Shown here: positions 1 through 60,589 of the stretch, one piece after another
Layout: each line of letters starts with the position of its first letter
How positions within the stretch are numbered: the stretch's first letter is position 1
Virus record (IMG/VR): IMGVR_UViG_3300008120_000040
Span: 1 to 60,589 of that record
Strand: one strand, 5' to 3'
DNA from: a virus
DNA length: 60,589 bases
The notes under the pieces: model-generated
What the model was told of the DNA's origin: nothing
Seen by the model: the letters and a program-made list of their open reading frames with translations, nothing else
Database searches by the model: none
Program-made: the position numbers and the translations under genes

Positions 1-945
1 ATTGCCTGTTCTTATACTAAAATCACTTGCACTTGTTGTTCCTACAAAAGAATCACTACTAACTCCACACTCAAGCATCACTGTTGTACCAGCAGGATTT
101 GTTATTTTTACACCTTTCGTTCCATCTACTGCTGCATTTGCAACCCCTAAATGTAATAAAGCCGTTGGACTACTCGTTCCGATTCCAACGTTACCACCGC
201 TTGTGATACGCATACGTTCTGTATCGCTTGTTCTAAATGTTAATGGTATAGCAGTTGCAGCTATTAATGAAAATTCAGTACCACTTGACAATAATAAAAC
301 ACCTTCTCTTGTACCTCCACTTGTTCTAAAATCTAAATTAACTCCACTTGCACCAGTTGCTTGTAATGTAGTGTTAAGATACCCACCAAAACTACTTGGA
401 TTTGCACCTATACCTACATTACCTGCTGAGGTTATGGTCATTGCTTGGTTAAAGCTCGCAACATTACCTGCTGTTCCTGAAATAGTGCTTACAAACCATT
501 GATGAGCTCCTGATGCTTGTTGATACCTTGTTGCATATCCTGAAACTTTATAAATAAAATCACTACCATTAAAATAATTATTTGCACCAAGATACATTGT
601 TTGCCCTGCTGGTGTGTATGTACCAAGATATATTCCATTTGCAAATTCAAGAACTTTAAAATCACCCCACGCACTTGGCGTTGCTGCTATTCCAACAATA
701 CCTGATGAGGATATGGTAAGTCTATTTGTAGTATTTGTAGCAAAATTTAAAGTATTTGCAGCACTTAAATACATACCATTAGAAGGTATAGTAGAGCTAG
801 TTGGTATAAAAGAGTTTGCAGATGCTATTCCTGTTACTTGTAACTTATTTGTACCAGAAGCTGCTCCTCCTATACCTACATTATAAGATGAATCTACTGC
901 TATTGCATTTGATAATATTGCGTTACCTGTATTTAATGATGGCAT
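1..945 (-). CDS. Tail fibre with S74 chaperone domain, N-terminal 315 codons (continues across the join)
   Basis: The frame opens with ATG at 945 and runs without a stop to base 1. It continues in frame at 60552 as Asn-Ser-Glu-Arg-Met and ends at 59983, giving a 504-residue protein on the closed circle. This part is Gly/Ser/Thr/Asn-rich beta-type fibre sequence with repeats of the form NVGIG and RMRITSGGN, typical of the shaft of trimeric receptor-binding fibres. The C-terminal part (59983 onward) has a peptidase S74-type intramolecular chaperone. It lies 18 bases after a small accessory gene and next to two other fibre genes. The break here is only where the circular genome was opened. Confidence 0.88.
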   Translation of the reverse strand, partial: MPSLNTGNAILSNAIAVDSSYNVGIGGAASGTNKLQVTGIASANSFIPTSSTIPSNGMYLSAANTLNFATNTTNRLTISSSGIVGIAATPSAWGDFKVLEFANGIYLGTYTPAGQTMYLGANNYFNGSDFIYKVSGYATRYQQASGAHQWFVSTISGTAGNVASFNQAMTITSAGNVGIGANPSSFGGYLNTTLQATGASGVNLDFRTSGGTREGVLLLSSGTEFSLIAATAIPLTFRTSDTERMRITSGGNVGIGTSSPTALLHLGVANAAVDGTKGVKITNPAGTTVMLECGVSSDSFVGTTSASDFSIRTGN

Positions 946-963
946 TTTACTTTTGTTTTTATT

Positions 964-1311
964 TTATTCTTCAATTAGTGGTTTTAGCAAATCTGGAGCA
1001 TCTGATAAATCAGCCCAAGGCAATTGTAAATTAATTGTTGGATTGTTTTCAGCATCAATCTTTTGTTCTAAGTCTGCCTTTACTTGCTCAAAATCAACAT
1101 CTAGCCAAGCTAAAACTTGTTCTTTTGTTAAGTTATCATAAGCAGTAAAGTCTTTACCACTTGCACTTGGAAGCAAATACTCTCCTGTTTCAAAATAATA
1201 TTTACCATTATTAATACATTCTACTTTCCAATAGACTTTTTTAATTACATTGGTTAATGTGTCTTTTGAAGGATAGATGTCAAAGTGTGTTATTAGTGTA
1301 TTAAATTCCAT
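964..1311 (-). CDS. Small tail-fibre-associated protein, function unknown
   Basis: 115 residues, between two tail fibre genes and one base after the 929-residue fibre. The N-terminus is beta-like (FNTLITHFDIYP then VYWKVECINNGKYYF), followed by an acidic helical part (TKEQVLAWLDVDFEQVKADLEQK) ending in LLKPLIEE. Phages often place fibre assembly or capping proteins here, and similar short proteins accompany fibres in other phages. A chaperone or assembly role is inferred from position only. Confidence 0.75.
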   Translation of the reverse strand: MEFNTLITHFDIYPSKDTLTNVIKKVYWKVECINNGKYYFETGEYLLPSASGKDFTAYDNLTKEQVLAWLDVDFEQVKADLEQKIDAENNPTINLQLPWADLSDAPDLLKPLIEE

Positions 1312-1312
1312 A

Positions 1313-4102
1313 TTAATTCATTCTATTTAATTTGATTATTCTTGCATTATTATTGCTCATTGATGAACCTGATGTATTTGTAAAAGTAACAGTCCAAACA
1401 CCTGCGTTAGTACCTGATACACTAATTGAAAACCCATTAGATGTTATATTAGCATAATTAGCTCCATTCATACCACCATCAGCAGCAAAATGTATTATCC
1501 CTGTCGCCCAAGCCTGAATATTTACACCTCCAGGTGCATAAAATCCAATAACGTCAACCATATATGATGTTTCAAATTCATATAAAACTTGGTTAATTGT
1601 CATTGACCAAGACGCACCTGCACTTATTGTTCCACCAAATCCAGTAAATGAACTTACTAAATTTCCTCTTAAATCCAAAGTTCCATTTCTTGAATTACCT
1701 TGCAATCTCATTACATTATTTGTACCTGCATAAAATTCAAAATCATTTAAAGCTAATCCATAAAAATTACCACTTGTAGTTCCTATTTCTCCTTGATTTG
1801 TAGTATTGTAATACCAAGTTGCTTTTGCAGCATTTGATACATCATTTGATTGAATTGATAATTGACCTCTTGCTGAAGTGTTTGTACCTAAAACATGCAA
1901 GAATGTTGCAGGACTACTACCAGTTCCAATCCCAACATAACCATCACCATTAATAAAAAATCTTGTAGGTACGGAATATGCTGTACCTGCCGTTACTGAA
2001 GCATTAACACCTTGCCATCTTAACCCAGCCCCATCTATACTAAGCATTCCCATTCCATTTGCAGATGTATAGTTGGCGACTATTGTTCCTGCTGAACCAT
2101 ATTTTGCATTTGAACCAATATAGACATCTGTTGCGTTTCTATACATTATAGAACCACCACCAAAATTTAAATAATTATATCCTGCTAACAAACTTGTTTG
2201 TGGATTAAAATTTAAGGTTGTTTCTGTATTTGTGAATGTAGCATTACCATTTCCCTTTATATTGAATAGCGTTGTTGTTTCAGCAGCATTTTGAATCAAT
2301 AATGTATTATCACTTGAGGTTGTACCAGCACTTAATAAAATACCACTTGCTCCAGCTTTTATATATGTCTTAAATCCAGAATTAACATTAGTTCCAACAT
2401 TCAAATATCCACTTGTTGTACCAACATTAACCTCACCGCTAAAACTAGCACTTGTACCACTTAAAGCTCTTGAAACTAAAGTAACAGTAGTACCATTATC
2501 TGTAATTGCACTATCTCCTATTGTTCCAGCAGCAGTAAACTTAGGTATATTATTTATAGTACCTGAGCCACCTATTCCTGTAAACCCATTTACATTATAA
2601 GAGAACGCTATAACCTCTACCTTATCATTAACAGCACATGCTGTACCAAGTACGATAGAAGTACCATTTGTAGCTGTAAACTCAGAGTCATCTAGTTTAG
2701 AACCATTATAGAACACATCCACTAAACCAACAGAGTAAGCTACAGTAAATGTAGTCTGTGCTGCTGTTGCAGTGAATAAAGTCTTTTGTCTTAATCCATT
2801 ATTTACGATAAACTGAGAACCATATTTATAAACCTCTACAATCTGATTAGCTGTTAAAGCATCAGTTAAAACTACTGTTGTACCATTAGATGCTGTAAAA
2901 TCAACAGCGTTATCTAATTTAGAACCATTCACCCATACATCTACCATACCAACAGTATATCCGCCAGTAATTGTAAATGTAGTTTGTGATGCAGTAGAAG
3001 TAAACTTCTGTATAGTTCTTGTAGATGCAGATGTACCACCAGCCTCTATAGTCCAAGACCTATTAGCTGATAAATCATATGTTACTCCATTAATAGTTAA
3101 TGTTCTAGATGTTGGTACATACGCAGTTAAATCACTTGTTAAAGCTAATGTACCTGTTGCATTAGGAAAAGTAAATGAATTATTGCTTGCTGCAAAATAT
3201 AAATTATTAGTATAATTTGTAGATACAGGTCTTGTTATTATTGATATACCATTGCTATTTCCACCAATACCTGAATATAAATTACTTGTAATATTTGGCA
3301 TTACGCCATTCAAAAATCCAATACCAGAATTTAAAGTAATAGGGGAATCAAATGATTTTGCTCCTGTGATTGTCTGCGCTCCTGCCAATTTAACTACCAA
3401 AGAATCATCTGCAGGCGTAAATCCCAACCATCCTGCGATTGTTTTATTTACCCATAATGTTCCATTGTATCCTAAGATATGACCATTGATAGGAGTAGTA
3501 GTAATTAAATCAACATCGTGAATCTCTTTAAGCTCAAAACCATTCTGCACCTTTACAAAAATCTCTCCATTATTAGCATTTTTGCGTGTTACAACACCAA
3601 TAAATACTAAGTGAGCAGGAGCATAAGGTTTATTAAGTAAGCCATATATTAAATTTCCATCAGTACCTAGCCATACAGGGTCTCCAGCAGCTGCTGCTCC
3701 TGTAGTATCTAATCCAGTAAGCAAGCCTTCTGTAATAACATTGCCTATACCATTTATTGATAAGGTAGTTTCAATTAAACCCATTGTCTTAGAAGATGTA
3801 GCCTCTGATGCATTGGACGCTTTGCCAACAATCATATTTGTTCCATCCGCACCTGTAACATAAACAGCTTGTCCTTTTGTTAAAGCCACACCAGCTTTTA
3901 CAGCATGCTTTACAGTTGATGTAAAACCAGCAGGCAAAGAACCTATTCCTAAATCGGCATACAATTCATCTCCAGTTCTGAAGTCTACATTTCCAGAAGC
4001 ATCAAGCACTAGGAACTTGTCAGTATCTGTTCCAGCATTAGCTACCGTATTAAGGGTAGTAGTACCAGTTACGTTTATTCCACTTAAGAATTTATTAGCC
4101 AT
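1313..4102 (-). CDS. Large tail fibre protein (929 aa)
   Basis: 929 residues with almost no Cys and a strong bias to Gly, Thr, Asn, Ser and Val, as in fibrous phage adhesins. Residues about 60-200 form a conserved fibre head module (KAGVALTKGQAVYVTGADG, then VGVVTRKNANNGEIFVKV-like). The middle has two tandem modules of about 65 residues, each with QTTFT, then a VDV(W/F)xNGSKLD motif and a VEVxxxSY/G end. The C-terminal half carries NVGIG-type repeats. It starts three bases downstream of the previous fibre gene's stop and is probably translated from the same message. Receptor binding is inferred from family and position. Confidence 0.88.
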   Translation of the reverse strand: MANKFLSGINVTGTTTLNTVANAGTDTDKFLVLDASGNVDFRTGDELYADLGIGSLPAGFTSTVKHAVKAGVALTKGQAVYVTGADGTNMIVGKASNASEATSSKTMGLIETTLSINGIGNVITEGLLTGLDTTGAAAAGDPVWLGTDGNLIYGLLNKPYAPAHLVFIGVVTRKNANNGEIFVKVQNGFELKEIHDVDLITTTPINGHILGYNGTLWVNKTIAGWLGFTPADDSLVVKLAGAQTITGAKSFDSPITLNSGIGFLNGVMPNITSNLYSGIGGNSNGISIITRPVSTNYTNNLYFAASNNSFTFPNATGTLALTSDLTAYVPTSRTLTINGVTYDLSANRSWTIEAGGTSASTRTIQKFTSTASQTTFTITGGYTVGMVDVWVNGSKLDNAVDFTASNGTTVVLTDALTANQIVEVYKYGSQFIVNNGLRQKTLFTATAAQTTFTVAYSVGLVDVFYNGSKLDDSEFTATNGTSIVLGTACAVNDKVEVIAFSYNVNGFTGIGGSGTINNIPKFTAAGTIGDSAITDNGTTVTLVSRALSGTSASFSGEVNVGTTSGYLNVGTNVNSGFKTYIKAGASGILLSAGTTSSDNTLLIQNAAETTTLFNIKGNGNATFTNTETTLNFNPQTSLLAGYNYLNFGGGSIMYRNATDVYIGSNAKYGSAGTIVANYTSANGMGMLSIDGAGLRWQGVNASVTAGTAYSVPTRFFINGDGYVGIGTGSSPATFLHVLGTNTSARGQLSIQSNDVSNAAKATWYYNTTNQGEIGTTSGNFYGLALNDFEFYAGTNNVMRLQGNSRNGTLDLRGNLVSSFTGFGGTISAGASWSMTINQVLYEFETSYMVDVIGFYAPGGVNIQAWATGIIHFAADGGMNGANYANITSNGFSISVSGTNAGVWTVTFTNTSGSSMSNNNARIIKLNRMN

Positions 4103-4105
4103 TTA

Positions 4106-5200
4106 TTATTTTTTAATTACTACACGATACGCATTTGATGAAGGAGCTATTGCAAAAGTAACTGTAACTACCGTAGTAGAAGTCATTACAACGTCCGCAT
4201 AAACTTGTTCGTATGTAGCATTGTCATATATTAAAACCGTCACATCTCTTGTTCCTAAATTGTGTGTCAAAGCAAAGCTTGTTGCACTTGCATTACCTAC
4301 GTTTGCAGCAAATCCACCAACAGCGTTATTTAAGTAAGTAACTAACTTTAGAGGAGTTACATAAGCTGTATCGTTTGTTCCAGTATTAACTTCTGTTTGA
4401 GTAGCTATTCTAGATACACCTAAAACAGATTCTGTAGCTTGGTCTCTATTTACTTCTAATTGAATCCAGTCTGCAGCAGATGATGTAGATGCTGAATTTA
4501 CTTTAGCGATAATTACATCACCAATATTAAATGCAACCCCACCTGTTGTACCTGCTACTGAAACGTACCAGTAATCACCAGCTTTAGTTCCTGCTGTTGG
4601 CGTAGAACCTACTGGGAATGAACCACTAGATGCATCCCATGCTCCTTCTAAGTTACCTAGTCCTCCTACTGTTGAGTCTATGTAAGACTTAATTGAGCTT
4701 GATGTAGCTAGTGTTGTTGAGCTAGCAGATGCTAAGTCAGTAACGATTGTTACTTCAGCAACATTTGCAGAAGCTCCAGATACATTACCTAAAACTTTTA
4801 AGTTAGCAATCTGAGCTAATTTACCAAGTGTAACTTGATTATCACCTAGCTTTATAGTTGTAACAGCGCCATCATTCAATTTAGCTGTTGTAACACCTAA
4901 GTCTTTTACTCTTACAATATCGCTGTTAATCTCAATTGTAGCATTATCTACATTGACATCTAGTGTAACATCACCACCTGTGCCACCGCCAGTTAAACCA
5001 GCACCTGCAACTACAGAGGTAATATCTCCAGTTAAGTCAATCCAAGCTGTTCCGTTATAAAGGAATAACTTTTTAACACCATTAGTGGTATCAAAATAAA
5101 TCTGTCCTTGAACTGGACTAGATGGATTACCAGCATTGTTATGTACTGCGACATTTACTATCTGGTTTTTGTTTAGGTCAATGTTGGTAAGAAATTTCAT
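4106..5200 (-). CDS. Tail fibre protein (364 aa)
   Basis: 364 residues. The N-terminus (MKFLTNIDLNKNQIVNVAVH, then GQIYFDTTNGVKKLFLYNGTAWIDLTG) is the phage module often used to attach collar, head or tail fibres. A repeat-rich shaft follows (AGLTGGGTGGDVTLDV, then TTAKLNDGAVTTIKLGDNQV). The C-terminal domain (FALTHNLGTRDVTVLIYDN ... VTFAIAPSSNAYRVVI) is the common phage-fibre distal beta domain. It lies between another fibre-like gene and the 929-residue fibre with very short gaps. Which virion part it attaches to cannot be told from sequence alone. Confidence 0.85.
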   Translation of the reverse strand: MKFLTNIDLNKNQIVNVAVHNNAGNPSSPVQGQIYFDTTNGVKKLFLYNGTAWIDLTGDITSVVAGAGLTGGGTGGDVTLDVNVDNATIEINSDIVRVKDLGVTTAKLNDGAVTTIKLGDNQVTLGKLAQIANLKVLGNVSGASANVAEVTIVTDLASASSTTLATSSSIKSYIDSTVGGLGNLEGAWDASSGSFPVGSTPTAGTKAGDYWYVSVAGTTGGVAFNIGDVIIAKVNSASTSSAADWIQLEVNRDQATESVLGVSRIATQTEVNTGTNDTAYVTPLKLVTYLNNAVGGFAANVGNASATSFALTHNLGTRDVTVLIYDNATYEQVYADVVMTSTTVVTVTFAIAPSSNAYRVVIKK

Positions 5201-5207
5201 TTTATTT

Positions 5208-5822
5208 CTAGTTTAAGTATGCTTTACCACTAACAGCAGCAGTAAAAGTTATTGTAAGTTGATTTAAAGAATTATATCTAACCTCTCCCATGATAATATC
5301 ATTAGCTGTGTCTACGATATTTATAGAAGGGTATTTGTTCATATTGTGAGTTACAGTCCATGTAGCATTTGCAGTTTGTTGGTCATGTAAGTAGTAGTCT
5401 CTTACCTGCTCTTTTATATACGCATAGTTTAGGTTAACTATTACATTAGCGCCAGTAAAATCAGAAGAGCCAGTTATTCCTGCTCCTAAAACTAAAGGTG
5501 TTGCCTTCAAGAAGTATGGAGAAACAGAGCTTACTGAGTTATTAAATACAATATCAGAGTATAGTGGAGTTAGTTTTCCGTATGCGTATATATTACACTT
5601 AGCCTCTAACACTTCTACAATCTTATCTAAATTTGATGTTCCAACATAGAATTGGTCTGCCCAATCAACAGCTACTTTATATAAAAAGATTATATCTCTT
5701 TCATAATCAAGTGTTTCGCTATCTTCCGCAAACATGTCATTATAGGCATCAGCACCAAGTCTGTACAAGGTCTTGTCTGCCTTTAATAGCACATCTGATA
5801 TTTGACCTAGTGTATAGCCCAT
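5208..5822 (-). CDS. Tail protein with fibre-type C-terminal domain (204 aa)
   Basis: 204 residues. The N-terminal half is helical and acidic (LGQISDVLLKADKTLYRLGA ... DIIFLYKVAVDWADQFYVG) and looks like an attachment domain. Residues about 150-204 carry the widespread fibre-end module with WTVTHNMNKYPSINIVDTAN, an EVRYNS strand and the terminal SGKAYLN. That module also ends the next gene in a divergent form. It may join the fibre to the tail hub. It starts 1 base after the preceding stop. Confidence 0.75.
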   Translation of the reverse strand: MGYTLGQISDVLLKADKTLYRLGADAYNDMFAEDSETLDYERDIIFLYKVAVDWADQFYVGTSNLDKIVEVLEAKCNIYAYGKLTPLYSDIVFNNSVSSVSPYFLKATPLVLGAGITGSSDFTGANVIVNLNYAYIKEQVRDYYLHDQQTANATWTVTHNMNKYPSINIVDTANDIIMGEVRYNSLNQLTITFTAAVSGKAYLN

Positions 5823-5823
5823 T

Positions 5824-6354
5824 TTAGTATCCTATTTTAAGGTTGTCAGATATAGTCTTACCTCTGTCAAGACAAGCTTGAGCAGCACCAGTGTCACTAT
5901 CTATTCCAGCTTTCTTAGCTGATTCTTGTTCTATGAATAATCTCTGTACGTCTTTTACAAATTTAAAGTCTTTCTCTAGTCCTGGGTTAATAGCCATTTT
6001 ATGCGCATTAGAATAGAAAGAACTCATAATGAAACAAACCAATACTGGCTTTTCATTCTTTGTATATACACTACCAGACTGAGGCGCATTAGATGTTAAT
6101 GTCAGCGTAGCGTTATATGCATAGTCTTTGTCAAGACCTGTCATTGTAATTGAATTGCCTGCAGCAAAAGGCCACGTGTAGTTATTGTATGTTACACCAC
6201 CTGAAACAAGGAAAGTGCCATCAGATTTCTGAATTGTTAATTTTCTCAATGAGAATGTACCCGTGCCTTCTACATTGTATGTTGAGGCATCATTTATAAT
6301 AAACTGACTACAATCTGCTCCCTGAGTAATTGTAATTGAAGTAATAAAAGGCAT
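5824..6354 (-). CDS. Virion structural protein, probably tail (176 aa)
   Basis: Start chosen at 6354 (MPFITSITITQGADC). A longer frame begins at 6372, but its first codons overlap a TATATTTG promoter box (6370-6377), so the upstream ATG would probably not be inside the transcript. Residues 1-110 look like a beta-sandwich (SITITQGADC ... GVTYNNYTWPFAAGNSITMT). The C-terminal 60 residues are helical (INPGLEKDFKFVKDVQRLFI) and Lys-rich. Its place between the giant internal protein and the fibres suggests a tail or neck component. No family is recognised. Confidence 0.72.
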   Translation of the reverse strand: MPFITSITITQGADCSQFIINDASTYNVEGTGTFSLRKLTIQKSDGTFLVSGGVTYNNYTWPFAAGNSITMTGLDKDYAYNATLTLTSNAPQSGSVYTKNEKPVLVCFIMSSFYSNAHKMAINPGLEKDFKFVKDVQRLFIEQESAKKAGIDSDTGAAQACLDRGKTISDNLKIGY

Positions 6355-6369
6355 ATTGAAATGTTTATG

Positions 6370-6377
6370 CAAATATA
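6370..6377 (-). promoter_or_regulatory. TATATTTG -7 box (Bacteroidota-type promoter)
   Basis: The minus strand reads TATATTTGC, matching the Bacteroidota TAnnTTTG -7 consensus. It sits 16 bases before the ATG at 6354 and just after the end of the giant gene, so it probably opens the fibre transcription unit. Confidence 0.6.
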
Positions 6378-6388
6378 CCTAAAAACAG

Positions 6389-9300
6389 CTATTTATTCTC
6401 TGTCTTCAATATCTTCATATATTGTATGCCAGTAGGGTTGTCAGCATTCATGATTCTAAGCTTGTATAATATATCAAAGTACTCTTGAGATTCCTTCTTA
6501 TCCATCTCTTTAGCCTTATCGTATATATACTTCGCTCTAGTCTTAGGGTCATTTATTCTATAAGCTTCGTAAACCTGTTGGTCATAATTTTGTTTGATAT
6601 ACTTATCAGTAGTTGCCTTAGCTACATTTGGAGAAAGGTCGTATTTAAGCCCACCAGCCTTATTTGCAGATTCTTTTACAAGTCTTTCATATAAGCTAGG
6701 GTAATTCTTATTTACTACATTAAGTGTGCCTTGTATCTCTTTATTCTTAGAAGCTATGTCAGCATTGTATTTGTCATACATTTTTGTATCCTTATTCATC
6801 AATGCAGCATGCGCCTTTGATTTTAAGAAGTCAATCTCCTCGTAATCCATCATAATTCTAGTCTGGTAGTAGTTAGGAGTTCCAGCAAATAGTCTCTTCT
6901 GTAATGATAACCCATTTAAAATAGCACCTTTCCAGTCTTTCTCAAGACCTTCCTTAAGCGTTATTGGAGCTCCAGTTGCTAGTTCTACAGCTGTTTCAAA
7001 TGCTATCTTAGGAATATAGATAAGAGGGTTTCTTTCTGGCTGACCGTATATCTTCTGCCCTGCAGCCTGTAATCTAGCTGGAGAAGTGCCAGTCAAAGAA
7101 CCTATCTTTTTATAAACTCCACCAACAGCCTCATCCATAGCGCCTTCGTAATCATCTGGAATACCTGCTTCGTCTGTAACTATTTGCTTCTTAGTAAATA
7201 TATCTAGGTTATTATAAGCTAATAAAGCAGCAGCGCCTGGAGGTAGTTTAGCTGGTATTTCTGTTATATCTCCAAAAGGATTTGCGTTAGATATAGCAGC
7301 TAAGTAGTCTGCTATTGTATATATATTTTTACTGCGCTTAGATTCAAATCCCATCATTGCAGCAACCCAGAAGTTTTTAAATACTGGGGGCATTGGAACT
7401 TTAATAAACTGTCTTTCAGGAGCATCTCCTCCAACATATATATTCAAGTAGTTTAATTTTTGATATTCAGACAATGAATCCCATGCAGCTTTCTTTTTCT
7501 TTTTTTCTTCATCGTCTTCCCATGGCATATCCATAACTCCTGCACTGTAAGCTGTTAATAGACCTCCTATAGCAAGCATCTCTCCCATCTGATACATCGC
7601 TCTTGCTGGATTTTTCTTAATCTGATTGATTACAGAAACTCCAGTTTGAACTGTAGAGTTTAGATATATAATAAGTCTAGATGCTGGCTTTACAAGGCTT
7701 CCACCTCTAGCAAAATCAGAACTTCTTCTAGCCTCATGTGCGGCCATTGCGTATATTTCATCCAACTCAGCCTTGCTTGGCTTTCTCTTGTTTTCTTTTT
7801 CAAACCTTTCTTCAAATACTTTTCTAGCTCTATCAAATATAATAAGTCTAGTAGCCTTCTCTGTTACGTCAGAAACTTTACCAAGCCCTGTCTTGTCAAT
7901 CAACTTATCTATAAATTCTATTGGCTTTGAGCTATATTGACTAGCTGTATTTATAAGCTTTTCGTATCCAGTACCATCTACTATATCTTTTGATAAAAGG
8001 GATGTCTCTAATTCTCTTCCAGCATTCATTTCAGTAAATGCTCCCCACTTAGCTGCAAGTCTATACTTATCACCTCTTCCAATTACTTGCTTAATAGAAC
8101 CTTTCCATCCAACAGTATCAACTCCACCTAATGCAATCTGAGCATAAGCTACAGGCACGGAAGGAGAGAATACATCTGTTGCAACAGCAGCTGTTAATGG
8201 GTCAAGCGCAATCATCTGGAATATACCAAATCCTGGGTTCTTACCAGTAAGTAACTTTTGTGTTAAGCTAGCAAATGTTATGTTAGCTAATATATTTATT
8301 TCATCAGATTGACTGTATCTAGCATTCCATTGGTCTGCAATTTCATCCGTTACAAGGATTGCATTTCTTTGGCCGTTTTGGTAAAAGAATACGTAAGACA
8401 TTCCTTCAGGAGCTGTTTTGTAGACTGGATTACCATCCTTATCTAAAACAACATCACCATCTTCATCTACTACTGGTCTAGCTATTTCTACCAAACCATT
8501 ATTTGGATTCTGTTCTGCAAAATTAGCAAGCTGAGTAGCTGCTCTATTATTTGAAACATTCTTATAGTGACCTGTAGCAAACACTTGGAATATAGCTTCA
8601 TAGTCTGTAAGTATATCACCATCAGCACCACCACTCAAAACAGACTTTCTAAGCTGATTTGGATTCTTAGACATTACTCTAGCGTAGTCTGGGTCTTGCT
8701 CTTTAAGTATTTTATCAATGTATGAAATAGGTACATAATCGTACTTAATATACATATCATAAGTTTCTTTTGATACTAATCCATTATCAAGTTTTTCTTT
8801 CATGATATTTCTATAAGTATCAAACATCTTATCTGCACGCTCGTTTAATTTCTCAAATTCAGGATAAGCACTTTCAATAGTCTCTAACTGCTTACTTGCC
8901 ATACCAGCGTTGTATGGAACTTTATTTCCATTTGCATCTATAGTAGAACCAACTTGGTAATTCTGTAAATACTCTGTAGTTTCTTTTTTCTGTGGATTAT
9001 ATTTTTTACCTAATACTTTTCTATCTTCTAAGTATTCTACAGCAGCGTCTATTTTAACTTGAAGTGCTTCTTTCTTAGCCTTACTTCTAAGTTTTTTCAT
9101 CTGAGCACGCATTGCTTGTAGCTCATTAAATTTATCTTGAACCATATTCTGAACAGCAACAACTCTGCGCATGTTCATAATTTGATTAAGTAAATCAACC
9201 TCGCTAAACTTAATTTTACCTTCACCAAATGATAAATCTTTTTTATCAGAAAGTCCTTTATATACAGCATCTATTACATCTTCTGTAGCCAATGCAGCTT

Positions 9301-12300
9301 GTGCTCCAAATCCTCTAGATGTAGTCAACATTGCATCAGCTAAGGCTCCAGTTGCACCAGCCTCTGTAAACAGCTTTCTAACTGAAGTTTGGTTTTCAAT
9401 GCCTAAAAGTTTTATATTCTTATATGCATTTTTTAATTTATTTATAATGCCTGTATTTGATACAGACTCTTGCGCTCTTGTGGTCGCATTCATATTGTAT
9501 TCAAAAGAAGATATAGCATCTGCTTCTGTTCTAGCATTCTCTTTAGCTGTTTGTTTAGCTGACTTTCTAGTTTTACCTTCTGCTTTTTCAAGTTGTAAAG
9601 AACCTTCATTTTTAGTTACAACTACACCAGCCTTTCCAAATGAGTTATCTTTTTTTACTGTTGCATTATCTCCAAGTAAATCAGAAACATATTCAACTAA
9701 CTCGTTACCATCAAAACCTTTCTGATATACATCTGTAATACCACCAGCTTCTTTTCTCTTAATTATAGCAGACTTAGGCTCTGGCCCTTTCTCTGCATTC
9801 TTAGCTAGATTAATATCACCAGTCCATCCTCTAGAAGAAATTATTGCACTTCCTCCGTTATTAAGCTTATTATATATATCCTTAACTATTGCATCTCTAA
9901 TATCTTTAGGTACTACATTAAGTACATTTAAACTTACAACAGCATCGTATGTTTTATTTATATCAGCACTGCTAGTAAATGCTGGCTGTTTTTTACCTTT
10001 CCATCTTTCTGGATTTGGCTCAAAAGATTCAACATTAGGAACTATATCAGACATAGCATCAGAACCTAATCCTAATCCAGCACCATAATCTAAAATAGAC
10101 TTAGCACCTAAAGACTTTGCTATATTAGCAGCCTTTACATAGCTTCCAGTTGTAGTAGCAACTTGAGTAGTGCCACTTGACCTATCTGACTTTATACCAT
10201 TATCTACCTGAAGCGCCATTGAAGAGCTTAGTTTAACAATAGGCTGAGCACCCATAGCAGACTTAGCTGCTTGTGGCTTAGCTCTTTGTCCTAATGGCGT
10301 TTGGTTTGCTTCTTTAGAAGCTGGAACAAAATCAGGAGCAATTTTTCTTACATCGTAAAAATCTTCAAATATTCCTATAGGTTGACCTGTAACAATAAAT
10401 GGATAAGACGGATGATTCTTAAATCTATCGTCTGTTCTAGTATCTATAATTGGGCTATTCTTATCTATTTGTATAGCAGCTACAATATCACCATAGTCTG
10501 CATTTTTAAGCATTGGCTCATTTGATATTTCAAGCGCTGTTTCTAGTCTTGGTATCCCAAAATTCTTTTCTGTAAATGCGCTAAACACTTTCTTTGTAAA
10601 TCCGCCTCTTTGGTCATAGCTAAACTTACCAGCTCCTTCTATTGGCATTAATCCATCTAAATCAGATAAAGATTCAATGCTTGTCTTTTTCCCTTTATCG
10701 GCAAGTAGTTGTCTAAATGTTACTCCAGTTGATACGTTAGTATCCAACTTTGCATCAAGATATTTAACTAAATCTTTTTCTGGAACACCTTTATCTACTG
10801 CATTGTAAAACTCTCCCATCATATATCCATAGAAGTCATAACTTCCAGTAATACCCTCTTCTTTCTGTGACATGATAAGACCAATGCCATCACTTTCTTT
10901 TGCTCTATTTAAAAACTTCTGAGCAGCAGCTTTCGTTGTAAATGCCCATACTCCAGTACCATCTTGGTAAGAGTATGCAACACCACCATTAAACTCATGA
11001 ACGTATCCACTAGGTGATTTAACGATAGCTGATATAGCCTTGTCTGCAGCAAATATAAATGCGTTTGCACCATCAAGGTCATTCATTGTTATAAATCTCA
11101 AAGACTTCTCGTCAAAGTTTCTTTCTGCTATCTCTAAGTTTAATCCTTCTTTATTTACCTTTCTACCATTTGGCTGTATGCCACCTGCATTAATCTTTAT
11201 TGGGTTAGATGTCAATCCAGCCTCTGTAGCAGAACCACTTGTCTCGCTAACTATCACCACTTCACGTCCAGTCTGGAACGCTTCTTTAATCTTAGCAGCA
11301 ACAGCCTTTAAGTCATCTATAGATTGTATATCTGAATTGAATCCAATAATTTCTAAGAATCCTTTAATTACATCAAGGATATTATTCATCACAATAGGCT
11401 GGTCTGCTGGTAATTCAATTTGTCCATCAGCAACTCTTGCTATAAATTCTACAATAGCTTCTGATTTCACTGTATCATCACCATACTTTGCATACCCATC
11501 ACCAAAAGCAAGTACATCCATAACACCATCAACAGATTCACTTAGGTTTCTAAGCTGGTCATACATTTGACCAACAGCCTCTGAATTCTGTTGTGCAATC
11601 ATGTTAATGATAGGATGTGCTCCTTCATGGAATATTGTAGAAGTCTTATTCTTTTTGCCAAGCACTTCTCCATTTAGATATATAGTATTATTGACTCTAT
11701 CAAATGCTCCATTAGAAGCTCTATAATCACCTTCCTTATCCTTACTTACGCTATATCCATTATCAATTTCTTGCTGTATTAGTATGTCCCCGTATTGCTG
11801 AGCAGATGGGACTACTACTACTTTAACACCTGGATTAATAGACTTAAGAGCAGAAACTACATTTGATGCATAGTTTATAATCCTATCTCCAAATGTTTTA
11901 GGGTTTTCTACTGTAGATGTATCTGCATTTTGTGCATCTACTACTACTATTTGTCCTTGCGTTTTGCTGCCGAAATTGCGATAGCGATTATCTGGTTCAT
12001 TGGTCGCTTGGTCTTGCTGGCCTTCAATTCCCTCACGTTGGATGATATTGCCTTCTGGAGTGATTTCTTGCTGCTGGTCTGTGCTTTCTTGAGTGGCATA
12101 TTGTTTGTTTTTAATGTTTAATCCTGTCTTGTCGTCAACCTCTTCAAATAATGGGTCTTCTGATACTTGCGCTCTAGCGATACGACCATTAACATCTTGT
12201 AACTCTGCATTTAACGCAGCAAGTGCTGGTAGGTCTGTTTCTGGAGTATTAGCTATTTTTTGTTGTATACCTTCTGCTTTTATAGTTAATCCAGCAACTG

Positions 12301-13837
12301 TAGGAACAGCATCTTGATTAGATACCATCACCTTGCCTTTTGCTTCTCTGAATTTATCTATGTCTTCAACAGACTTCTTAGCAGTACCTTCTGGAACTAA
12401 ACCTGATTGCTCCATAGCAACCATGTTATTATATATAGTCTGATTATCTAAATTTGATATAGCGTTATAAGCATATGACTTTACATACTTAGGAACAGCT
12501 ATAGCACCACCGACAGCAGCAAATCCTAGCTGAGTTAAAAACTCTGCCTTAAACTGCTCTTCAGCTGCTTCATCTGAACCACCTCTAATCTTTTCCATGG
12601 AATATGCAACAGCGCCATCTAAAGTGCCAGATAAGGATAATTCCTTGCCATTTGCGGCAGCATCTTTTAAGAATGCCTTAGTTGCTTGTCCAAAAGATTT
12701 AAGCTCTCTAGCGGGCTTTATTTCAGAAAACTTCTTTAATATTTTACTACCTAAGTATTGACTAACAACACCCTCTGCAGCTCCAGTCATCAAAGACACT
12801 TTGCTGTTCCAAAAGTTATTAGCAACCTCATATGCATCATCATCGGATAAACCGCTTTGTTTTGCTTTTTGGAATGCTTGATTTTTGCTATCAAATTGTT
12901 GTCTTTTAGCTTGAACCGCACCGACAACTGCTGGAGATAAAAATTGCCCAAGTCCTGGGATTGTACTAACAGCTATACCAGTTCCAATATCTGGAACTAC
13001 ACCACCCATCATACCAGCTGTTTCAGCTCCGAATCCTCTTCTTTCTGTTTGTATTGTACCAAGGTCTTTGTCTCTTGGCATTTCTGTATATCTTACCTTA
13101 TTAGGCTTTCCAGCCTCTCCTATAGTAGTTAACTGAACTCGCTTATTGCCTTTCATAAAAGCTATCTGCTCGTCCTTATCCATCATATCAAATCCTTCTA
13201 CTTCTTTGTTTGTATTAATTGTAGCGTTAAATCCATCTAAAAAACTAGCTATCTTGCCATCTATTACATTCTTAAGTACTGGAAACCCTTTATCATCTTT
13301 GGCTAATCTTAATTCTCCAGCTTTGAATCTAGATAAAAAATCTTCTCTCTTCTGTGTAATAAATACATCTCTCATTGGCATATCAGCTGATAACTGATTA
13401 GCATATATTTTAGCCTGATTATCTACAGCTATAAGAGCATTATCATATGTATTTATGTTTGACTTAGACTTTTGTAATCCTAGGTCTGCAGGTTTTTCTG
13501 TAACCTTTGCATCTTTTTTAACTACTGGAATTGGCTGTTTTTCAGACACCTGAGCAGTTGTTGGCATTGCACCTTTAGCAACATCTTCCATTGTAAAAGA
13601 AGTCTTAGGAGCTGGCTGTTTAACTTCTGCTTTTTGAGCAGGAAGTTGTCCTGCCATGGCTGCTCTAAATACTGGCTTTAAAGAAGTTGCCCCCTTTCTA
13701 AGCGTATTCATGTAGTTAGCTTTTAACAGCTCTCCAACACTAGAATACCCTGTTCTTCTATCTTTTGGATTAGTAGGGCCTTGAGAATTATCTTCGCTAT
13801 TGAAATTAACGGTTTCGTCTGTAGTATTTTCAGCCAT
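6389..13837 (-). CDS. Giant polyvalent internal virion protein with zincin-like, methyltransferase-like and LPD38-like parts (2482 aa)
   Basis: 2482 residues, the largest gene. The N-terminus is disordered and polar; residues about 280-460 have Gly/Ala-rich helices. A metallopeptidase-like HEGAH motif lies at residues 737-741 (STIFHEGAHPIINMIA). Residues about 880-1200 resemble a polyvalent-protein domain of unknown function. Residues about 1225-1400 look like a class I SAM methyltransferase (SILDYGAGLGLGSD, then YDAVVSLNVLNVV and GGSAIISSRGW). A coiled-coil stretch follows, then an LPD38-like end (about 1700-2280) with SRLIIYLNSTVQTGVSVINQ and MDMPWEDDEEKKKKK. Such proteins sit inside capsids and are ejected into the cell, as T7 gp16 is. 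It follows two other likely internal proteins. Enzyme activities are inferred from motifs only. Confidence 0.85.
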   Translation of the reverse strand: MAENTTDETVNFNSEDNSQGPTNPKDRRTGYSSVGELLKANYMNTLRKGATSLKPVFRAAMAGQLPAQKAEVKQPAPKTSFTMEDVAKGAMPTTAQVSEKQPIPVVKKDAKVTEKPADLGLQKSKSNINTYDNALIAVDNQAKIYANQLSADMPMRDVFITQKREDFLSRFKAGELRLAKDDKGFPVLKNVIDGKIASFLDGFNATINTNKEVEGFDMMDKDEQIAFMKGNKRVQLTTIGEAGKPNKVRYTEMPRDKDLGTIQTERRGFGAETAGMMGGVVPDIGTGIAVSTIPGLGQFLSPAVVGAVQAKRQQFDSKNQAFQKAKQSGLSDDDAYEVANNFWNSKVSLMTGAAEGVVSQYLGSKILKKFSEIKPARELKSFGQATKAFLKDAAANGKELSLSGTLDGAVAYSMEKIRGGSDEAAEEQFKAEFLTQLGFAAVGGAIAVPKYVKSYAYNAISNLDNQTIYNNMVAMEQSGLVPEGTAKKSVEDIDKFREAKGKVMVSNQDAVPTVAGLTIKAEGIQQKIANTPETDLPALAALNAELQDVNGRIARAQVSEDPLFEEVDDKTGLNIKNKQYATQESTDQQQEITPEGNIIQREGIEGQQDQATNEPDNRYRNFGSKTQGQIVVVDAQNADTSTVENPKTFGDRIINYASNVVSALKSINPGVKVVVVPSAQQYGDILIQQEIDNGYSVSKDKEGDYRASNGAFDRVNNTIYLNGEVLGKKNKTSTIFHEGAHPIINMIAQQNSEAVGQMYDQLRNLSESVDGVMDVLAFGDGYAKYGDDTVKSEAIVEFIARVADGQIELPADQPIVMNNILDVIKGFLEIIGFNSDIQSIDDLKAVAAKIKEAFQTGREVVIVSETSGSATEAGLTSNPIKINAGGIQPNGRKVNKEGLNLEIAERNFDEKSLRFITMNDLDGANAFIFAADKAISAIVKSPSGYVHEFNGGVAYSYQDGTGVWAFTTKAAAQKFLNRAKESDGIGLIMSQKEEGITGSYDFYGYMMGEFYNAVDKGVPEKDLVKYLDAKLDTNVSTGVTFRQLLADKGKKTSIESLSDLDGLMPIEGAGKFSYDQRGGFTKKVFSAFTEKNFGIPRLETALEISNEPMLKNADYGDIVAAIQIDKNSPIIDTRTDDRFKNHPSYPFIVTGQPIGIFEDFYDVRKIAPDFVPASKEANQTPLGQRAKPQAAKSAMGAQPIVKLSSSMALQVDNGIKSDRSSGTTQVATTTGSYVKAANIAKSLGAKSILDYGAGLGLGSDAMSDIVPNVESFEPNPERWKGKKQPAFTSSADINKTYDAVVSLNVLNVVPKDIRDAIVKDIYNKLNNGGSAIISSRGWTGDINLAKNAEKGPEPKSAIIKRKEAGGITDVYQKGFDGNELVEYVSDLLGDNATVKKDNSFGKAGVVVTKNEGSLQLEKAEGKTRKSAKQTAKENARTEADAISSFEYNMNATTRAQESVSNTGIINKLKNAYKNIKLLGIENQTSVRKLFTEAGATGALADAMLTTSRGFGAQAALATEDVIDAVYKGLSDKKDLSFGEGKIKFSEVDLLNQIMNMRRVVAVQNMVQDKFNELQAMRAQMKKLRSKAKKEALQVKIDAAVEYLEDRKVLGKKYNPQKKETTEYLQNYQVGSTIDANGNKVPYNAGMASKQLETIESAYPEFEKLNERADKMFDTYRNIMKEKLDNGLVSKETYDMYIKYDYVPISYIDKILKEQDPDYARVMSKNPNQLRKSVLSGGADGDILTDYEAIFQVFATGHYKNVSNNRAATQLANFAEQNPNNGLVEIARPVVDEDGDVVLDKDGNPVYKTAPEGMSYVFFYQNGQRNAILVTDEIADQWNARYSQSDEINILANITFASLTQKLLTGKNPGFGIFQMIALDPLTAAVATDVFSPSVPVAYAQIALGGVDTVGWKGSIKQVIGRGDKYRLAAKWGAFTEMNAGRELETSLLSKDIVDGTGYEKLINTASQYSSKPIEFIDKLIDKTGLGKVSDVTEKATRLIIFDRARKVFEERFEKENKRKPSKAELDEIYAMAAHEARRSSDFARGGSLVKPASRLIIYLNSTVQTGVSVINQIKKNPARAMYQMGEMLAIGGLLTAYSAGVMDMPWEDDEEKKKKKAAWDSLSEYQKLNYLNIYVGGDAPERQFIKVPMPPVFKNFWVAAMMGFESKRSKNIYTIADYLAAISNANPFGDITEIPAKLPPGAAALLAYNNLDIFTKKQIVTDEAGIPDDYEGAMDEAVGGVYKKIGSLTGTSPARLQAAGQKIYGQPERNPLIYIPKIAFETAVELATGAPITLKEGLEKDWKGAILNGLSLQKRLFAGTPNYYQTRIMMDYEEIDFLKSKAHAALMNKDTKMYDKYNADIASKNKEIQGTLNVVNKNYPSLYERLVKESANKAGGLKYDLSPNVAKATTDKYIKQNYDQQVYEAYRINDPKTRAKYIYDKAKEMDKKESQEYFDILYKLRIMNADNPTGIQYMKILKTENK

Positions 13838-13859
13838 ATTAACGTATGAATTATATACG

Positions 13860-13867
13860 CAAATCTA
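13860..13867 (-). promoter_or_regulatory. TAGATTTG -7 box
   Basis: The minus strand reads TAGATTTGCG, matching TAnnTTTG, 22 bases before the ATG of the giant internal protein at 13837. It lies in the 51-base gap after the preceding gene. Confidence 0.55.
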
Positions 13868-13888
13868 AGATTTTTTGGCTAGATATTC

Positions 13889-15118
13889 CTATTGAGGAGC
13901 CATGATTGTTCCTGGCTGGTAACCTCTTCTCTGATAGAAGCTAATCATTGCATTCTGAGCAGCAGTTATTTCAGCCTTTGTAAAGCCCATGTCAGCAAGC
14001 TCATCTTCACTGTATAACTCACCACCAGTCTGTACTAGGAAGTTTAACATAGACGCACTAGCTTGTTTGTTTTTACCTAAAGCCTTCTGTCTTGCAATAG
14101 CTAATCTATCTAAAGTAGCTTTATCCTTCATATTAAGGTTAAGGCCTTTAAGTTTAGCGTCAAACTCTTTCATAGATACATATGTACCTAAAGTATTTCT
14201 ATCTAAATAACCTCTAGTTGCAGATATAACCATTGCTGGAGTTGCTTTTGCAATATCTCCATTAAGCTCAGGATATGCTGTAAGTATTTTATCTGCAGTA
14301 TTTTTAGCAAGCTTTTGCTTTATTAAAGAATCTTCATCTGTAGCTGTACTTTGTATTGATGATATCAATTGATTTTTTTGTGCCGTAGCTGCATTTTTTA
14401 TCCTTGCATCAGCTCCTAGTGCTTGATTTATTCTACCTAAAACAGCATAAGGGTCTTTCATTGAAAACTTTTCTCTTTCTGGAACAGATATCTCCTGATA
14501 TCCTGGTTTATTAGGCTCTCCTAGTGGCACCTTAAATGCTTCAGATTTAGTATACTCACCTTTGTTATCCTTTATACCAACAAGTGTTCTATCTAATTCT
14601 GCTAAATCTCTCTCATTTGCCTCAAATTCATAAGCAGTTGGCGCTTTTAATTCGTCAAAGTTTATCTTATCTATTGGCTGTGTTTTTAGTTTAATGATAT
14701 CTCTATTCATATCATCTGGAAGCGCATATCCAGTAGCAGTCATTCTATCAGCATATTTAACTAGACCATCTAAAACAGAACCAGCCATAGCAGAATCTGT
14801 ATAAACCTTATTTAACTTCCCTTTAACAGCATCAAGTTCTGCTTTTTTTGCAGCAAGGTCACTAGGTTTTACTCTACGTCTATTCATCTTAGAATATTCT
14901 ATAGCAGTATTTCTGTAATTATCAAACTCGCTAGCAAACAAAGGAATATCCTTTGACATTATTTTATTAGTATCATAAGTGCTTTTAAAGTCGTCTATTT
15001 CTTTTCTTACGATTTGCTCTTGCTGCATTCTCATGTTTGCAGCCTGCTCTAAACCACGAGCAATACCTTGTCCTAGTCCAGAAAAATCAATGCCTTGTGT
15101 ATAGAAATTTAATGCCAT
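13889..15118 (-). CDS. Internal virion protein, helical (409 aa)
   Basis: 409 residues, nearly all predicted helical, with no membrane segment. It begins MALNFYTQGIDFSGLGQGIARGLEQAANMRMQQEQ, typical of podovirus internal or ejection proteins that start with a short Gly-rich amphipathic stretch. Repeated Lys/Ala/Asp-rich helices follow (KAELDAVKGKLNKVY, then SMLNFLVQTGGELYSEDELA). It lies between a Gly/Ala-rich protein and the giant polyvalent protein, the order seen for the T7 gp14-15-16 set and for crAss-like cargo genes. The role is inferred from order and composition. Confidence 0.7.
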   Translation of the reverse strand: MALNFYTQGIDFSGLGQGIARGLEQAANMRMQQEQIVRKEIDDFKSTYDTNKIMSKDIPLFASEFDNYRNTAIEYSKMNRRRVKPSDLAAKKAELDAVKGKLNKVYTDSAMAGSVLDGLVKYADRMTATGYALPDDMNRDIIKLKTQPIDKINFDELKAPTAYEFEANERDLAELDRTLVGIKDNKGEYTKSEAFKVPLGEPNKPGYQEISVPEREKFSMKDPYAVLGRINQALGADARIKNAATAQKNQLISSIQSTATDEDSLIKQKLAKNTADKILTAYPELNGDIAKATPAMVISATRGYLDRNTLGTYVSMKEFDAKLKGLNLNMKDKATLDRLAIARQKALGKNKQASASMLNFLVQTGGELYSEDELADMGFTKAEITAAQNAMISFYQRRGYQPGTIMAPQ

Positions 15119-15141
15119 TATGGTTATTTATATTTTATTTA

Positions 15142-15747
15142 TTATTTTCCTCCACCAGCTAAAGCCGCTCCAGCAATAGAGCCAGCAGCGCCAAGTATTC
15201 CACTTAATGTTTGTGCTCTTCTAGCTTTTTTAGCAGCAAGTTCGTTATATATAGCTTCTGTTTTATATTTCTGAAGTTCGCTTTGAGCTTGACCAAATTG
15301 CATTCCAGTTTGGATGCCCATCATTTGATTTTCTCTTTTCATCATTGCATCTTGTGCAGCAAGTCTTAATGCCATATCATTTGAACTAGCATATAAACCA
15401 GGAGCTCCAGCCAATAAAGAACGTTTGCTTCTTAATGCTCCAAGCCCAGCAGCTTGCATTCTAGCTCCTTCTTGAATAGCCAATTGCTTTGATGCAGCAT
15501 CCATTCCTTGTCCAGCCAATGCCTGAGACTGTTGATAAGCTGTCTGCATTTCTGGAGCTAAATTAAGATTTTGAATCCCTTTCATAGATTCTTCCATTTG
15601 CCTAGTTAATTTACTTTTCCCAAAAGCACCACTAGCTAGTAGACCTAATCCACCAGTGAGAACACCAGTTGCAATCTTACCTCCAGTTGTTTTTAAAAAA
15701 GGTTTTTTGCCTGAAGCAGTTTCTGCCGTATTTTGTTGTTGAGCCAT
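15142..15747 (-). CDS. Gly/Ala-rich internal or ejection protein (201 aa)
   Basis: 201 residues. Hydrophobic Gly/Ala-rich segments lie at residues about 22-42 (GGKIATGVLTGGLGLLASGA) and 183-201 (ILGAAGSIAGAALAGGGK). A Gln/Met/Ala-rich helical core sits between them (QEGARMQAAGLGALRSKR). This pattern matches small podovirus ejection proteins such as T7 gp14, which insert into host membranes. It is the first of three consecutive likely internal virion genes and starts one base after the tail hub gene ends. Confidence 0.72.
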   Translation of the reverse strand: MAQQQNTAETASGKKPFLKTTGGKIATGVLTGGLGLLASGAFGKSKLTRQMEESMKGIQNLNLAPEMQTAYQQSQALAGQGMDAASKQLAIQEGARMQAAGLGALRSKRSLLAGAPGLYASSNDMALRLAAQDAMMKRENQMMGIQTGMQFGQAQSELQKYKTEAIYNELAAKKARRAQTLSGILGAAGSIAGAALAGGGK

Positions 15748-15748
15748 T

Positions 15749-18700
15749 TTATCTATTGTTTAAAGGTTGTAATATTCCTAATTCTGCGTAATACAAATCT
15801 ACTAAGTTTTGCGGATTTGTAGCTTTTAAGTTCAATTCAAGCCATGAACCCCTCAGCACCTTGCCCTCATATAATCCACCAGTGCTGTTTATATCTCTTT
15901 TAAAAGACGCATGATATTTATCATCTTTCATCTTAAAGTCGGTACTTAACAGCTTTGAATTGTTATTCATATTGGTAACAATGTCGCTAGTTAAAGGGGC
16001 TACCCATGTTGTGTTACCCAATGTAGTAAGCGTATTATAATGCTTTTTTATATTAGGAGATTGATTAAATACAAGCTTTATAGAAGGAGTTTGCTGAACT
16101 CCATAAAAGTTAGCATAGGCTGTTGTATTATTATGAACCCATAATTCTCCAGATTTCCATGATATAATTACATTGCCAGCAACAGTAATCCATTCTGGGT
16201 TGTAGTCATAAAAAGCGCTATATGCATTCCTAGGCTCAGAGAATCCAAATGTATAATCAGGAATAGTGCTTCCACTTCCTTGCATAACGGTTATAAACTC
16301 TTCTTCAAATGCATCATAAACACCTAATACTTTAGCATATCCGCCATTACCAAACTTATCTGCATTATTTGTTTTTTGATACTTTGTAATCTTATCTGTA
16401 AGGAAAAAGTGAGCTTTATATGTTTCACTTATAGAAGTAATGCCGTCTGTAGATAATCTTACTTGACATCCCAAAACAGGGTCTGTAAAGTAATCTGCAT
16501 TTGCAGAAGAAGCTAAAGAACAGAATTGCTCTCCTATACCATATTCTCCTTGATAATATTGTATCTTATTTAATACCTGTGTACTTTGAGAAACAACACT
16601 TCCGCCATCTGCTGTTTGTAATACGTTTTGGTCTATAGGAACTATCCCGCATGCTCTGCTTTGGAATACTCTTAATTGTTGACCTCTTGACTTAAGTCTT
16701 TGAATATCTCCTTTTTGTCTATCGTATTCATCAATGTTTTCAGCAGCAAATCTATTTGTATTATTGATATTAGTTCCTTGCTCGTATTCCCCAGAGTATC
16801 TTATAAGAGTTGGGTAGTATGTTTCTTTAGCGTAGTCATCTATAACAAAAGTCCTACCATTGCCATCCACTTTAGAAGCGAACTTATCTGAAACAGACAT
16901 ATCTATAACATAGTGATTATTGCTTCGTTGTCTATTATATACATCTCCTCTATAAAAAGTATATTTAGCTGGTCTAACTCCAGCTCCTATTATTTGATTC
17001 TGTCCAGACCCTTCATGTACAAGATTACTATTAGCATCTGTTATAATAGAGTAATTTTCTCCAAACTCATAATAAAATTGGTCGTTTATATTTGAGTTAT
17101 AAAAAGGAGTATATGGCTCTATATAATAAGTGCTAGTTGATGTATCCCAACTTGACATTAAATCAGCAGAATATTGAATTTTTAACCAATATCCAACCGC
17201 TGAATCTCCTTCTGGACTAACAGTCAATACATCTAGTATTGGTAAGTCTTTTAAAAGCGTTGTATTTGAATTCAAAATACCATATATCTTCACACGGTCT
17301 CCTTTTACATATTGATATGCTGGGTATCCGTTTTTATTTGCGTTGTATGTACTTATATCCATATAGGCAAAATCAGCATCTTTATGAAGCTTATTTGTAG
17401 TAGCCCATACAAAGTTAGATACTGTTAAATTTTTAGTTCTTACAAATGAGAATGTCTTAGCCCAAGATGGAGGTGCATGATTAATTTCAAAATTAATATT
17501 AGGATTATTAATAGTAGCTATACCTATATTAGCAGATGATAATTGAGGAGTGATAACCTTCATTGAATCGTTAGTAACAACTCCATTTGTAATACCAAAT
17601 TCATCAAAATAAACAATTCCAAACTTATAAGTTGAACTATGTTTATATGCCGATATATTTACATCTGTAGGTGTTGAAGTTGAAGTTAAGTCAACATAAT
17701 AAGTACCTACAACATCCCATGTTATTTTAATTGCTCCAGGTAAATAAGTTATTAATATACCATTAGTTCCGCTATCTGTCGCTGTTAATTTAGTTTCTGC
17801 ATCTATTACTGCTTTAAAGTAATTCTTTATATCAGTTAAAGTATTTCCAGAAGAAACTGTATATGAATAACCATATGTTTCTTCAAAAGTTTCTGCAGGG
17901 GAAACATTATCATTTGTAACTGTAACAGTTAAATTCAAATCAATTTTATCGCCTGTAGCAGGAACTCCACTAAATGTATACTTCCAGTTTCTTCCAAAGT
18001 CCTGAGCTAATACATCAAGTAATGCAGTAGGAGCTACTTGGTCAACCGTATTAGATACAGATAATGTTCCGCTAAATGTATTTCCTTCAAGTATACCACC
18101 ATAAGCAAGTATATTCCCATTCAATAACTCTTGAGTATTAGCCTTCTTAGGCACATAGTCAAAAAGCTGTAAACTTTCAGACTGACTTGCAAATGGATAC
18201 GTTCCATCATTATAAAAATTATACACTCTTGTTGCATCACTAGGCATATCCAATTTAATCTTGTCTAGCACGGCAACTATCATTCTATCTGAAAAAGTAA
18301 CTCCTATAGTTTCTCTTGCAGATATTTCTATTTTAGAACAGTCTAATGAGCCAGTGTTATATGTAACGCTAATTACATTGTTTTTTGTAGGGTCTGCATC
18401 AACAGTTAAATCACTAATATTTAATGGAGCAAATAATTTACTCCAAGGACTCCATGTAGATTTAGTATTATCCTTGTATACCCATCTATAACTAAACTGA
18501 AATAGTTTACTTCTTAAGTTGTTTGCTGCATCTGGACTATCTCCATATTGACATACAGGTGCTTTTGTTGGCATTTTTCTAGCAACCGTTAAGTAATCCT
18601 TCTTCCATGCTGTACCATAAGTTTTCCCAGAAATAGTAGCTTCTCTGATATTAAGCTTCATAGGTCTGTTTTTTCTATCAGTCCAATGAAGTACATCTCC

Positions 18701-18931
18701 ATCCTCTTCGGTTCTATAAAGTATATTAATAGATGCAATAGGGAACTTAGGGTCAAATCCAAATATATCTTCTTGGCTATCAACAAATGATATCAATAAT
18801 GGAGCTATGGTATTTGCCTTAACATCATAAGAATATATACCATGAAATCCTGCTGAGTTATAGTTAAAGTAAAATACCCTCTGCTTTAACTCGTCGTAAT
18901 GAGAACCTATACATTGATTTGTAGACGGCAT
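15749..18931 (-). CDS. crAss-like tail hub/stump protein (1060 aa)
   Basis: 1060 residues. It opens with NQCIGSHYDELKQRVFYFNY then AGFHGIYSYDVKANTIAPLL, the pattern that in crAss-like phages follows the GGMN...GN head of the large tail stump or muzzle protein. A long beta-rich body follows (ILYRTEEDGDVLHWTDRKNR, RPAKYTFYRGDVYNRQRSNN, DRQKGDIQRLKSRGQQLRVF). The expected N-terminal GVMNLDD module is missing here but occurs in the two genes upstream (22413-22604 and the start of 19205-22411), so the ancestral protein appears split. Identification is by remembered family pattern and gene order. Confidence 0.72.
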   Translation of the reverse strand: MPSTNQCIGSHYDELKQRVFYFNYNSAGFHGIYSYDVKANTIAPLLISFVDSQEDIFGFDPKFPIASINILYRTEEDGDVLHWTDRKNRPMKLNIREATISGKTYGTAWKKDYLTVARKMPTKAPVCQYGDSPDAANNLRSKLFQFSYRWVYKDNTKSTWSPWSKLFAPLNISDLTVDADPTKNNVISVTYNTGSLDCSKIEISARETIGVTFSDRMIVAVLDKIKLDMPSDATRVYNFYNDGTYPFASQSESLQLFDYVPKKANTQELLNGNILAYGGILEGNTFSGTLSVSNTVDQVAPTALLDVLAQDFGRNWKYTFSGVPATGDKIDLNLTVTVTNDNVSPAETFEETYGYSYTVSSGNTLTDIKNYFKAVIDAETKLTATDSGTNGILITYLPGAIKITWDVVGTYYVDLTSTSTPTDVNISAYKHSSTYKFGIVYFDEFGITNGVVTNDSMKVITPQLSSANIGIATINNPNINFEINHAPPSWAKTFSFVRTKNLTVSNFVWATTNKLHKDADFAYMDISTYNANKNGYPAYQYVKGDRVKIYGILNSNTTLLKDLPILDVLTVSPEGDSAVGYWLKIQYSADLMSSWDTSTSTYYIEPYTPFYNSNINDQFYYEFGENYSIITDANSNLVHEGSGQNQIIGAGVRPAKYTFYRGDVYNRQRSNNHYVIDMSVSDKFASKVDGNGRTFVIDDYAKETYYPTLIRYSGEYEQGTNINNTNRFAAENIDEYDRQKGDIQRLKSRGQQLRVFQSRACGIVPIDQNVLQTADGGSVVSQSTQVLNKIQYYQGEYGIGEQFCSLASSANADYFTDPVLGCQVRLSTDGITSISETYKAHFFLTDKITKYQKTNNADKFGNGGYAKVLGVYDAFEEEFITVMQGSGSTIPDYTFGFSEPRNAYSAFYDYNPEWITVAGNVIISWKSGELWVHNNTTAYANFYGVQQTPSIKLVFNQSPNIKKHYNTLTTLGNTTWVAPLTSDIVTNMNNNSKLLSTDFKMKDDKYHASFKRDINSTGGLYEGKVLRGSWLELNLKATNPQNLVDLYYAELGILQPLNNR

Positions 18932-18934
18932 TTA

Positions 18935-19171
18935 TTATGTTTTGAATCTTAGTGTAATAGAATTTGTACAGTATTCAGTACCTGACTGAACCTTTATTTG
19001 AAATGCTGTATCAGGAACATCGGTATATCTTATAGCAGTACCTACCGTGAAAGCAACAGCTGTTTTAGTCCATCCTGACACAACTGCGCCAGCTGTATCT
19101 AAAGCTGTTAATGTAAAGTTTCCCGTATCTAATCCTTTTGCTGAAAGCGTTACGTCTACTGTTTGAGCCAT
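18935..19171 (-). CDS. Small beta-rich virion protein (78 aa)
   Basis: 78 residues (MAQTVDVTLSAKGLDTGNFT ... CTNSITLRFKT), consistent with a single Ig-like or beta-sandwich domain with one Cys. It lies between the adhesin-like gene and the tail hub, 3 bases from the hub start, and has its own TATCTTTG box at 19193-19200. A decoration or tail accessory role is likely but not shown. Confidence 0.65.
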   Translation of the reverse strand: MAQTVDVTLSAKGLDTGNFTLTALDTAGAVVSGWTKTAVAFTVGTAIRYTDVPDTAFQIKVQSGTEYCTNSITLRFKT

Positions 19172-19192
19172 TTTAAATTGAATTTAATGATT

Positions 19193-19200
19193 CAAAGATA
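19193..19200 (-). promoter_or_regulatory. TATCTTTG -7 box
   Basis: The minus strand reads TATCTTTGAATC, matching TAnnTTTG, 21 bases before the ATG at 19171. It lies in the gap that follows the adhesin gene's stop. Confidence 0.5.
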
Positions 19201-19204
19201 CAAA

Positions 19205-22200
19205 TTATACGCTACAACTTCCATTATTGGTAACTTCTCCTCCTCCACTAACTGAACCTGAAGCACATACTGACATAGTTTGACCTGGGCCTACTGAATC
19301 ATAAACTTCTCCTCCTCCACATTGGTTATAATATATAGGTAAATCGTAATTACTATCTGGATTGTATATAGTATAAGAGTTGCAAATAATTGGAACATAT
19401 CCGCAATCTGTTGAATTTGTTGCATAAACAGCCCCTTGTCTAACAGACCCACCAGTTGGCGAACATTGATTAAGGTCTACTTCTTTATAATATTTAGTAG
19501 TTCCATTACAAATCCATTCAGACTCAATAGGAACAGTAAACCAATTAGCTGTTGTGCTTGGGTAGGTATTTACAGGATTGCTTCCTACTCCAAAATAAAT
19601 ATAACTTCCTTCAGTCCCAGCTCTAAATTGAGCTGTATTTACACCACTAAAACATACATTAGTATTACTGTATACTGGTGCTTCATAAACTGTACCTGCA
19701 GAACAATAATGAAAAATACCTTCATAAACAGTATAGCTGGCAGTGGTTGTATTACAAGGAGCTGCACCCAAAACTCCATCTACATTTCTAGTATTATTAG
19801 CAGTAGCAGAACATGGGTTCATGTCTTTTTGAGGCTGATAAGAAGTACAGTCTATACATACCCTAGCTCCAAAATTTTGCCAGTCTGCAGTAGTTACACA
19901 ATTACCTCTTGTAGGCTCTGTAGTGCCTACTATAACGTTATTTACTCTGTATTTATTATAGCTATCTGAACATGCGTTTGTATCTTTATATACAGCGTAG
20001 TTTGTGCATGAAGAGCAGGTATTAAATCCAGTTAATACCCAATTGGCTGCATAATTACATAGTGTGTTTGATGGTATAGTATCAACAACAACTCCACCAG
20101 TTCCTCCTATTCTATACTTATAAGAATTTTCTACACAAATTGCTTGGTTTTGATATACTTGTAATTCTTCGCAACCATAACATGTTTTAAAGTTTAAATC
20201 AACCCAATTTGCCACTGTTGGACATAACCCAGCAGGTGGGGCAGTAGTTGTTAACCTATCTCCATTTACATAGTAATAATCGTAAAAAGGGGAACACGCA
20301 TTAGTGTTTTTATAAACTAATTTATTTGCGCATTGATAACATGTGTTATACCCTTGGTCTGTCAATACAGGGTCTGTACTAGGAGTTTCATTTGATGGGT
20401 CTGTTGCATAAGTAGTAGTACCTACCTTCCATTGATTTCCAGTAAAACATGGGTTTGTGTTTTTATAAACAGTATTGCCTGTCGTAGTTCCACTTGAACA
20501 TGTATAATACGTGCCTACATTTGAAGAATAATCTGCTGTTGTATTACAAGCACTTTCAGTAGGAGCTGTTGTTGTTCCTACCACGTCGTTTACCTTGTAC
20601 TTTAAATAGCTTAAAGAGTATTCGTTTTCATCTCTAAATACATCATAAGAAACGCAATCAATACAAACATTGAAGTTCTTGTCTACCCAGTTTGGAGTAG
20701 CATCTGGAGGTATACACTCGCAAGTTGTAGCCGAATAAGTAAATGATGCAAATCCAGAGTCAGGACTAGATAGAGAACCTACTAATATACAATCTGTTAT
20801 AGTGTAAGTTCCAGCAGTTGTATAAGATACGCTTTTTACAGTTTCGCAACAATCTTGATAAAATACTTCAGTAGGAACAGAGCTGATAACTACAGATACA
20901 GAGTTTCTACATTCTGTTGAAGTCCCATCGCATGCAAGTAAGGCAGATTTTGCTTTTCTATTTAACGTATTATTTTTATCTCTTACAACAAACCATAGCG
21001 TTGCATCAGGCAAATTATTAAATGTGCGAGTAGTAGCTTCAGTAAACCCAGTACTAGCTAATGCTATTGCTTCAGATGCATATGCTAAGTTTCCTATTTC
21101 ATATGTACCACTACCTCCAACAGGGTCATCTATAATAACCTTACCATCATTAAGCACACAACTTTTAGTAACTCTAAAATCAACACAGCTACATGCAGTT
21201 GTTTTAAATGAATAGCTTATAAAACCATTATCTGGACTACTTACAGAACCAGCCTTTATACAATCATTTATAGTATAATTACCTGCTGTAGTATAAGACA
21301 CGCTTCTTGAAACACCGCAGCAATCTTGATAAAACACCTCAACACCACCAGCACCTATAACAACATCAATACCATCTCTACACTCATTTGAAGTGCCATC
21401 ACATGCAACATCTGCATATTTTACAATTTTATTTAATGGGTTGTTTTTATCTCTTACGACAAAATACCATCTTCCGTCTGGCATATTGTTAAATGTACGA
21501 CTTGTGGCTGTCGTGAAATCGGTTGCTGATGCTGCATTAGCTGCAGAAAAATAAGCTAAATTGCCTATTTCATATGTACCACTTCCACCAGTAAGTGTAT
21601 CTATAATTATCTTTCCGTCATTTAAAACACAACTTGAAGTTGTGCTAAAATTGACACAATTACATGCTGTTGCAACATATGTAAAACTTGAAAATCCAGA
21701 GTCTGGACTAGAAACGCTTCCTCCTTTTATACAATCACTTATAGTATAATTACCAACAGTGCTATAAGATACACTTCTTGAAACTCCACAACAGTCTTGG
21801 TAAAATACTTCTGCAGGAGCTGAACTAATAACTACATTTATTCCACTTCTACATTCTGTAGATGTCCCATCACATGCAATTACTATTGATTTAGCAATCT
21901 TATTAGATGTATTGTTTTTATCCCTTACAACAAACCAAAAAGTTCCATCTGGCATATTGTTAAAGGTTCTTGTAGTAGCTGTTGTAAACCCAGTTGCCGC
22001 CAAGGCGTTTGCCTCAGAGGAATAAGCTAGGTTACCTATCTCATATGTTCCGCCACCTCCAGTAATACCATTTATTACAACAACCCCATCATTTAGGCTA
22101 CATGTAACAGATAATGCAAAATTAACTTGCAGCACAGCAGTACCTTCTATCTCACACTTAGGAACATAAACAGCAGTGCCTTCTAGCGAGCAATTAGGGG

Positions 22201-22411
22201 TGAATACAACGCTTCCAGTAAGCTTGCAGTCATTTGTTATAATAGATGTATTGTTAACCTTTATATTGCCTCTAATGGCCGTAAAATGCATTTCAGGGGC
22301 ATTCCCCTTGAATACACCATTTCTGGCTTCTCTATGATTATTTAATGGTAAGACATCATTAGAATCGTCAAGATTCATGACACCATCTAATGTTTTTATT
22401 TCTTTGCCCAT
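19205..22411 (-). CDS. Cys-rich modular tail adhesin with SprB-like repeats and crAss-like hub N-terminus (1068 aa)
   Basis: 1068 residues with about three different parts. Residues 8-60 (DGVMNLDDSNDVLPLNNHRE ... AIRGN) match the N-terminal module of crAss-like stump proteins and align at about 30 of 54 positions with the upstream 63-residue ORF. Residues about 60-100 have three short Cys repeats. Residues about 104-575 are three tandem copies of about 157 residues, each with CxLNDG, GGSGTYEIGNLAY, RTFNNMPDG, FVVRDKNN and EVFYQDCC, which recalls SprB repeats of Bacteroidota gliding adhesins. The rest has Cys repeats of about 40-55 residues (CIDCVSYDVF, CYGCEELQVYQN, CSSCTNYAVYKDTNAC). The Cys content is very high for a phage tail protein. 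A host-surface binding role is inferred. Confidence 0.78.
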   Translation of the reverse strand: MGKEIKTLDGVMNLDDSNDVLPLNNHREARNGVFKGNAPEMHFTAIRGNIKVNNTSIITNDCKLTGSVVFTPNCSLEGTAVYVPKCEIEGTAVLQVNFALSVTCSLNDGVVVINGITGGGGTYEIGNLAYSSEANALAATGFTTATTRTFNNMPDGTFWFVVRDKNNTSNKIAKSIVIACDGTSTECRSGINVVISSAPAEVFYQDCCGVSRSVSYSTVGNYTISDCIKGGSVSSPDSGFSSFTYVATACNCVNFSTTSSCVLNDGKIIIDTLTGGSGTYEIGNLAYFSAANAASATDFTTATSRTFNNMPDGRWYFVVRDKNNPLNKIVKYADVACDGTSNECRDGIDVVIGAGGVEVFYQDCCGVSRSVSYTTAGNYTINDCIKAGSVSSPDNGFISYSFKTTACSCVDFRVTKSCVLNDGKVIIDDPVGGSGTYEIGNLAYASEAIALASTGFTEATTRTFNNLPDATLWFVVRDKNNTLNRKAKSALLACDGTSTECRNSVSVVISSVPTEVFYQDCCETVKSVSYTTAGTYTITDCILVGSLSSPDSGFASFTYSATTCECIPPDATPNWVDKNFNVCIDCVSYDVFRDENEYSLSYLKYKVNDVVGTTTAPTESACNTTADYSSNVGTYYTCSSGTTTGNTVYKNTNPCFTGNQWKVGTTTYATDPSNETPSTDPVLTDQGYNTCYQCANKLVYKNTNACSPFYDYYYVNGDRLTTTAPPAGLCPTVANWVDLNFKTCYGCEELQVYQNQAICVENSYKYRIGGTGGVVVDTIPSNTLCNYAANWVLTGFNTCSSCTNYAVYKDTNACSDSYNKYRVNNVIVGTTEPTRGNCVTTADWQNFGARVCIDCTSYQPQKDMNPCSATANNTRNVDGVLGAAPCNTTTASYTVYEGIFHYCSAGTVYEAPVYSNTNVCFSGVNTAQFRAGTEGSYIYFGVGSNPVNTYPSTTANWFTVPIESEWICNGTTKYYKEVDLNQCSPTGGSVRQGAVYATNSTDCGYVPIICNSYTIYNPDSNYDLPIYYNQCGGGEVYDSVGPGQTMSVCASGSVSGGGEVTNNGSCSV
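20690..22102 (-). repeat. Three tandem ~471-bp coding repeats in the adhesin gene
   Basis: Three successive in-frame units of about 157 codons. Each contains a GTYEIGNLAY-like motif, an FNN(M/L)PD motif, a VVRDKNN motif and a double-Cys QDCC motif. The DNA copies have diverged, so they are old rather than recent duplications. They could still recombine to change copy number. Confidence 0.75.
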
Positions 22412-22412
22412 T

Positions 22413-22604
22413 TTAAGGTCTGTCGTTTGTTTTTAAATTACTATTAGTAATCTTTGTATTACCTCTTATTGCCTGAAATTTAATAAGACCTCTATTCCCT
22501 CTAAATACACCATTCCTAGCTTCTTTATGATGAGAAGAAGGGAAGGTGTCTCTTGGGTCATCAAGATTCATGACACCACTAAATGTCTTTCTTTCAAATC
22601 TCAT
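22413..22604 (-). CDS. Stand-alone copy of the hub N-terminal module (63 aa)
   Basis: 63 residues. SGVMNLDDPRDTFPSSHHKE, ARNGVFRGN and AIRGNTKI match the first 60 residues of the next gene at about 30 of 54 aligned positions. It stops one base before that gene's ATG. In crAss-like phages this module is the head of one large stump protein, so this ORF is either a duplicated free-standing copy or the cut-off start of the old hub gene. Its retention with an intact frame argues for expression. No function can be given. Confidence 0.7.
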   Translation of the reverse strand: MRFERKTFSGVMNLDDPRDTFPSSHHKEARNGVFRGNRGLIKFQAIRGNTKITNSNLKTNDRP

Positions 22605-22605
22605 A

Positions 22606-23376
22606 TTATGACTTAGCTACTAATTTAGTACCCATTCTGATAACCTCATTTGCATCCCATAATGTTATAGGATTTTCTCTAAGGTTAGCTAATCTCTTTT
22701 GGTTGTAATATTCTTTTCTTCTAAGCTGTTTGTCTCCTAAGCTAGCTTTTCTACCTAATGGCAAATGCTCCATATCTTTCCATGCTATAAAGGCTAAAAC
22801 AGCTTCTCTAATTTGAATAGGTATTTTATAGTCAACATCATCTGCTGGAGATGACATATATTCTAATACAACATATTCGTAAGCATATTCATTATCCAAG
22901 TAAATTAATCCTTGTTCTTCGTCAACATCAAATTCTCCTGGAGCATTTAATACAGAACCCACTCCAAATATATTTATATAACTAGCTCCATCAAAATAAT
23001 TTACAAAAGCTAAGTCTTGTAATCTATATGTATTACCATTGCTACTATCTGTATTGCTAGTAAGTCTATCTAATTGGTTTATTTTGTAAGAACTAAGATT
23101 TCTGTTTCTTCTTAATGCTGCAACTTCTCCTTTTTGGTTAAATATTCCAATTTTAGAAAAACCTACATAGTCAGATGGAAGGGTAACAGTTTTGTTTGCA
23201 TTTACTGGTAACTTAACAGTTTTTGTTGTACCATATACATCCATACCCATTTCCTCTACTCCTCTAACACCAATAGTCCATAGTCTTCTATAGTCTGCAT
23301 TAGATAGCCTAGCTTGGTCTATATACTGATATATTACCTCTGATAATCCAACCCATTTTGCAGTATCCTTTGCCAT
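22606..23376 (-). CDS. crAss-like connector/ring-type structural protein (256 aa)
   Basis: 256 residues with no membrane segment. The N-terminus is helical (LSEVIYQYIDQARLSNADYRRLWTIG), the middle beta-rich (VTLPSDYVGFSKIGIFNQKG, then YLDNEYAYEYVVLEYMSS), and the C-terminal helix holds a run of Arg/Lys/Tyr (KQLRRKEYYNQKRLANLR). This layout and the position three genes after the capsid protein match the tail-ring or connector proteins of crAss-like phages. Which ring it forms cannot be assigned. Confidence 0.65.
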   Translation of the reverse strand: MAKDTAKWVGLSEVIYQYIDQARLSNADYRRLWTIGVRGVEEMGMDVYGTTKTVKLPVNANKTVTLPSDYVGFSKIGIFNQKGEVAALRRNRNLSSYKINQLDRLTSNTDSSNGNTYRLQDLAFVNYFDGASYINIFGVGSVLNAPGEFDVDEEQGLIYLDNEYAYEYVVLEYMSSPADDVDYKIPIQIREAVLAFIAWKDMEHLPLGRKASLGDKQLRRKEYYNQKRLANLRENPITLWDANEVIRMGTKLVAKS

Positions 23377-23381
23377 ATTAA

Positions 23382-24005
23382 TTATAATTTATCTAAGCCA
23401 TCATTTGTTGAATCTTGAGGAGTCGCCTTTCTAGGTCTTAACTGCCCCATTACAAGATTAATAATATCTGTTATATATTCTTGCGGAACATTTAATTCTG
23501 CATCCATATCTGAACTTTCCGTACTAACCATTCTTACTATAGCCAATCTTCCAACTAAGTTTGTATAGCTTTTAAACCATAATTTTTTACCTTCTGCCCA
23601 ATAAAATATTTTACTAGGAGGCTGTTTCAAGCTATCCATATAATCTAGTTCTCTAACAGAAATAGGTATTGGTGATTTAGCAAGACCTGTTGATGTCGGG
23701 AATGTTACAGTAGATATACCATATCCTCTAGCTAGTCCAAGTGGAACTTGAGGTAGGTCTAATGAATAATATCCCGTATCAGTATCTCTTGTTATAGCAA
23801 GATTTTTAAATGTCAAATAGAATACATCGCTAACAGTTTCTATACCATCAAGCTTAATTGAGTCTGTATAGTTTACCTTAGCCATATAAGCCAATGCCTC
23901 ATTGATATACAGATTAATTTCTTTCTCTGTGATATTTGCGTCGTCAGTAGGCACTCCGCCATACAACATACGTCTTATTTGTTCTATTAGTACTTTTCTA
24001 GTCAT
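23382..24005 (-). CDS. crAss-like connector/ring-type structural protein (207 aa)
   Basis: 207 residues starting MTRKVLIEQIRRMLYGGVPT, then ITEKEINLYINEALAYMAK, a head-tail connector-like N-terminal helical pair. A beta region follows (YYSLDLPQVPLGLARGYGIS, then KLWFKSYTNLVGRLAIVR) and a helical end (EYITDIINLVMGQLRPRKAT). It overlaps the stop of the preceding gene by one base, so translation is probably coupled. Ring or connector function is inferred from gene order and general architecture. Confidence 0.65.
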   Translation of the reverse strand: MTRKVLIEQIRRMLYGGVPTDDANITEKEINLYINEALAYMAKVNYTDSIKLDGIETVSDVFYLTFKNLAITRDTDTGYYSLDLPQVPLGLARGYGISTVTFPTSTGLAKSPIPISVRELDYMDSLKQPPSKIFYWAEGKKLWFKSYTNLVGRLAIVRMVSTESSDMDAELNVPQEYITDIINLVMGQLRPRKATPQDSTNDGLDKL

Positions 24006-24703
24006 TATTGACCTTCGTTTTTAATTGTTTGAGCAGCTCTAACTAAATCTACATCTTTTAAATTTATACCTATTAAGCCTATAGCTATATAAATAATTTC
24101 ATTCATGTCAGCATCTCCCCACTCTGGTTGAGCAGACCCAGATGTTGGTATTACAGAAGGCCCTCCACTTGCAGAATAAACTAAGTCTCCTGTATAAGCC
24201 CAAACCATTCTATTTGGTTGTCTTATATACCCTAGCACAGGAGCTACTACATTTGATGGAAAAAATTTAAATGTATTTCCAGATTCCATATATATAGGGT
24301 CTGCTACAGTTGGTGCATCTATTGGATTAGTTAAGTGTGTAGCTAAATTATCATCAAATATTTTTTTAATAGGTCTATTAGCTGAAGTTCTTAACGATGT
24401 TGCAGTCCACATACCTGATGGTTTTGGAGCAGTACCTAGTGTAGCACCTGGAGTTGTTGACACAGCAAGTGATAATTCTGTATAAAACTTAGAAAGCCTA
24501 TCAGATACCGAAGAATTTACAATCAATCCAGCTGGGCTTTTTCTATTATTACTATTAATATTACCAGTGCCATCTACGATAGATTCAATATATTGGTGTT
24601 GAGCCATATTGATTATCATATTAAAATCATCTGGTGCGATATATGTACCTTGATATTTGTCTACCAAGTACGATACTATTTTGTATGCTTCATCTATAGT
24701 CAT
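24005..24703 (-). CDS. Head-tail connector-like protein (232 aa)
   Basis: 232 residues. The N-terminus (MTIDEAYKIVSYLVDKYQGT, DDFNMIINMAQHQYIESIVD) has the helical pattern of phage adaptor proteins. A YIRQPNRMVWAY strand motif and the helical end EIIYIAIGLIGINLKDVDLV follow. It is preceded by its own TATATTTG box and by a terminator, so it begins a new transcription unit. The promoter lies only 4 bases before the ATG, so the message may have almost no leader. Confidence 0.65.
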   Translation of the reverse strand: MTIDEAYKIVSYLVDKYQGTYIAPDDFNMIINMAQHQYIESIVDGTGNINSNNRKSPAGLIVNSSVSDRLSKFYTELSLAVSTTPGATLGTAPKPSGMWTATSLRTSANRPIKKIFDDNLATHLTNPIDAPTVADPIYMESGNTFKFFPSNVVAPVLGYIRQPNRMVWAYTGDLVYSASGGPSVIPTSGSAQPEWGDADMNEIIYIAIGLIGINLKDVDLVRAAQTIKNEGQ

Positions 24704-24707
24704 AATG

Positions 24708-24715
24708 CAAATATA
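24708..24715 (-). promoter_or_regulatory. TATATTTG -7 box with near-leaderless start
   Basis: The minus strand reads TATATTTGCATT immediately before the ATG at 24703. With a start site about 7 bases after the box, the message would begin at or next to the start codon. Confidence 0.6.
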
Positions 24716-24717
24716 AA

Positions 24718-24747
24718 CAAAAAAAGCCCCACCGAGAACGGCAGGGC
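24718..24747 (-). terminator. Rho-independent terminator
   Basis: On the minus strand GCCCTGCC pairs with GGTGGGGC around a 6-base loop (8 pairs including two G-U), followed by seven T residues. It lies just after the stop of the 306-residue structural gene and just before the next promoter box. Confidence 0.8.
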
Positions 24748-24779
24748 GTAACCAATGAAACCATATAACACAAAGCGAC

Positions 24780-25700
24780 TTAATTATTGATTATATGCTT
24801 AATCTGAGAGTAGAATTCTTTTCCTTTCTCAGTCAAGCAAAATTCAGCCAAAAACTGTAACGGCTCTTTACCGTCAGGTATTTGTGCAATATATGATTTA
24901 CTATCTCCCCAGATAGCTTGCCCTTTTACAGAGCTGGTATCAACAAGTCCACTAGCCATAGCTTTTTGTACTACGTACTGAATCTTAACTAATGGGTTAT
25001 TGTATGTTTTAATGAACATATCAGGATTTTTATCGGCAACGTTTAGATAATCAAATCTAATAGCCTTTTCTCCTCTTTCTACGCTTTGAGCATTTACGAA
25101 TTTAACTCCCAAGTACTTGGCATGAGGAATCATCATATCTAAAGGAGCATCCATTGCTATTCTCATAGCATCCATACGAACTTCTGCCTTTTCCATATTC
25201 TTTGATTCTTCAGCTTGGAAGTCTAGCATTTTATACAAAGGCTTGCTTCCTGCCATTCTGTTCTTTACATCAACATTCATGTTGCTCTTTTTCAAGAACT
25301 CCAATAATGAAGGCTTGTTTGATGGAACTCTTAAGTATCCATTTACAAATCTTACATCAGGTCTTTGACGTTTTTTCTGTTCAGATAGATGCTCTTGGTC
25401 TTCAACCCATATACTAGAAACTCCTTCTAAGTATCTAATATTTCTTTCTGTACCTGTTTCTTCATCAAAAATGATGTCTTCATTCTTAATCAAATAATTC
25501 TCAGGGTAAGGTAACTTACCTGGAGTGGTTACATAGAAAGTTTGAATTAATTGAAATACGTGAAAGTCTGGTTTCTTAGCTTGTTTTTTAGGTGCATCAA
25601 CTACGATGTCAACGACCTCGCTAATTTGTGTTGCTGTTGGCTCTATATCAATGATATTGCCTTCAGCATCAATTGTTTGCTTTTTAATTGCTTTTGCCAT
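24780..25700 (-). CDS. Conserved structural protein next to capsid (306 aa)
   Basis: 306 residues. The N-terminus is Lys-rich and flexible (KAIKKQTIDAEGN ... APKKQAKKPD), followed by a compact domain starting FHVFQLIQTFYVTTPGKLPY and containing RPDVRFVNGYLRVPSNKPSL, then helices. It is a single-gene unit with its own TATATTTG promoter and its own terminator, next to the major capsid gene. Separate strong control like that of the capsid suggests an abundant head protein such as a decoration or auxiliary capsid protein; this is inference. Confidence 0.65.
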   Translation of the reverse strand: MAKAIKKQTIDAEGNIIDIEPTATQISEVVDIVVDAPKKQAKKPDFHVFQLIQTFYVTTPGKLPYPENYLIKNEDIIFDEETGTERNIRYLEGVSSIWVEDQEHLSEQKKRQRPDVRFVNGYLRVPSNKPSLLEFLKKSNMNVDVKNRMAGSKPLYKMLDFQAEESKNMEKAEVRMDAMRIAMDAPLDMMIPHAKYLGVKFVNAQSVERGEKAIRFDYLNVADKNPDMFIKTYNNPLVKIQYVVQKAMASGLVDTSSVKGQAIWGDSKSYIAQIPDGKEPLQFLAEFCLTEKGKEFYSQIKHIINN

Positions 25701-25720
25701 AATGGTTATTTTGTGTTATG

Positions 25721-25728
25721 CAAATATA
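25721..25728 (-). promoter_or_regulatory. TATATTTG -7 box
   Basis: The minus strand reads TATATTTGCATAAC, 20 bases before the ATG at 25700 and just after the capsid gene's terminator. Confidence 0.65.
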
Positions 25729-25730
25729 GG

Positions 25731-25764
25731 TAAAAAAGAAAACCCCACCATTACTGGCAGGGTT
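25731..25764 (-). terminator. Rho-independent terminator after the capsid gene
   Basis: On the minus strand AACCCTGCCA pairs with TGGTGGGGTT around a 4-base loop (10 pairs, two of them G-U), followed by TTCTTTTTT. The wobble pairs work only in the minus-strand RNA, which fixes its direction. Confidence 0.85.
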
Positions 25765-25786
25765 TCCTATATCTATCTTGTTAAAA

Positions 25787-27130
25787 TTAGCTCTTAACGC
25801 TGATGTATTGGTTTGCACCAAACACTTGGATACCGCAGTATGCCATGTGGTGTACATTCAATTCCATCTTGTCAGAAGTTGGAACTTTAGCCAAAGCACC
25901 AGTTTCCCAAACTTTAACATCTTTTCCTGGCTCTACTTCGTTAGAAACGATACGTAAAGAAGGAATCTTGTCTCCGTTTGCTGCATCTCTTCCCTCTTTC
26001 ATTGGGATTAAGATACCGCTGTTCTTGTAGTACTCTGTTGTTGGAGCAACACCGTATACAGCTTCAGCATTGAATGGTAAGTACTTCTTCAAGTGGAAAG
26101 TTGTACCGTCAATCTTTAATGAATCAAAACCGTATTTAACAGCTAATTCTTGAGAACCACCTGCGTTAGCCCAAACGATAGCACCATTTTGGTACTTAGC
26201 GAATAAAGCGTCATCAACTACAGTTCTTAAGTAAGAATCCATCAAGAAGTGATACTCTTGAGCACCACCATTGAAGTCAGCTAAACGAGCTAAAGCATGG
26301 AAATCATCAATTGTGAAACCGCTAGAAGAAGCATTCCACTGATAAGTTTGACCACCAGCCTCAATTTGAGGAACTAAACCTGTAGCACCAACTGTTCCAG
26401 TGATGTTATCTGTAGGCTTACCAAACATTAACTTGAATTCTTTGTTGTTCATGAAACGACGAACAGCTTCATCTAAACCTTTGTAGGTATAGTAAGCTTG
26501 GCCATCTACATTGAAATACAATTCTTCAATCTTAGCACGGTCAGTGATAGAGAAATCTTCACGGATTTCAGTTGTGTAGAAAGTTTTCTTTTCAGTCAAA
26601 CCTGTTAAAGTGTTGAACTTGCTAGATGCTTCACCAGCTTCTGTGATACCACGGAATAACAAGTGAGCAGTAGAATCAGCACCTAAATCTGTGTTTGCGT
26701 CAATTGCAGCGCTTAAAGGCTTGATTGTGCAAGCAGTAGCAGAAGCAACAGCAGTGATTTTGTACTGAACGCCAGTTGCAGCGTTCTCAACAACTTCACC
26801 AACACGTAATGGAGACCTTCCGTTATCAACGAATGCACTAGAGATTACTACATCAATAGCAGCACCAGCAGCAACATTTGTTAATGTACCACCGTTTAAT
26901 TGTACTGCAGAATGTAATTTACCTTTAGATTCAAAGTGGAAGAATTCTCTTGAAGGAACTGTAGCTTTCATTCCTAACGCCTCAAGTAATTGAGTGTAGT
27001 TTTGAGAGCCATACTTCTCAATAAACTTATCGTAATATTGAGGTTTTAAAATAGACAAATCAGACACGAATTGACGTGTAACTTGTCCGCTGGTAGGTTG
27101 TACGCTACCTGGTTGTAATGGAGCTGGCAT
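25787..27130 (-). CDS. Major capsid protein (447 aa)
   Basis: 447 residues. It begins MPAPLQPGSVQPTSGQVTRQ, then SDLSILKPQYYDKFIEKYGS, the N-terminal arm style of HK97-fold crAss-like capsid proteins. A central region (REFFHFESKGKLHSAVQLNG, FYTTEIREDFSITDRAKIEE) and a C-terminal strand region (LNVHHMAYCGIQVFGANQYI) follow. Codons are less A/T-rich than those of neighbours, as expected for a highly expressed gene. It follows the terminase-portal-scaffold order and ends at a strong terminator. Assignment is by order, length and remembered family pattern. Confidence 0.85.
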   Translation of the reverse strand: MPAPLQPGSVQPTSGQVTRQFVSDLSILKPQYYDKFIEKYGSQNYTQLLEALGMKATVPSREFFHFESKGKLHSAVQLNGGTLTNVAAGAAIDVVISSAFVDNGRSPLRVGEVVENAATGVQYKITAVASATACTIKPLSAAIDANTDLGADSTAHLLFRGITEAGEASSKFNTLTGLTEKKTFYTTEIREDFSITDRAKIEELYFNVDGQAYYTYKGLDEAVRRFMNNKEFKLMFGKPTDNITGTVGATGLVPQIEAGGQTYQWNASSSGFTIDDFHALARLADFNGGAQEYHFLMDSYLRTVVDDALFAKYQNGAIVWANAGGSQELAVKYGFDSLKIDGTTFHLKKYLPFNAEAVYGVAPTTEYYKNSGILIPMKEGRDAANGDKIPSLRIVSNEVEPGKDVKVWETGALAKVPTSDKMELNVHHMAYCGIQVFGANQYISVKS

Positions 27131-27162
27131 AATTAAATGTTTTTATCCTTTTATTAAAATTG

Positions 27163-28305
27163 TTATAAACTAAACATTTTGCTTACCATAGTATCGTAAT
27201 CATTTGTATCAGACACAGCAGCAGTCCTAGGAGTGTTACTGTAGTCAATATTTTTCATACCCTTCAACAAATCAGACTTCGCTTTGCTTACCGCTTGGGT
27301 AACCATAGAGTTGACTATTTTGTCTCTGTTTTGTAAGAAGTAGATATCTTCTGCAATTTGCTTGGCATCGTACTTACCATCCTTGTAGTAGCGAGGGCCG
27401 TAAAAAGATTCTAAATCAAAGTCCTTCAAATCATTTTGAAGTTTTGCCTTTTCCTCTTGTGACAGAGAATAATTGCCGTCAAACTGAACTTCCTCGTCCT
27501 TGTAATTGACTTTAAAACCTTCAAAACTTTTCAAGCCTTCGTCAATGCTTTTTTCAAACATTTCTCTAGCTTGCTGATAGACCTTTGACTGTTCTTCTTC
27601 CTGAGATTTCAAATACTGACTCACAATTTCATCCGTGTTAACAGATTGTTGTGACTCTTGAAATTGACTCAAGATATCTGGAAAACTAATGTCCTGTTTT
27701 AATGTTTGCAAGTAATCTTTCGCTTCACGCACATCCTTCTTCAATTCTCTTGCAACCGCTTTTTCCTGCTTCTCAATTTGACGCTTTTTACTAGCAATCT
27801 CATCTTCTGACATCAAAGACTCATCAAAGTTCTTATCAATGCCATATTTAGCTTGGAACTCTTCCTCAATTTCTTCTGGGCTTAACTCTGGGTAATCGTA
27901 AGCTATCTTAAGCTTAATTACGTCAGACTCTGGCATAGAATCTAATTCAGAAAGAACTTTTTGTTCATATAAGATATCCGCAACTTCACTAATGTTTCCG
28001 CTAGTCAGATTCTCATATATATCTTTGGCTACTTCATTCTCCCACTCAAAAATCACTTTTTGCGTAGTTTCTGTTTTGCCTTCTTCACTATTGCTTTCAG
28101 TATTTGTAGGCTCTTGTGAAGTTTGAGCTGGCTCTAAAGTTCCTTCTGTAGCTGTAGCACCTTCTTCAGTATTTACTTGAGAAGGGTCAGCTTGTGTTGG
28201 TTCTGTTTGAGTCGACTCTGCTTGTGTTTGTTCTGTTTGATTTGACTCGCTTTCCGTATTGGAATAGCTGTTTATATCAAACGGATTTGTTTCGTTTTCT
28301 GGCAT
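27163..28305 (-). CDS. Acidic scaffold-like protein (380 aa)
   Basis: 380 residues and very acidic. Residues 1-85 are low-complexity Thr/Glu/Gln/Ser (NQTEQTQAESTQTEPTQADP). Residues about 90-330 are charged helices with coiled-coil character (KKRQIEKQEKAVARELKKDV). The C-terminus is short and basic (KSDLLKGMKNIDYSNTPRTA). Charge, disorder and placement between portal and capsid genes fit a phage scaffolding protein. No protease motif is seen. Confidence 0.75.
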   Translation of the reverse strand: MPENETNPFDINSYSNTESESNQTEQTQAESTQTEPTQADPSQVNTEEGATATEGTLEPAQTSQEPTNTESNSEEGKTETTQKVIFEWENEVAKDIYENLTSGNISEVADILYEQKVLSELDSMPESDVIKLKIAYDYPELSPEEIEEEFQAKYGIDKNFDESLMSEDEIASKKRQIEKQEKAVARELKKDVREAKDYLQTLKQDISFPDILSQFQESQQSVNTDEIVSQYLKSQEEEQSKVYQQAREMFEKSIDEGLKSFEGFKVNYKDEEVQFDGNYSLSQEEKAKLQNDLKDFDLESFYGPRYYKDGKYDAKQIAEDIYFLQNRDKIVNSMVTQAVSKAKSDLLKGMKNIDYSNTPRTAAVSDTNDYDTMVSKMFSL

Positions 28306-28326
28306 ATTGGTTTATTTTATGTTATG

Positions 28327-28334
28327 CAAATATA
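28327..28334 (-). promoter_or_regulatory. TATATTTG -7 box
   Basis: The minus strand reads TATATTTGCATAAC, the same 14 bases as the box before 25700, located 22 bases upstream of the ATG at 28305. Confidence 0.65.
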
Positions 28335-28338
28335 TAAA

Positions 28339-30648
28339 TTATTCAGCTTGGTTCATTTCTTCTTGCTCTTGTACCATTTGTTGCTGCTGTTGTGCAATCT
28401 GCATTTCCATCTCTGCTTGCTGTTTCTTTGCAAAGAATGCATCAACAACCTCTTTCATTTCTACACTAAGAGGTCTTCCTAATTCATATGATTTAAGTAA
28501 TGCTAGTTGCACAAACTCTTGCTCTGAAAGGTCTTGCTTCATTTTCATCTCTGTTGTAACAATATTTAATTTACCTTGAGACTCTAATTGTTGAAGCTGT
28601 GCATCAGCTTGAGCTTTTACTTGTATTGATTGTTGTTGAACTTGCGCATTCATTTCTGAGTTTCTTTGCGCCTTCTCCATTTCCATCTTTTCCTTATTCT
28701 TTTTAGCCTTTGCCATGTACATCTCAGCAAGCTTAGTATTTTTAATACTTCTTATTCTAAATGCATCTTCAAAGTCAAGTACTCCAGCAGACAATGAAGT
28801 TTGAATCATAGCCTCTAAGAATTGTCTTTCTCTCTCGTCTGGCATTACTTCAATCTTAACATCAAATTGTCTTCCTTTAACAGCTTCTGGACTTAAGTAT
28901 TCTTCGTACTGCTTTCCTCCGTATAATACAGAATCATAAAGTAATAATGAAATCTTAAATGCTGTTTGTTGATACAAGTTCAAGTATGCATCGTATATAA
29001 AGTCTGTAGCATTGTTTGATGCTTGTATTTGAGCTTGTTGTACACCTAGACCTAATTTTGGATTAACTCCAGAACCTTCTCTATATTCGTTTACACCAAT
29101 CTCATCACGAAGTCTTTCTAGATAGTGGTTATAAACCATTATCAATTGTTGAATCTGACCAACACTTCCAGTATTAGGAGCTTCTTGAATAGGAAGACCA
29201 TTCATTTGGTCTCCATCTTCTGTTCTACGTCTATAGTAGATATTACCAGTTTGGTCATAAATAGCTTGAAGCTCAAGTGGGCTTAAGGCTTTTCCTTGTC
29301 CAATATTAATATCTGATAATGAGTCAATATCTATGATTAAACCTGATGGTCTAAGCTTAGCAATTAACTGTTGAATCTTCAAGTGAGCTAAAGTCATCTG
29401 GCGAATAGACGTTTCCATTCTTTCTGGAATAGCCATATTCTCCAAATCTAAGTTCTCGTGCATGTAGACACTATAGCTAAAGTATACATCAGCAATCTCT
29501 TTTGCAACAGAAGGCTTAATCATATTTTTAGCAATACCCCACTCAAGCATAATGTCACTATTCAATACATATACGCCTCTATATATTACGTACATATCTT
29601 TTGCTATAGATTCTTTATTGTCAGCTTGACCATTTGGAGTTTTTGTTTTTCTATCTACAGCTACAAGATTGCCATATTTATTTGTCTTAGCTTGATAAAC
29701 AACGTTATCTATAGTCTTAACCTCATAATCAAGTACATCAACAGACCAATCATCATACGGTCTATCTATAGTACTTCTAAACATCTCATTCCATTTAACA
29801 GCCTGAGTATATTGCTTAGACTTCATTGCGATTTGCCATATTTTTTCTTCTGGCATATCTGGGTAGTTATTTCTAATGTCCACTATCTTCATAGACAGTA
29901 TCTCACCTATAAATGAAACATCCCTAAAGTCATCGTATTGAGAAAATCCGTAGAATCCGTTTTCTGGAACTACTCTTCTTACATTAATTTTTCCGTTAGG
30001 GCCTACTGCTACTTTAGTAGCTCCGTATCCAACTTCTGCTATATCTTCTAAAATCTTACGCTTGATAACAGGCCATCCATTTTCATGGAATACATAATCA
30101 CAGCCTTTTTCAAATAAAATCTCTTCTGGTAATTGATATTCTAATCCAAAGTATAATTCTAACTCATCATAATCTGCTGGAGTATACTGGTTTTCTGGAA
30201 TTAACTTAGTACCAGTCTGTTGTTCCATTTGCTTAACTTCTTCTCCAAAGTTCATTCTAAACTCAGCATCGTCTCTATCGTACTGTTTTCTTTCTACTGA
30301 TACTGGGTCTATTGCAGATGCTTTTACCTTCTCATCTCTCTTCATAAACCCACCTATAATAACCTGCATAAACTTAGGAGCTATAGCAGGCGCTTTCATA
30401 TCAAGATTGACAAAAGCTTCTTTTCCGTCTACGTTTAACAAATCTAAAAACTCTTGCATAGGCTGTCTACCTCTTGCAAACTTTCTATTTTTATCAAACT
30501 TTTTATTACGAGTAGTATAGTAACCACTATTGTATGCTTTTTGCAAGAATTTAGATATTTTCAATCCTTCTTGCATGTCTCTTTTTAGCTTAGAGTTCCC
30601 TAAATGGAAATTAAGCAATTCTCTTGATGTTTCTTTATTGTCGCTCAT
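28339..30648 (-). CDS. Portal protein (769 aa)
   Basis: 769 residues, directly after the large terminase and before the scaffold and capsid genes. The N-terminal half has the portal-type layout (NRKFARGRQPMQEFLDLLNV, FVNLDMKAPAIAPKFMQVII, then ILEDIAEVGYGATKVAVGPN). Residues about 500-560 (VGQIQQLIMVYNHYLERLRD, then NEYREGSGV) match the helical stem region. The last 130 residues are a Gln/Glu/Met-rich coiled coil. The length is that of crAss-like portals. Assignment is by order and pattern. Confidence 0.83.
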   Translation of the reverse strand: MSDNKETSRELLNFHLGNSKLKRDMQEGLKISKFLQKAYNSGYYTTRNKKFDKNRKFARGRQPMQEFLDLLNVDGKEAFVNLDMKAPAIAPKFMQVIIGGFMKRDEKVKASAIDPVSVERKQYDRDDAEFRMNFGEEVKQMEQQTGTKLIPENQYTPADYDELELYFGLEYQLPEEILFEKGCDYVFHENGWPVIKRKILEDIAEVGYGATKVAVGPNGKINVRRVVPENGFYGFSQYDDFRDVSFIGEILSMKIVDIRNNYPDMPEEKIWQIAMKSKQYTQAVKWNEMFRSTIDRPYDDWSVDVLDYEVKTIDNVVYQAKTNKYGNLVAVDRKTKTPNGQADNKESIAKDMYVIYRGVYVLNSDIMLEWGIAKNMIKPSVAKEIADVYFSYSVYMHENLDLENMAIPERMETSIRQMTLAHLKIQQLIAKLRPSGLIIDIDSLSDINIGQGKALSPLELQAIYDQTGNIYYRRRTEDGDQMNGLPIQEAPNTGSVGQIQQLIMVYNHYLERLRDEIGVNEYREGSGVNPKLGLGVQQAQIQASNNATDFIYDAYLNLYQQTAFKISLLLYDSVLYGGKQYEEYLSPEAVKGRQFDVKIEVMPDERERQFLEAMIQTSLSAGVLDFEDAFRIRSIKNTKLAEMYMAKAKKNKEKMEMEKAQRNSEMNAQVQQQSIQVKAQADAQLQQLESQGKLNIVTTEMKMKQDLSEQEFVQLALLKSYELGRPLSVEMKEVVDAFFAKKQQAEMEMQIAQQQQQMVQEQEEMNQAE

Positions 30649-30664
30649 AATTATAGCAAAAGTA

Positions 30665-30672
30665 CAAAAATA
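30665..30672 (-). promoter_or_regulatory. TATTTTTG -7 box
   Basis: The minus strand reads TATTTTTGTAC, matching TAnnTTTG, 16 bases before the portal ATG at 30648. It lies in the gap after the terminase stop. Confidence 0.55.
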
Positions 30673-30674
30673 GA

Positions 30675-32702
30675 TTACACGGTAATCTTATATGTTTTTA
30701 ATGGTAAAGAATGAAGTTTTATGTCCTCCTTTTCACTTTCCAAAGATACGCCAGAAAGTAGACTAATCATAAATGCCACACTTCGGTCAAATGGTGTACG
30801 GTTTTCATGGTCATATGCTAGCAACTCCTCTAGTAAATCCGTAAAGTATATTTTTCTACAATGACTCTCTATGTAAGATATACAAGTATCTAGCTGCCTA
30901 GCCATAGCAAAGCTATCTCCAGAAGCTACCCCATATTTCTTAGGGCCACCTTGCCTTCTTTTGTGCCTGTCAACAGCAGCATCTGGCGTTCTTAATAGAT
31001 AAGACTTAAATCCCTTATTCTGGAAATAGTCAACAAAGTCATCGCCTACGTCATTCTCGTAACATGCCTTATATCCGTAAAACACAGATGCTTTTAGCAT
31101 TTCGTCATGAAACAAACTCTTAAGTCTTGGCCTTCCTACGTACTCCGCTACTGGCATACCCGTATTTTCTGGGTCTTTCATGTCTAGCTTCTCAAACACG
31201 TAGCATGTTCCCATTGAACCCTTGCCGCTAATAACAGAGGATTTAAATGGGTCAATCCCGCTTGAGTATATGTGATTATTAGCTGGAGACTTTGAGCCGT
31301 TAATTTCAACAGACTTATTTTGCATGTCTTTTGCAGGAAACTTATGTATCAGCCAAGAACCTTCTTTGTCGTCAGCCCAGTCTACAGTCCTATTGTCTTT
31401 CCAAAAAAACCTTACCCTTCTCATTGGCGCTTTTTCTTCTTTAAGGAAGTCTAACTGGTTATATATGTTTTCTGCATTAAAATAGCATTTTTTAGAATCA
31501 ATCATAAAAGCCTCGTTTTCATCAAACGGGTTCATACGAATCTCCTCCGATAACTGCTGTTTATCTGTTATTAGTTTTCTTTGTGATAGCAAATACTCTT
31601 TGCTGCCCATTTCAATCTTAATTCCAAACTTCTCATATATAAACTTCTTTTGCTTTTCAGTAGGTGCATCTATAATAGATTTACCATACTCATCTATAAA
31701 TCCTTCGTATCCATCATATGCTGGGCAGAAATATCTATAAAGACCAGAAGCGGTCATCGCATTTTCAAATTGGTTAGACGAGTCGTATAAGCTTTTATAA
31801 GGCTCACCTCCAGACTTGGCATCATTGGCAGTAGATGGTATCAAACAGAATCCAACCTTGATAGCACCACGACCCATTGTCTTTTTAACGATAGGCCAGT
31901 ATTGGTTAACAGATACATCTTTAGGCCACTTACCAGCCTCATCCATTAGTAGCGCAGTAACACGCCCAGAATCATACGAGTTAAGGGCAGTGTTTTTGAA
32001 ATTAATCTTTGACTCAAGGCCAATGTCATCATCAAATATCTTTCCCTTCTCCCTGCTCTTAGCCTTCTTTTTATCTTTCTTTTTCTTAAATACAAGTTCT
32101 GTTTTAGTCTCTTCATCTTCCGCTCTCGGTTTTAGGAATATCGGTAAATTACGATACCCATTCATTACCATGTAAACGAATGCATCACTAGCATCCTTTC
32201 CCGTCTTTGATATAATACCACAGAATGACTTACGTTTAGTTATAGCTTTCCATACCAGATATGCAGTAGCTTGTGATGTAGCACCCTCACGACGCTTCTT
32301 AATCCTTACTATACCAAAACAGTATGGTAGTGATTCTGTATGCTCTTGGAAATAGAAATACTTTCTATCTACATCTCTATAGTCTGGGTTTGAGCCATCC
32401 TCTAGTGTCCAGTAGTTTAAATAAAAATAATGCAACCCTGTAATATAGGTTGCCTCTCCATCGTTATAAAACCAGTATCCGTTGTATATGCGACCCATTT
32501 CCTGAATAACAAAGTCACGTTGCTGGTCGTTGTATATAGGGGTGCCCTCTTCATCAAATTCTAGTTCATCAAAATAGTCTGGTATATCAATTTTGTAAAA
32601 TTTTTGGTCATCCTTATCTAAGTCAAAGTTTTCTATTAGAGAACTTTTTGGTATTTCTGGAAACTTATATTTAATTCCGTATACTTCTATTGATTTAGCC
32701 AT
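30675..32702 (-). CDS. Terminase large subunit (675 aa)
   Basis: 675 residues. The ATPase part has a Walker A-like KKRREGATS (135-143; Arg/Glu in place of the usual Gly-rich loop start, as in crAss-like and T4-like terminases) and Walker B LLMDEAG (251-257). The nuclease part has GIDPF (482-486) supplying a metal-binding Asp, and later acidic residues around YENDVGDDFVDYF. A Lys-rich insertion (KKKKDKKKAKSREKGK, about 206-221) lies between the ATPase motifs. It packages the genome into the prohead. It overlaps the upstream small-terminase candidate by one base. Confidence 0.93.
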   Translation of the reverse strand: MAKSIEVYGIKYKFPEIPKSSLIENFDLDKDDQKFYKIDIPDYFDELEFDEEGTPIYNDQQRDFVIQEMGRIYNGYWFYNDGEATYITGLHYFYLNYWTLEDGSNPDYRDVDRKYFYFQEHTESLPYCFGIVRIKKRREGATSQATAYLVWKAITKRKSFCGIISKTGKDASDAFVYMVMNGYRNLPIFLKPRAEDEETKTELVFKKKKDKKKAKSREKGKIFDDDIGLESKINFKNTALNSYDSGRVTALLMDEAGKWPKDVSVNQYWPIVKKTMGRGAIKVGFCLIPSTANDAKSGGEPYKSLYDSSNQFENAMTASGLYRYFCPAYDGYEGFIDEYGKSIIDAPTEKQKKFIYEKFGIKIEMGSKEYLLSQRKLITDKQQLSEEIRMNPFDENEAFMIDSKKCYFNAENIYNQLDFLKEEKAPMRRVRFFWKDNRTVDWADDKEGSWLIHKFPAKDMQNKSVEINGSKSPANNHIYSSGIDPFKSSVISGKGSMGTCYVFEKLDMKDPENTGMPVAEYVGRPRLKSLFHDEMLKASVFYGYKACYENDVGDDFVDYFQNKGFKSYLLRTPDAAVDRHKRRQGGPKKYGVASGDSFAMARQLDTCISYIESHCRKIYFTDLLEELLAYDHENRTPFDRSVAFMISLLSGVSLESEKEDIKLHSLPLKTYKITV

Positions 32703-33313
32703 TACTCAAATTGTTTTTTAGTAAACTTGTCAATTTTTTCAAACATATTTAACCCAGTCCCAGTTAGTGCAAATATCTTTATACTAGCATCTCTATTCTC
32801 AAGAGCTACTATATACCCCTTCTTTGCCATCCTATTGTTTATAGCATAAAAGTTATATTGCATATCTGCGCAATCCCTTTTAAAGTCTCTCATAGAATAA
32901 AAGTTATATGTCCCAGCCCAAAGCAAAAAGGAGCATTCTACTAAAGATAACTTAGTTATACTAGAAACTGTATTCATCTTAGCTAAGAATGTATACATAT
33001 CTATAATCCTGCCATCCCTTTCTTTTACCTTGGCAAGCGCTTTTTCGTATGCACTGTTTCTAGCTTGTACAACTTTTGTCCTGATATGCCTTTGTAAATT
33101 ATTTATATGTTTGTCCTTGCCGTATACCTTTTGCTTTTCTTTAAACAGCTTGTAACTAAGCTTGTCGTATTTCTCGTTCTTGTTTTTAATTACACGACTC
33201 TTAGTGTCTTTAGAGCTTTCGTGCAGTCTTTTTAACCTAAGAACTTCCTCTTTAGTAGACTTGTACGCTTCGTATAATTCCTTCCAAGTGCTGTTCTTTG
33301 TTATGTATTTCAT
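32702..33313 (-). CDS. Putative small terminase subunit (203 aa)
   Basis: 203 residues. Residues 1-105 are a highly charged coiled coil (KEEVLRLKRLHESSKDTKSR). Residues about 110-200 look like a winged helix-turn-helix of the MarR type (LSLVECSFLLWAGTYNFYSM, NNRMAKKGYIVALENRD, then KIFALTGTGLNMFEK). DNA-binding plus oligomerising parts directly upstream of the large terminase, with a TAATG overlap, fit a small terminase. A transcription regulator is the alternative. Confidence 0.6.
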   Translation of the reverse strand: MKYITKNSTWKELYEAYKSTKEEVLRLKRLHESSKDTKSRVIKNKNEKYDKLSYKLFKEKQKVYGKDKHINNLQRHIRTKVVQARNSAYEKALAKVKERDGRIIDMYTFLAKMNTVSSITKLSLVECSFLLWAGTYNFYSMRDFKRDCADMQYNFYAINNRMAKKGYIVALENRDASIKIFALTGTGLNMFEKIDKFTKKQFE

Positions 33314-33603
33314 TTAACAAGTTGTTCTATTAAAGGCTTGCTTCTTGATTTATCTTTTTCTTCGTCACCAGTAAGCGCGTTGTCAATTTTAAGCTTTTTC
33401 ATAACGTCGTTTATGTCACCTACGCTATTAAAAAACTTCATAACTCTTTCCATAGTCCCGTCATTCTTATCTGACAGCTCTAATACAGATAGGTCTGTGT
33501 TGTTTAGCATGCTGGTTATTTCGTTAAGCTTTCTATTTAAAGCATAATAAGCTCCTACAATACCATCTTGTTCGTACAGTTTTAGTTTTTCTTTATCGGT
33601 CAT
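33310..33603 (-). CDS. Small helical protein of unknown function (97 aa)
   Basis: Start set at 33603 because this ATG makes an ATGA overlap with the preceding stop; a frame 7 codons longer exists but is less likely. The protein is acidic and helical (GIVGAYYALNRKLNEITSML, then DGTMERVMKFFNSVGDINDV). Its stop overlaps the next ATG in the same way, so these genes are probably translationally coupled to the terminase genes. A terminase accessory role is possible. No family is recognised. Confidence 0.68.
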   Translation of the reverse strand: MTDKEKLKLYEQDGIVGAYYALNRKLNEITSMLNNTDLSVLELSDKNDGTMERVMKFFNSVGDINDVMKKLKIDNALTGDEEKDKSRSKPLIEQLVK

Positions 33604-34193
33604 ACAGTTTCTTTTGCTAAACAATCGGAGTATCTAAGTCTTATTGCAGTTTCAACAACCCCATTGACGTTATGTGTCATTTCGTAGTCTGAATGGATGT
33701 ATGTTATAGCAATGTCGCCTACTTCAAAGTCTGTTATTGAGTCAGGCTTTGCTAAAATCCTTAATTTGTTGGGTATTTTTATTTTTTCTGCCTCAAATAC
33801 GCTAGACTGCTCTACATATATCCTTTCTGCTAGCATAAATCCGTCTATTGGGATTAATTTTCCGTCAATTACGCCAAAATATACGAATATCCCTTCAACA
33901 GAAAAGAGTTTGTAACCGTGTGGGATACGTTTGTCTGTAAGTTCAGACTCCTCACGCATGCTATTGTGGTGTGCCAGTACATGTGTTCCTGCTTTTAAGT
34001 TTTTGTAATCAGTTAATAAGACTCCTTGGGTAAAATTAGTGACACGGCTATCCCATGAATACTCGTTAGCCATGTAAAGTTGACCTTTAGTTCCGTCTTC
34101 TTTTGTAAATGAGTGTGTTTCTTTTTCATCAACGTCAACTAGTACTATGACGCGATTGCCAACAGGCCGAATTTTGTTGTACAGTTCTTTCAT
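33600..34193 (-). CDS. GroES-like co-chaperonin candidate (197 aa)
   Basis: 197 residues. The start NKIRPVGNRVIVLVDVDEKE resembles the GroES opening strand (IRPLGDRVLV), and a later stretch KAGTHVLAHHNSMREE sits where GroES proteins have their GDxVxF strand. It is twice GroES length, with an added beta-rich C-terminal part (SITDFEVGDIAITYIHSDYE). Phage-encoded co-chaperonins such as T4 gp31 help fold the capsid protein, which would fit the late operon. It has its own TATATTTG box. The assignment is tentative. Confidence 0.6.
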   Translation of the reverse strand: MKELYNKIRPVGNRVIVLVDVDEKETHSFTKEDGTKGQLYMANEYSWDSRVTNFTQGVLLTDYKNLKAGTHVLAHHNSMREESELTDKRIPHGYKLFSVEGIFVYFGVIDGKLIPIDGFMLAERIYVEQSSVFEAEKIKIPNKLRILAKPDSITDFEVGDIAITYIHSDYEMTHNVNGVVETAIRLRYSDCLAKETV

Positions 34194-34209
34194 TTGCTTT
34201 GGTTATTCG

Positions 34210-34217
34210 CAAATATA
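34210..34217 (-). promoter_or_regulatory. TATATTTG -7 box
   Basis: The minus strand reads TATATTTGCGAATAACC, 16 bases before the ATG at 34193. Confidence 0.6.
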
Positions 34218-34239
34218 CGCAGATATTCGTATTTGTATC

Positions 34240-34545
34240 TTATTTAAATCGTTCTCCTTTGCCAGATGTTCTACCAGAGCGGTATACTTGAGAACTTTTA
34301 GACCATAAATGATGATAAGCCCACCATCCTGGAGTTAACTTAGATGCGTTTGCAGATTTTGCATGACGGCTTCTATAGTTTTTTCTTGCTTCAGCAGAAT
34401 AATTAGAGGAGTAGCCTTTAGCGCCAAATCTTACGATACGAACTTTATCGCCTTCTTTAGCAAGTACAACCTTTTTATGCGTTCCATCGGTAGCATTTTT
34501 AGGTTTATTGTACCCAGCAAATTTTTCTCCTCTATATTCTACCAT
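34240..34545 (-). CDS. Conserved small phage protein with R-x-R-H motif (101 aa)
   Basis: 101 residues. The central motif KVRIVRFGAKGYSSNYSAEA then KNYRSRHAKSANASKLTPGW ends in WWAYHHLW. This Arg/His/Trp pattern (xRxRH ... Tx3Wx4W) recurs in small proteins of many unrelated phages, often in head or packaging regions; its function is unknown to me. It overlaps the previous small basic ORF by 7 bases. Basic charge suggests nucleic-acid contact. Confidence 0.75.
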   Translation of the reverse strand: MVEYRGEKFAGYNKPKNATDGTHKKVVLAKEGDKVRIVRFGAKGYSSNYSAEARKNYRSRHAKSANASKLTPGWWAYHHLWSKSSQVYRSGRTSGKGERFK

Positions 34546-34679
34546 TTCCCTGTCTTTAATTTTTTAAAGTCTTTAGCAGACACAGTTGATTTACTTTTAG
34601 GCTTAGATGTTCCAGCCTTTTTCTTAGCGTTGATGTTATTCACTAAGCTGTTCTTTACTCCTAGTTTATTTACTTTCAT
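34539..34679 (-). CDS. Small Lys-rich protein (46 aa)
   Basis: Start at 34679 is set by a good ribosome-binding site, AAGGAAG, 5 bases upstream, which is rare in this genome. A longer frame to 34748 exists but overlaps the preceding ORF fully. The protein is very basic (NNINAKKKAGTSKPKSKST ... FKKLKTGKW) with no recognisable domain. It is part of a cluster of small basic proteins that may bind packaged DNA. Confidence 0.6.
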   Translation of the reverse strand: MKVNKLGVKNSLVNNINAKKKAGTSKPKSKSTVSAKDFKKLKTGKW

Positions 34680-34680
34680 A

Positions 34681-34809
34681 TTATCTTCCTTGGCCGCGGT
34701 AAGTTTTTGGCTTACCCACGTGTTTGTTATAAGTTTTTTTAGCAGCACCTGTTTTGCGCTTACCGAATGAAATTTTTACGCTACCTCCAGCTGATTTAAG
34801 CTTTGCCAT
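34681..34809 (-). CDS. Small basic protein (42 aa)
   Basis: An ORF of 43 codons, ATG at 34809, stop at 34681, ending one base before the next gene's ATG. The sequence (VKISFGKRKTGAAKKTYNK, then GKPKTYRGQGR) is strongly basic. I recall short proteins with FGKR...KK...YRGQGR in other Bacteroidota and crAss-like phages. It starts one base after the upstream gene stops, so the spacing leaves no room for another gene. The role is unknown; a nucleoid or virion DNA-binding function is possible. Confidence 0.65.
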   Translation of the reverse strand: MAKLKSAGGSVKISFGKRKTGAAKKTYNKHVGKPKTYRGQGR

Positions 34810-34810
34810 T

Positions 34811-35479
34811 TTATTTATTTGTATTAACAAATGGGTTGTTTATAAATAGAGCACTTGCTCCTCTTTCTTTTGAACCTTGTCCTGTTTTAGTAGAACTTAC
34901 AAAACCTCTGTTTTTAAACATTTGTTTTTTTAATGCCTCATCATAAGAAGCCTTATCTTTAAAATAGTAAGTATCCTGACCACCTTCTTTATTGTCATCT
35001 CTCCATGTAAAACTATATTCAGTCTTTTTGTCTTCTTGTTTTGGAGGAACTTCTTGCTTAGGTTTTTCTTTTGGTTTTGGCTCTTCTTTAGGTGTAATGT
35101 TTTCTACTGCATTCATTATCTCAAATGTTCTAGCGCCTAATATACCATCTGCAAGCGTACCAGCTTTTGGCATACCATACTTATTCATCATATTTTGAAT
35201 AACCTTTTTACCCTCTGGAGTTGATTCCAAATATGCTATTTGAGCTTTCTGAAAATCTTTATTTGACGTAGTAGGGAAATTATATCTACTTGCATAATCA
35301 AGCAATGTTTCTTCTGTAAGTCCAGATTCGGTAAATGCGTTACTTCTACCTGTAGGAGTTTTTTCTACACCACCTCCATAAACAGAAAGACCTGTTCCTT
35401 TTACTTTTTTAGATTTAGGAGTTGGCTCTTGTCTAGCCATTTTATCAACAACGATTTGATGTATTCTAGCTAAATCCAT
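34811..35479 (-). CDS. Unknown protein, possible peptidoglycan-binding-like region (222 aa)
   Basis: 222 residues. Residues about 65-125 include LDYASRYNFPTTSNKDFQKA and YGMPKAGTLADGILGARTFE, which loosely resembles a PG_binding_1 fold (D/N-G-x-x-G-x-x-T). A Lys/Pro/Glu linker (KEEPKPKEKPKQEVPPKQED) follows and then a basic end. It lies in the cluster of small basic late genes. The domain suggestion is weak. Confidence 0.65.
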   Translation of the reverse strand: MDLARIHQIVVDKMARQEPTPKSKKVKGTGLSVYGGGVEKTPTGRSNAFTESGLTEETLLDYASRYNFPTTSNKDFQKAQIAYLESTPEGKKVIQNMMNKYGMPKAGTLADGILGARTFEIMNAVENITPKEEPKPKEKPKQEVPPKQEDKKTEYSFTWRDDNKEGGQDTYYFKDKASYDEALKKQMFKNRGFVSSTKTGQGSKERGASALFINNPFVNTNK

Positions 35480-35480
35480 A

Positions 35481-35777
35481 TTAGTACATATTTTTTAACT
35501 TACTCTTAGATTTATCAAGAGCAGATTTTATTTTAGCTCTATCAATAGCATTTATTAAACGAGGCTTTCTTGGGTCGTTAATTGTTGGCTTAACAGGGTA
35601 TTCTTTGCTTTTACCCATTTCTCTAGCTTCAGCTTCTTTTTTTGTTTCTGGCTTTAAAGTACCAACAGCGCCTTTAGGTCTAGACATGAATTCTTCTTGC
35701 ATTGCTTTATCAAAAGCTGCTTTATTATCTGGCTTGCCCATTTCGCCTACTCTTTTTTTCTTTGGAGGTATTTGCAT
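35481..35777 (-). CDS. Basic protein of unknown function (98 aa)
   Basis: 98 residues, Lys/Pro/Arg-rich and probably disordered (MQIPPKKKRVGEMGKPDNKA ... KSALDKSKSKLKNMY). It overlaps the upstream gene's stop by one base and ends one base before the next gene, so all three are probably co-translated. No family is recognised. Confidence 0.65.
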   Translation of the reverse strand: MQIPPKKKRVGEMGKPDNKAAFDKAMQEEFMSRPKGAVGTLKPETKKEAEAREMGKSKEYPVKPTINDPRKPRLINAIDRAKIKSALDKSKSKLKNMY

Positions 35778-36010
35778 TATTTTTTCTTTTTAGTTGTTTT
35801 AGTGGCTGGTTTTTTAGTTTCCATCTTTTTAAGCGCATTTTTCTTTCTAGGCTTTTTAACTTCATCAAGCGCCTTGATTGTACTTTCTGCTATTCTCTCA
35901 ACTTCCGCTTTTTCCTCGGCAGTTAAGTTACTCTGTTTTACATAGTCAGTAGGAACGTATTCCCATTTCTTACCAAACAGATTTTTAAAGAATTCAATTA
36001 TCTTTTTCAT
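35777..36010 (-). CDS. Small Lys-rich protein with amphipathic N-terminus (77 aa)
   Basis: 77 residues. It begins MKKIIEFFKNLFGKKWEYVP, an amphipathic helix that could lie on a membrane, then a charged helix (LTAEEKAEVERIAESTIKAL) and a Lys/Thr tail. A TACTTTTG box lies 6 bases upstream, so its message may be nearly leaderless. The function is unknown. Confidence 0.65.
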   Translation of the reverse strand: MKKIIEFFKNLFGKKWEYVPTDYVKQSNLTAEEKAEVERIAESTIKALDEVKKPRKKNALKKMETKKPATKTTKKKK

Positions 36011-36015
36011 ATGTA

Positions 36016-36023
36016 CAAAAGTA
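36016..36023 (-). promoter_or_regulatory. TACTTTTG -7 box
   Basis: The minus strand reads TTACTTTTGTACAT, matching TAnnTTTG, just before the ATG at 36010. Confidence 0.5.
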
Positions 36024-36024
36024 A

Positions 36025-36645
36025 CTATTTCTTAGAATAATATTTCACTATGTGTTTTGCCATGTCAGCAGGTACTTTTCGGTAGGACTTCTTAAATCCT
36101 TCAGGAGACATTTCCACTAGTTTCTTATCGTAGTATATACCAGTAGGGAATCTTTTAATCTCAGGCAGCATGTAGTAGCTATATAGGTATGTATTAGCTT
36201 TCTTGGTATATCTGTTTATAGGAATGGGTAGCTCCCATTTACGAATCTTATCAACAGCCCTCATCTCGCAGTCTCTTTCCATTTCCACCATTTTATCCAA
36301 AGCTTTAGCTAGTTGACTCTTATTCATAATCTTCTCGCCTGCTAGCCATCCCCAAGTATGCCCAGTGTAATCATGCCACTCATCCCACCTTGGGTCTGTT
36401 TTCCATTGCTCCATATGTGAGAACTCGTGTATCAATATCTCAAACCACTGTATGAAAGGTTTACCACATGCAACAGCTAACACCTTCTCATCTGAGTCAA
36501 AGTATCCGCTACACTCTTGTTCAAAGTCGTCTGTTAAGACAATCTTTTTGGCAGGTGCTAGCATTAACTCTACTCCGTATGTCTTACACTGTCTTTTTAC
36601 AGATGCCATGAATGGCTTAAACTCTAGTGGTATATCGTACTTCAT
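36025..36645 (-). CDS. Zinc metallopeptidase-like protein (206 aa)
   Basis: 206 residues. The helix WFEILIHEFSHMEQWKTD carries an HExxH zinc motif at residues 73-77, and a second helix MVEMERDCEMRAVDKI (119-134) offers Glu residues for the third ligand, as in gluzincins. No signal peptide is seen, so it acts in the cytoplasm or virion. HEFSHMEQ-type proteins occur in several phages with unknown substrates; prohead maturation or inactivation of a host protein are both possible. It has its own TAAATTTG box 4 bases upstream. Confidence 0.75.
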   Translation of the reverse strand: MKYDIPLEFKPFMASVKRQCKTYGVELMLAPAKKIVLTDDFEQECSGYFDSDEKVLAVACGKPFIQWFEILIHEFSHMEQWKTDPRWDEWHDYTGHTWGWLAGEKIMNKSQLAKALDKMVEMERDCEMRAVDKIRKWELPIPINRYTKKANTYLYSYYMLPEIKRFPTGIYYDKKLVEMSPEGFKKSYRKVPADMAKHIVKYYSKK

Positions 36646-36649
36646 ACCT

Positions 36650-36657
36650 CAAATTTA
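36650..36657 (-). promoter_or_regulatory. TAAATTTG -7 box
   Basis: The minus strand reads TAAATTTGAGGT immediately before the ATG at 36645, so the start of transcription should lie at or near the start codon. Confidence 0.55.
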
Positions 36658-36660
36658 CAG

Positions 36661-37119
36661 TTAAATCAATCTCAACCTATTCCCGTTGAAGAATACATTA
36701 GGATTCACCCAGAACTCTATATTAGACCCTAGCTTCTGAGCTATTATCTTATTCTCAATTAGGTCTGTTATGCCAGCCTTTATCGTGTTGGGGGAGGATA
36801 TACCTGTGGAGACCTGTATGTCTGGAATATGGTATACTACCGTCTGACTGAGGGGGCGTATAGTACATGCACCGTAAACCAGTAGCCTCAACCCAGTACC
36901 CGTTAAATTCATTAAATCTTTCAAGTTGTCATTAAACAGCTTTGTATAAGCTGAAGTGTCAGATAGTGACATCTTGTTCTTAGGTATCTTCCTGACAGCG
37001 TATAGGTCATCCCCATCTTTCATCTGCCATACCTCCTCATCGTGTTTTGTAATGTAGTGACGCTCCTCTAGTCCTAGAACCCTAAATGGACTCTGTATGT
37101 ACGATTCGTACTTTTTCAT
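36661..37119 (-). CDS. RepL-like winged-helix protein (152 aa)
   Basis: 152 residues. The C-terminal half looks like a winged helix of the RepL / plasmid replication family: TVVYHIPDIQVSTGISSPN (recognition helix region), TIKAGITDLIENKIIAQK, then the characteristic ending FWVNPNVFFNGNRLRLI. It is the first gene of the late arm and borders the non-coding region that holds iteron-like repeats. It could be a replication initiator acting there or a regulator of the two divergent arms. Family assignment is from the NPNVFFNG motif and fold pattern. Confidence 0.68.
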   Translation of the reverse strand: MKKYESYIQSPFRVLGLEERHYITKHDEEVWQMKDGDDLYAVRKIPKNKMSLSDTSAYTKLFNDNLKDLMNLTGTGLRLLVYGACTIRPLSQTVVYHIPDIQVSTGISSPNTIKAGITDLIENKIIAQKLGSNIEFWVNPNVFFNGNRLRLI

Positions 37120-37149
37120 ATATTTGCATTGACTTATTTAAAATGGAAA

Positions 37150-37157
37150 CAAATATA
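37150..37157 (-). promoter_or_regulatory. TATATTTG -7 box of the first late gene
   Basis: The minus strand reads CGTATATTTGTTTCC, 30 bases upstream of the ATG at 37119. Confidence 0.6.
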
Positions 37158-37402
37158 CGTCATCTTGAAACTAAAAAATCAATTTGACGTATTTTTTTTA
37201 CAATAAATTGAAAAACACGTATTGATTCTCAGTCTGTTACAAGGTTTCCTTCTTATATATATTATACTGTAACTACACGCTATATAAATGTCCAGTTTAT
37301 TATAGTAAAAACTTGACACCAGTCAAGCTATAGCATTACCGTATCGGCTGTTTAGTCAAGCGTTAACTTTACGTGCGGCCCTCCGTCAAAATTATGTGAG
37401 AT

Positions 37403-37441
37403 ATGTGACCATGCAAGTTATGAGGTATGTAAGCATGCAAG
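37403..37441. repeat. Iteron-like direct repeats
   Basis: ATGTGACCATGCAAG (37403-37417) and ATGTAAGCATGCAAG (37427-37441) match at 13 of 15 bases with a 24-base period. A partial ATGTGAG lies just upstream at 37394. They lie near the RepL-like gene and could be its binding sites. Two copies are few for a classical iteron array. Confidence 0.5.
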
Positions 37442-37471
37442 GGAACTATATATGCATAGTGGGTATAACGC

Positions 37472-37494
37472 CTAGGTGAAATTCAAATTCCTAG
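37472..37494. repeat. CTAGG...CCTAG inverted pair, copy 1
   Basis: CTAGG (37472-37476) and CCTAG (37490-37494) enclose 13 bases. It is one of three such pairs in the control region. Confidence 0.45.
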
Positions 37495-37707
37495 CCCGTG
37501 TACCCCCTAGAAATGATTGAAAATCAGCAAGTTATATCGTATAAACTAACTAGATAGAAGTGATAGCGCATAGCTATTATACGTATAGATAGGATGCTAT
37601 AATATAAATAGTTGTCTATGCAACTAACTTAGATTCCCTCCTCATATCAATGTTCAAACATCTAATTCATTCCCTTATCGCGCACACATGTACGCGCTAT
37701 ATACTAA

Positions 37708-37735
37708 CTAGGATTTTGTACCTAAATTCTCCTAG
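37708..37735. repeat. CTAGG...CCTAG inverted pair, copy 2
   Basis: CTAGG (37708-37712) and CCTAG (37731-37735) enclose 18 bases. Inner sequences differ from the other two copies. Confidence 0.45.
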
Positions 37736-37925
37736 GGAAGGCCTTCTATATGGGTCTAAATGTTAAAATTCCTTTAACACATTTCCTGCCATTTTAAGGC
37801 GATTCTAGCCTATCAAATCGTTTTTGAGGCAATCACCTTAGACACCCCGAGAAAGTGGAAATTTGGGGAAATTAACAGGTCTTTAACATATACACTTTAA
37901 CTTTTTCTTAACGTATGTTTTCGTA

Positions 37926-37976
37926 TCATACGCGCATACGCGCACATACGCACGCACGTACACACGCATACGCGCG
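37926..37976. other. 51-bp perfect alternating purine-pyrimidine tract
   Basis: Every one of 51 consecutive bases alternates pyrimidine and purine, mostly CG, CA and TA steps (CATACGCGCATACGCGCACA ...). Such tracts can form Z-DNA under negative supercoiling. It is strikingly CG-rich for this A/T-rich genome and lies about 100 bp before the early leader. Confidence 0.8.
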
Positions 37977-38050
37977 CCCTATATCCTTATAGGGAGGCTG
38001 TAAAAAAGCTTTAACAAGAGTTTAACAATAAATATTTGGAGGGTCTAAAA

Positions 38051-38058
38051 TATGTTTG
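38051..38058 (+). promoter_or_regulatory. TATGTTTG -7 box, probable early promoter
   Basis: Matches TAnnTTTG. It is the last such box on the plus strand before the early genes. No good TTTG -33 element lies at the usual 19-21 base distance (a TTTG at 38035 is too close). A start near 38065 would give a leader of about 400 nt. Confidence 0.45.
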
Positions 38059-38064
38059 CACTTT

Positions 38065-38391
38065 TACAATGTCAACGGGGGACACCCCAACGACGCAGTT
38101 CTTTACAAGGTGGGTCACTCTAGGTAATCATTCCTAGGTAAGCACGACCCGATATCGCGAAAGGTTAGACAATCTGACTAAGTAGCACGAAAGGATATCC
38201 GCTAGGCCAACAAGCACACCAACAACCAACACACACCATCACCGCGCTGAGGGTATAAAAAGAGAGCGGGTAAGTAGCTACCACCTACATAGGTAGCGAT
38301 GACCTTACAGCAACGGAATCTGATTCTAGAATAATAGAATGGACGAGCTGAGATTGTCTCAGTTGCAGTCGGTTTACTAGGACGATAGCCC
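38065..38391 (+). ncRNA. Structured 5' leader upstream of early genes
   Basis: Several strong local hairpins follow one another: GGGTC/GACCC closing CTAGG/CCTAG (38112-38150 region), GTTAGA/TCTGAC near 38165-38180, GCTACC/GGTAGC near 38277-38298, and CTGAGA-TTG-TCTCAG near 38350. CGAAAGG occurs twice between two GATATC words. The absence of an ORF and this density of stems suggest a folded RNA. It leads directly into the type III hammerhead. No known riboswitch class is recognised. Confidence 0.5.
38120..38137. repeat. CTAGG...CCTAG inverted pair, copy 3
   Basis: CTAGG (38120-38124) and CCTAG (38133-38137) enclose 8 bases and lie inside a GGGTC/GACCC pair, so this copy would be the apical stem of a leader RNA hairpin. 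Confidence 0.5.
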
Positions 38392-38446
38392 AATGTACGC
38401 GGTTAAAAAAGCACCGCGCTGACGAGTCACAGAATGACGAAACATT
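38392..38446 (+). ncRNA. Type III hammerhead ribozyme
   Basis: All core parts are present in order: stem III AATGT (38392-38396), cleavage triplet GTA with predicted cut after 38397, stem I CGCGGT/ACCGCG (38398-38403 with 38413-38418), CTGACGA (38419-38425), stem II GTCA/TGAC (38426-38429 with 38435-38438), GAAA (38439-38442), and closing CATT (38443-38446). With the last A of GAAA, that pairs 5 bases of stem III. Every stem is fully Watson-Crick. It lies 20 bases before the first early ATG. Cleavage would leave the early mRNA with two 5' hairpins. Activity is inferred from the complete core. Confidence 0.88.
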
Positions 38447-38465
38447 AACAAAAAACCTATGTATT

Positions 38466-38699
38466 ATGAACAAAGATTACATCGTATCAATTACCAAGAC
38501 AAGCCATTTTAACCTAGATTACAAGCAATTAGCTATTGCCTACGAGCTTAGCACATGGGATGAAGCATGCGAGAAGTACAAAGAATGCGTCGCAGATGAA
38601 TCCATGCACGTTTCTACCTTAAACAGCGTGAGGTCAAGCGTAACTATCACGATGGCGCACAAGGACAGCATCCAATATAGAGTAAACATATACAACTAA
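38466..38699 (+). CDS. First early gene, unknown function (77 aa)
   Basis: 77 residues (MNKDYIVSITKTSHFNLDYK ... IQYRVNIYN), soluble, with no recognised domain. It is the first ORF after the control region and lies between two hammerhead ribozymes, so its message may be cut out of the long early transcript together with the next gene. The A-rich leader AACAAAAAACCTATGTATT is typical of non-Shine-Dalgarno starts. Confidence 0.75.
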   Translation: MNKDYIVSITKTSHFNLDYKQLAIAYELSTWDEACEKYKECVADESMHVSTLNSVRSSVTITMAHKDSIQYRVNIYN

Positions 38700-38710
38700 A
38701 ATTTAATACC

Positions 38711-38953
38711 ATGGAACAATTACTAAGCAACAAGTATGAGCAACTATGCGACACGCTGTCAATAGTTGAGGAATTCGTAGGTGAACTTGCAAGCGCACGC
38801 ACCCAAATGGATATAGCTGTTAAACTATGTCCATACGTAGACAATTTAAAAAACCTAGTAAGAGACAATCCTAGTATTGTACGTGAGACCATTGCGCACG
38901 ACTACATAGGATTAAGAGACGAGGACGAGGATTTTTTACCAAGACTAGCATAA
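38711..38953 (+). CDS. Early small acidic protein (80 aa)
   Basis: 80 residues, acidic and helical (LSNKYEQLCDTLSIVEEFVG, then DYIGLRDEDEDFLPRLA). It lies 11 bases after the first early gene, and its stop is one base before the stem I of the type I hammerhead, so both genes share the ribozyme-bounded segment. The function is unknown. First-expressed phage genes of this size often encode host-takeover proteins; nothing in the sequence proves that here. Confidence 0.75.
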   Translation: MEQLLSNKYEQLCDTLSIVEEFVGELASARTQMDIAVKLCPYVDNLKNLVRDNPSIVRETIAHDYIGLRDEDEDFLPRLA

Positions 38954-38954
38954 A

Positions 38955-39010
38955 GGTTAACTGACGAGCTGTTTATCAGCGAAATGCCCGCCCCCACGGG
39001 TATCTTAACC
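38955..39010 (+). ncRNA. Type I hammerhead ribozyme
   Basis: Core in order: stem I GGTTAA (38955-38960), CTGACGA (38961-38967), stem II GCTG/CAGC (38968-38971 with 38977-38980), GAAA (38981-38984), stem III TGCCCG/CGGGTA plus the core A-U pair (38984-38990 with 38997-39003, one G-U), cleavage triplet ATC ending at 39004, and stem I partner TTAACC (39005-39010). The predicted cut is between 39004 and 39005, leaving a 22-nt A-rich leader on the next gene. All conserved core residues are present. Confidence 0.9.
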
Positions 39011-39026
39011 AAAAAAAATAAATGTT

Positions 39027-39950
39027 ATGAGAAATCAAACAGCACCAAAAGTATTAGACGAGACATCAAGATTCAGCGCAAAGACAACAGCAAGCGCGGA
39101 GCGTAGTATTGACACAATCCTAGAGAACAGCAGACAAGACAATGTCTTTGTTGAATCCTCAATTGTGAGTTTATCTGAAATCACAGGTATGGCCACACGT
39201 AAAGGACTAGAGCAAGCAGTTATCTGCGAGAACGAAATCGTTAACGTGGTATCATCTAGCTACGGACACCTAGACAATCGTAAATTCTACTACGAAGCAG
39301 AATCAAAGTTGATTGACGCTGACATCTACTACAAACAGCGCTCAGTGAACAAGGATAACCGCTCATTCGCAGTGGATTATGTCCTAGCAGATGACCGCTA
39401 CAAGATTGAAATCAAGGGTGAACAAGACATCCTACGTCCAATGTTACGATTCGTTAATAGCTACGATGGTAGCTGTAAGACTAGCGGGTCTATCGGATTT
39501 TGGCGCAAGGTATGTGACAATGGTTTACATGTAGCTAACTTCAACATCGGGTTTAGTGTTAAGCACCGCGGTAATATTGCTGAGGTAGTTATGCCTAAGC
39601 TAGACGAGATTGTAGGTCAGTTTATGGACAACGAATTCTTTACCCTTAAGCGTAAGTTTGAGGTGCTTGCAGAGCGTCCCGTTACTAATGTAGAAGACTA
39701 CGTAAAAGCTACAGCTAAGACCCTAGGGTTATTCAAATACGAGGCATCGGATAAGAATCCCGAGCCTAGCGCTAACGCACGTTTTGTCTTTGACGTAATC
39801 AACCGCGAGTCTAAGCTATTGAATACACGTCCTAACCAATGGATTGTATACAACGCATTCAACGAGCTGTTACATGGCAAGTTAAAGAAGACGTTTGACC
39901 AACAAAAGAATCTTGACGAGCAATTGTTCGAGACAATCTATGCAGGCTAA
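39027..39950 (+). CDS. DUF932-family phage/plasmid protein (307 aa)
   Basis: 307 residues. The middle part (YKIEIKGEQDILRPMLRFVN, SYDGSCKTSGSIGFWRKVC, DNGLHVANF) is the hallmark of the DUF932 / phage-plasmid-like family, whose biochemical role is unsettled. It is preceded by the type I hammerhead cut site 22 bases upstream and followed by a strong terminator, so it may be produced as a separate, probably abundant message. Codon use is less A/T-biased than neighbours (GCA, CGC, CGT present), consistent with high expression. Confidence 0.8.
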   Translation: MRNQTAPKVLDETSRFSAKTTASAERSIDTILENSRQDNVFVESSIVSLSEITGMATRKGLEQAVICENEIVNVVSSSYGHLDNRKFYYEAESKLIDADIYYKQRSVNKDNRSFAVDYVLADDRYKIEIKGEQDILRPMLRFVNSYDGSCKTSGSIGFWRKVCDNGLHVANFNIGFSVKHRGNIAEVVMPKLDEIVGQFMDNEFFTLKRKFEVLAERPVTNVEDYVKATAKTLGLFKYEASDKNPEPSANARFVFDVINRESKLLNTRPNQWIVYNAFNELLHGKLKKTFDQQKNLDEQLFETIYAG

Positions 39951-39962
39951 TACATCACCACG

Positions 39963-39989
39963 GGAGGGGCGCAATGCTCCTCCTTTTTT
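39963..39989 (+). terminator. Rho-independent terminator after the DUF932 gene
   Basis: GGAGGGGC (39963-39970) pairs with GCTCCTCC (39976-39983) around GCAAT, followed by six T residues. It ends the first early unit. Confidence 0.88.
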
Positions 39990-39992
39990 ATA

Positions 39993-40008
39993 TTATCTAA
40001 ACTAATAA
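39993..40008 (+). promoter_or_regulatory. Repeated leader element TTATCTAAACTAATAA, copy 1
   Basis: A 16-base word found exactly three times and once in a variant form, always 2-5 bases before a start codon on the plus strand. It carries no TAnnTTTG box. This copy precedes the ATG at 40013. Confidence 0.55.
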
Positions 40009-40012
40009 TCTT

Positions 40013-40231
40013 ATGGTAGCAGAATTTAAAAAGAAGTACGCATACAATTCGTCTGACGTATTTTTTATACCCAATAACAATGTAGCAGAAAAGTTTGCTG
40101 AGTTAATTGGTATAAAGGTTTTCAGTTATTCTGATATGAGAAACATATCTGAGAATACATCTGAGCTAGGATTCGGTATCAATGTAGTAGACACACTACA
40201 CCCTCAAATTAGAACATTAATTAAAAACTAA
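40013..40231 (+). CDS. Small early protein (72 aa)
   Basis: 72 residues (VAEFKKKYAYNSSDVFFIPN, then ELGFGINVVDTLHPQIRTLI), soluble, with no recognised domain. It is preceded by the 16-base TTATCTAAACTAATAA leader element and follows the terminator of the DUF932 gene. It is the first of a long series of small early genes. Confidence 0.7.
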   Translation: MVAEFKKKYAYNSSDVFFIPNNNVAEKFAELIGIKVFSYSDMRNISENTSELGFGINVVDTLHPQIRTLIKN

Positions 40232-40238
40232 TAACGCA

Positions 40239-40391
40239 ATGACAAACATTAAAAATTGGGATGCACAACCATTCCTTGAGAGGCTGTTATTCTTGATGAA
40301 CGAATACAGCATAAGCCAAGCAGACGCAGAAGTATTAGCAAAGCTAGACTTAAATAAGTTGAATGATAAATTAGATAACCTATTAAATTAA
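40239..40391 (+). CDS. Small helical protein (50 aa)
   Basis: 50 residues, ATG at 40239, 7 bases after the previous stop. The sequence is helical (AQPFLERLLFLMNEYSISQA, then LAKLDLNKLNDKLDNLLN). Gene-like amino-acid use and tight spacing on both sides support it. The function is unknown. Confidence 0.65.
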   Translation: MTNIKNWDAQPFLERLLFLMNEYSISQADAEVLAKLDLNKLNDKLDNLLN

Positions 40392-40396
40392 AGTTT

Positions 40397-40612
40397 ATGA
40401 ACAACCCACAGCAATTAAACTACACACAGCAATTGGAACACCGCATTGCGATGATTCAATATGATATAAAAAAGTTAGTTGATAATTTAGACGACAATAG
40501 ACTAATGGAAACATTAGATAAAACTAATGCGCTGATTCATATTATAAACATAGAGCTATCTTCTGACTTAACCCGAGACGATTCATTATCTAAGAAATTA
40601 ATTAAACATTAA
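40397..40612 (+). CDS. Small coiled-coil-like protein (71 aa)
   Basis: 71 residues, mostly one charged helix (LEHRIAMIQYDIKKLVDNLD, DNRLMETLDKTNALIHI). It lies 5 bases after the previous gene. The function is unknown. Confidence 0.7.
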   Translation: MNNPQQLNYTQQLEHRIAMIQYDIKKLVDNLDDNRLMETLDKTNALIHIINIELSSDLTRDDSLSKKLIKH

Positions 40613-40623
40613 AAACTATCATC

Positions 40624-40809
40624 ATGAAAAATGCATTCGCAATTATTACTTTTTGTTTCTTGACAGCCTGCTTCAGCATCCTTTGGCTAGCTGTATTGAT
40701 GCAACTAGAACAGCACAATCAATTCGCAAATTACTTTGCAGTAGCATTTGTAGGTGGCTGTTTATCTTTTTTAGGGTATCTGAAATTAGAAAATCGTAAA
40801 ACAAAATAA
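40624..40809 (+). CDS. Small membrane protein, two segments (61 aa)
   Basis: 61 residues with two hydrophobic segments (about 3-26, AFAIITFCFLTACFSILWLA; and about 37-53, YFAVAFVGGCLSFLGYL) and a basic tail, so probably an inner-membrane hairpin. The leader AAAACTATCATC just before its ATG recurs before the gene at 42540. Early phage membrane proteins often act in superinfection exclusion, but there is no direct evidence here. Confidence 0.7.
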   Translation: MKNAFAIITFCFLTACFSILWLAVLMQLEQHNQFANYFAVAFVGGCLSFLGYLKLENRKTK

Positions 40810-40811
40810 TC

Positions 40812-41036
40812 ATGACAAAGCAATTCAAAATTGGCGAATATGCCATCGGAGGTATTATTAAAGTATCTAAAGCTAAAGGTCACGTGACCATACAAGCGCT
40901 AGATTGGGACACTAAAGAGGTATTAATTAATCGCAGATTTTTTGATTGGGGCGAGGAGGCTATGTCCAATTGTTTAAACGACTTGACTAGCTGTTACCAC
41001 GCAGATAAAATATTAGATTACATTAAAAACAATTAA
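40812..41036 (+). CDS. Small protein of unknown function (74 aa)
   Basis: 74 residues. Beta-rich first half (QFKIGEYAIGGIIKVSKAKG, HVTIQALDWDTKEVLINRRF) and a helical end (MSNCLNDLTSCYHADKILDY). Two bases separate it from the upstream stop. No family is recognised. Confidence 0.7.
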   Translation: MTKQFKIGEYAIGGIIKVSKAKGHVTIQALDWDTKEVLINRRFFDWGEEAMSNCLNDLTSCYHADKILDYIKNN

Positions 41037-41037
41037 A

Positions 41038-41394
41038 ATGGAAAAAATTATCATGAAGAATGTATTCTACGACACACCACAAGACAAAGTAGAACAATCT
41101 AAAAGACCCGTGTTCGCTACTATTGAACACGAAGACGAGGCTATTATATTATCTAATCTATTAGACGATGTATACGTACACGACTACAGCTATGTAATGT
41201 CTGACGATGCAAGGGTTTACGAGCGAGGCAGAAGGCATGAGGATAGAATCAAGAAGGGTATTGATATCCTATTGTTTCACCTTAAGAATGACCCTACAAC
41301 GCTATTAAAACAGCTGTTAGAATGTAGGTCAGAGCAATTCATTGACGGCCTAACACATAGAACAATCAAGTCTTGGTTTCCTTTATACATGTAA
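41038..41394 (+). CDS. Early protein of unknown function (118 aa)
   Basis: 118 residues. A second in-frame ATG at 41053 is preceded by AAAATTATC, like other leaders here, so the true start may be there (113 residues). The protein is acidic with a helical second half (RRHEDRIKKGIDILLFHLKN, LLKQLLECRSEQFIDGLTHR). It begins one base after the previous stop. Confidence 0.7.
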   Translation: MEKIIMKNVFYDTPQDKVEQSKRPVFATIEHEDEAIILSNLLDDVYVHDYSYVMSDDARVYERGRRHEDRIKKGIDILLFHLKNDPTTLLKQLLECRSEQFIDGLTHRTIKSWFPLYM

Positions 41395-41407
41395 ACAATT
41401 ATTATAT

Positions 41408-41423
41408 TATCTAAAATATTAAC
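41408..41423 (+). promoter_or_regulatory. Leader element, variant copy 2
   Basis: TTATCTAAAATATTAA, a variant of the 16-base element, lies 3 bases before the ATG at 41427. Confidence 0.45.
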
Positions 41424-41426
41424 ACA

Positions 41427-41843
41427 ATGAACTATTCATTTTATCTATTCGTAAACTTACGAATTGTCATACTTGGCGAAGGTGTTGAGTATGATATCCA
41501 ACACGGGATTGACCTAGACTTATTTGCTATGTACGAAAAGTCTATCTACAATGTAGGTGAAGTACCTGAGTACGAATGCATGGTCAACTTCTTAAACGCA
41601 TACAAAAACAATGAGATATCTATTATCATGGACAGCTTTAGTAATTACTTATCTAAGCATGATTGGGTGGTATTACTTGAGGATAGAAGTATAGACCATG
41701 ACCTTATCAAGCCTAGGAGAGGTGACGTATTACAATTCATTAGAGTTAACGACAATGACTCTACCATTGGAGAGTTTCTACACTTACCTAGCAATCAACC
41801 GCTAAACATATTTGCAGACCGAACACTTAAACTAAATAAATAA
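41427..41843 (+). CDS. Early protein of unknown function (138 aa)
   Basis: 138 residues, acidic and soluble (NLRIVILGEGVEYDIQHGID, SNYLSKHDWVVLLEDRSIDH, RRGDVLQFIRVNDNDST). It is preceded by a variant of the repeated leader element. There is no recognised domain and no membrane segment. Confidence 0.7.
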   Translation: MNYSFYLFVNLRIVILGEGVEYDIQHGIDLDLFAMYEKSIYNVGEVPEYECMVNFLNAYKNNEISIIMDSFSNYLSKHDWVVLLEDRSIDHDLIKPRRGDVLQFIRVNDNDSTIGEFLHLPSNQPLNIFADRTLKLNK

Positions 41844-41845
41844 TT

Positions 41846-42079
41846 ATGGCAAAGAAATTTACAGCGCAAGACCTATATAACTTCTTGCACGATTTAAAAA
41901 CCGAATTCGCATATGACCTATCTACATTAAATGTAAACTTTAGAGAGAACGAAGACTCAGACGTATGTGCTGTTAACTATGTCTTTGAAGACCTATACGA
42001 TTCAGAGACCAATAGCGTACTTACATCTATTATGCTGTTTGACTCAATAGAAGATAGCTTATACGAAGAAGAAAACTAA
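41846..42079 (+). CDS. Small acidic protein (77 aa)
   Basis: 77 residues with strong negative charge (FRENEDSDVCAVNYVFEDLY ... FDSIEDSLYEEEN). It starts two bases after the previous stop. Small acidic early proteins sometimes mimic DNA to block host nucleases, but the sequence gives no specific match. Confidence 0.7.
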   Translation: MAKKFTAQDLYNFLHDLKTEFAYDLSTLNVNFRENEDSDVCAVNYVFEDLYDSETNSVLTSIMLFDSIEDSLYEEEN

Positions 42080-42086
42080 TATTAAA

Positions 42087-42102
42087 TTATCTAAACTAAT
42101 AA
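42087..42102 (+). promoter_or_regulatory. Leader element, copy 3
   Basis: Exact TTATCTAAACTAATAA, 2 bases before the ATG at 42105. Confidence 0.55.
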
Positions 42103-42104
42103 CA

Positions 42105-42245
42105 ATGGCAAATAATCAAGATAGGTGGTATTACAATCACTATTGGATATACCTAATAGGAGACAAGTACTACCCAAGCATAGACGGCTCAGAGTGGACA
42201 ACCCTAGAAGGTGCAAAGGCTCACATAGATTATCTAGCTAAATAA
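42105..42245 (+). CDS. Small Tyr/Trp-rich protein (46 aa)
   Basis: 46 residues, ATG at 42105. Aromatic-rich (DRWYYNHYWIYLIGDKYYPS, then SEWTTLEGAKAHIDYL). It fills the gap between two larger genes and has an exact copy of the leader element directly upstream. The function is unknown. Confidence 0.65.
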   Translation: MANNQDRWYYNHYWIYLIGDKYYPSIDGSEWTTLEGAKAHIDYLAK

Positions 42246-42256
42246 AATATAAAATC

Positions 42257-42529
42257 ATGAAAAGAAAAAAATTATTAAGTCTTTTGTCTTTTAAATACCC
42301 GACAATGTTTTTAAGAACATCAGAAGAGTTTAATGGCAATAAAGGTGGCATATGGACAAGCGGAGAAGAGTCTCCACGTAATGCTAAAGGTCAAGAGCTG
42401 TTTGACTATTGGAGTGAATCAAAGGATTATTCATTAGGAGTAAGAAAAGACTTTGGTGAATACCTAGAGAAACTAGGATGGTATTGCGAATGGCATGACG
42501 CTGGAACTATAATGATTTGGGAAATCTAA
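42257..42529 (+). CDS. Conserved small phage protein (90 aa)
   Basis: 90 residues. The pattern GGIWTSGEESPRNAKGQELF, FDYWSES, YSLGVRKDFGEYLEKLGWYC and EWHDAGTIMIW recurs in small proteins of many phages and mobile elements, always with a GW ... DAGT end. The biochemical role is not known to me. It lies 11 bases after the previous small gene. Confidence 0.75.
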   Translation: MKRKKLLSLLSFKYPTMFLRTSEEFNGNKGGIWTSGEESPRNAKGQELFDYWSESKDYSLGVRKDFGEYLEKLGWYCEWHDAGTIMIWEI

Positions 42530-42539
42530 AACTATCATC

Positions 42540-42662
42540 ATGGCACAAAAGAAAAAATATAAACTTACAGCACAAGGACACATACACATGCCATTTTTAA
42601 TAGCAGGCACTATTATTGAGCTGTCTTGGACACCTAACTTGCTGTATTGGGAAGAAATGTAG
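42540..42662 (+). CDS. Small protein (40 aa)
   Basis: 40 residues, ATG at 42540 after the leader AAAACTATCATC. MAQKKKYKLTAQGHIHMPFL followed by a short hydrophobic stretch and TPNLLYWEEM. It ends with the rare stop TAG. It is plausible by spacing; the function is unknown. Confidence 0.55.
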   Translation: MAQKKKYKLTAQGHIHMPFLIAGTIIELSWTPNLLYWEEM

Positions 42663-42703
42663 GTTAACGTGGGATGCGACACGTACAACGCATACTTTTT
42701 AAA

Positions 42704-42719
42704 TTATCTAAACTAATAA
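42704..42719 (+). promoter_or_regulatory. Leader element, copy 4
   Basis: Exact TTATCTAAACTAATAA directly before the ATG at 42721. Confidence 0.55.
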
Positions 42720-42720
42720 T

Positions 42721-42933
42721 ATGGCAAAAGAAATGAGGGTCTATATTATAGACACATCTAGAATGAGCGACGAGGATTTATTCGGCAAGCCCGTATACAC
42801 GTCTGACAATGAATCGTTTATGGATATGGCAGAGACCTTTGGCGATGTCTATTCCTTAAAAGGTTTTGAAGAGGCTGTATCACTACGCTCCATGGATTTA
42901 AGCAACTGCTATTTAAGATTTATTAAAATATAA
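42721..42933 (+). CDS. Small early protein (70 aa)
   Basis: 70 residues (EMRVYIIDTSRMSDEDLFGK, MDMAETFGDVYSLKGFEEAV, NCYLRFIKI), a small alpha/beta-looking protein. Its ATG abuts an exact copy of the repeated 16-base leader element. Similar short proteins ending in YLRF(I/V) occur in Bacteroidota phages as I recall. The function is unknown. Confidence 0.7.
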   Translation: MAKEMRVYIIDTSRMSDEDLFGKPVYTSDNESFMDMAETFGDVYSLKGFEEAVSLRSMDLSNCYLRFIKI

Positions 42934-42944
42934 AAAAACAAATC

Positions 42945-43199
42945 ATGTTAACACAAGACCAAAAAAACCAATTAGAACAAATGTGCGACGATGTTGCACC
43001 ATATTACATTATGGATGTAATCAAGGACGCATACAGCTGTACTAGAAAGCGCGACTTAATAGACGAGATGATTGAATACCTGCAGGACGAGGGGTATATT
43101 ACTATTAAGCCATCTAGTATATTAGAACAGCAGAAGGTAGAAGACTTCGTGGTAGAGTTAAAGCCATACCACAATGACCGCCAATATTTATTCATTTAA
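42945..43199 (+). CDS. Small helical protein (84 aa)
   Basis: 84 residues (CDDVAPYYIMDVIKDAYSCT, LIDEMIEYLQDEGYITIKPS), helical with a short beta tail. The helix pair could be a winged-helix fragment. It ends next to a TAAATTTG box at 43197. Confidence 0.7.
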   Translation: MLTQDQKNQLEQMCDDVAPYYIMDVIKDAYSCTRKRDLIDEMIEYLQDEGYITIKPSSILEQQKVEDFVVELKPYHNDRQYLFI

Positions 43200-43204
43200 A
43201 TTTG
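43197..43204 (+). promoter_or_regulatory. TAAATTTG -7 box
   Basis: Matches TAnnTTTG and lies 45 bases before the ATG at 43250 in a 50-base gap. No TTTG -33 element is evident, so it is weaker than the boxes at 46478 and 47101. Confidence 0.4.
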
Positions 43205-43249
43205 CTAAACTGCAAGTAATTAATTAATTTTACACAAAATCATAACACC

Positions 43250-43501
43250 ATGACACAAGACCAATGGAATTCACTACTAGTTGAGCGCGCATCAGAGATG
43301 GCGCATCACAGAACTGCAATTGATTTTATCTTAAATGCACCATTTGAAAAAGGGTTTAATGAAAATGACCTATGGGTATCTGACGGGGGTGACGACGATG
43401 ATTCACTTGTATACACGGACGAGGCTCAAGACGTATTTAATTTTTACTACGACGAGTACTACGACCAATTGATTAACACATATGAAATATCCATATCATG
43501 A
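43250..43501 (+). CDS. Small acidic protein (83 aa)
   Basis: 83 residues, very acidic in the second half (WVSDGGDDDDSLVYTDEAQD, then FNFYYDEYYDQLINTYE). It has a possible own promoter upstream. Its stop overlaps the next ATG as ATGA. Confidence 0.7.
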   Translation: MTQDQWNSLLVERASEMAHHRTAIDFILNAPFEKGFNENDLWVSDGGDDDDSLVYTDEAQDVFNFYYDEYYDQLINTYEISIS

Positions 43502-43614
43502 GCGATTTAAAGTACCTACAATACGCGCAACTAACTATATTCACGGGGTTTCTTATCAGTGCTGTAGCATTGATTATTAATCTTATTAAAGAACATCTTA
43601 ACAAAAACAAATGA
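43498..43614 (+). CDS. Single-pass membrane peptide (38 aa)
   Basis: 38 residues, ATG at 43498 overlapping the previous stop by 4 bases. One hydrophobic segment (LTIFTGFLISAVALIINLI) followed by a basic tail, so the C-terminus should face the cytoplasm. It is coupled to the next membrane peptide by another ATGA overlap. The function is unknown. Confidence 0.6.
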   Translation: MSDLKYLQYAQLTIFTGFLISAVALIINLIKEHLNKNK

Positions 43615-43733
43615 TTGAATATATTATTCTAGCTGTTATCATATACTTGCTAGGTGTTATATTCTCAACTAAAAAACAAACCAATGACATACCTAGTATA
43701 CGCTCTAACAACACAAGACGAAGAAAAAATTGA
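43611..43733 (+). CDS. Single-pass membrane peptide (40 aa)
   Basis: 40 residues, ATG at 43611. One N-terminal hydrophobic segment (YIILAVIIYLLGVIF) and an Arg/Lys-rich tail (SIRSNNTRRRKN). It overlaps the next gene by 50 bases in another frame, so the tail is less certain. The pair of tandem membrane peptides may act together. Confidence 0.55.
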   Translation: MIEYIILAVIIYLLGVIFSTKKQTNDIPSIRSNNTRRRKN

Positions 43734-43929
43734 GAGTACTGACTCATTCACCAATTACGAAGACGCATTAGCTTACTACCAAAACACATTCAGAAACCAA
43801 GCAGACCAAATCATAGACTATGGTGGTACACATGTTATCATGCTGTATGCAAAGGATAGTGACAAAGGTGTAAGAGTATTTAAGAGACATACTATTGAGA
43901 CAACATTTAATACATCAGACAATGACTAA
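43684..43929 (+). CDS. Small early protein (81 aa)
   Basis: Start set at 43684 (MTYLVYALTTQDEEKIES); a frame 10 codons longer would lie more deeply in the preceding membrane peptide. It is alpha/beta in look (SFTNYEDALAYYQNTFRNQA, GGTHVIMLYAKDSDKGVRVF). The function is unknown. Confidence 0.65.
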   Translation: MTYLVYALTTQDEEKIESTDSFTNYEDALAYYQNTFRNQADQIIDYGGTHVIMLYAKDSDKGVRVFKRHTIETTFNTSDND

Positions 43930-44152
43930 CGCACAAAAATTAAAGATAGCTATAGACTCAGTAAATGCTATTGATACAATAGAAAATATTTCTGGAGTTG
44001 CAATGATAAACTTAAGGACTATACCCGAATCATACGAGTACCTTGGAGATAGTATTATAGGAGACTATAGGGTATCAGTATACGACATGAAAACAATTGG
44101 AAGGTCTTACGTACTACATGTACACGGGGTCGGAATGTTTCAAATACTTTAA
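43922..44152 (+). CDS. Small early protein (76 aa)
   Basis: Start at 43922 (MTNAQKLKIAIDSVNAIDTI) overlaps the previous stop by 8 bases; a longer frame to 43895 is unlikely. The second half is beta-rich (IIGDYRVSVYDMKTIGRSYV). No recognised family. Confidence 0.62.
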   Translation: MTNAQKLKIAIDSVNAIDTIENISGVAMINLRTIPESYEYLGDSIIGDYRVSVYDMKTIGRSYVLHVHGVGMFQIL

Positions 44153-44153
44153 C

Positions 44154-44438
44154 ATGAAAAATATAAGAGAACATTTATCAGAAATTAATCCCGATGCTGT
44201 AATGTGGGATGGACTAGACGAGGCTATAGTAGGCATTACTGAATGCGGCAAGGTTGTGTATGACATATACAAAATGGAGCTGATATTCGCACGCACAATG
44301 TCATTTGAAGAGGCATCTGAATGGGTGTCATTCAATATACTAGACGCATATGTAGGAGAGTTCACCCCTATACACTTGTGGGTTTATCCAAAATATAAAA
44401 ACAATCAAAAAGTATGTGTGAAGAAAAAGAAAAAGTAG
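44154..44438 (+). CDS. Conserved small phage protein (94 aa)
   Basis: Start set at 44154 (MKNIREHLSEINPDAVMWDG), one base after the previous stop; a frame 19 codons longer overlaps that gene. The pattern LDEAIVGITECGKVVYDIYK, MSFEEASEWVSFNILDAYVG and EFTPIHLW is a widespread small phage family (usually ending in GE-x-TP). The function is unknown to me. The last codons are Lys-rich and overlap the next gene by 25 bases. Confidence 0.75.
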   Translation: MKNIREHLSEINPDAVMWDGLDEAIVGITECGKVVYDIYKMELIFARTMSFEEASEWVSFNILDAYVGEFTPIHLWVYPKYKNNQKVCVKKKKK

Positions 44439-44827
44439 TAATAAGTCCTTATGTGTTTGTAGGCATACGTGGAGCGGATATCCCTTTGAAGTTTAAAAAG
44501 GCCGTGCAAGAACAAAAAACTATATACACGCAGAAGATGGTAATAGAATCAGTTGAACAAGTAACGGGTATACCTTTTAAGCAGATACAAAGCAAGTATA
44601 GATTTAGACCGCTAACGCAGGCTAGAAATATGTACTGCTACTATTCATATCAATATCTTAAGTGGACACTACTTGAAATTGGTAAGAGTATAGGAGGCAG
44701 AGACCATACTACGGTTTTACATAATATTAATGTATACCATGACTTATGTTTCTCAGACGCTGAGTATGAAAAGAAATCTATAGCTATAAAAAATCTAATA
44801 GAATGGAAGAGCCAAAGTTCTACTTAG
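44414..44827 (+). CDS. DnaA domain-IV-like DNA-binding protein (137 aa)
   Basis: 137 residues. Residues about 64-120 (RFRPLTQARNMYCYYSYQYL, LLEIGKSIGGRDHTTVLHNI) match the DnaA C-terminal DNA-binding domain, including the signature GRDHTTV at 95-101. The ATPase domain is absent. It could bind DnaA-box-like sites in the phage origin, compete with host DnaA, or regulate transcription. A related but altered copy lies at 45614-45904. Confidence 0.8.
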   Translation: MCEEKEKVVISPYVFVGIRGADIPLKFKKAVQEQKTIYTQKMVIESVEQVTGIPFKQIQSKYRFRPLTQARNMYCYYSYQYLKWTLLEIGKSIGGRDHTTVLHNINVYHDLCFSDAEYEKKSIAIKNLIEWKSQSST

Positions 44828-45030
44828 ATAATGGCATGGTTGTGTTTACGGAGAAGTTCCTTTTAGATAGGGGATTCTGCTGTAACAACGGATGCCGTCA
44901 TTGCCCATATAAAAAATTAAATAAAAATGAACATACTAAAACAAATCTTTCAGACTCCAAGAGCGGAGAAGCCAAGCCTAAGCTACGACAAAGCAATACT
45001 AACAGCAGAGATGAGAACTCAACTGCTTGA
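44803..45030 (+). CDS. DUF5522-like Cys-rich protein with long tail (75 aa)
   Basis: 75 residues. The first 40 (FYLDNGMVVFTEKFLLDRGF, CCNNGCRHCPYKK) match the DUF5522 pattern with a CCxxxCxxC cluster, a likely metal site. Known members usually end soon after CPY. Here the frame continues 35 codons with Ser/Asn/Lys-rich sequence that overlaps the next gene, so that tail may be a by-product of overlap. It overlaps the DnaA-like gene by 25 bases at its start. Confidence 0.7.
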   Translation: MEEPKFYLDNGMVVFTEKFLLDRGFCCNNGCRHCPYKKLNKNEHTKTNLSDSKSGEAKPKLRQSNTNSRDENSTA

Positions 45031-45313
45031 TGAATTATTTACTATACAGCGTGACATACTAGATAAAAAAGGATATGACTACGCGGGTGAGGACGTGCTA
45101 TCTAATTTCAGATTAGCTGGCATGATTGTCAACCAAGGTACGCGCAACCCCGATGCTGTTAATTGTCTTAACCTAATTGGCACTAAGGTGGCAAGGCTAG
45201 GTCAATTACTATCATCAAATAAATCTGTTCAGAACGAATCTATTCAAGACTCTGTCATTGATTTATGTAACTACAGCGCCTTACTTTATCTAATCCTAAA
45301 AATGGAGAAATAA
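44927..45313 (+). CDS. DUF1599-like protein (nucleotide-modification-associated) (128 aa)
   Basis: 128 residues. RDILDKKGYDYAGEDVLSNF then VKARLGQLL-like (GTKVARLGQLLSSNKSV) and NESIQDSVIDLCNYSALLYL match the DUF1599 / nucleotide modification associated domain 1 family, which resembles MazG-type all-helical folds. Family members are often linked to modified-base phage DNA, but no other base-modification gene is evident here. It may act on a nucleotide pool. It overlaps the DUF5522-like tail by 104 bases. Confidence 0.75.
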   Translation: MNILKQIFQTPRAEKPSLSYDKAILTAEMRTQLLDELFTIQRDILDKKGYDYAGEDVLSNFRLAGMIVNQGTRNPDAVNCLNLIGTKVARLGQLLSSNKSVQNESIQDSVIDLCNYSALLYLILKMEK

Positions 45314-45388
45314 ATGATAAAAATAATTATAACAATAACGATATGGGAATTAACTAAATTCATATTCTATAAACTTATAAACGAATAA
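45314..45388 (+). CDS. Possible membrane micropeptide (24 aa)
   Basis: 24 codons, ATG at 45314 directly after the preceding stop. MIKIIITITIWELTKFIFYK plus LINE could form one short membrane helix. It fills an otherwise empty 78-base gap. Very short, so chance cannot be excluded. Confidence 0.35.
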   Translation: MIKIIITITIWELTKFIFYKLINE

Positions 45389-45391
45389 TAT

Positions 45392-45610
45392 ATGACAAGC
45401 TATCAGAAACTACAGCATACCAATGAGCTGTTAAAAGACAATATAAGAGAGCTGACAAGACAGCTTATGATTATATCTATAGACAGCGAATCAGCTGAGA
45501 CTAGGTACATAAAGTCTTTTTATAGGCTAAAGTATAGGGAGGAGCATGCTCTATGGCATGGAGATGTAGGAGAATTTAAATCTTATGGATTAACCACTAA
45601 AATAAAATAA
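45392..45610 (+). CDS. Small helical protein (72 aa)
   Basis: 72 residues, helical and charged (LQHTNELLKDNIRELTRQLM, RYIKSFYRLKYREEHALWHG). Possible coiled coil. The function is unknown. Confidence 0.68.
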   Translation: MTSYQKLQHTNELLKDNIRELTRQLMIISIDSESAETRYIKSFYRLKYREEHALWHGDVGEFKSYGLTTKIK

Positions 45611-45613
45611 CAT

Positions 45614-45904
45614 ATGCACCAGAAAGACTTAATGGCTATAGATGCTATAAAAGATATAGTATCTGAAGCGTACAAAATAAACCTATTCTCATCAGTAAAT
45701 GATGTAAAGGAGGCTGTTGATGTAACTGCTTATATCATGAAAAAGCACACTAGACTTAAGAATTACACTATAGCGAAGACCCTTAATAGGTCTACTACGA
45801 GTGACTTTGCGACTAGGGCTGTTCACAACATAGAGGCTAAGAAGAAAGATGCTGACTTTAATGCTAGACTTGTGGAGCTAGAGGTTAGACTATTAACTTA
45901 CTAA
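45614..45904 (+). CDS. Second DnaA-domain-IV-like helix-turn-helix protein (96 aa)
   Basis: 96 residues. VTAYIMKKHTRLKNYTIAKT then LNRSTTSDFATRAVHNIEAK lines up with the helix-turn-helix of the DnaA-IV-like protein at 44414-44827 (tyIAKxLxR...T...avHNIe), but the GRDHTTV signature is replaced by NRSTTSD. It may be a diverged copy with another DNA target. The relation is judged by eye. Confidence 0.6.
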   Translation: MHQKDLMAIDAIKDIVSEAYKINLFSSVNDVKEAVDVTAYIMKKHTRLKNYTIAKTLNRSTTSDFATRAVHNIEAKKKDADFNARLVELEVRLLTY

Positions 45905-45914
45905 AACTTATACC

Positions 45915-46136
45915 ATGTATATACCTAGACCAATTATAATCGTAGCTATGCTAATAACACTAATCGTATTTTTACGATATATGCATGAATACTGCGTCGT
46001 AAATGTACGAGCAACCAAGGCTGAAGCTGTTGTAGATAGCCTAATAATGGAAAACCAATACAAGGACTTAATTATAAACCAGATAAAAGATACAAGCTAT
46101 GGCGAAGAAATCAAAAAGCAAAGTAAATGGAATTAA
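45915..46136 (+). CDS. Membrane-anchored protein (73 aa)
   Basis: 73 residues. A hydrophobic segment at about 5-22 (RPIIIVAMLITLIVFLRYMH), then a charged helix (KAEAVVDSLIMENQYKDLII). It resembles Rz-like topology but lies in the early region. It overlaps the next gene by 38 bases. Confidence 0.65.
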   Translation: MYIPRPIIIVAMLITLIVFLRYMHEYCVVNVRATKAEAVVDSLIMENQYKDLIINQIKDTSYGEEIKKQSKWN

Positions 46137-46452
46137 AGTAGCTGAAGTATATGTAACAAACGTATACTCAAAAGGATTAGAACACAATTTTGACATCCTT
46201 CACAGCCATACAGATGGAACTATTTTAAGCTATTCAGACAACGAATATTGGAATGAAAAGCTACAAGGAGAGTATGCTGGAAGCGTAAATGACCAAGGCG
46301 ACGCTGTCACCATAGAGATAGACGACATATCATTCTCACTAGACTATGACCAAATGGAGCGCCTAACAGCTTTAATATTAGCATGTAGTGATTCTATCAT
46401 AGAGATAAGAGAAAGCAAAGTAGTAGCTTCTTTAAACACTAATAAAAAATAA
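46099..46452 (+). CDS. Early protein of unknown function (117 aa)
   Basis: 117 residues. Basic start (MAKKSKSKVNGIKVAEVYVT), then an acidic alpha/beta region (GEYAGSVNDQGDAVTIEIDD, DYDQMERLTALILACSDSI). It is the last gene before a non-coding stretch of about 500 bases. No family is recognised. Confidence 0.68.
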   Translation: MAKKSKSKVNGIKVAEVYVTNVYSKGLEHNFDILHSHTDGTILSYSDNEYWNEKLQGEYAGSVNDQGDAVTIEIDDISFSLDYDQMERLTALILACSDSIIEIRESKVVASLNTNKK

Positions 46453-46453
46453 A

Positions 46454-46485
46454 TTTGGTAGTTTAAAACAGCTTATGTAAATTTG
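46454..46485 (+). promoter_or_regulatory. Bacteroidota-type promoter (TTTG / TAAATTTG)
   Basis: TTTG at 46454-46457 and TAAATTTG at 46478-46485 are separated by 20 bases, a full match to the -33/-7 consensus. It points at the small RNA that follows. Confidence 0.75.
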
Positions 46486-46489
46486 CTGT

Positions 46490-46599
46490 ATAAATCCGAT
46501 AAGGTAGTGAGATTACGTTATCGGGTTTTATACCCAAGCCTCAATAAAACGAGGTCTGCTTATAAAGCCCATCAAAATCTCACTTTGGTGGGTTTTTTA
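46490..46599 (+). ncRNA. Small RNA with complementary hairpin loops and terminator
   Basis: It follows the promoter above and ends in a terminator (AGCCCATC 46566-46573 with GGTGGGTT 46587-46594, then TTTT). The first hairpin is CCGATAA/TTATCGG (46496-46502 with 46518-46524), extended by GTA/TAC. Its loop GTGAGAT is exactly complementary to ATCTCAC (46577-46583) in the terminator loop. A middle hairpin CCTC/GAGG lies near 46538-46554. Promoter, structure and terminator with no ORF make an independent RNA about 110 nt long likely. The function is unknown. Confidence 0.72.
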
Positions 46600-46953
46600 T
46601 TTCCACCCCCTATCGGTTAGGTTTTAACACGTTTTACCCTACGTATACGCAACGGTGTACGGAATGAAAGTTTGCTGTTCTATGTGCTTAACGTCTAGGT
46701 TTTCGGGAGCATACGATTGCCGACCTTTTTCTAGATGGAGATGATATATATTGGTAAAAGTGGTAGCAATGTCTTACGGGTTGACAACTGCCGACAAGGA
46801 AATTTAAGTATTAAAACCAATATACCCCTAGGATATGGGGCGCACAGTAGGGCTTTGAAGCTACAAGTTGAATATAAAGTAGCGGAATATTCACAGGGTA
46901 CTTTTCCTTGGATATAGAACCCGATATAGGGGTACACCATTAAATCAAATAAC
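46600..46953 (+). other. Gene-poor stretch, possibly a further structured RNA
   Basis: CCCCTATCGG near 46607-46616 can pair with CCGATATAGGGG near 46921-46932 (with a 2-base bulge), closing about 310 bases. Inside, TTTTACC (about 46632) is complementary to GGTAAAA (about 46753), and AGGTTTTCGG...CCGACCT near 46697-46724 forms a hairpin followed by T residues. A 60-codon ORF (46735-46917, MEMIYIGKSGSNVLRVDNCR) lies inside but its composition is unlike neighbouring genes, so I do not call it a gene. Confidence 0.4.
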
Positions 46954-47076
46954 ATGAAACACTACGCAATTAAAACACTAGAATTCCTGAAATTCTTCCT
47001 GATAAGCGTGCCACTAGCAGCTATGCTATATGTAGGATTATCGTTAATATCTTTCTTAAAAAATATACGTAAATAA
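46954..47076 (+). CDS. Small membrane protein (40 aa)
   Basis: 40 residues, ATG at 46954. One hydrophobic segment (LKFFLISVPLAAMLYVGLSL), then ISFLKNIRK. It lies between the gene-poor stretch and the promoter of the recombination genes, whose -33 element begins right after its stop. The function is unknown. Confidence 0.6.
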   Translation: MKHYAIKTLEFLKFFLISVPLAAMLYVGLSLISFLKNIRK

Positions 47077-47108
47077 TTTGGATGTTATAAAGCATCTTTG
47101 TAGATTTG
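47077..47108 (+). promoter_or_regulatory. Bacteroidota-type promoter (TTTG / TAGATTTG)
   Basis: TTTG 47077-47080 and TAGATTTG 47101-47108 are 20 bases apart, a full match. It drives the Erf-nuclease group starting at 47132. Confidence 0.75.
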
Positions 47109-47131
47109 CAAACAATATAAATAAATAACAC

Positions 47132-47755
47132 ATGAGTATCGTAAAAATCCAAGAGGAGCTAAAAGCTCCCAAGAACCAACGCAATAGCTTTGGTAACTAT
47201 AACTACCGCAGTGCGGAAGACATTATAGAGGCTGTTAAACCTATCGCACACAAGTATGGTTTCTACCTTAATATTACAGATGAGGTAATAGAAGTAGGTA
47301 GTCGTATCTATGTAAAGGCTACAGCTACACTTATATCTGATGACAAGAAGACTCTTGTAGGCTCTACGGGATGGGCTAGAGAAGAGGAAACAAAGAAGGG
47401 CATGGATGGCGCTCAAATCACGGGTGCTGCAAGCTCTTACGCTCGTAAGTACGCATTGAATGGCCTATTAGCTATTGATGATACAAAGGATGCAGATGCA
47501 ACTAATACGCATGATAAAGAGACTCCTGCTGTATCAGTAAATAGAGTATCAGCTCAACACGTAACACCACAGCCTCAACAAGTAGCTGCAGTTCCAAAGA
47601 CTGAAGATAATAAGCCATGGTTGAATAAGAATAATCCTAAATGGTCTCTTATCGTACAAGGATTCAAGGCAGGTAATATCAATATAGGTGGCCTACGTAA
47701 TGAGTTTAAGGTATCTAAGGCATTAGAGGCTGAGTTATTATCATTAACTAATTAA
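47132..47755 (+). CDS. erf: Erf-family single-strand annealing protein (207 aa)
   Basis: 207 residues. The Erf core covers residues 1-125: LKAPKNQRNSFGNYNYRSAE, DIIEAVKPIAHKYGFYL, GSTGWAREEE and the signature MDGAQITGAASSYARKYALN (about 90-110). A Gln/Pro-rich linker and a short C-terminal helical part follow. It anneals single strands in phage recombination and genome circularisation. It lies three genes upstream of a RecE-like exonuclease, forming a Red-like pair under the promoter at 47077. Confidence 0.9.
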   Translation: MSIVKIQEELKAPKNQRNSFGNYNYRSAEDIIEAVKPIAHKYGFYLNITDEVIEVGSRIYVKATATLISDDKKTLVGSTGWAREEETKKGMDGAQITGAASSYARKYALNGLLAIDDTKDADATNTHDKETPAVSVNRVSAQHVTPQPQQVAAVPKTEDNKPWLNKNNPKWSLIVQGFKAGNINIGGLRNEFKVSKALEAELLSLTN

Positions 47756-47757
47756 TC

Positions 47758-47907
47758 ATGACAAGAGAAGAAGCAGAAAAAGAGCTGGATATTATTATTC
47801 AGTCTCTTACAAAGGCCATAGAGAAGGGCGACAACCTACATCTAGGTATAGTATTAGGTCAGTCATTAGGTGAACTAAAGATAATCAGACAAAGTCTTAC
47901 GTTTTAA
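47758..47907 (+). CDS. Small helical protein (49 aa)
   Basis: 49 residues, ATG at 47758, 2 bases after the Erf stop. MTREEAEKELDIIIQSLTKA then GIVLGQSLGELKIIRQSLTF is amphipathic and helical. It lies inside the recombination operon, so it may modulate those proteins. No family is recognised. Confidence 0.62.
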   Translation: MTREEAEKELDIIIQSLTKAIEKGDNLHLGIVLGQSLGELKIIRQSLTF

Positions 47908-47916
47908 AAATAACCA

Positions 47917-48279
47917 ATGAAATATTCTGGAAGCTTTGACTACGACCTTGAGTTCGGTGAATCTGCGGAGGATTGGGTTTCGTCCATATTCACAGGCGGA
48001 AGCAAGATTGAAGTTAAGTATGATAGGATAGCTCATGATACGGGTAGGATTTTTATAGAATACGAATCAAGAGGTAAGCCTAGTGGCATAGCTACAACGT
48101 CTGCTGACTACTGGATATATAAATTAGAATACACTGGTAGCGCTCTCATACTTGAAATAAAATTCCTTAAAGAAAAACTTAGGGAATACTACAAGGAAAG
48201 GAGATACCTTAAAATGGGTGGAGATGAGAATACCTCAAAAGGATTTTTAGTACCAATAACAGAAATAATGAAACCATGA
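47917..48279 (+). CDS. PD-(D/E)XK nuclease-like protein (120 aa)
   Basis: 120 residues. FGESAEDWVSSIF, then SKIEVKYDRIAHDTGRIFIE and YESRGKPSGIATTSADYWIY. The E-x-K of KIEVK, the following IEYE strand and the SGI...ADYW motif fit small phage PD-(D/E)XK endonucleases, possibly junction-resolving. It overlaps the RecE-like gene by ATGA, supporting a recombination role. Confidence 0.75.
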   Translation: MKYSGSFDYDLEFGESAEDWVSSIFTGGSKIEVKYDRIAHDTGRIFIEYESRGKPSGIATTSADYWIYKLEYTGSALILEIKFLKEKLREYYKERRYLKMGGDENTSKGFLVPITEIMKP

Positions 48280-49031
48280 TAACAATTGAACAACTACAAG
48301 AGCGACCTCTTAGCTACAGCTCTCTAAAAGAATTTGCTAAATCCCCTAGGCACTACCTAGACTATCTAAACAGAAAAAGAGAAACAACTGCTGCCATGTT
48401 ATTTGGTAGTATGGTTCACTGTTTATTGTTAGAACCTTCAAAGTTCAACAATCAATTTGCTGTCATGGGTACAATAGATAAGCGAACAACTGCAGGAAAA
48501 GAAGCATACGCTAAGTTTGTAGAAGATTCTGTTGGTAAAGATGTAGTAATGGAGAATGACTATAATGAAGCGATGGCATTAGCTGATAATGTACTATCTA
48601 ATCCTAAGTTAGCTTCATGGATACATAACTGTCATCAATACGAGCAAGAGTTCCGCCACGAAGTTAGAGGACTACCTATACGTGGATTCTTTGATGGTGT
48701 AGCTGAAGACTATATCCTAGAAGTAAAGACGACCATGGATGCATCCCCTGAAAATTTAATGCGTGATTTTTATAACAGACAATATCATATGCAGGCTGGA
48801 ATATATAATATAGTTTCAGACAAGCCTATAAAGTATTTAATTATAGAAACTAAAAGTCCATACGATGCATATATAGCCGACGCTACAGATAACTATTTGA
48901 AGAAAGGGCATGAGCTGTTTTCAGATACTATAGTTAGATTTCAAAAGTGCATGGAGAATAACGAGTGGCACAAAGGATATGAGTTCAATAATCCACATAT
49001 TAAGATAGACTTACCATCATGGATTAAATAA
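48276..49031 (+). CDS. RecE-like exonuclease, PD-(D/E)XK fold (251 aa)
   Basis: 251 residues. LSYSSLKEFAKSPRHYLDYL, AMLFGSMVHCLLLEPSKF, GLPIRGFFDGVAEDYILEVK and NRQYHMQAGIYNIV are the successive motifs of RecE / DUF3799-type exonucleases. The active-site set includes H of MVHCL, D of FFDGV, E-x-K of LEVKT and the Q of MQAG. It would resect ends to feed the Erf annealing protein. It is coupled to the upstream nuclease by a 4-base overlap. Confidence 0.88.
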   Translation: MITIEQLQERPLSYSSLKEFAKSPRHYLDYLNRKRETTAAMLFGSMVHCLLLEPSKFNNQFAVMGTIDKRTTAGKEAYAKFVEDSVGKDVVMENDYNEAMALADNVLSNPKLASWIHNCHQYEQEFRHEVRGLPIRGFFDGVAEDYILEVKTTMDASPENLMRDFYNRQYHMQAGIYNIVSDKPIKYLIIETKSPYDAYIADATDNYLKKGHELFSDTIVRFQKCMENNEWHKGYEFNNPHIKIDLPSWIK

Positions 49032-49032
49032 T

Positions 49033-49063
49033 TTTGGTAGTTTCGCAAAAGATTGTATATTCG
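49033..49063 (+). promoter_or_regulatory. Promoter-like TTTG / TATATTCG
   Basis: TTTG 49033-49036 and TATATTCG 49056-49063 are 19 bases apart, with one mismatch to TAnnTTTG. It lies in the 106-base gap before the gene at 49138. Confidence 0.55.
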
Positions 49064-49091
49064 CAATATCATTTATTGTGTTAATAGCAAA

Positions 49092-49124
49092 GGAGGGATA
49101 ATTTCGGGAGATTTTCGTCCCTCC
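49092..49124 (+). promoter_or_regulatory. 5' UTR hairpin masking a GGAGG sequence
   Basis: GGAGGGA (49092-49098) pairs perfectly with TCCCTCC (49118-49124) across 19 bases. The left arm contains AGGAGG, the strongest Shine-Dalgarno-like sequence in the region, but it lies 40 bases before the ATG at 49138 and is buried in the stem. It may be a control hairpin or a weak terminator (only short T runs follow). Confidence 0.5.
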
Positions 49125-49137
49125 AAATTTATAAAAT

Positions 49138-49500
49138 ATGGGAAGATTTGATACGCTCAAAATAAATACTAGGTTTCTGCCTATCAATGATGCGCAGGAG
49201 TTAGAAGACTTGTCTGACCTAGAATTCCAAACAAAGGATTTAGAAAGAGAGTTTTTAGAATATGAAGTTGGAGAAGATGGCTATTTATATTATGAAGACT
49301 ACGAATATGAAATGACCCCAACAGATAATCCAGAAAAACTTTTCAGCATTGAATTAAAAAAAATTAACCAAAAAATAAAAAAGAGCTACCATACGGGTGA
49401 TGTAGAATTTTACGGTAAACCTTGGGAACACATGTACACATTTAAAGCACAAATCCAAGATGGTAAATTAGTAAGAGTAGACCTTATAACCAAAGAATAG
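49138..49500 (+). CDS. Conserved phage protein of unknown function (120 aa)
   Basis: 120 residues. MGRFDTLKINTRFLPINDAQ, then LEFQTKDLEREFLEYEVGED and GYLYYEDYEYEM form the phage family opening with a FQTK-(D/S)L motif and an acidic Tyr-rich tract. It begins a unit with a leader hairpin and promoter. The role is unknown. Confidence 0.7.
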   Translation: MGRFDTLKINTRFLPINDAQELEDLSDLEFQTKDLEREFLEYEVGEDGYLYYEDYEYEMTPTDNPEKLFSIELKKINQKIKKSYHTGDVEFYGKPWEHMYTFKAQIQDGKLVRVDLITKE

Positions 49501-49513
49501 CCATTGAAACCAT

Positions 49514-49753
49514 ATGACCACAAAGACAAAAGGAATAACCAAAGCAAAGCTAACCAAACATTACCCAAAGATTGCGAAGATTGTAGACAGTATATGTGAA
49601 GACTATAAGTCTGACAATTATTGGTTCTATGTAAACTATAGCGGTAAGTATAAAGATAAACAAGGCAACCCTAGAACAGTTTCTATGGGAGCTATATTAG
49701 AATTAATTACCAGCTATGGCTACGATGTAGAAATTATAGCTAAGAAAAAATAG
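49514..49753 (+). CDS. Small basic protein (79 aa)
   Basis: 79 residues, basic (KTKGITKAKLTKHYPKIAKI, NPRTVSMGAILELITSYGYD). It has a central aromatic strand (NYWFYVNYSGKYKDKQG). No family is recognised. It is followed by a terminator-like structure. Confidence 0.65.
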   Translation: MTTKTKGITKAKLTKHYPKIAKIVDSICEDYKSDNYWFYVNYSGKYKDKQGNPRTVSMGAILELITSYGYDVEIIAKKK

Positions 49754-49763
49754 TTTAACGCGA

Positions 49764-49812
49764 CATAGGTAACCCCCACCCCCGCTATGTTTCTACATTG
49801 GCGGGTTATTTT
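49764..49812 (+). terminator. Terminator-like structure
   Basis: CCCGC (49781-49785) can pair with GCGGG (49801-49805), followed by TTATTTTTAAATTTTT. CATAG/CTATG (49764-49768 with 49785-49789) is an alternative pairing. The long loop makes it less certain than the other terminators. Confidence 0.45.
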
Positions 49813-49840
49813 TAAATTTTTAACCAATAAATAATATAAC

Positions 49841-50125
49841 ATGCAACAAGAAACACCAAAGAGAACGTCGTATGGCGCTTGGAAAAAGCAAACCCCAAGA
49901 GGGGAAGTAATTAACTTCACATTAAATGGACAGAGGTATAACATGTGGTTTAACTCAAAGAAAACTCAAGAGAAGCAACCAGATTATAATATCTATGAAG
50001 ATAACTACGTAAGCCCTAGCCAAGTAGTGCAAACGCAAGATGTACAAGCTCAAGTTGTACAATCACAACCTGTGCAACAGCCTCAGTCTGGATTCGTTCC
50101 AGAAAGCAACGGATTGAATTTCTAG
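49841..50125 (+). CDS. Small Gln-rich protein, possible ssDNA-binding-like (94 aa)
   Basis: 94 residues. Residues 1-60 (SYGAWKKQTPRGEVINFTLN, GQRYNMWFNSKKTQEKQPDY) form a short beta-type module with basic and aromatic residues, seen in small replication-region proteins. The tail is a Gln/Val repeat (VVQTQDVQAQVVQSQPVQQP). It lies alone between two terminators, just before the primase-helicase. A single-strand-binding role is a guess. Confidence 0.65.
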   Translation: MQQETPKRTSYGAWKKQTPRGEVINFTLNGQRYNMWFNSKKTQEKQPDYNIYEDNYVSPSQVVQTQDVQAQVVQSQPVQQPQSGFVPESNGLNF

Positions 50126-50150
50126 TTTATATTACCCATTTTTTTTCTTT

Positions 50151-50185
50151 CCCCCTGCTAGCGAAAAACTAGTAGGGGGTTTTTT
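50151..50185 (+). terminator. Strong rho-independent terminator
   Basis: CCCCCTGCTAG (50151-50161) pairs with CTAGTAGGGGG (50169-50179), 11 pairs with one G-U, around CGAAAAA, followed by six T residues. The ATG of the primase-helicase follows only 6 bases later, so read-through or an internal promoter must supply its message. Confidence 0.9.
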
Positions 50186-50190
50186 AGCCT

Positions 50191-52011
50191 ATGAAATACG
50201 CAGTAACGATATTTGACAATATTAGGAATGTAACAAATCCTATAGAGAAAGACCTAAGAGAAGTATTGATGGCCATTAGAGATGGTGCATACAAGGAACA
50301 AGTAGAGGCTATACGAAATTGTAAAGAAGACCATAAGATACCATCACTAAAACAAAATCTTCCATGTGTTTTATACGCTGGATTATTTAATAAGGGTATA
50401 GAAAAGATTAATGAACGAGGCGAGAAGACAATCTCTTTTAGAGATGACAAATCCCTTACGCTTCATAGCGGATTTGTACCTATTGATATGGATGGTATCA
50501 GTGATATAGAGGCAAAGAAGGAGGAGTTAAAAAAGAATCCTTACATATTTGCACTATGGACATCTGCAAGTGGCAAGGGTATTCATGGTATTATTAAGAT
50601 AGGTGATACCAATAAGCATGCAGAACATTATAAGGCTATACTAGATATGATTCAAGGGCTTGACCCAACAGCAAGAAACCCTTCAAGGGTGCTGTTTATG
50701 TCATACGACCCCAATATCTATATTAATAGCTCAGCTAGTATATTCTATAATATTTTAAAAGAAGAAGAAACAGCCCCTGCAAACATAAAGTTCGGTGATG
50801 GATACACAGACTATAAAAAGATTGATGTAGCATCTAGAATGATTAGGTTAGCACCAGACGGAGAGAAGCATCACATCTTATTGAAAGCTGCTCACCTTAT
50901 GGGAGGGTATGTCGCTACAAAACATATAGAATATAATATAGCTAAGGGCATCCTAGAGCATGAAATATCTAAGAAGGATGTAGATAACATGGAGCTTGCT
51001 AAGAAGACTATTGAAGATGGACTTCGCCATGGCATGACCATGCCTATATCTGAACTAGAAACTTCATTTAGGGAGGCCACTAGAGAGATTGGTGTAATGG
51101 AGGAGGACTTATCTTTCCTTGCATCTAATACAAGAGACGATGATTTTATATATAAATTCAGGGCTGGATTGATACCTATGGGTCTGCCATTTGGATATAC
51201 TGAGCTAGATGAGCATTTAAGGCTCAAGGAGGGCGAATTTTACGCTTCCCTAGCACATAGCCACATTGGTAAGACAACGGTCAATTTATGGCTTATATTC
51301 CTATCTGCGATACATTACGATTGGAATTGGATGATGTATATGGGAGAGAATCAGTCTGCGTCTATTAAGATGAAACTCATGGAGTTTTTTATAGGCAAGA
51401 AGATTGTAGAGATGAATGACCACGAGCATAACGTAGCGCTTAAGTTTGTAGATGAGCATTTCTTTATTCTGTCTACGGATAATATGTATACATACGGTGA
51501 GATACTTGAGCATGCAAAAGTGCTTATGCAATACAAGTCTCTTAAGGGTGTATTCATTGACCCGTACAATAGTTTAAAGATGGAGCTAACAGCTGCTAAG
51601 AATAAGTATATATACGATTACGAGGCATACAGCGAGATGCTAAACTTCACTAAAAAGTATAACACAACTATATTCTTATCTGTTCACACTACAACAGCTT
51701 CTCAAAGAGAAAGAGACAGCGAGGGTAATCAGAAGATGCCACACGCTGCTGATACAGAAGGAGGCGCTGCATTGTATAATAGAGTAGATTATTTTATAAC
51801 ACTGCATAGAAAGATTAAGTCTCAAGACGAGTGGATGTATACGCAAGTATCTATTGATAAGGTACGTAACGCAGAGACTGGAGGCAAGCCCACTAGGACT
51901 GGCAACCCTGTAATGATTAAGATGAACAGAGGTCTTGAGTTCACGGATATCAATGGAGCATTGCCTTTTGATAGAGAAAAGTTATTAATAAAGTATAAAT
52001 GTAGATTTTAG
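50191..52011 (+). CDS. Primase-helicase fusion (606 aa)
   Basis: 606 residues. The N-terminal primase-type part (about 60-180) has FVPIDMDG (DxD at 99-101) and TSASGKGIHGIIKI (124-137), matching the BT4734-like / archaeo-eukaryotic primase pattern common in Bacteroidota. The C-terminal RecA-type helicase has LAHSHIGKTT (354-363; first Gly of Walker A replaced), MMYMGENQS, and Walker B VFIDPYN (454-460), followed by LSVHTTT (sensor). No phage polymerase is present, so it probably loads the host replisome. Confidence 0.88.
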   Translation: MKYAVTIFDNIRNVTNPIEKDLREVLMAIRDGAYKEQVEAIRNCKEDHKIPSLKQNLPCVLYAGLFNKGIEKINERGEKTISFRDDKSLTLHSGFVPIDMDGISDIEAKKEELKKNPYIFALWTSASGKGIHGIIKIGDTNKHAEHYKAILDMIQGLDPTARNPSRVLFMSYDPNIYINSSASIFYNILKEEETAPANIKFGDGYTDYKKIDVASRMIRLAPDGEKHHILLKAAHLMGGYVATKHIEYNIAKGILEHEISKKDVDNMELAKKTIEDGLRHGMTMPISELETSFREATREIGVMEEDLSFLASNTRDDDFIYKFRAGLIPMGLPFGYTELDEHLRLKEGEFYASLAHSHIGKTTVNLWLIFLSAIHYDWNWMMYMGENQSASIKMKLMEFFIGKKIVEMNDHEHNVALKFVDEHFFILSTDNMYTYGEILEHAKVLMQYKSLKGVFIDPYNSLKMELTAAKNKYIYDYEAYSEMLNFTKKYNTTIFLSVHTTTASQRERDSEGNQKMPHAADTEGGAALYNRVDYFITLHRKIKSQDEWMYTQVSIDKVRNAETGGKPTRTGNPVMIKMNRGLEFTDINGALPFDREKLLIKYKCRF

Positions 52012-52272
52012 ATGGCGAGCAATTATGTATTTATAGATGACCAAAGAATACCTATACTTGCGTATGATGTTAGTATAGCTGATTTAGAATTAAGAAAGAG
52101 TAAGGTTATAGAGTTTAAAACATTGAAGATTGCCGAGCAGAAGCTTGGTGTCGGTCAGAATGTTTTGAAGTTAGCTATCAAGAAAAAGGGCAGGGTTTTT
52201 TCTACCTTATATCAAAAAGAATTTGCAATTAGATTTAAACCAAGTAAAAAAAATAAAAATGAAACCAATTAA
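52012..52272 (+). CDS. Small protein, possible NUMOD-like DNA-binding module (86 aa)
   Basis: 86 residues. Residues about 30-75 (VIEFKTLKIAEQKLGVGQNV, LKLAIKKKGRVFSTLYQKEF) resemble helix-turn-helix modules of the NUMOD type. It begins directly after the helicase stop and overlaps the next gene by 14 bases. Weak assignment. Confidence 0.65.
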   Translation: MASNYVFIDDQRIPILAYDVSIADLELRKSKVIEFKTLKIAEQKLGVGQNVLKLAIKKKGRVFSTLYQKEFAIRFKPSKKNKNETN

Positions 52273-52669
52273 CGTAACATTTAATGCAGGCTCTAATGAA
52301 GAGCGTCAGTTTGAAGAGTGTAAAGTCATGTATGACAAGTTCCAGAAGTTTGTATCAAAACAGATTGACTGTTCTAACCCACAAGAAATTATAGCTCACC
52401 TAACAGAGATATCATCCATACTTGGGATGGGGGCTGTTTGTAAGGCTACCCTTGAATACCTAACAGATAAGCTAGCTGTAAAGGCTATGATGAATATAAA
52501 AGACGAGGAGGGTAGTGCAAACGAGCGCAAGGTGATGCTGTCTTTTGCTATTGGAGACTGTTCTTTTTATAATAACGTAATGGAGCTGTTAATCAAAGAG
52601 GCTCATTATAAAATAGAAATATTAAGAACTTCTTTGTCATATTGCAAAAGTGAGTTAGCTTTGTCTTAA
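52259..52669 (+). CDS. Helical protein of unknown function (136 aa)
   Basis: Start at 52259 (MKPINVTFNAGSNEERQFEE) after an A-rich leader; a frame 12 codons longer overlaps the preceding gene. All-helical and acidic (KVMYDKFQKFVSKQIDCSNP, LTEISSILGMGAVCKATLEY, SFYNNVMELLIKEAHYKIEI). It lies between replication genes and overlaps the next ATG by one base. Confidence 0.68.
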   Translation: MKPINVTFNAGSNEERQFEECKVMYDKFQKFVSKQIDCSNPQEIIAHLTEISSILGMGAVCKATLEYLTDKLAVKAMMNIKDEEGSANERKVMLSFAIGDCSFYNNVMELLIKEAHYKIEILRTSLSYCKSELALS

Positions 52670-53028
52670 TGAAGCAAATAAAGAAGGTTCACAAGCATGG
52701 CGAAAAGTTTGATTCTAAACTAGAGTTATACTTCTATGAGCTTCTTCGTAATAGCAATATACCATTTGACTTTCAAGTATGCTATGAAATGGTTCCATCG
52801 TTTAAGTATAGTGGAAAAACTGTTAGACCAATGACGCTTACTGTTGACTTTGATTTTACAGGGCACGGTAAGAATGTTATTGTAGACACAAAAGGGTTCT
52901 GGAGAAATGATAATAAACTTAAATGGAAGTTCTTTCAGTGGGGCATGAGTGACGTACAGCCAAAATTATTTTTTCCAAAATCGCAAAAAGAATGCCTAGA
53001 AGTTTTGGAATTGATAAAAAAGTTGTAG
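52669..53028 (+). CDS. DUF1064-type PD-(D/E)XK endonuclease (119 aa)
   Basis: 119 residues. HGEKFDSKLELYFYELLRNS (catalytic E of SKLE), then LTVDFDFTGHGKNVIVDTKG (D and D-x-K) match DUF1064 / T7 endonuclease I-like phage nucleases, which cut branched DNA. The length is typical for the family. TAATG overlap with the upstream gene. Confidence 0.85.
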   Translation: MKQIKKVHKHGEKFDSKLELYFYELLRNSNIPFDFQVCYEMVPSFKYSGKTVRPMTLTVDFDFTGHGKNVIVDTKGFWRNDNKLKWKFFQWGMSDVQPKLFFPKSQKECLEVLELIKKL

Positions 53029-53062
53029 TTTAGCAAAACCAATTACTAACCCATCTATACAC

Positions 53063-54109
53063 ATGAGCAAAAAAGAATTTAGACCAAGACTCACTCCAGA
53101 CGAAATGGTCATCCTACAAGACATACGTAGCAAGCATTCCGCATTAGAAAAAGAATGTAAAGAACAAGGTCTTCCAGTAGAAGATGTAAAGCACTACTGG
53201 TTCAAAGGAGAACACTTCTCTATCAACTTAAAAGGGCAAAGCCAAAAGTCTTACGATGATATCAAAGATGATATTATTGCAGAAATGAAAGCACATGCGC
53301 CTAAGTATGATAAGCTTAAGAGAGACAAAGAGAATATAAAAATAGACAGCCATTTGTTGATTATTGACCCTGCAGATGTGCATATAGGCAAGCTAGCCAT
53401 AGCTACTGAAACAGGTGAAGAGTATAATAATATTGTTGCTGTTAAGCGTGTGATGGAAGGAGTCTATGGTATTGTAGAAAAGGCTTCTGCCTTCAAGACT
53501 GATAGAATATTATATATCATTGGTAATGACATTCTACATATAGATACCCCTAAAAGACAGACTACAAGTGGCACTCCACAAGATACCGATGGCATGTGGT
53601 ATGATAACTTCTTAATCGCTAGAAAGTTACATGTTGAAATGATAGAGGTATTGAGAGAGATTGCTGACGTACACGTTCAGTATGACCCATCTAATCACGA
53701 CTATACTAATGGATTCTTTTTAGCAGATAGTATTCAGTCTTGGTTTCACAATGACCAACACGTAAGCTTTAACTGTTCTCCTGCGCATAGAAAGTATTTT
53801 CACTACCATAATAACCTTATAGGTACTACGCATGGAGACGGAGCTAAAGAGAATGATTTACCATTGTTAATGGCACACGAAGCAAAGCAAGAGTGGAGTA
53901 TATCAGACCATAAATACTTCTACACACACCATATTCACCACAAACGTTCTAAAGATATTATGGGCGTAACCATTGAATCACTAAGAAGTCCTAGCGGGGC
54001 AGATAGTTGGCATCACCGTAACGGGTATGTCCATTCACCAAAAGCAATAGAAGGCTTCTTACACCATAAAATACATGGACAGATAGCTAGATTTACGCAT
54101 CTGTTTTAA
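53063..54109 (+). CDS. Metallophosphoesterase, SbcD-like (348 aa)
   Basis: 348 residues. All calcineurin-fold motifs are visible: DVHIGK (105-110), GNDILH (154-159), NHD (211-213), THGDG (256-260) and the THHIHHK cluster (288-294). Residues 1-95 are a charged helical extension. It is likely a nuclease or phosphoesterase acting on DNA ends or nucleotides, the last gene of the replication arm. Similar phage proteins are usually annotated as DNA repair exonucleases. Confidence 0.88.
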   Translation: MSKKEFRPRLTPDEMVILQDIRSKHSALEKECKEQGLPVEDVKHYWFKGEHFSINLKGQSQKSYDDIKDDIIAEMKAHAPKYDKLKRDKENIKIDSHLLIIDPADVHIGKLAIATETGEEYNNIVAVKRVMEGVYGIVEKASAFKTDRILYIIGNDILHIDTPKRQTTSGTPQDTDGMWYDNFLIARKLHVEMIEVLREIADVHVQYDPSNHDYTNGFFLADSIQSWFHNDQHVSFNCSPAHRKYFHYHNNLIGTTHGDGAKENDLPLLMAHEAKQEWSISDHKYFYTHHIHHKRSKDIMGVTIESLRSPSGADSWHHRNGYVHSPKAIEGFLHHKIHGQIARFTHLF

Positions 54110-54116
54110 AGATATT

Positions 54117-54175
54117 CCACCTCAAGATACCAATATTAATAACCTGATAGTAATTTATAAAAAAACTTGGGGTGG
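54117..54175 (+). other. Long inverted repeat before the tRNA
   Basis: CCACCTCAAG (54117-54126) pairs with CTTGGGGTGG (54166-54175), 10 pairs with one T-G, across 39 A/T-rich bases. It lies between the last early gene and the tRNA and may act in processing of the tRNA precursor or in termination. Confidence 0.45.
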
Positions 54176-54183
54176 ATTTAATA

Positions 54184-54258
54184 GTCCCATTAACTCAATG
54201 GTAGAGTCTTCGCTGATAAAGAGCGAGGGGTGTATAGGTTCGATTCCTATATGGGACT
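54184..54258 (+). tRNA. tRNA with abnormal anticodon arm (identity uncertain, possibly Ile)
   Basis: Acceptor GTCCCAT/ATGGGAC (54184-54190 with 54251-54257), T8-A9, D-arm ACTC-AATGGTA-GAGT and T-arm ATAGG-TTCGATT-CCTAT are canonical. The anticodon arm is 3 bases too long. The most stable fold is CTTCGCT/AGCGAGG with loop GATAAAG, which lacks U33. A CTGATAA string inside equals the E. coli tRNA-Ile(GAU) loop but its flanks do not pair well. CCA is not encoded. It may be an atypical tRNA-Ile or a non-decoding tRNA-like RNA. Confidence 0.7.
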
Positions 54259-54262
54259 CAAT

Positions 54263-54454
54263 TTAATTTGCGTATATGTAAGATAATAAGAATGGGTCGT
54301 TTATATCAGTAGTTACACCATTATCATAAGATAAGAAGTCATCTAGATAACCTTCTTCTAATTCTTTTATAATATCTTTACTTGAGCATAAATAAAGTCT
54401 TTTAAACTCTATATCATCAGCATGCTTGTCTATTTGATGGACGGCTATAATCAT
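54263..54454 (-). CDS. Small acidic protein (63 aa)
   Basis: Start set at 54454 (MIIAVHQIDKHADDIEFKRL); a longer frame to 54502 would overlap the divergent plus-strand gene. Charged, gene-like composition (CSSKDIIKELEEGYLDDFLS, DINDPFLLSYIYAN). It lies alone on the minus strand downstream of the lysis genes and against the tRNA. The function is unknown. Confidence 0.55.
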   Translation of the reverse strand: MIIAVHQIDKHADDIEFKRLYLCSSKDIIKELEEGYLDDFLSYDNGVTTDINDPFLLSYIYAN

Positions 54455-54469
54455 AAAATAAATTGTATC

Positions 54470-54637
54470 ATGAAGGTAATAAAAACAACTGAATCTGCTC
54501 AAGATAGATTACACATAGCAGACTTAATAAAAGAAAGAGATAAGTATCAAGTTATAGTGAATATACTTAATGATAAGATAAGGGAATTAGTATACAAATA
54601 CGATAATGCTAAGATTGATTACAGCAAAAAAGACTAG
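54470..54637 (+). CDS. Small helical protein (55 aa)
   Basis: Start set at 54470 (MKVIKTTESAQDRLHIADLI) after an A-rich leader; a frame 16 codons longer overlaps the divergent minus gene. One long charged helix (KERDKYQVIVNILNDKIREL). It ends at the convergent terminator. The function is unknown. Confidence 0.6.
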   Translation: MKVIKTTESAQDRLHIADLIKERDKYQVIVNILNDKIRELVYKYDNAKIDYSKKD

Positions 54638-54657
54638 CGTCTTACTTTGATTTTTTT
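54624..54657. terminator. Short bidirectional terminator at the convergent end of both arms
   Basis: AAGAC (54630-54634) pairs with GTCTT (54639-54643) around TAGC, with an A run on the left and a T-rich run on the right, so it can act on either strand. It contains the stop codons of both converging genes. The stem is short. Confidence 0.45.
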
Positions 54658-54833
54658 AACTCCTTGAGCTTTAGGTAGATATTAATACATAAATATGTAA
54701 TAGACAACCCAGAGATTATCAAGGTTAGAATCATATTTATATTAGATAGGTTGAAGATTGTCATTAAGTTTAAGGCAACTGCACCTATTGTGCTTGATAC
54801 TCCTACTTCGTCTGAAATTCTAAAATGTTCCAT
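54642..54833 (-). CDS. Small membrane protein, two segments (63 aa)
   Basis: 63 residues with two hydrophobic segments (about 14-28, TIGAVALNLMTIFNL; 33-53, NMILTLIISGLSITYLCINI) and a basic tail. The hairpin topology and place at the end of the lysis cluster fit a second holin-like or antiholin protein. It has its own TATATTTG box. Confidence 0.68.
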   Translation of the reverse strand: MEHFRISDEVGVSSTIGAVALNLMTIFNLSNINMILTLIISGLSITYLCINIYLKLKELKKSK

Positions 54834-54853
54834 CTATTGTATTAATTATTGTG

Positions 54854-54861
54854 CAAATATA
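54854..54861 (-). promoter_or_regulatory. TATATTTG -7 box
   Basis: The minus strand reads TATATTTGCACAAT, 20 bases before the ATG at 54833. Confidence 0.6.
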
Positions 54862-54867
54862 TAATAT

Positions 54868-55149
54868 TTATTTCTTAGTTGACTTTCCGTTCTGACCATT
54901 GCGTCCTCTGTTCTTAGATTGATGTTCTTTAACCATCTTGCCATCTTTCTTGTGGCTCATATCTTTACCATCTCCATTACCATAAGTTCCAGCATTTCTG
55001 TTAGCTTGATTTAATTCAGCTCTATATTTCTTCTGCTTATCAGTAGAGGCATACTTTTTATCATATGCTCTTTTACGAGCAATAGAACTAGGACTCCATC
55101 CTAACTTAAGGTAACTTGGGTGTTTACCCGCTAATTTATTCTTAGGCAT
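54868..55149 (-). CDS. Basic protein resembling degraded HNH-type phage proteins (93 aa)
   Basis: 93 residues, very basic. KKYASTDKQKKYRAELNQAN, then GDGKDMSHKKDGKMVKEHQS and KNRGRNGQNGKSTKK follow the order of small phage HNH-like proteins (QKxxRAxxNxARR ... GDGxDVDHxDG ... NLxxxSKxxNR). The D-H pair is kept as DMSH, but the Asn-rich middle is not. A DNA-binding role is likely; catalysis is doubtful. Confidence 0.65.
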   Translation of the reverse strand: MPKNKLAGKHPSYLKLGWSPSSIARKRAYDKKYASTDKQKKYRAELNQANRNAGTYGNGDGKDMSHKKDGKMVKEHQSKNRGRNGQNGKSTKK

Positions 55150-55231
55150 TCTTTACAATGTTTTTAAGGTCATCCAAAGATACTGATTGTATAGCTATAC
55201 TCGCAGGCTGTGGTGCTTCGTTATTTGCCAT
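55142..55231 (-). CDS. Possible small peptide overlapping both neighbours (29 aa)
   Basis: 29 codons, ATG at 55231 inside the last codons of the Rz-like gene, stop overlapping the next ATG by 8 bases. MANNEAPQPASIAIQSVSLD plus DLKNIVKNA. Without it a 71-base gap would remain in an otherwise packed operon. Very short, so the call is tentative. Confidence 0.45.
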   Translation of the reverse strand: MANNEAPQPASIAIQSVSLDDLKNIVKNA

Positions 55232-55466
55232 GTATTATTTTTTTTACGTCTGGACAATCTGATTCAGATACTTGTTCAACTATGCTTATGTATCTACCTT
55301 TCTCAAATATTTCTATATCTAACTCATTTTTAAGAGAATCTATTAAAACAGCATCTGTTTTTTTTATATCATTTAATCTAGCTATTTCTCTTGAGCTTAC
55401 TATAATTATAAACACAAGGCATGTTAATATAAATGCAACGAGCATTGAAACAGCATTCTTCTCCAT
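55221..55466 (-). CDS. Rz-like inner-membrane spanin candidate (81 aa)
   Basis: 81 residues. An N-terminal membrane segment (VSMLVAFILTCLVFIIIVSS) followed by a periplasmic helix (IARLNDIKKTDAVLIDSLKN) is the usual i-spanin layout. It lies directly after the endolysin, with its ATG overlapping the endolysin stop by one base. No lipoprotein o-spanin partner is evident in another frame. The role is inferred from layout and position. Confidence 0.65.
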   Translation of the reverse strand: MEKNAVSMLVAFILTCLVFIIIVSSREIARLNDIKKTDAVLIDSLKNELDIEIFEKGRYISIVEQVSESDCPDVKKIIHGK

Positions 55467-56062
55467 TAAGATAACAGTTGATGATATTCTTTAAAGTGTT
55501 TTATCCTGTCAGCTAATCCAATAGTTCCACCATTTACTTTCTTAGTAACCTTTGTTACAACCTCATCTGTTGCTCCTTGGTCAGCAACTGCATTCAATCC
55601 AGTCTTAGACCAAAACCATGCAGCAGATAGTAAAGGGTACTTTGTAGCTACTAAATCAGGATTTGCTTCAATGTTATCTTCAACAGTCTTATCAAATGCT
55701 TGGTAGTTAGTCTTACCAGTTAATTGGATATAACCTCTTCCACGAAACTTAAATCCATCTCCACTAGCTTGATTGCCATTACCCATTCTGTTTGCATATA
55801 CAATGTTAGCAATCTTCTCAGGCTTACGCTGATACTCAGCAGCACTCTCAGGAGTGAAATACTTTTTAAATATACCTACAAGACCTTTAGCACTATAGTT
55901 TAAGTTTTCTGTAGTAACTCTAAATCCTCCACTCTCGTGTCCTGTTTGAGCTAAGAAATGAGCTAAACGTATTGGTGTATTAACACCAAACTTTTGAGAC
56001 ACTTCAGGAATCTGTTTGATAACAGAATCAGGTATATGTCCCTTCAATTTATCTAAATTCAT
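55466..56062 (-). CDS. Endolysin, glycoside hydrolase 19 type (198 aa)
   Basis: 198 residues, one GH19 (chitinase-like lysozyme) domain. LAHFLAQTGHESGGF (34-48) carries the catalytic Glu, and FRGRGYIQLTGKTNY (106-120) is the family signature; a second Glu lies near NLNYSAKGLVGIF. No signal peptide, so it needs the holin encoded just upstream (56064-56309) for release. It degrades peptidoglycan at lysis. Confidence 0.92.
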   Translation of the reverse strand: MNLDKLKGHIPDSVIKQIPEVSQKFGVNTPIRLAHFLAQTGHESGGFRVTTENLNYSAKGLVGIFKKYFTPESAAEYQRKPEKIANIVYANRMGNGNQASGDGFKFRGRGYIQLTGKTNYQAFDKTVEDNIEANPDLVATKYPLLSAAWFWSKTGLNAVADQGATDEVVTKVTKKVNGGTIGLADRIKHFKEYHQLLS

Positions 56063-56063
56063 T

Positions 56064-56309
56064 TTACTTTTCCTTTATATTTTTATTACCAAATACAGCT
56101 TCTACGCCAGTGATACCACACATAGTTAGTGCTGTATACATAAGGCCGTTAAATACGATAGGTTCAATAACAAATGCAATACCCATTGCACCTGTAACTA
56201 CATCTGTAAGAGCATAGATAGCCATTAACAGAAACGATATAAAACCTAATACAGCCTTTTGATTTACGTCAGACTTATCGCTGAACATTCTAAGTAAAAA
56301 TTCTTTCAT
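56064..56309 (-). CDS. Putative holin (81 aa)
   Basis: 81 residues. Two hydrophobic segments (about 18-36, KAVLGFISFLLMAIYALTDV; 40-70, AMGIAFVIEPIVFNGLMYTA) with charged ends. It stands one base before the endolysin gene, the classical holin position. It would form the inner-membrane hole releasing the endolysin. Confidence 0.75.
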   Translation of the reverse strand: MKEFLLRMFSDKSDVNQKAVLGFISFLLMAIYALTDVVTGAMGIAFVIEPIVFNGLMYTALTMCGITGVEAVFGNKNIKEK

Positions 56310-56311
56310 GT

Positions 56312-56914
56312 TTATTTTATTTTCCAGTAAATAGATGCGTTAACAAATGGTGTCTTATTGATGTCAACACCAACTCCTACGTTATATAGTTTATCACATT
56401 TAGTATTCAATAATAAGTTAACTTGTACGTTATTTACAAAGTTAACCTTGTCAAACGAAGCTCCTACACCCCAAAACAGCTTAGTCTTAGGTAGCTCCTT
56501 TACAATTGTAGTCTCTTTGATTGTTCTTTGCTTTACATTAGCTGTAAACATTCTAGACTCAATAGTATTCTTGCTAATAGTATCTAATAATATAACATAT
56601 CCTAAACTATCTGGTAAACGTAAAGTATCCTTATATACATTCTTAGCAAAATACATTTTAATAATTTCTAATGTATCTACATTCATTGGAACTTGTACGA
56701 AGATTGTCGTATCGTGGTAGATATCTTTACCTTCTTTAGTAATGACTTTAGTCTTAATAATGTCAACAGTGTCTATCTCATGCTTGATAACCTCGTAAGG
56801 TTTGCCTGCAACATATTTTATCTTAGGTGAGAATGGGTTCTTTACTCCTGTCATCTTTGAGAACACAAGCAAGACAACTATCACCAAAACTGCTATTTGT
56901 AGTATCTTTTTCAT
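56312..56914 (-). CDS. Membrane-anchored protein with beta-rich C-terminus, possible spanin (200 aa)
   Basis: 200 residues. One N-terminal membrane segment (ILQIAVLVIVVLLVFSKMTG, 4-23), then a beta-rich periplasmic stretch with repeated VDT/DT motifs (HEIDTVDIIKTKVITKEGKD). The last 60 residues are alternating beta strands (LFWGVGASFDKVNFVNNVQV ... VGVGVDINKTPFVNASIYWK) like outer-membrane hairpins. An inner-membrane anchor plus outer-membrane-like end suggests a one-protein spanin; this is inference. It has its own TAAATTTG box. Confidence 0.68.
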   Translation of the reverse strand: MKKILQIAVLVIVVLLVFSKMTGVKNPFSPKIKYVAGKPYEVIKHEIDTVDIIKTKVITKEGKDIYHDTTIFVQVPMNVDTLEIIKMYFAKNVYKDTLRLPDSLGYVILLDTISKNTIESRMFTANVKQRTIKETTIVKELPKTKLFWGVGASFDKVNFVNNVQVNLLLNTKCDKLYNVGVGVDINKTPFVNASIYWKIK

Positions 56915-56918
56915 ATTG

Positions 56919-56926
56919 CAAATTTA
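56919..56926 (-). promoter_or_regulatory. TAAATTTG -7 box
   Basis: The minus strand reads TAAATTTGCAATATG, 4 bases before the ATG at 56914, overlapping the stop of the upstream gene. Confidence 0.55.
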
Positions 56927-58183
56927 AAGATTAAATTTCGTACCTACTAATAGGCCAATCATGTGGATAGGGTACATGTATTTTACGTTAGTACTAAGCC
57001 TAAACTTCTTAGATATGGCTATATCAAATGATGAGCCTACAATATAAGTCAATTCACTCGTAGCTGTAAGGTCTTTTGATTTACTAGAATAAGACAATGG
57101 ACTAGACATAATAAATACTTCTGGGGTTATTCCTAGTCTTTTGCTGTATGCAATAGGCTTCATACCAAACAGCACTATAGAAGATGCCCAAAACTGCTGC
57201 TTGCTTGCCTCAAATGGGATAGATGTATTAATTATATTTAAAGCATACCCATAGATATACGATTTATGCGACATCACATATGAATTTCCTATAATATGTA
57301 GTAAATCTCCTGCATTATAAGCTAGTGTATATGACATTGTAGAAATACCACATAATTTACCATCCTGTATGTTCATTTTAGAATACCTAGTAGATAGAGC
57401 AAACTGCCTTAAATTTGAAAAGATTGTAAGCGTTGAGCCATAAGATACGTCTCCTGCCATAGATGCCCTAGAAACGCCTAAATTTGCCATTAAATTGAAC
57501 TCACCTTGAATCTGTTGAACCGCACTCATATCAGACGAAAAAATCAATGGCGTTTGGCCTGCTTTTGCGGAAGACTTTTTCTTTTCTTCCTTCTTTTCTT
57601 CTTTTTTCTCTTCCTTTTTCTCCTCGGATTTTTCTTCACTCTTGCTTTCAGATTTGCTTTCAGAAGACTCAGAACTGCTTTCGCTAGAAGATGAGCTACT
57701 CTCGCTACTTGATGAAGACTCACTAGAGCTACTCTGACTACTTGATGAACTAGATGAAGATGACGCTGCTGGAGCAGGTGGAGGTGGTGCGCTTGCTGCC
57801 GCAGATGACGCTGCAGATGATGCCGCTGAACTTGCTGCCGTTGAGGCTGCTGAACTAGCTGCCGCTGCTACGGTATTAGATACTGTTTGTTGTGTTAATT
57901 GCTGTGTTAATTGAGCAACAGGGCATGGCGCTGAATACTCTGCATATACTTGATTTACCCAAATCATTAAAGCTCCTGACCTTACATCTTGAGCTGTTAT
58001 GTACCTAGACTTACCCATAAAGGTAAGTGTAGTGCCTTGTAGTGGAACTATAAATATAGTTACCTTCTTACTACATGGGTCTATGAAAGTGCTCGTAAGT
58101 ATTTGCCCATTAACATTCGTCCATGAAAATGCTAAAAGTGTACATAATAACGTACAGAAAAGTGTTTTATTTAGGGAATACAT
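56924..58183 (-). CDS. Exported Ser-rich protein with beta-rich C-terminus, partner of CsgG-like protein (419 aa)
   Basis: Start set at 58183 (MYSLNKTLFCTLLCTLLAFS), which gives a signal peptide ending NVNG-Q; a frame 13 codons longer lies deeper in the preceding gene. Residues about 28-95 form a small Cys-containing domain. Residues 104-207 are low complexity: Ala/Ser, PPPP, poly-Ser, then Ser/Glu/Lys and KKEE repeats. Residues about 208-419 are beta-rich (FNLMANLGVSRASMAGDVSY ... MYPIHMIGLLVGTKFNL), like an outer-membrane barrel, ending in Leu. It overlaps the CsgG-like gene by 17 bases, so the two are probably made together. Confidence 0.7.
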   Translation of the reverse strand: MYSLNKTLFCTLLCTLLAFSWTNVNGQILTSTFIDPCSKKVTIFIVPLQGTTLTFMGKSRYITAQDVRSGALMIWVNQVYAEYSAPCPVAQLTQQLTQQTVSNTVAAAASSAASTAASSAASSAASSAAASAPPPPAPAASSSSSSSSSQSSSSESSSSSESSSSSSESSSESSESKSESKSEEKSEEKKEEKKEEKKEEKKKSSAKAGQTPLIFSSDMSAVQQIQGEFNLMANLGVSRASMAGDVSYGSTLTIFSNLRQFALSTRYSKMNIQDGKLCGISTMSYTLAYNAGDLLHIIGNSYVMSHKSYIYGYALNIINTSIPFEASKQQFWASSIVLFGMKPIAYSKRLGITPEVFIMSSPLSYSSKSKDLTATSELTYIVGSSFDIAISKKFRLSTNVKYMYPIHMIGLLVGTKFNL

Positions 58184-58877
58184 TTTTTTTAACCATTCTT
58201 GATAGGATGCGAGCACACGCAATGTCTAGTGCTTTCTTTGTGGCTGTTCCTATGGTTGATTGGTTAAACTTAACTTCTGATAAATTCTCATCATTAAGTA
58301 AGCTTGCTTCACGTGTAGTCTTTGCTTCTCCAAGACCAGACGCTGCTATAATTTCTCCTGTCTCTGCATTCGTAAATCGTACTTGTAATCCTATTCTTGT
58401 TACAACAGTTTCTTTAATACCATCCTTTACTCTAATCTCTTCGTCTTCTGAAATAGAATAATCGTAGCACTCAATCTCTACGAAGTAATGGGCTAGTCTA
58501 ATCTTTCCTCTTCCGTCCAGCTTATCTTGAGAAATTCCTGCTTGTGAGGCTTGGAATTGCTTGACCATTCTGTTTTTAATTTCCGTCTTGTCCTCTGTAA
58601 AGGTAAAACGATTGAGGTTTTCAAGGTACTCAAGGGTGATGTTTGCAACACCCAAACCGACACGCTTTTCTTTAAGCTCTGGATACTGTTCATACATTTC
58701 ATCTGATATTCCGCATTTTAAGATTTGAATTGGTATAGTCGGGCCATCATAATCCATGTATTGACTGATGTCAATTTTAGTCTCAAAGCTAGCCTTGAAG
58801 TTCTCTGTCTTAGTCGTAGCAACTTGTGCACTAGCTGTAACAGAAAGTAATAACAATGTAATTACGTATAGTCTCAT
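58167..58877 (-). CDS. CsgG-like curli-secretion family protein (236 aa)
   Basis: 236 residues. Signal peptide MRLYVITLLLLSVTASAQ (cleavage after ASA, no lipobox Cys, unlike E. coli CsgG). The CsgG pattern runs through ILKCGISDEMYE, LGVANITLEYLENLNRF, KIRLAHYFVEIECYDYSISE and VVTRIGLQVRFTNAETGEII, then SGLGEAKT and IGTATKKALDIACARILSRM. CsgG forms an outer-membrane secretion pore in curli systems. Phage copies have been noted in other marine phages. Here it is followed by an exported Ser-rich protein. Lysis help, surface change or export of the partner are possible roles. Confidence 0.75.
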   Translation of the reverse strand: MRLYVITLLLLSVTASAQVATTKTENFKASFETKIDISQYMDYDGPTIPIQILKCGISDEMYEQYPELKEKRVGLGVANITLEYLENLNRFTFTEDKTEIKNRMVKQFQASQAGISQDKLDGRGKIRLAHYFVEIECYDYSISEDEEIRVKDGIKETVVTRIGLQVRFTNAETGEIIAASGLGEAKTTREASLLNDENLSEVKFNQSTIGTATKKALDIACARILSRMVKKNVFPK

Positions 58878-59441
58878 TTATTTATCTTTTAGTAAACCAC
58901 AATTCTGGCACTCTAATTCTCCGTCTCCGTCAGAATCTCCCCAAACATGCTCACATTGTCTGTGTGATTGGTATTCAAATTCTAACTTCTCCATCTCTTG
59001 CTCATGCTCTTGTTGGTCTCTCTTAAGCTCAAAGTTTTGTCTGTTCTCTGTAACAGCTAAATCTCTAGCAGCCTCAGCACCTTTGATAAACGCATCAGGA
59101 ATAATCGGTGTTGGAACTTTGTTTGTTTCCTTCATGTCATTAGTATGAGATAGCGTTACACCATCTTCTTCATCCATTTTCTGTACTAACATCTTATCCT
59201 TGTCTGCATCAGAATAGTAGTAGTCTATAATCTTACCATAGCTACCTATAAATGCACCTAGTAATAATAATAACAGCTCCTTCCACTCAGCACCCATTGC
59301 TGTACCTGTAGCGATTGCTGCAAATATTCCTAATAAGATTAATACAAATAGTCCTAATACGATGGCTGTTACATACCATCTTTTCTCCATTAAACTAGTT
59401 AAAAGGTCTTTAAAACCTGATTGCTGTTGAGGCTTGTCCAT
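58878..59441 (-). CDS. Two-segment membrane protein with zinc-ribbon-like end (187 aa)
   Basis: 187 residues. Two hydrophobic segments (about 22-44, YVTAIVLGLFVLILLGIFAA; 54-70, KELLLLLLGAFIGSYGKII). A cytoplasmic coiled coil (FELKRDQQEHEQEMEKLEFE) follows, then a Cys4-like cluster (CEHVW ... ELECQNCG). Similar membrane proteins with a C-terminal zinc ribbon occur near lysis genes of other phages. A holin-like role is possible. Confidence 0.68.
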   Translation of the reverse strand: MDKPQQQSGFKDLLTSLMEKRWYVTAIVLGLFVLILLGIFAAIATGTAMGAEWKELLLLLLGAFIGSYGKIIDYYYSDADKDKMLVQKMDEEDGVTLSHTNDMKETNKVPTPIIPDAFIKGAEAARDLAVTENRQNFELKRDQQEHEQEMEKLEFEYQSHRQCEHVWGDSDGDGELECQNCGLLKDK

Positions 59442-59542
59442 ACGTTATAAATTGTTTCTTGATTACTATTGATTAATTGAGCTGTTTTCTTGCCTGAACG
59501 TATGCTACGTTTTGCTCTAGGCTTTTTTGCTTTATTTGCCAT
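59399..59542 (-). CDS. Small basic protein (47 aa)
   Basis: 47 residues. Its ATG overlaps the upstream stop as TAATG, and its end overlaps the next gene by 43 bases. The N-terminus is very basic (MANKAKKPRAKRSIRSGKKT), then polar. The tight TAATG coupling supports translation. The function is unknown. Confidence 0.55.
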   Translation of the reverse strand: MANKAKKPRAKRSIRSGKKTAQLINSNQETIYNVWTSLNSNQVLKTF

Positions 59543-59847
59543 TACCAAGCTGCTGGTTTTTCTTTGAACTCATCCGCTTCTTTTTTAGGCTTAGCTGGTT
59601 GAGGTTTTGCTGCTACTTCTTTCTCTTTTATAATTACAGTTTTACCACCACCTGCTGCTTGTTGTTGCGTTTGGTTGTTTTGGATATTAATTACTGGAGC
59701 TGCTTGTTGAACAGGTGCTTCTTTTTCATCACCTCCTGTTAACTTAGTAGTTACCCAACCGCCAACACCTAAAGTTATTGTGCTAACGAATCCTATGATA
59801 ACATTTTTCATAGAACTACCAGTTGATTGTTCTTGTTCTTCTGCCAT
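59542..59847 (-). CDS. Membrane-anchored protein with disordered tail (101 aa)
   Basis: 101 residues. One hydrophobic segment (about 14-32, NVIIGFVSTITLGVGGWVTT) followed by Gln/Asn-rich and Lys/Pro-rich tail (APVINIQNNQTQQQAAGGGK, then AAKPQPAKPKKEADEFKEKP). It begins the post-fibre membrane cluster, 135 bases after the S74 fibre. The role is unknown. Confidence 0.65.
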   Translation of the reverse strand: MAEEQEQSTGSSMKNVIIGFVSTITLGVGGWVTTKLTGGDEKEAPVQQAAPVINIQNNQTQQQAAGGGKTVIIKEKEVAAKPQPAKPKKEADEFKEKPAAW

Positions 59848-59982
59848 AATTATTTGTTTTATTTATTCTCTAATGCGTTTACTTTTTGTCTAATTGATTA
59901 ATGTACCAGTATTTCATTTTATTTATTTTTAATGCTTTGAATAAATAGGTCAAAAATTAAATGAGGGATTTCTCTATACATA

Positions 59983-60589
59983 TTATTTATTTTCTAATTG
60001 TTTAATTCTTGATTCTAATTCTTGTATTGATTTTACTAAAGCTGCCATTACTGCTCTATCATTAAATCCATATAATCCATCAAATCCTTTAGGTGCAGCA
60101 CTTGGTATAATAGGATTGACTTCATCAGCAAAAAATCCTATTTCGGTAACGGCTTCTTCTTTTCTTATTTCAATATCCTTTAACCACTTATAGGCTCTTG
60201 GTTGTAATTGTAAAATTTCAGCAAGTCCTTGTATTTTATATTCTTTGTCTTCTTGTTTTAAACTTGAATCAGATGATTTAATTAATGTTCCATTATTATC
60301 TGCTTGAACTGTTACTGTTCCACTACCACCTAAATTTGATATAATTACTTTCTTGCTTGAATTAGTAACATTAATTGCATTTTGACTACCTGCACCACCT
60401 ATTGTAATTGCATCATTACCAGCATCCATATTCAATAAAATACCTCTTCCGCTAAATCCTGAATAAGTTTCTATATTTATACAATCTGTTGAACTTGAAG
60501 TAGTGCGACTAAATAACAATTGTCCACTACTCGTTAATCTCATTCGTTCGGAATTGCCTGTTCTTATACTAAAATCACTTGCACTTGTT
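59983..60589 (-). CDS. Tail fibre with S74 chaperone domain, C-terminal part
   Basis: The frame enters from the join (bases 60553-60589 repeat 1-37) and ends at 59983. Residues of the last 110 codons form a peptidase S74 / endosialidase-chaperone domain: LKQEDKEYKIQGLAEILQLQ, PRAYKWLKDIEI, TEIGFFADEVNPIIPSAAPK and the helix VMAALVKSIQELESRIKQLE. This domain folds the trimeric fibre and then usually cleaves itself off at a conserved Ser; the short SSLKQ stretch is the likely site. The gene's first 315 codons are at 945-1. Confidence 0.9.
   Translation of the reverse strand, partial: TSASDFSIRTGNSERMRLTSSGQLLFSRTTSSSTDCINIETYSGFSGRGILLNMDAGNDAITIGGAGSQNAINVTNSSKKVIISNLGGSGTVTVQADNNGTLIKSSDSSLKQEDKEYKIQGLAEILQLQPRAYKWLKDIEIRKEEAVTEIGFFADEVNPIIPSAAPKGFDGLYGFNDRAVMAALVKSIQELESRIKQLENK
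60553..60589. repeat. 37-bp copy of the window start (assembly overlap of a circular genome)
   Basis: Bases 60553-60589 are identical to bases 1-37. The fibre reading frame runs through the join without a break, so the window is one genome cut open in a gene rather than a linear genome with short terminal repeats. Confidence 0.92.

Follow-up and report, generated by a model that had tools for sequence, protein, structure and literature searches.

A positionally conserved alternating purine-pyrimidine tract in a divergent phage control region suggests selection for the capacity to form Z-DNA

Inserts of the (CG)n and (CA)n type in supercoiled plasmids reportedly form Z-DNA, as studied by Peck and Wang and by Rahmouni and Wells, and transcription is said to stabilise Z-DNA in E. 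coli. Elements that lie upstream of a promoter and respond to supercoiling are also known, an example being the SIDD element of ilvPG in E. coli. It has long been asked whether bacteria and their viruses have evolved functions for Z-DNA. In eukaryotes, so-called Z-flipons are Z-prone sequences associated with active promoters, as stated in two sources (PMC11293857, PMC5066173). A 2025 review (PMC12607565) describes bacteriophages as largely uncharted with respect to where non-canonical structures occur and what impact they have. Among the open-access papers searched, none was found to report an element like the one presented here in phages.

The window, i.e. the whole stretch of DNA analysed, is an uncultured virus record of 60,589 bases with 36% GC. 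Leftward late and structural genes extend up to position 37119 and rightward early genes start at 38466, enclosing a divergent control region of about 1.35 kb (37120-38465). This region contains a tract of perfect purine-pyrimidine alternation, 51 bp in length: CATACGCGCATACGCGCACATACGCACGCACGTACACACGCATACGCGCGC. The features of the region are the following.

36661-37119, minus strand: gA, the first leftward gene, 152 aa, winged-helix; anchor for the control regions of relatives.
37150-37182, minus strand: promoter-like TTG-N22-TATATTTG, ahead of the leftward (late) operon.
37679-37697, no strand: second alternating tract, 19 bp, in the same control region; second-best predicted Z site of the window.
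37882-37887 and 37896-37901, plus strand: TTTAAC boxes left of the main tract; boxes on either side of the tract recur in relatives.
37927-37977, no strand: main alternating tract, 51 bp; counterparts by position in the related contigs L003, L004, L005, L040, L042, L043, L047 and L066.
37977-37994, no strand: short inverted repeat CCCTATA-TCCT-TATAGGG on the right border of the tract, seen in the sequence.
38010-38015 and 38021-38026, plus strand: TTTAAC boxes between tract and promoter; pairs also in L002, L004, L040, L042, L043 and L047.
38051-38058, plus strand: TAnnTTTG -7 box of Bacteroidota type, TATGTTTG, presumed early/leader promoter.
38060-38465, plus strand: long leader, about 400 nt, with a hammerhead-like ribozyme at its end.

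The first-pass annotation had placed the tract at 37926-37976. Its length and perfect alternation are confirmed, and its coordinates shift one base to the right, as base 37926 is a T ahead of C (a Y-Y step) and lies outside the alternating run. The tract was also held to be improbable by chance, which agrees with an expectation of about 2e-11 runs of at least 51 bp per window at an alternating-step frequency of 0.491; the next-longest runs in the window measure 19 bp and then 15 bp, with none longer elsewhere. The proposed richness in CG and CA is borne out by 11 CG, 9 CA and 5 TA steps (CG or CA in 20 of the 25 YR steps) and by a GC content of 63% versus 34% in the flanks. CG and TA account for 44% and 20% of the steps, compared to 12% and 44% in the other alternating runs of the window. 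A nucleotide search with the control region gave no match among known phages. Rfam matches of the tract to mir-297, sno_ZL1 and Alfamo_CPB were dropped as weak, sub-threshold low-complexity matches.

The placement of the tract between repeats and early leader also holds: to its left the sequence shows a pair of repeats, each about 20 bp long (37398-37417 and 37422-37441), and the -7 box lies downstream. Likewise, promoter-like sites are found on both sides, in line with the suggestion that the tract sits between operons that diverge, a position at which negative supercoiling would be expected to build up. Both sites resemble the promoter elements of Bacteroidota, TTTG and TAnnTTTG. The full arrangement TTTG-N19-TAnnTTTG is present at the corresponding place in L040, L042 and L043, and the TTTG of the window, at about 38035, lies just 12 bp away from the -7 box, which makes it a doubtful -33 element. 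The phage group probably infects Bacteroidota. Only the window and L002 have the inverted repeat of 37977-37994 in intact form, and it is not a general feature of the relatives.

Z-DNA propensity, which the first-pass annotation had proposed to calculate, was obtained with a two-state B-Z model of a 4,363-bp domain, using the dinucleotide constants of Z-Hunt; the resulting B-Z energies rank sites and are uncalibrated here. In this ranking the tract is the top predicted Z site of the window (z -6.8), with a modelled transition at a sigma of about -0.039 (sigma50 0.039, negative supercoiling), within the physiological range. Tracts of at least 35 bp give modelled sigma50 values of 0.039-0.041, and tracts of 17-19 bp about 0.043. 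References in the same model are 0.0365 for (CG)7, 0.043 for (CA)16 and 0.060 for (TA)25. The tract resembles the (CG)n and (CA)n plasmid inserts in being alternating and rich in CG and CA, with a predicted flip near -0.04, at a site where transcription would underwind the DNA. It differs from them in being natural, aperiodic and conserved in position, and in that Z-DNA is a prediction here. Like the SIDD element, it lies upstream of a promoter with which it could exchange torsional energy; unlike SIDD elements, which are AT-rich and melt, it is GC-rich and would flip to Z. With the eukaryotic Z-flipons it shares a Z-prone sequence, an alternating run rich in CG and CA/TG steps in its own case, and the association with a promoter; in contrast to them it is phage DNA, and the evidence consists of alternation conserved across diverged genomes.

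The terminase, the DUF932-like protein and the gA protein served as queries and yielded many related contigs, whose control regions were placed with the gA start as anchor. One long tract of 35-65 bp is present in each of nine related contigs, the window included: 51 bp in the window, 59 in L003, 57 in L004, 65 in L005, 49 in L047, 35 in L040 and L043, and 39 in L042 and L066. All nine tracts lie 695-835 bp from the gA start and are followed by the rightward early promoter region, while gA identity among these contigs falls to 39%. Runs of at least 26 bp occur once per tract-bearing record (n = 9) and nowhere else in 37 whole records (about 1.8 Mb). The closest relative, L002, whose proteins are 97-99% identical, retains only 19 bp of the tract after a clean 32-bp deletion, and also has a second 19-bp tract. 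Short tracts of 17-20 bp are found in L002, L026, L065 and L178; the contig of L065 ends before the gA distance can be measured. About half of the relatives are without any tract: none is present in the control regions of L022/L032, L031, L035, L036, L050, L051, L053, L054, L062, L063, L064, L067, L068 and others. L006-L009 carry a DUF932-type gene, with no gA homolog in the loci examined and no tract. In bacterial genomes no relative of the terminase was found. Conservation in relatives, named in the first-pass annotation as a check, is seen by position and composition in nine contigs, though not uniformly, with only 19 bp left in L002 and no tract in many relatives. As L002 keeps 19 bp and about half of the relatives have no tract, the element is dispensable or lineage-specific, and it is not essential across the phage group. 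In the terminase tree, long tracts occur in both main clades, requiring at least 3 changes of state, by gain or loss.

Comparison of homologous tracts displays transitions only: 12 between L042 and L066, 17 between L047 and L066, 10 between L003 and L005, and 4 between L040 and L043, with zero transversions. Of the flank changes for the compared tract pairs, 49-66% are transversions (34-51% transitions). If transversions arose as often as in the flanks, three disjoint pairs, on paths without a shared branch, would show none with probabilities of 5.9e-4, 0.034 and 5.9e-5 (combined 2.7e-7); as the tracts were recognised by their alternation in the first place, this test carries some ascertainment. 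The letters themselves are not conserved, the window and L047 being CA-rich on the plus strand and L003-L005 TG-rich; such opposite strand bias in different phages is as expected for a property of the duplex. The tract is intact in every sampled member of the L003-L005 and the L040/L042/L043 groups. GC amounts to 57-64% in every tract versus 34-37% in flanks. A cruciform or hairpin element was rejected, as hairpin energy has no excess over shuffled YR units (z -1.2 to +2.1). A dinucleotide microsatellite was rejected as well, since tandem identical units are absent: unit order is no more repetitive than in shuffled YR units, with a longest unit run of 2-4.

The lack of transversions, the retained GC and the lack of any hairpin or repeat excess point to alternation plus CG/CA(TG) content as what is kept, i.e. 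a structural property rather than the letters, given the mode of recognition stated above. Alternation and richness in CG and CA(TG) are the two determinants of Z-DNA. The tract is confined to certain lineages and differs in length among them, and there are strong signs that its alternation is under selection. This data suggests that natural selection keeps a stretch of DNA able to flip into Z-DNA on underwinding, and the Z-DNA reading of the tract is partly supported.

Based on this dataset, we consider it about evenly balanced between right and wrong that the tract acts in the divergent control region as an element that forms Z-DNA and responds to torsion. From computed properties, namely its presence, position, and kept alternation and composition, we infer Z-DNA formation, coupling to supercoiling and an effect on the promoter. 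In such a mechanism, leftward transcription of the late operon and rightward transcription of the early leader would underwind the DNA between the two promoters, and the underwound tract would flip from B to Z at a sigma of about -0.04 (model value), absorbing about 0.36 turn of negative twist for each dinucleotide. The promoter of the long leader RNA lies some 70-90 bp downstream of the tract, which could act as a torsional buffer, storing negative twist beside that promoter, or as a switch that sets a threshold for it; the effect might be of either sign.

A different explanation, which we regard as unlikely, is a B-form flexible or protein-binding element, in which a phage or host protein (gyrase, a nucleoid protein or an activator) reads the YR steps, as flexible hinges, rather than left-handed DNA. 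Alternation kept without the letters would also suit a reader of shape or flexibility, and in many phages the tract has TTTAAC boxes to its left and right. However, TA is the most flexible YR step, and the tract is depleted in TA and enriched in CG, a preference not expected from flexibility by itself. Nor do the tracts, at 35-65 bp, have the fixed motif or fixed length that a protein site would require. Moreover, no topoisomerase or Z-alpha family is found among the 20 window proteins scanned; this absence of a Z-alpha protein is a further difference from the eukaryotic Z-flipons.

Still more doubtful is a slippage-prone degenerate microsatellite, possibly a contingency locus, whose alternation would persist via 2-bp slips and transitions with no selection on structure. 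The aligned tracts do differ by even lengths (the 32 bp deleted in L002 relative to the window and a 2-bp indel between L003 and L004). The second tract of the window changes fast relative to L002, with five differences in its 19 bp versus flank mismatches of 2 and 7 per 100 bp, and all five are transitions, with zero transversions. On the other hand, the shuffled-like order of units described above does not fit, and the equal-length pairs L040/L043 (35 bp) and L042/L066 (39 bp) differ by transitions only, at flank transversion rates of 9-24%. AT-biased drift should also raise TA, and GC stays high in every tract; partly decayed tracts were seen in none of the control regions examined.

Finally, the tract could be part of a replication origin, as an unwinding or iteron region, instead of a transcriptional element. 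The cumulative GC-skew minimum of the window is at 38243, the repeats at 37398-37441 are near, and gA is a winged-helix protein with weak matches to RepL (4 of 14 members, best E 6e-4) and fold matches that include pPS10 RepA (Z 7.1, rmsd 2.7, 85 aligned). An origin role of the control region is weakly supported by this minimum and the adjoining RepL-like gene; for the tract itself it is highly improbable, since the divergence of the operons alone predicts a skew switch, the tract is the most GC-rich part, opposite to a melting element, and phages without a tract keep gA and similar repeats, both of which are thus independent of it. The structure model of gA (mean pLDDT 71) otherwise matches generic winged-helix folds only; a Z-alpha fold is absent among the matches listed, which excludes nothing. 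The gA protein might initiate replication or regulate the control region.

Returning to the Z-DNA-forming element, a broader proposal is made with more hesitation: a prokaryotic regulatory element in which the Z-forming capacity, and not the sequence, is under purifying selection, possibly serving as a torsional switch that links late transcription with the early transcription diverging from it and is tied to the ribozyme-bearing leader. The first early ORF begins at least 1,215 bp from gA in the tract-bearing phages, and in most tract-negative phages the gene of a lysine-rich protein starts 734-1,145 bp from gA (exceptions L170, L171 and L190). This association of long tracts with long leaders is weak because it is phylogenetically clustered. 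The nine natural variants, which differ in letters and agree in alternation, together with close relatives in which the tract is short or missing, provide a ready comparison set.

A distant parallel exists in MW202828.1, whose terminase is only 31% identical; the record is from an uncultured podovirus of Manatee Spring. It has the only run of at least 22 bp among six named relatives searched; none is present in Elemovirus, Bacelvirus, Callevirus, Maribacter phage Panino and Flavobacterium phage 6H.

42999-43189 of MW202828.1 (800-990 of L164), divergent region: alternating stretch of 190 bp, 83% alternating, CG/CA-rich.

This stretch has leftward groEL-side genes on one side and rightward early genes on the other, and TTTG-N20-TAnnTTTG follows about 280 bp downstream, then a leader of about 370 nt. 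A hypothetical ORF over the stretch (42896-43219) is probably spurious. As the stretch has more internal repeats and phase breaks than the tracts of the window group, it is a parallel and not a proven homolog.

Several contigs end near gA, and a genome end in the control region was considered and rejected, as G009, G012 and G026 have end overlaps of 49-127 bases, as from circular maps, so that no physical end is shown. The assemblies behind L026, L035 and L062, and the ends of L059, L061 and L065, break in or beside the control region, 210-408 bp from gA, some of these contigs with end overlaps of the same 49-127 bases; this suggests an assembly problem or population variation.

In tract-negative phages the first product of the early operon is a protein rich in lysine and alanine (MKxATKxxKA..., about 125-170 aa), seen in L022, L031, L035, L036, L050, L051, L053, L054, L062-L064, L067 and L068. 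The short-tract phages L026 and L065 have such an opening protein as well. It is possibly a nucleoid-like DNA-binding protein.

The leader of the window ends in a hammerhead ribozyme-like RNA of type III layout (38390-38448, plus strand; 41.0 bits, E 3.4e-7, below the Rfam gathering score of 48.5), and RNAs of the same layout are found at 5611-5668 of L003 and 1932-1989 of L009. A type I hammerhead-like motif, GGTTAA-CTGANGA...CGAAA...TTAACC, was recognised by eye only at 38955-39010 (plus strand) of the window, and copies at 2238-2282 and 2539-2587 of L009 score 23-31.5 bits against RF00163 (gathering 34). Motifs of this type seem to precede several early ORFs and perhaps process the early transcript. 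The only Rfam match of the window that reaches its gathering threshold is a tRNA gene at 54184-54258 (plus strand).

Follow-up and report, generated by a model that had tools for sequence, protein, structure and literature searches.

A type III and a type I hammerhead ribozyme flank two early genes of a phage and probably divide one transcript into separate messages

A type III and a type I hammerhead ribozyme lie on the plus strand at positions 38392-38446 and 38955-39010 of the virus record IMGVR_UViG_3300008120_000040 from IMG/VR (the window, i.e. the whole stretch of 60,589 nucleotides analysed). They bracket two small genes ahead of a DUF932 gene, and are probably active, cis-cleaving elements that turn one early transcript into three RNAs. 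Both elements, with full cores and on the same strand, were found where the original prediction had placed them, and the layout to which they belong, with a type III hammerhead first and type I hammerheads between genes, is, judged by sequence, common to many environmental phages.

Both elements have the exact hammerhead core (C3-U4-G5-A6-N7-G8-A9 ... G12-A13-A14-A15.1, with an N-U-H triplet) and three stems round it, including the 10.1-11.1, 1.1-2.1 and A15.1-U16.1 pairs, with zero mispairs. Read from the sequence, the type III hammerhead has the layout AAUGU-A↓CGCGGU-UAAAAAAGC-ACCGCG-CUGACGA-GUCA-CAGAA-UGAC-GAAA-CAUU (the arrow marks the predicted cut, 38397/38398), with stems I (CGCGGU/ACCGCG), II (GUCA/UGAC) and III (AAUGU/ACAUU) of 6, 4 and 5 bp and the triplet GUA. 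The type I hammerhead has the layout GGUUAA-CUGACGA-GCUG-UUUAU-CAGC-GAAA-UGCCCG-CCCCCA-CGGGUA-UC↓UUAACC (predicted cut 39004/39005), with stems I (GGUUAA/UUAACC), II (GCUG/CAGC) and III of 6, 4 and 7 bp and the triplet AUC. Support from the Rfam models, to which the original prediction had looked, is divided. In fold and core the type III element agrees with Rfam Hammerhead_3 (RF00008), and that family matches it with 41.0 bits (E 3.1e-7), under the curated gathering score of 48.5; it differs from the consensus by a longer loop I and a shorter loop II; at 38955-39010, the Rfam type I, II, HH9 and HH10 families gave zero hammerhead matches up to E 10. The type I element is recognised, with 59.8 bits (E 8.8e-12), by a covariance model (R1) constructed for this work from 44 further type I hammerheads of phages, the window and its closest relative being left out. 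A strict core-and-stem descriptor found just these two elements on both strands of the 60.6 kb, and in 18.2 Mb of matched random sequence it gave four matches, all weaker, which excludes a chance origin of the pair. A relaxed descriptor revealed no further hammerhead in the window. Stem III of the type III element is short and AU-rich, with a computed pairing probability of 0.06-0.27 as against 0.66-0.98 for the other stems; according to Perreault et al. 2011 (PMC3088659), a weak stem III is common. The proposed cuts after 38397 and 39004 add up in their coordinates: the predicted middle product (38398-39004) is 607 nt long and bicistronic, with a ribozyme hairpin at either end, and the predicted leader of the DUF932 message (39005-39026), consisting of UUAACC and an A-rich stretch, is 22 nt.

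The pair is embedded in what looks like a complete transcription unit, extending from a Bacteroidota-type -7 promoter box, TATGTTTG (TAnnTTTG; plus strand, 38051-38058, read from the sequence), to an intrinsic terminator-like hairpin followed by a T run (plus strand, 39962-39990). The box motif is present also in the leaders of three related loci (L001, L005 and L007), and no convincing -33 TTG was found for it in the window. The terminator is weak on its own, as it is one of two such matches in the region where 2.1 are expected in shuffles, i.e. there is no excess. Between the box and the type III cut lies a conserved, structured 5' leader RNA (plus strand, 38060-38397, the start being approximate and the 3' end being the predicted cut), matched by nhmmer in seven other loci: L001 (4012-4367), L004 (4050-4347), L005 (2505-2850), L006 (305-691), L007 (398-728) and, on the minus strand, L201 (4758-5094) and L207 (11837-12173). 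It measures about 300-340 nt across loci (about 338 in the window) and forms several covarying helices with changes on both sides; in L005-L007, L201 and L207 no hammerhead is recognised, and UUAACC and an AUG follow it directly. An Rfam identity for the leader was considered and rejected, with nothing at E<=2 beyond the hammerhead and weak matches at E 2.4 or worse. The leader opens with a GGGGG hairpin, and C-runs (CCCCCA and similar) are common to the stem III loops of the window type I element and of the DUF932-linked type I elements of L003-L008, so that a long-range pairing between the two is possible from the sequences. The genes themselves, all on the plus strand, are placed as had been claimed: an ORF of 77 codons (38466-38699), the first gene of the 607-nt product, which matched no Pfam or PHROG family; an ORF of 80 codons (38711-38953), whose stop codon ends one base ahead of the type I hammerhead; and the DUF932 gene of 307 aa (39027-39950; PF06067, E 1e-15; phrog_21518, E 1.3e-105). 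The original prediction captured the ribozyme pair; it did not mention the structured RNA ahead of it (about 38060-38397) or the putative terminator downstream of DUF932, nor how much more widely such hammerheads occur, as described below. The host is probably flavobacterial, since the terminase large subunit (TerL) of the window matches mostly Flavobacterium and Cellulophaga phages, at about 29-31% identity among the matches listed.

Conservation in relatives, which the original prediction had named as a check, holds for the closest locus and breaks down in others. L001, with a 98% identical DUF932 protein, keeps both hammerheads, and stem II of its type III element carries a paired double change relative to the window (GUCA/UGAC to GUCG/CGAC). 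The type III element is also kept in L002-L004, at 85-86% identity, and L002 has lost the type I hammerhead ahead of DUF932. At the site of that loss (L002, 4940-4990), UUAACC and a GGGGG-UUAACAG-CCCCC hairpin are still there. A second site in the window (49760-49841) resembles it, with a hairpin with a CCCCCACCCCC loop followed by UUAACCAA 21 nt ahead of an AUG and no hammerhead core. Upstream of DUF932 in L003-L008 is a variant type I hammerhead with an extra U after core A9 (core CUGANGA-U-GG), of which 68 distinct examples occur in the loci examined; its positions are 4919-4986 (L003), 4917-4984 (L004), 4877-4944 (L005), 2854-2926 (L006), 2121-2190 (L007) and 3292-3361 (L008). Whole arrays are seen in L007, with five type I matches, and in L008, where one type III hammerhead is followed by five type I matches, all in the same direction. 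By their sequences, hammerheads are dispensable in places, type I being absent from L002 and a recognised type III from L005-L007, in which the leader is present. No hammerhead was found in L011 and L012, the loci of Flavobacterium psychrophilum phage DUF932 relatives at 55% identity. The recurring UUAACC was also considered as a general ribosome-binding signal and rejected: the window holds 19 plus-strand copies, and because most of these do not precede start codons, pairing in stem I accounts better for its conservation, with L002 and L005-L007 as exceptions.

The type I form extends far beyond these relatives. IMG/VR was scanned with a pattern in which only the core and the loop II sequence UAAAU were fixed, stems I and III being left free, and 120 of the 124 distinct matches listed were complete type I hammerheads, compared with nine type I calls in 2480 trials (about 0.4%) when the flanks were shuffled. 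Among these 120, 117 have a stem I of 6 bp with a closing C-G pair, and every one has A.A directly after stem I. When the loop CAGAA was used instead, 71 of 87 matches listed were type III and none type I. In the 44-sequence type I alignment, both partners vary in 13 of the 15 base pairs and the covariation score is 0.678, against 0.134 for shuffled and at most 0.090 for slid alignments; as the 44 were picked with a descriptor that requires pairing, the UAAAU scan is the cleaner test. Altogether at least 482 distinct hammerheads were found in at least 208 DNA clusters, which are based on DNA similarity and not fully independent in descent; the frequencies are not estimates of prevalence, since they come from pattern scans and count matches listed. 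The invariant A.A after stem I, together with recurring loop II sequences, suggests that stems I and II may touch through a loop-loop or pseudoknot interaction. At gathering scores, Rfam reported zero hammerheads in the window and 14 loci (15 sequences, most of the loci having been selected for their hammerheads), and annotation pipelines relying on such cutoffs would therefore overlook this hammerhead form. No cultured near-relatives were found for the hammerhead array of L087, and the best rows for L312 against cultured phages were mostly tRNA matches. A loose-pattern scan of genome contigs returned 24 matches, about the number estimated by chance, and no host claim is therefore made from it.

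Position and order of the hammerheads follow rules, here counted among the matches listed and not over full collections. Of 385 type I hammerheads, 371 have an ORF start codon at most 80 nt past the cut, compared with 42%, and a broad spread, for random positions; the distance from cut to AUG has a median of 23 nt (interquartile range 20-27), and its distribution drops off sharply below 18. The corresponding median is 60 nt for type III, where the ribozyme body stays on the downstream message. The nearest upstream ORF ends a median of 3 nt from a type I hammerhead versus 534 nt from a type III. Searching the 700 nt upstream of each element for a Bacteroidota promoter, TTG-N17-21-TAnnTTTG, gave a match for 25 of 79 type III hammerheads, where 3.8 would be expected, and for 25 of 350 type I hammerheads, against an expectation of 11.8. 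Where hammerheads of the two types are neighbours, the type III comes first in 40 pairs and second in three, and when the pairs are grouped by DNA similarity all 12 clusters contain the III-then-I order, two of them also the reverse. A Shine-Dalgarno-like motif is absent from the leader in 211 of 242 type I hammerheads with the stem I strand GGUUAA, versus 63 of 131 other type I hammerheads.

The same pair is carried by cultured phages. In Flavobacterium phage elemoE 6-9C (NC_055854), a type III hammerhead sits behind the promoter TTG-N19-TATATTTG and 62 nt ahead of the gp59 start, and a type I hammerhead (minus strand, 16302-16363, 54.9 bits) lies between gp64 and gp66, its predicted cut being 28 nt ahead of the gp66 AUG. 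The cuts predicted for the two elements fall near minus-strand record positions 18146 (type III) and 16310 (type I). Each of the 68 elemo records matched contains the type III region with at least 99% identity. The annotated plus-strand CDS gp65 of elemoE (locus L277, 16289-16396) overlaps the type I hammerhead on the opposite strand and is probably no gene.

Processing of an early polycistronic transcript, as originally proposed, is the best reading of the structures, covariation, placement and order found. The transcript would run from the promoter near 38051 to the terminator near 39985 and be divided into the structured leader of about 338 nt, the 607-nt message encoding the two small ORFs (77 and 80 codons), and a DUF932 message whose 5' end lies 22 nt ahead of the AUG. 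Either cut would leave the ribozyme body on the middle 607-nt RNA. Type III cleavage would place the stem I hairpin flush at the 5' end of the downstream RNA, and type I cleavage would place the stem III hairpin at the 3' end of the upstream RNA, one nucleotide from the 2',3'-cyclic phosphate. Messages downstream of a type I site would start at a 5'-OH, with a bare leader of just sufficient length for a ribosome to bind. In a III-I-I array the first message would therefore be armoured at both ends, and each later one would begin with a short 5'-OH leader and be armoured at its 3' end. Such ends resist 5'-monophosphate-dependent and 3' exonuclease decay, a property that we infer for the phage RNAs here. 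In-cell cleavage and its consequences for the mRNA are likewise inferred. The likely purpose would be to uncouple the stability and translation of adjacent early genes, and also to shield the RNA ends from host decay pathways that favour 5' monophosphates or unprotected 3' ends. We hold it to be an evenly balanced possibility that this amounts to a general phage RNA-processing code, clearest in Bacteroidota phages, in which type III hammerheads trim the leader and type I hammerheads of the 6-bp and A.A form, set between cistrons at a fixed distance before the AUG, yield 5'-OH messages with ribozyme-capped 3' ends without any protein.

The leader is conserved and multi-helical with covarying pairs, and a type III hammerhead is usually found at the end of a long non-coding leader behind a promoter. 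The leader may be the main product, an early regulatory RNA whose 3' end is matured by the type III hammerhead, with the separation of mRNAs as a by-product. This is rather unlikely, however, as many intergenic type I sites would be left unexplained, and as the leader of L005-L007 leads, with no recognisable type III element, directly into UUAACC and the AUG. Hammerheads might also be mobile or parasitic leftovers without a role in phage expression, as their presence differs among close relatives and, according to PMC3088659, those of many eukaryotes ride on repeats. The strong covariation, tight start-codon spacing, fixed order and compensatory double change in L001 argue instead for selection at the site, and make such an origin improbable.

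Least probable of all is the circular bicistronic mRNA that the original prediction held conceivable, in which the 607-nt RNA is joined end to end by a host RtcB-like ligase or by reversal of the ribozyme reaction. RNAs with 5'-OH and 2',3'-cyclic phosphate ends are substrates of RtcB, and the 607-nt RNA is predicted to have such ends. However, searches of the window for RtcB and RNA_ligase (PF09414) genes gave no match, and the 3' end GGGUAUC is a poor partner for the type III 3' strand ACAUU, so that circularisation driven by the ribozymes would be without visible design. Further, single cuts in many arrays merely split neighbours and define no circle, and Perreault et al. 2011 (PMC3088659) report that circular or spliced products of prophage clusters were considered and sought, none being detected.

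Novelty for the pair as such, as first claimed, has to be given up, since Perreault et al. 2011 (PMC3088659) already describe hammerhead clusters around single genes or short gene blocks of prophages, suggest the processing of phage transcripts to operon- or gene-length mRNAs, and report cleavage of three clusters in vitro and of one in E. coli. Like those clusters, the arrangement here has at least two same-strand hammerheads of mixed type flanking genes of one transcript. Unlike that account, as far as its consulted sections go, it has the III-first/I-between order, a fixed cut-to-AUG spacing and the 6-bp and A.A form, and its carriers are mostly environmental contigs, along with cultured Flavobacterium podoviruses. 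The same source describes HHphage of the haloarchaeal viruses HF1/HF2, a hammerhead lying 13 nt ahead of the start codon of an early gene, with a mapped 5' end at most three nucleotides from the cleavage site; this is a variant hammerhead at a single site in an archaeal virus and forms no array. Theta (HDV-like) ribozymes of gut phages (PMC10879173) likewise self-cleave at fixed places of transcripts, but belong to another class and are tied to tRNAs and recoding, whereas the hammerheads here are tied to the starts of protein genes.

Within the literature searched, which was mostly non-subscription, the III-first/I-between order and the measured cut-to-AUG spacing look new. The same applies to the 6-bp and A.A form, together with the variant carrying an inserted U, to the failure of the Rfam cutoffs to report these elements, and to the pair in a cultured phage. 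RiboJ, engineered from a plant satellite RNA, and related synthetic insulators place a hammerhead in the 5' UTR, where it shortens the leader and a 5' hairpin remains. The arrangement described here differs in being natural and combined with type I cutters between genes, and the phage III/I layout is in this respect a natural counterpart of the ribozyme insulators of synthetic biology. As the elemo phages are cultured, have a known host (Flavobacterium sp. BAL314) and carry the same III/I pair, a direct test is practical. The purpose of phage hammerheads has been a question since 2011, and the positional rule offers a specific, testable answer, namely that the ribozymes may serve to make monocistronic messages.

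Follow-up and report, generated by a model that had tools for sequence, protein, structure and literature searches.

Ordered hammerhead ribozymes in a phage early region suggest the cutting of one long early message into ready-to-translate pieces

What would a self-cleaving ribozyme do directly ahead of the first early gene of a phage? This question is raised by the virus record IMGVR_UViG_3300008120_000040, whose full length of 60,589 bases we refer to as the window. The minus-strand genes of the window encode the terminase, the portal, and virion proteins, and the plus-strand genes from position 38466 on encode a DUF932 protein, a DnaA C-terminal domain, ERF, a PDDEXK exonuclease, and a primase/helicase; because of this division, the plus-strand cluster is plausibly the early region. 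The named phages closest to the window by terminase and DUF932 protein infect Flavobacterium, Cellulophaga, and other Bacteroidota. A 2017 review listed the role of prokaryotic hammerheads among the open questions of the field (PMC6155905), and according to a 2023 paper the reason for their association with phages is still unknown (PMC10085705). The ordered, fixed-distance layout that we describe here in hundreds of related phages suggests that phages use hammerheads to cut one long early message into ready-to-translate pieces.

Two hammerhead ribozymes at the start of the early region

The features of the window that enter the argument are as follows.

38051..38058, plus strand: TAtgTTTG, candidate -7 element of a Bacteroidota-type promoter by its sequence; a TAnnTTTG-like stretch is kept in close relatives
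38068..38397, plus strand: putative 5' leader RNA, predicted to be released by cleavage (fold z -1.97)
38392..38446, plus strand: type III hammerhead ribozyme before the first early gene, predicted cleavage 38397/38398 (GUA)
38392-38396 and 38442-38446: type III stem III, AATGT/ACATT
38398-38403 and 38413-38418: type III stem I, CGCGGT/ACCGCG
38419-38425 and 38439-38441: type III core, CTGACGA and GAA
Between the two core elements: type III stem II, GTCA/TGAC, loop CAGAA
38466..38699, plus strand: first early ORF, 77 aa, the open frame after the type III ribozyme
38711..38953, plus strand: second early ORF, 80 aa, its stop TAA ending 1 nt ahead of the type I ribozyme
38955..39010, plus strand: type I hammerhead ribozyme between the second and third early genes, predicted cleavage 39004/39005 (AUC)
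39005..39026, plus strand: 22-nt leader that predicted type I cleavage would leave on the DUF932 message, a spacing common to relatives (median 22 nt)
39027..39950, plus strand: DUF932 phage protein, 307 aa (Pfam PF06067, E 1e-15; phrog_21518, E 1e-105)
54184-54259: tRNA-Leu (TAA) gene, toward the end of the early cluster

The preliminary description of this locus read positions 38392-38446 as a complete type III hammerhead with three perfect stems and a GTA triplet, about 20 bases before the first early start codon. This reading holds in every part: the CUGANGA and GAA core elements and three stems in type III order are present (AATGT A/CGCGGT taaaaaagc ACCGCG CTGACGA GTCA cagaa TGAC GAA ACATT), the triplet is GUA at 38395-38397 (NUH, adjoining stem I, with A17 at 38397), and 19 nt separate the ribozyme from the start codon at 38466. 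An ATG ahead of it, at 38459, opens only 17 codons, and the first early ORF itself has no PHROG or Pfam match. Our stem-scoring scanner, which scores core and stems only, gave the element a score of 38, whereas 40 first-order shuffles (2.4 Mb) reached at most 17. The covariance model RF00008 matched it at 41.0 bits (E 6e-7 in a search of 2.1 kb, 4e-9 for the whole record), which is below the curated gathering score of 48.5, as is the case for nearly all hammerheads of these phages; at the gathering threshold, Rfam finds only the tRNA in the window. Close relatives (L002-L005 and L009) keep the ribozyme with compensatory changes in its stems. In a pattern search that left the letters of stem II free, this stem was fully paired in 62 of 79 nonredundant type III matches, in 17 pair combinations, compared with 15% after re-pairing. 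Re-pairing of upstream and downstream flanks between relatives was useless as a control for stems I and III, with 73% still passing, probably because these stems are alike among relatives; the stem II test alone is unbiased. Sequence, covariation, and relatives thus make well supported a type III hammerhead whose predicted cleavage would split the leader from the early coding RNA. When it is folded in its full leader context, by estimates that leave out tertiary contacts and co-transcriptional folding, its weak stem III is predicted to form only rarely (pair probability about 0.06 or less); cutting may therefore rely on tertiary contacts and on folding during transcription.

The ribozyme is, however, no lone leader trimmer: it is the head of an array in which a type I hammerhead, missed in the preliminary description, follows at 38955-39010. 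The core, three stems, and an NUH triplet are present there in type I order (GGTTAA-CTGACGA-GCTG(tttat)CAGC-GAA-ATGCCCG(ccccca)CGGGTAT-C/TTAACC), the scanner score is 41.5 against a shuffle maximum of 17, and the minimum-energy fold of the segment is the ribozyme fold (z -2.83). In context folding, with the same omissions, its stem I competes with upstream sequence. The ribozyme starts 1 nt past the stop codon of the 80-aa ORF, and its predicted cut falls 22 nt ahead of the DUF932 start. Relaxed-core scans of the window returned the same two ribozymes and no others. The core and topology of both are those of the Rfam hammerhead families (RF00008, RF00163, RF02276) and of RAGATH-1 (RF03152); nevertheless, the type I ribozyme of the window was not recognized by Rfam: RF00163 gave no match in a 161-base search at E values up to 10, and sister type I copies match it at 25-32 bits, below its cut-off of 34. 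A retrozyme-like mobile element was considered for this locus and ruled out: there is one type III and one type I ribozyme, with unrelated stems and no direct-repeat hammerheads.

At the DUF932 junction, one close relative (L002) has the same type I ribozyme as the window, and in five others (L004, L005, L006, L008, and L009) stems II and III of the type I ribozyme differ, with compensatory changes; L009 carries at least one type III and four type I ribozymes. In L003, between about 75 and 20 nt ahead of position 6001, a simple hairpin, GGGGG..CCCCC then TTTTAACC, replaces the hammerhead of the relatives. Since some relatives have no recognizable ribozyme at this junction, no single site is indispensable.

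Ribozyme layout across phages

Two pattern scans of IMG/VR, one with type I stem I fixed as GGTTAA/TTAACC and one with only the type III core and loop II fixed, were joined by a third scan of genome contigs and by loci fetched through proteins, giving 317 loci (3.04 Mb), mostly IMG/VR phage contigs. In the genome contigs, the type I pattern matched 24 stretches, and the scanner kept three loci (L298, L306, and L311), all on MAG contigs. Altogether the 317 loci hold 323 hammerheads, or 253 after removal of copies over 80% identical: 165 of type I, 74 of type III, and 14 of type II. In loci found through type III alone, most type I stems are again GGTTAA or a variant that bears a stop codon; thus, the GGTTAA signature is not only a matter of ascertainment. 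Only one hammerhead in 16 array loci passed the Rfam gathering score, and no other ribozyme class was found in these loci at the cut-off.

Where a locus has two or more hammerheads, all are on one strand (75 of 75 loci). The type III ribozyme is the 5'-most in 31 of 32 nonredundant mixed arrays, while 13 would be expected by random order. The types also differ in their neighbors: the upstream ORF ends at or inside the ribozyme for 140 of 159 type I and 12 of 13 type II hammerheads, and for 21 of 67 of type III (152/172 for types I and II together versus 21/67; Fisher p 1e-17); the type III share is close to the 29% of the control. In many type I ribozymes, the upstream stop codon lies within stem I (GGTTAA) or the core (cTGA). 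Hammerheads contained in a long same-strand ORF are few (9 of 233; control 30%). Taking gene starts as ATG open frames instead of using a gene caller adds noise. The distance from the type I cut to the ATG has a median of 22 nt and is 16-29 nt in 115 of 151 cases (15% of random controls fall within 30 nt), and the subset found through type III agrees with the whole set. The type III cut lies 47-72 nt upstream of the ATG in 39 of 68 cases, and shorter distances fall inside the ribozyme itself. Two loci, L189 and L116, have three type III hammerheads each; in L189, start codons directly follow two of the ribozymes (ACCGC atg), a layout unlike the III-then-I rule.

Cultured Flavobacterium elemo phages carry the III-then-I layout. 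In vB_FspP_elemoE_6-9C (NC_055854), a type III hammerhead stands just before gp59, which opens the minus-strand cluster, and a type I hammerhead stands just before gp66; the hammerhead region is found in 68 elemo records at 95% identity or more. Searches for named phages with the arrays of two other loci (L129 by megablast and L128 by blastn) gave no match.

Several sequence features recur along with the layout. Stem I of type I ribozymes is 6 bp long in 157 of 165, an A flanks it on either side (157/165 and 160/165), and loop II begins and ends in U in 150 of 165; from these sequence patterns, we read the 6-bp stem I, the flanking A, and the U-bounded loop II as a probable conserved loop-stem tertiary contact needed for activity. 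In types I and II, stem III loops of 4 nt are UUCG or GNRA in 48 of 95 cases, and a stem III capped in this way would give the upstream product a stable 3' hairpin. The leaders that follow stem I are 56% A, and a Shine-Dalgarno-like stretch occurs in 16 of 149, so leader style is not uniform. In 24 nonredundant cases with compensatory stem II (L004:5921, L005:5919, L006:4090, L008:1428, L008:3125, and others), the core has an additional U after CUGANGA, ahead of stem II, and start-codon spacing is mostly unchanged; at this site an inserted A or C was never found, and a G once.

The RNA ahead of type III ribozymes

The leader of the window had been described as folded and about 330 nt long. The length is plausible, resting on a putative start near 38068, whereas the fold is little better than chance (z -1.97). 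The candidate -7 element upstream is not accompanied by a -33 element at the consensus spacing. Homologues of this leader were found in L002, L005, L272, and L287; the one in L005 has modules in common with it, and L003 and L004 have largely unrelated sequence in its place. No credible match to a known RNA family was found by Rfam in the window leader or in sister leaders. An 11-base repeat, CACCGCGCTGA, occurs in the leader at 38241 and in the ribozyme at 38411, and pairing of the leader copy with stem I is conceivable; regulatory competition by this copy is unsupported, since L005 shows no covariation between it and the ribozyme.

Elemo-like phages have a conserved structured RNA ahead of the type III ribozyme: 99.4% of its pair cells are formed, and 8 pairs have changed on both sides, a number reached in 0 of 500 shuffles. 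A covariance model built on this leader (R1) found 26 loci at E below 0.001, and the matches mostly end 0-3 nt ahead of the ribozyme, with a larger gap in L214 and L224. A pattern scan of IMG/VR for the leader gave 16 loci, and a type III hammerhead comes next in all 16. In L209 (200-1334), the leader and ribozyme are the sole DNA matching elemo phages, at 82% identity. The R1 model matches L318 and L088 but nothing in the window at E values up to 5; the leader of the window belongs to a different class. R1 leaders at L318:18154-18287 (minus strand), L216:10708-10814, and L235:2275-2382 (minus strand) lie between a Bacteroidota-type promoter and type III hammerheads and have no Rfam match.

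Possible functions of the ordered ribozymes

We consider it probable that the early plus-strand RNA of the window is one long transcript that cuts itself at the type III and type I hammerheads, which would set the message ends and the start-codon leaders. The type III cut would remove the 5' leader, so that the early message starts with the perfect 6-bp stem I hairpin and a 5'-OH, and would leave no hairpin on the released leader. The message between the cuts would be 607 nt long and carry the ORFs at 38466 and 38711. Its 3' end would be the stem III hairpin left by the type I cut, as would also be the case after type II cleavage, and the DUF932 message would keep a short A-rich leader. With two ribozymes laid out in this way, message ends and start-codon leaders would therefore be set independently of the promoter and of neighboring genes. 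Sequence, fold, covariation, and recurrence show the two ribozymes themselves, and the survey shows the type order and geometry across phages; cleavage in the cell, protection of message ends, and a benefit to translation are what we infer: type III where the upstream RNA is non-coding, and types I and II where it is coding, is the placement that selection for message-end protection would produce, and a leader of about 22 nt would leave one ribosome footprint between the 5' end and the start codon. More tentatively, it is possible, if somewhat doubtful, that hammerhead type serves as an architectural code in a large phage group, probably mostly of Bacteroidota, with type III at the operon head and types I and II at equipped junctions. 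If so, the head ribozyme would give the first message a 5' hairpin and free a structured leader RNA, each junction ribozyme would give the upstream message a 3' hairpin and the next gene a leader of about 20 nt, and the ribozymes would substitute for RNase processing and intergenic translation signals.

The head ribozyme might instead serve mainly to free the leader, which would then act as an RNA in its own right with an exact 3' end, any effect on the message being secondary. The covarying leader of the sister phages that mostly stops just short of the ribozyme, the type III hammerhead next to every pattern-matched leader, and the joint recurrence of leader and ribozyme in L209 argue for this; nevertheless, we think it rather unlikely, because the window leader is outside the R1 family and folds only slightly better than chance, unrelated sequence takes its place in L003 and L004, and the type I and II ribozymes at other junctions would be left unexplained. 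A regulated switch, in which leader refolding or ribosomes terminating at the type I stop codon decide cutting, would fit the stop codons in stem I or the core, as a terminating ribosome would cover the 5' strand, and would fit the concealment of stem III of the head ribozyme in context folding. This appears improbable to us: the overlap of stop codon and ribozyme may merely reflect genome compactness, the leader repeat at 38241 and the ribozyme show no covariation in L005, and the ligand-binding families of Rfam gave no match.

Two further readings fare worse. That the elements are only hairpins or inactive remnants whose self-cleavage is unused is suggested by L003, where a plain G/C hairpin stands at the DUF932 junction in place of the hammerhead of its close relatives; yet stems II and III vary freely, and the catalytic core, the triplet, the 6-bp stem I, and putative tertiary nucleotides are conserved, which is beyond what hairpins alone would require and makes this reading very unlikely. 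It is hardly credible that the 607-nt RNA is ligated into a circle through its 5'-OH and cyclic-phosphate ends. Such end chemistry would suit RtcB-type ligation; on the other hand, no RNA ligase was found among the scanned window proteins (a subset of the ORFs), and the two ribozymes are of different types and are not direct repeats. A precedent exists in plant retrozymes, which spread through circular RNAs with hammerheads (PMC6155905), but Perreault et al. (2011) sought circular or spliced products and detected none (PMC3088659).

Self-cutting of one long early transcript, the reading that we prefer, has a precedent. Clustered hammerheads flank prophage genes and were proposed to process transcripts into gene-length messages; prophage clusters cleave in vitro, and cleavage in E. 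coli was shown for the A. tumefaciens set (Perreault et al. 2011, PMC3088659). Those clusters are like ours in having several hammerheads per phage transcript, with proposed cutting into single-gene or operon-length messages. They are mostly in prophages and among varied genes, whereas the present set is mostly free phage contigs, including a cultured phage, and the strict III-first order, the stop codon abutting or inside the ribozyme, and the start codon 16-29 nt after the cut are rules that we did not see in that text (PMC3088659). The same paper describes HHphage of the haloviruses HF1 and HF2, which is similar in lying 13 nt upstream of an early gene start, with the HF2 early transcript start mapping within 3 nt of the cut site; it differs in belonging to an archaeal virus, in its core insertion and high-salt activity, and in that no downstream array is described there (PMC3088659). 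Our search of open-access literature turned up no earlier description of the order of types, the fixed stop-ribozyme-start geometry, or the leader RNA.

With its III-then-I/II order and fixed distance to the start codon, this layout offers a concrete, testable answer on hammerhead role, and the elemo phages with Flavobacterium sp. BAL314 form a cultured phage-host pair for testing it. In synthetic biology, a comparable arrangement is the insulator RiboJ, an engineered sTRSV ribozyme placed between promoter leader and start codon, where it defines the 5' end; the hammerheads described here share this position but are natural and are repeated at gene junctions. Rfam at curated cut-offs misses nearly all of these phage ribozymes, and the elemo-type phages point to a structured leader RNA that is absent from Rfam. 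Farther upstream in the window, an alternating purine-pyrimidine tract (cgcatacgcgcacatacgcacgcacg...) occupies 37931-37984, within the divergent intergenic region that separates the late and early gene clusters.

Follow-up and report, generated by a model that had tools for sequence, protein, structure and literature searches.

Clustered hammerhead ribozymes that flank genes in prophages were described in 2011, and a function in transcript processing was proposed for them (Perreault et al., PMC3088659). Three natural prophage arrays were cleaved in vitro and one in E. coli, and circular products of the arrays were not detected (PMC3088659). According to a 2017 review, the role of hammerheads in prokaryotes is an open question (PMC6155905). 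The locus considered here belongs to a virus and lies in the 60,589-nt IMG/VR record IMGVR_UViG_3300008120_000040, the whole of which is referred to below as the window. It holds two hammerheads that are on the same strand and flank genes, with predicted cuts 607 nt apart: a type I element directly before a DUF932 gene and a type III element ~0.6 kb upstream, the latter absent from the first-pass annotation of this DNA (Table).

The gap between the stop codon of the 80-aa ORF (TAA, 38951-38953) and the DUF932 ATG at 39027 measures 73 nt (38954-39026) and, judged by its sequence, its fold and its match to a held-out model, the element that occupies most of it is a genuine type I hammerhead ribozyme squeezed between two genes. 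Every position of the conserved core C-U-G-A-N-G-A / G-A-A-A / U-H fits, with N7 being C and H17 being C39004. Stem I is open and stems II and III are closed by loops, which is the same arrangement as in the minimum-energy fold of 38954-39012 (-18.1 kcal/mol, versus -10.8 with an sd of 2.6 in dinucleotide shuffles; z -2.83), and this fold persists within 261 nt of message context. Read base by base, stem III consists of seven pairs, including A15.1-U16.1 and one G-U. The first-pass annotation had claimed a complete type I hammerhead before DUF932, with stem I GGTTAA/TTAACC, stem II GCTG/CAGC and a seven-pair stem III, in a gap of 73 bases and leaving a leader of 22 nt on the DUF932 message; the core, the stems and the covariance model match confirm the element, and the coordinates, the pair counts and both lengths proved right. 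We infer self-cleavage of this element from its sequence, structure and comparison with relatives, presumably at 39004/39005, a position that is taken from the known hammerhead consensus.

The type III partner came from the same core motif. A four-base-pair stem II is formed at only two cores in the window, that of the type I hammerhead and one at 38419, which in the alternative permutation proves to be a complete type III hammerhead, with stem III open, stems I and II closed, and CAGAA as loop II. Its minimum-energy fold agrees with this structure, and the energy is ordinary (z -0.89). The element ends ~20 nt upstream of the first of two small ORFs, for neither of which was a Pfam or PHROG match found.

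Table. Features of the hammerhead locus, with positions numbered along the window.
Feature	Position	Strand	Basis or remark
Promoter-like TATGTTTG, Bacteroidota -7 type TAnnTTTG	38051..38058	+	Motif search
Structured non-coding leader, ~330-340 nt, between TATGTTTG and type III	38059..38391	+	Homologs, double changes
Type III hammerhead	38392..38446	+	Structural scan, held-out model R2, fold
Type III stem III; H17; stem I	38392-38396/38442-38446; A38397; 38398-38403/38413-38418	+	
Type III core; stem II; GAA	38419-38425; 38426-38429/38435-38438; 38439-38441	+	
Predicted type III cut	38397/38398	+	
Small ORF, 77 aa, first cistron of predicted excised RNA	38466..38699	+	ORF list
Small ORF, 80 aa, stop directly before type I hammerhead	38711..38953	+	ORF list
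Type I hammerhead, whole element, flanking A's included	38954-39011	+	Sequence, fold, held-out model R1
5' strand of stem I, GGTTAA, preceded by flanking A38954	38955..38960	+	Sequence, fold, held-out model R1
Type I core CTGACGA	38961..38967	+	Sequence, held-out model R1
Stem II GCTG (38968-38971) / CAGC (38977-38980), loop TTTAT	38968..38980	+	Fold, family loop pattern U-N-N-A/N-U
Type I core GAA (38981-38983) plus A15.1 (38984)	38981..38984	+	Sequence, held-out model R1
Stem III (38984-38990 / 38997-39003) and loop	38984..39003	+	Fold, held-out model R1
Predicted type I cleavage site, after C17 (39004)	39004..39005	+	Hammerhead consensus position
3' strand of stem I, TTAACC, followed by flanking A39011; predicted 5' end of DUF932 mRNA	39005..39010	+	Sequence, fold
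DUF932 gene, 307 aa	39027..39950	+	Pfam PF06067, E 1e-15; phrog_21518, E 1.3e-105
Terminator-like hairpin with T run, after DUF932	39962..39984	+	Type I hammerhead there in L007, L008

Covariance models of the two types, R1 and R2, were trained on other contigs, with this phage and its DUF932 kin excluded, and each has its sole match in the window at the expected element (R1 at type I, 53.0 bits, E 3e-11; R2 at type III, 58.2 bits, E 5e-16). The bare pattern CTGANGA...GAAA is present in the window at chance level (5 matches, 4 expected), and the evidence therefore lies in the stems and flanks. Rfam 15 reported neither window hammerhead, at the gathering threshold or at E 10, the only weak match at the type I site being to the unrelated IsrR, and at its thresholds it reported no hammerhead in 14 related array loci. 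Related type I copies score 19.9-31.9 bits against RF00163, for which the gathering score of 34 is a detection threshold rather than a property of the type I class, and the window copy goes unreported; related type III copies reach ~45 bits against RF00008, with a gathering score of 48.5.

A further test came from pattern searches in which stems were left unconstrained. A pattern fixing stem I and the core only retrieved at least 120 stretches, and among the matches listed both remaining stems are formed in 110 of 147 distinct inserts, against 0.24 expected after shuffling. With patterns of the core and loop II, complete type I hammerheads made up 152/159, 120/124 and 116/127 of the matches listed (0, 0 and 1 in the flank-shuffled controls), and a pattern with the CAGAA loop gave 90 stretches, 75 of the 80 distinct matches being complete type III hammerheads versus 3 in the control. 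Both sides have changed at paired positions in 249 of 720 cells for type I and 106 of 285 for type III; the rows for these counts were chosen for pairing, for which reason the pattern-based tests give the clearer evidence. Scanning 531 loci under strict structural criteria ultimately gave 704 copies of type I and 123 of type III; in shuffled sequence (233 loci, 4.2 Mb, both strands) the scan gave no full match.

The family that emerges is compact. When stem I was left free in the scans, 423 non-redundant type I copies among the matches listed showed 121 different stem I words, from which it follows that the apparent universality of GGTTAA is partly a search bias. The base outside stem I, again among the matches listed, is A in 405 of these 423 copies on the 5' side and in 397 on the 3' side, and in an earlier subset the outer stem I pair is G-C in 120 of 132 copies. 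Five-base loops II, tallied in a set that is largely GGTTAA, mostly follow U-N-A-N-U (U1 in 154/154, A3 in 142/154, U5 in 142/154), and the window loop UUUAU, with U at position 3, is a minority form. For the type III members that were fetched, the CAGAA loop II was part of the search pattern. Fast hammerhead cleavage at low magnesium needs a tertiary contact between stem I and loop II. Neither an internal loop nor a pseudoknot of the kinds described is present in the window stem I, and for this reason such a contact can only be proposed; the flanking A's together with loop II would be the best candidate for it.

Among DUF932 relatives in IMG/VR, a type I hammerhead lies before the DUF932 gene in seven related contigs (L001 and L003-L008), all with the same stem I and, near-identical pairs aside, with stems II and III that differ yet pair. 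In several of the DUF932-relative contigs, additional hammerheads precede other genes of that operon. In L002 a plain G5/C5 hairpin stands before DUF932 in place of the hammerhead of its kin, which shows that cleavage at this junction can be dispensed with. After DUF932 there is a hairpin with a T-rich tail in the window, L001, L003, L005 and L006, and a hairpin without such a tail in L002 and L004; in L007 and L008 the place is taken by a type I hammerhead. Given that hammerhead and hairpin swap at one junction, they probably perform the same task, namely making or protecting mRNA ends and separating neighbors, and the exchange around DUF932 is the chief comparative argument for mRNA segmentation and for protection of the ends.

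This phage system is abundant and its layout stereotyped. Relative to the upstream stop codon, the first base of type I elements has a median position of -2 nt, and 73% lie within 30 nt (8% in the control); from the cut to the following start codon the median distance is 28 nt, with 62% of cuts no farther off than 60 nt (11% in the control). Type III comes first in 50 of the 54 locus-strands that hold both types, the two types are never on opposite strands, and all type I copies are on one strand in each of the 157 loci with at least two. Type III is preceded by a longer gene-free stretch, with a median of 385 nt under one ORF cut-off and 751 nt under another, and in nearly half of the cases the nearest upstream ORF is on the opposite strand; this is the placement expected at the head of an operon. 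Twenty whole records, picked from loci with hammerheads or DUF932 and thus giving counts that are not frequencies among phages at large, contain one to five type I copies in 19 cases and a single type III in nine. The layout recurs in hundreds of other phage fragments, where it probably serves to divide long transcripts.

As to the host, the DUF932 protein matches phages of Flavobacterium psychrophilum at 55% identity, and the window phage probably infects Flavobacterium-like bacteria. No hammerhead was found before the gene in the F. psychrophilum phage DUF932 loci (L011, L012, L015), no blastn match of the 7-kb surroundings was found among INPHARED phages, and a blastn search of cultured phages with 62 nt of ribozyme as query gave nothing useful. 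Cultured Flavobacterium phages of the elemo group have the same pair of type III plus type I; their representative vB_FspP_elemoE_6-9C (MT497072) carries a type III hammerhead at 18096-18154 and a type I hammerhead at 16302-16363, both on the minus strand, the type III heading a minus-strand gene run beside a divergent plus-strand run. The 7.8-kb stretch around this pair matches 68 records, all of them Flavobacterium phages with Flavobacterium sp. BAL314 as host. The annotated antisense CDS elemo69C_phanotate41 (16289-16396) covers the type I hammerhead of MT497072 and is probably a spurious gene call that fills the ribozyme gap.

The sequence, structure, conservation, placement and hairpin exchange that we observe lead us to postulate cleavage, the chemical ends it would leave and an effect on stability. 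We estimate a probability of about 0.85 that an active type I hammerhead cuts the nascent transcript and works with the type III hammerhead to split the transcription unit, uncoupling neighboring genes. Transcription would start near 38051, where TATGTTTG may head the unit as its promoter (similar motifs are present in L001, L003 and L008), and would run to the terminator-like hairpin at 39962. Within this unit the nascent phage transcript would be cut co-transcriptionally at 39004/39005 by type I, and at 38397/38398 by type III, to yield a leader RNA, a 607-nt mRNA (38398-39004) that contains both small ORFs, and ~0.98 kb of mRNA for DUF932. The body of the type I ribozyme would stay with the upstream mRNA, whose 3' end would carry a 2',3'-cyclic phosphate and be backed by the hairpins of stems II and III, and the DUF932 mRNA would acquire a short, A-rich 5'-OH leader, UUAACCAAAAAAAAUAAAUGUU, and end at the hairpin at 39962-39984. 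The likeliest purpose would be to uncouple the stability and translation of adjacent genes that share a promoter. That the hammerhead uncouples the DUF932 mRNA from the genes before it had been suggested at first pass, and the suggestion gains comparative support from the relatives, the placement and the hairpin exchange, the cleavage itself being what we infer. More tentatively, and at well below even odds, the layout of the phage early operon may be hard-wired, such that the type III at the head frees a boxA-like structured leader as a non-coding RNA with a role of its own (e.g. antitermination or decoy) and the type I elements divide the downstream cistrons into mRNAs whose 5'-OH leader is fixed and whose 3' end is protected by a hairpin.

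The putative structured leader RNA is a lead outside the main claim. It has homologs in eight other contigs (L001, L004-L007, L534, L537 and L539), upstream of the first early gene, and no Rfam 15 match was found for 38059-38391. Paired changes are evident by eye (GATATC/GATATC, GATAAC/GTTATC, GATAAT/ATTATC, GATGAT/ATCATC), and RNAalifold on six sequences gave double changes in 32 of 63 pairs. A boxA-like GTTCTTT lies within the leader at 38098-38104. In L005, L006, L007, L534, L537 and L539 the leader ends, in place of the window's type III hammerhead, in ACATA/TTAACCA, which resembles a type I hammerhead in its 3' half; a local hammerhead was considered at the leader 3' end of these six contigs and rejected, the half-site being alone and CTGANGA absent nearby.

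Several ribozyme classes seem to share these contigs. L022 holds a twister-P3 ribozyme (174-241, above the Rfam gathering threshold) ~370 nt before a type I hammerhead, and L194 a type II hammerhead (697-762) near a CAGAA-loop core. Elsewhere in the window, ATTATCTAAACTAATAA is found just before start codons downstream of DUF932, exactly at 39992-40008, 42086-42102 and 42703-42719 and with 2 mismatches at 41406-41422; with up to 3 mismatches there are 6 matches versus 1.5 expected, and it is possibly a promoter or an initiation element. A non-coding, alternating purine-pyrimidine tract of the ACGCGCATACGCGCAC type occupies 37931-37984 between divergent operons, and Rfam returned only chance-level microRNA matches for it.

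Other explanations of the type I element have to be weighed against transcript segmentation. It is unlikely, in our estimation, that the element is mainly an intergenic hairpin, serving as a 3' stabilizer or attenuator, with cleavage that in the cell is slow or has no relevance. In favor of it are the stability of the stem III hairpin and the plain hairpins that substitute at orthologous junctions in L002 and L004, but a plain hairpin needs no intact catalytic core, stem I, flanking A's or conserved loop II, and it is these that are kept in hundreds of copies in which the stem sequences vary freely. Chance resemblance or a dead relic is scarcely credible. The bare core pattern is no commoner in the window than chance would have it, which is in keeping with such an origin; however, all core positions are intact, and relatives retain the element at this junction while its paired bases change together. 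On these comparisons chance resemblance is already excluded by the E-value of the independent covariance model, by conservation and by the lack of a single full match in the shuffled sequence.

It was also conceivable that the shared stem I word re-pairs the ends of an excised mRNA to form closed-loop or self-ligated circular mRNAs, and this was the leading idea while an early subset looked promising. Stem I likeness is higher within contigs than between them (0.759 versus 0.485; 0.831 versus 0.525 in the earlier subset). However, stems II (0.651 versus 0.540) and III (0.602 versus 0.467) trend likewise, if less strongly, and the directional test was null (22 versus 24), upon which the idea was dropped. 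Stem I moreover differs in 101 of 171 neighboring pairs, the window has a single type I copy, and the search for circular products in 2011 detected none (PMC3088659). Duplication plus slower change of stem I is enough for the within-contig likeness, and we now regard circular mRNAs as very improbable. Segmentation of the transcript by active hammerheads is the reading that we retain.

That prophages contain hammerhead arrays, and that these cleave, is already known since 2011, and the prophage arrays, including the triple array at ardA of Agrobacterium tumefaciens, likewise place several close hammerheads around single genes or short blocks in phage-derived DNA (PMC3088659). Unlike those arrays, the present ones have a fixed order, with type III at the head and type I between genes. 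Their type I copies have in common a stem I that is compact at 6 bp, an A on either flank and U-N-A-N-U as loop II, and the carriers include aquatic Flavobacterium-type phages with one cultured representative. Some of the present copies may be among the 2011 examples. With the Schistosoma-type type I of Rfam (RF00163) the window element has the core, the open stem I and the closed stems II and III in common, and it differs in having no internal loop in stem I; the element at 38392-38446 shares the permutation and intact core of type III (RF00008) and differs in its CAGAA loop II. Theta (HDV-like) ribozymes of gut phages are phage-encoded and self-cleaving too, but they have another fold and are described as tied to tRNA-based recoding rather than to protein-gene junctions (PMC10879173). 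The fixed order, the compact stem I and the sub-threshold Rfam scores are additions, in that we did not find them in the literature examined, and a cultured phage with the pair is a further addition. A large set of phage ribozymes falls below the hammerhead thresholds that Rfam now applies, and the fixed order, hairpin exchange and cultured carriers make the role of prokaryotic hammerheads directly testable in a single infection experiment.
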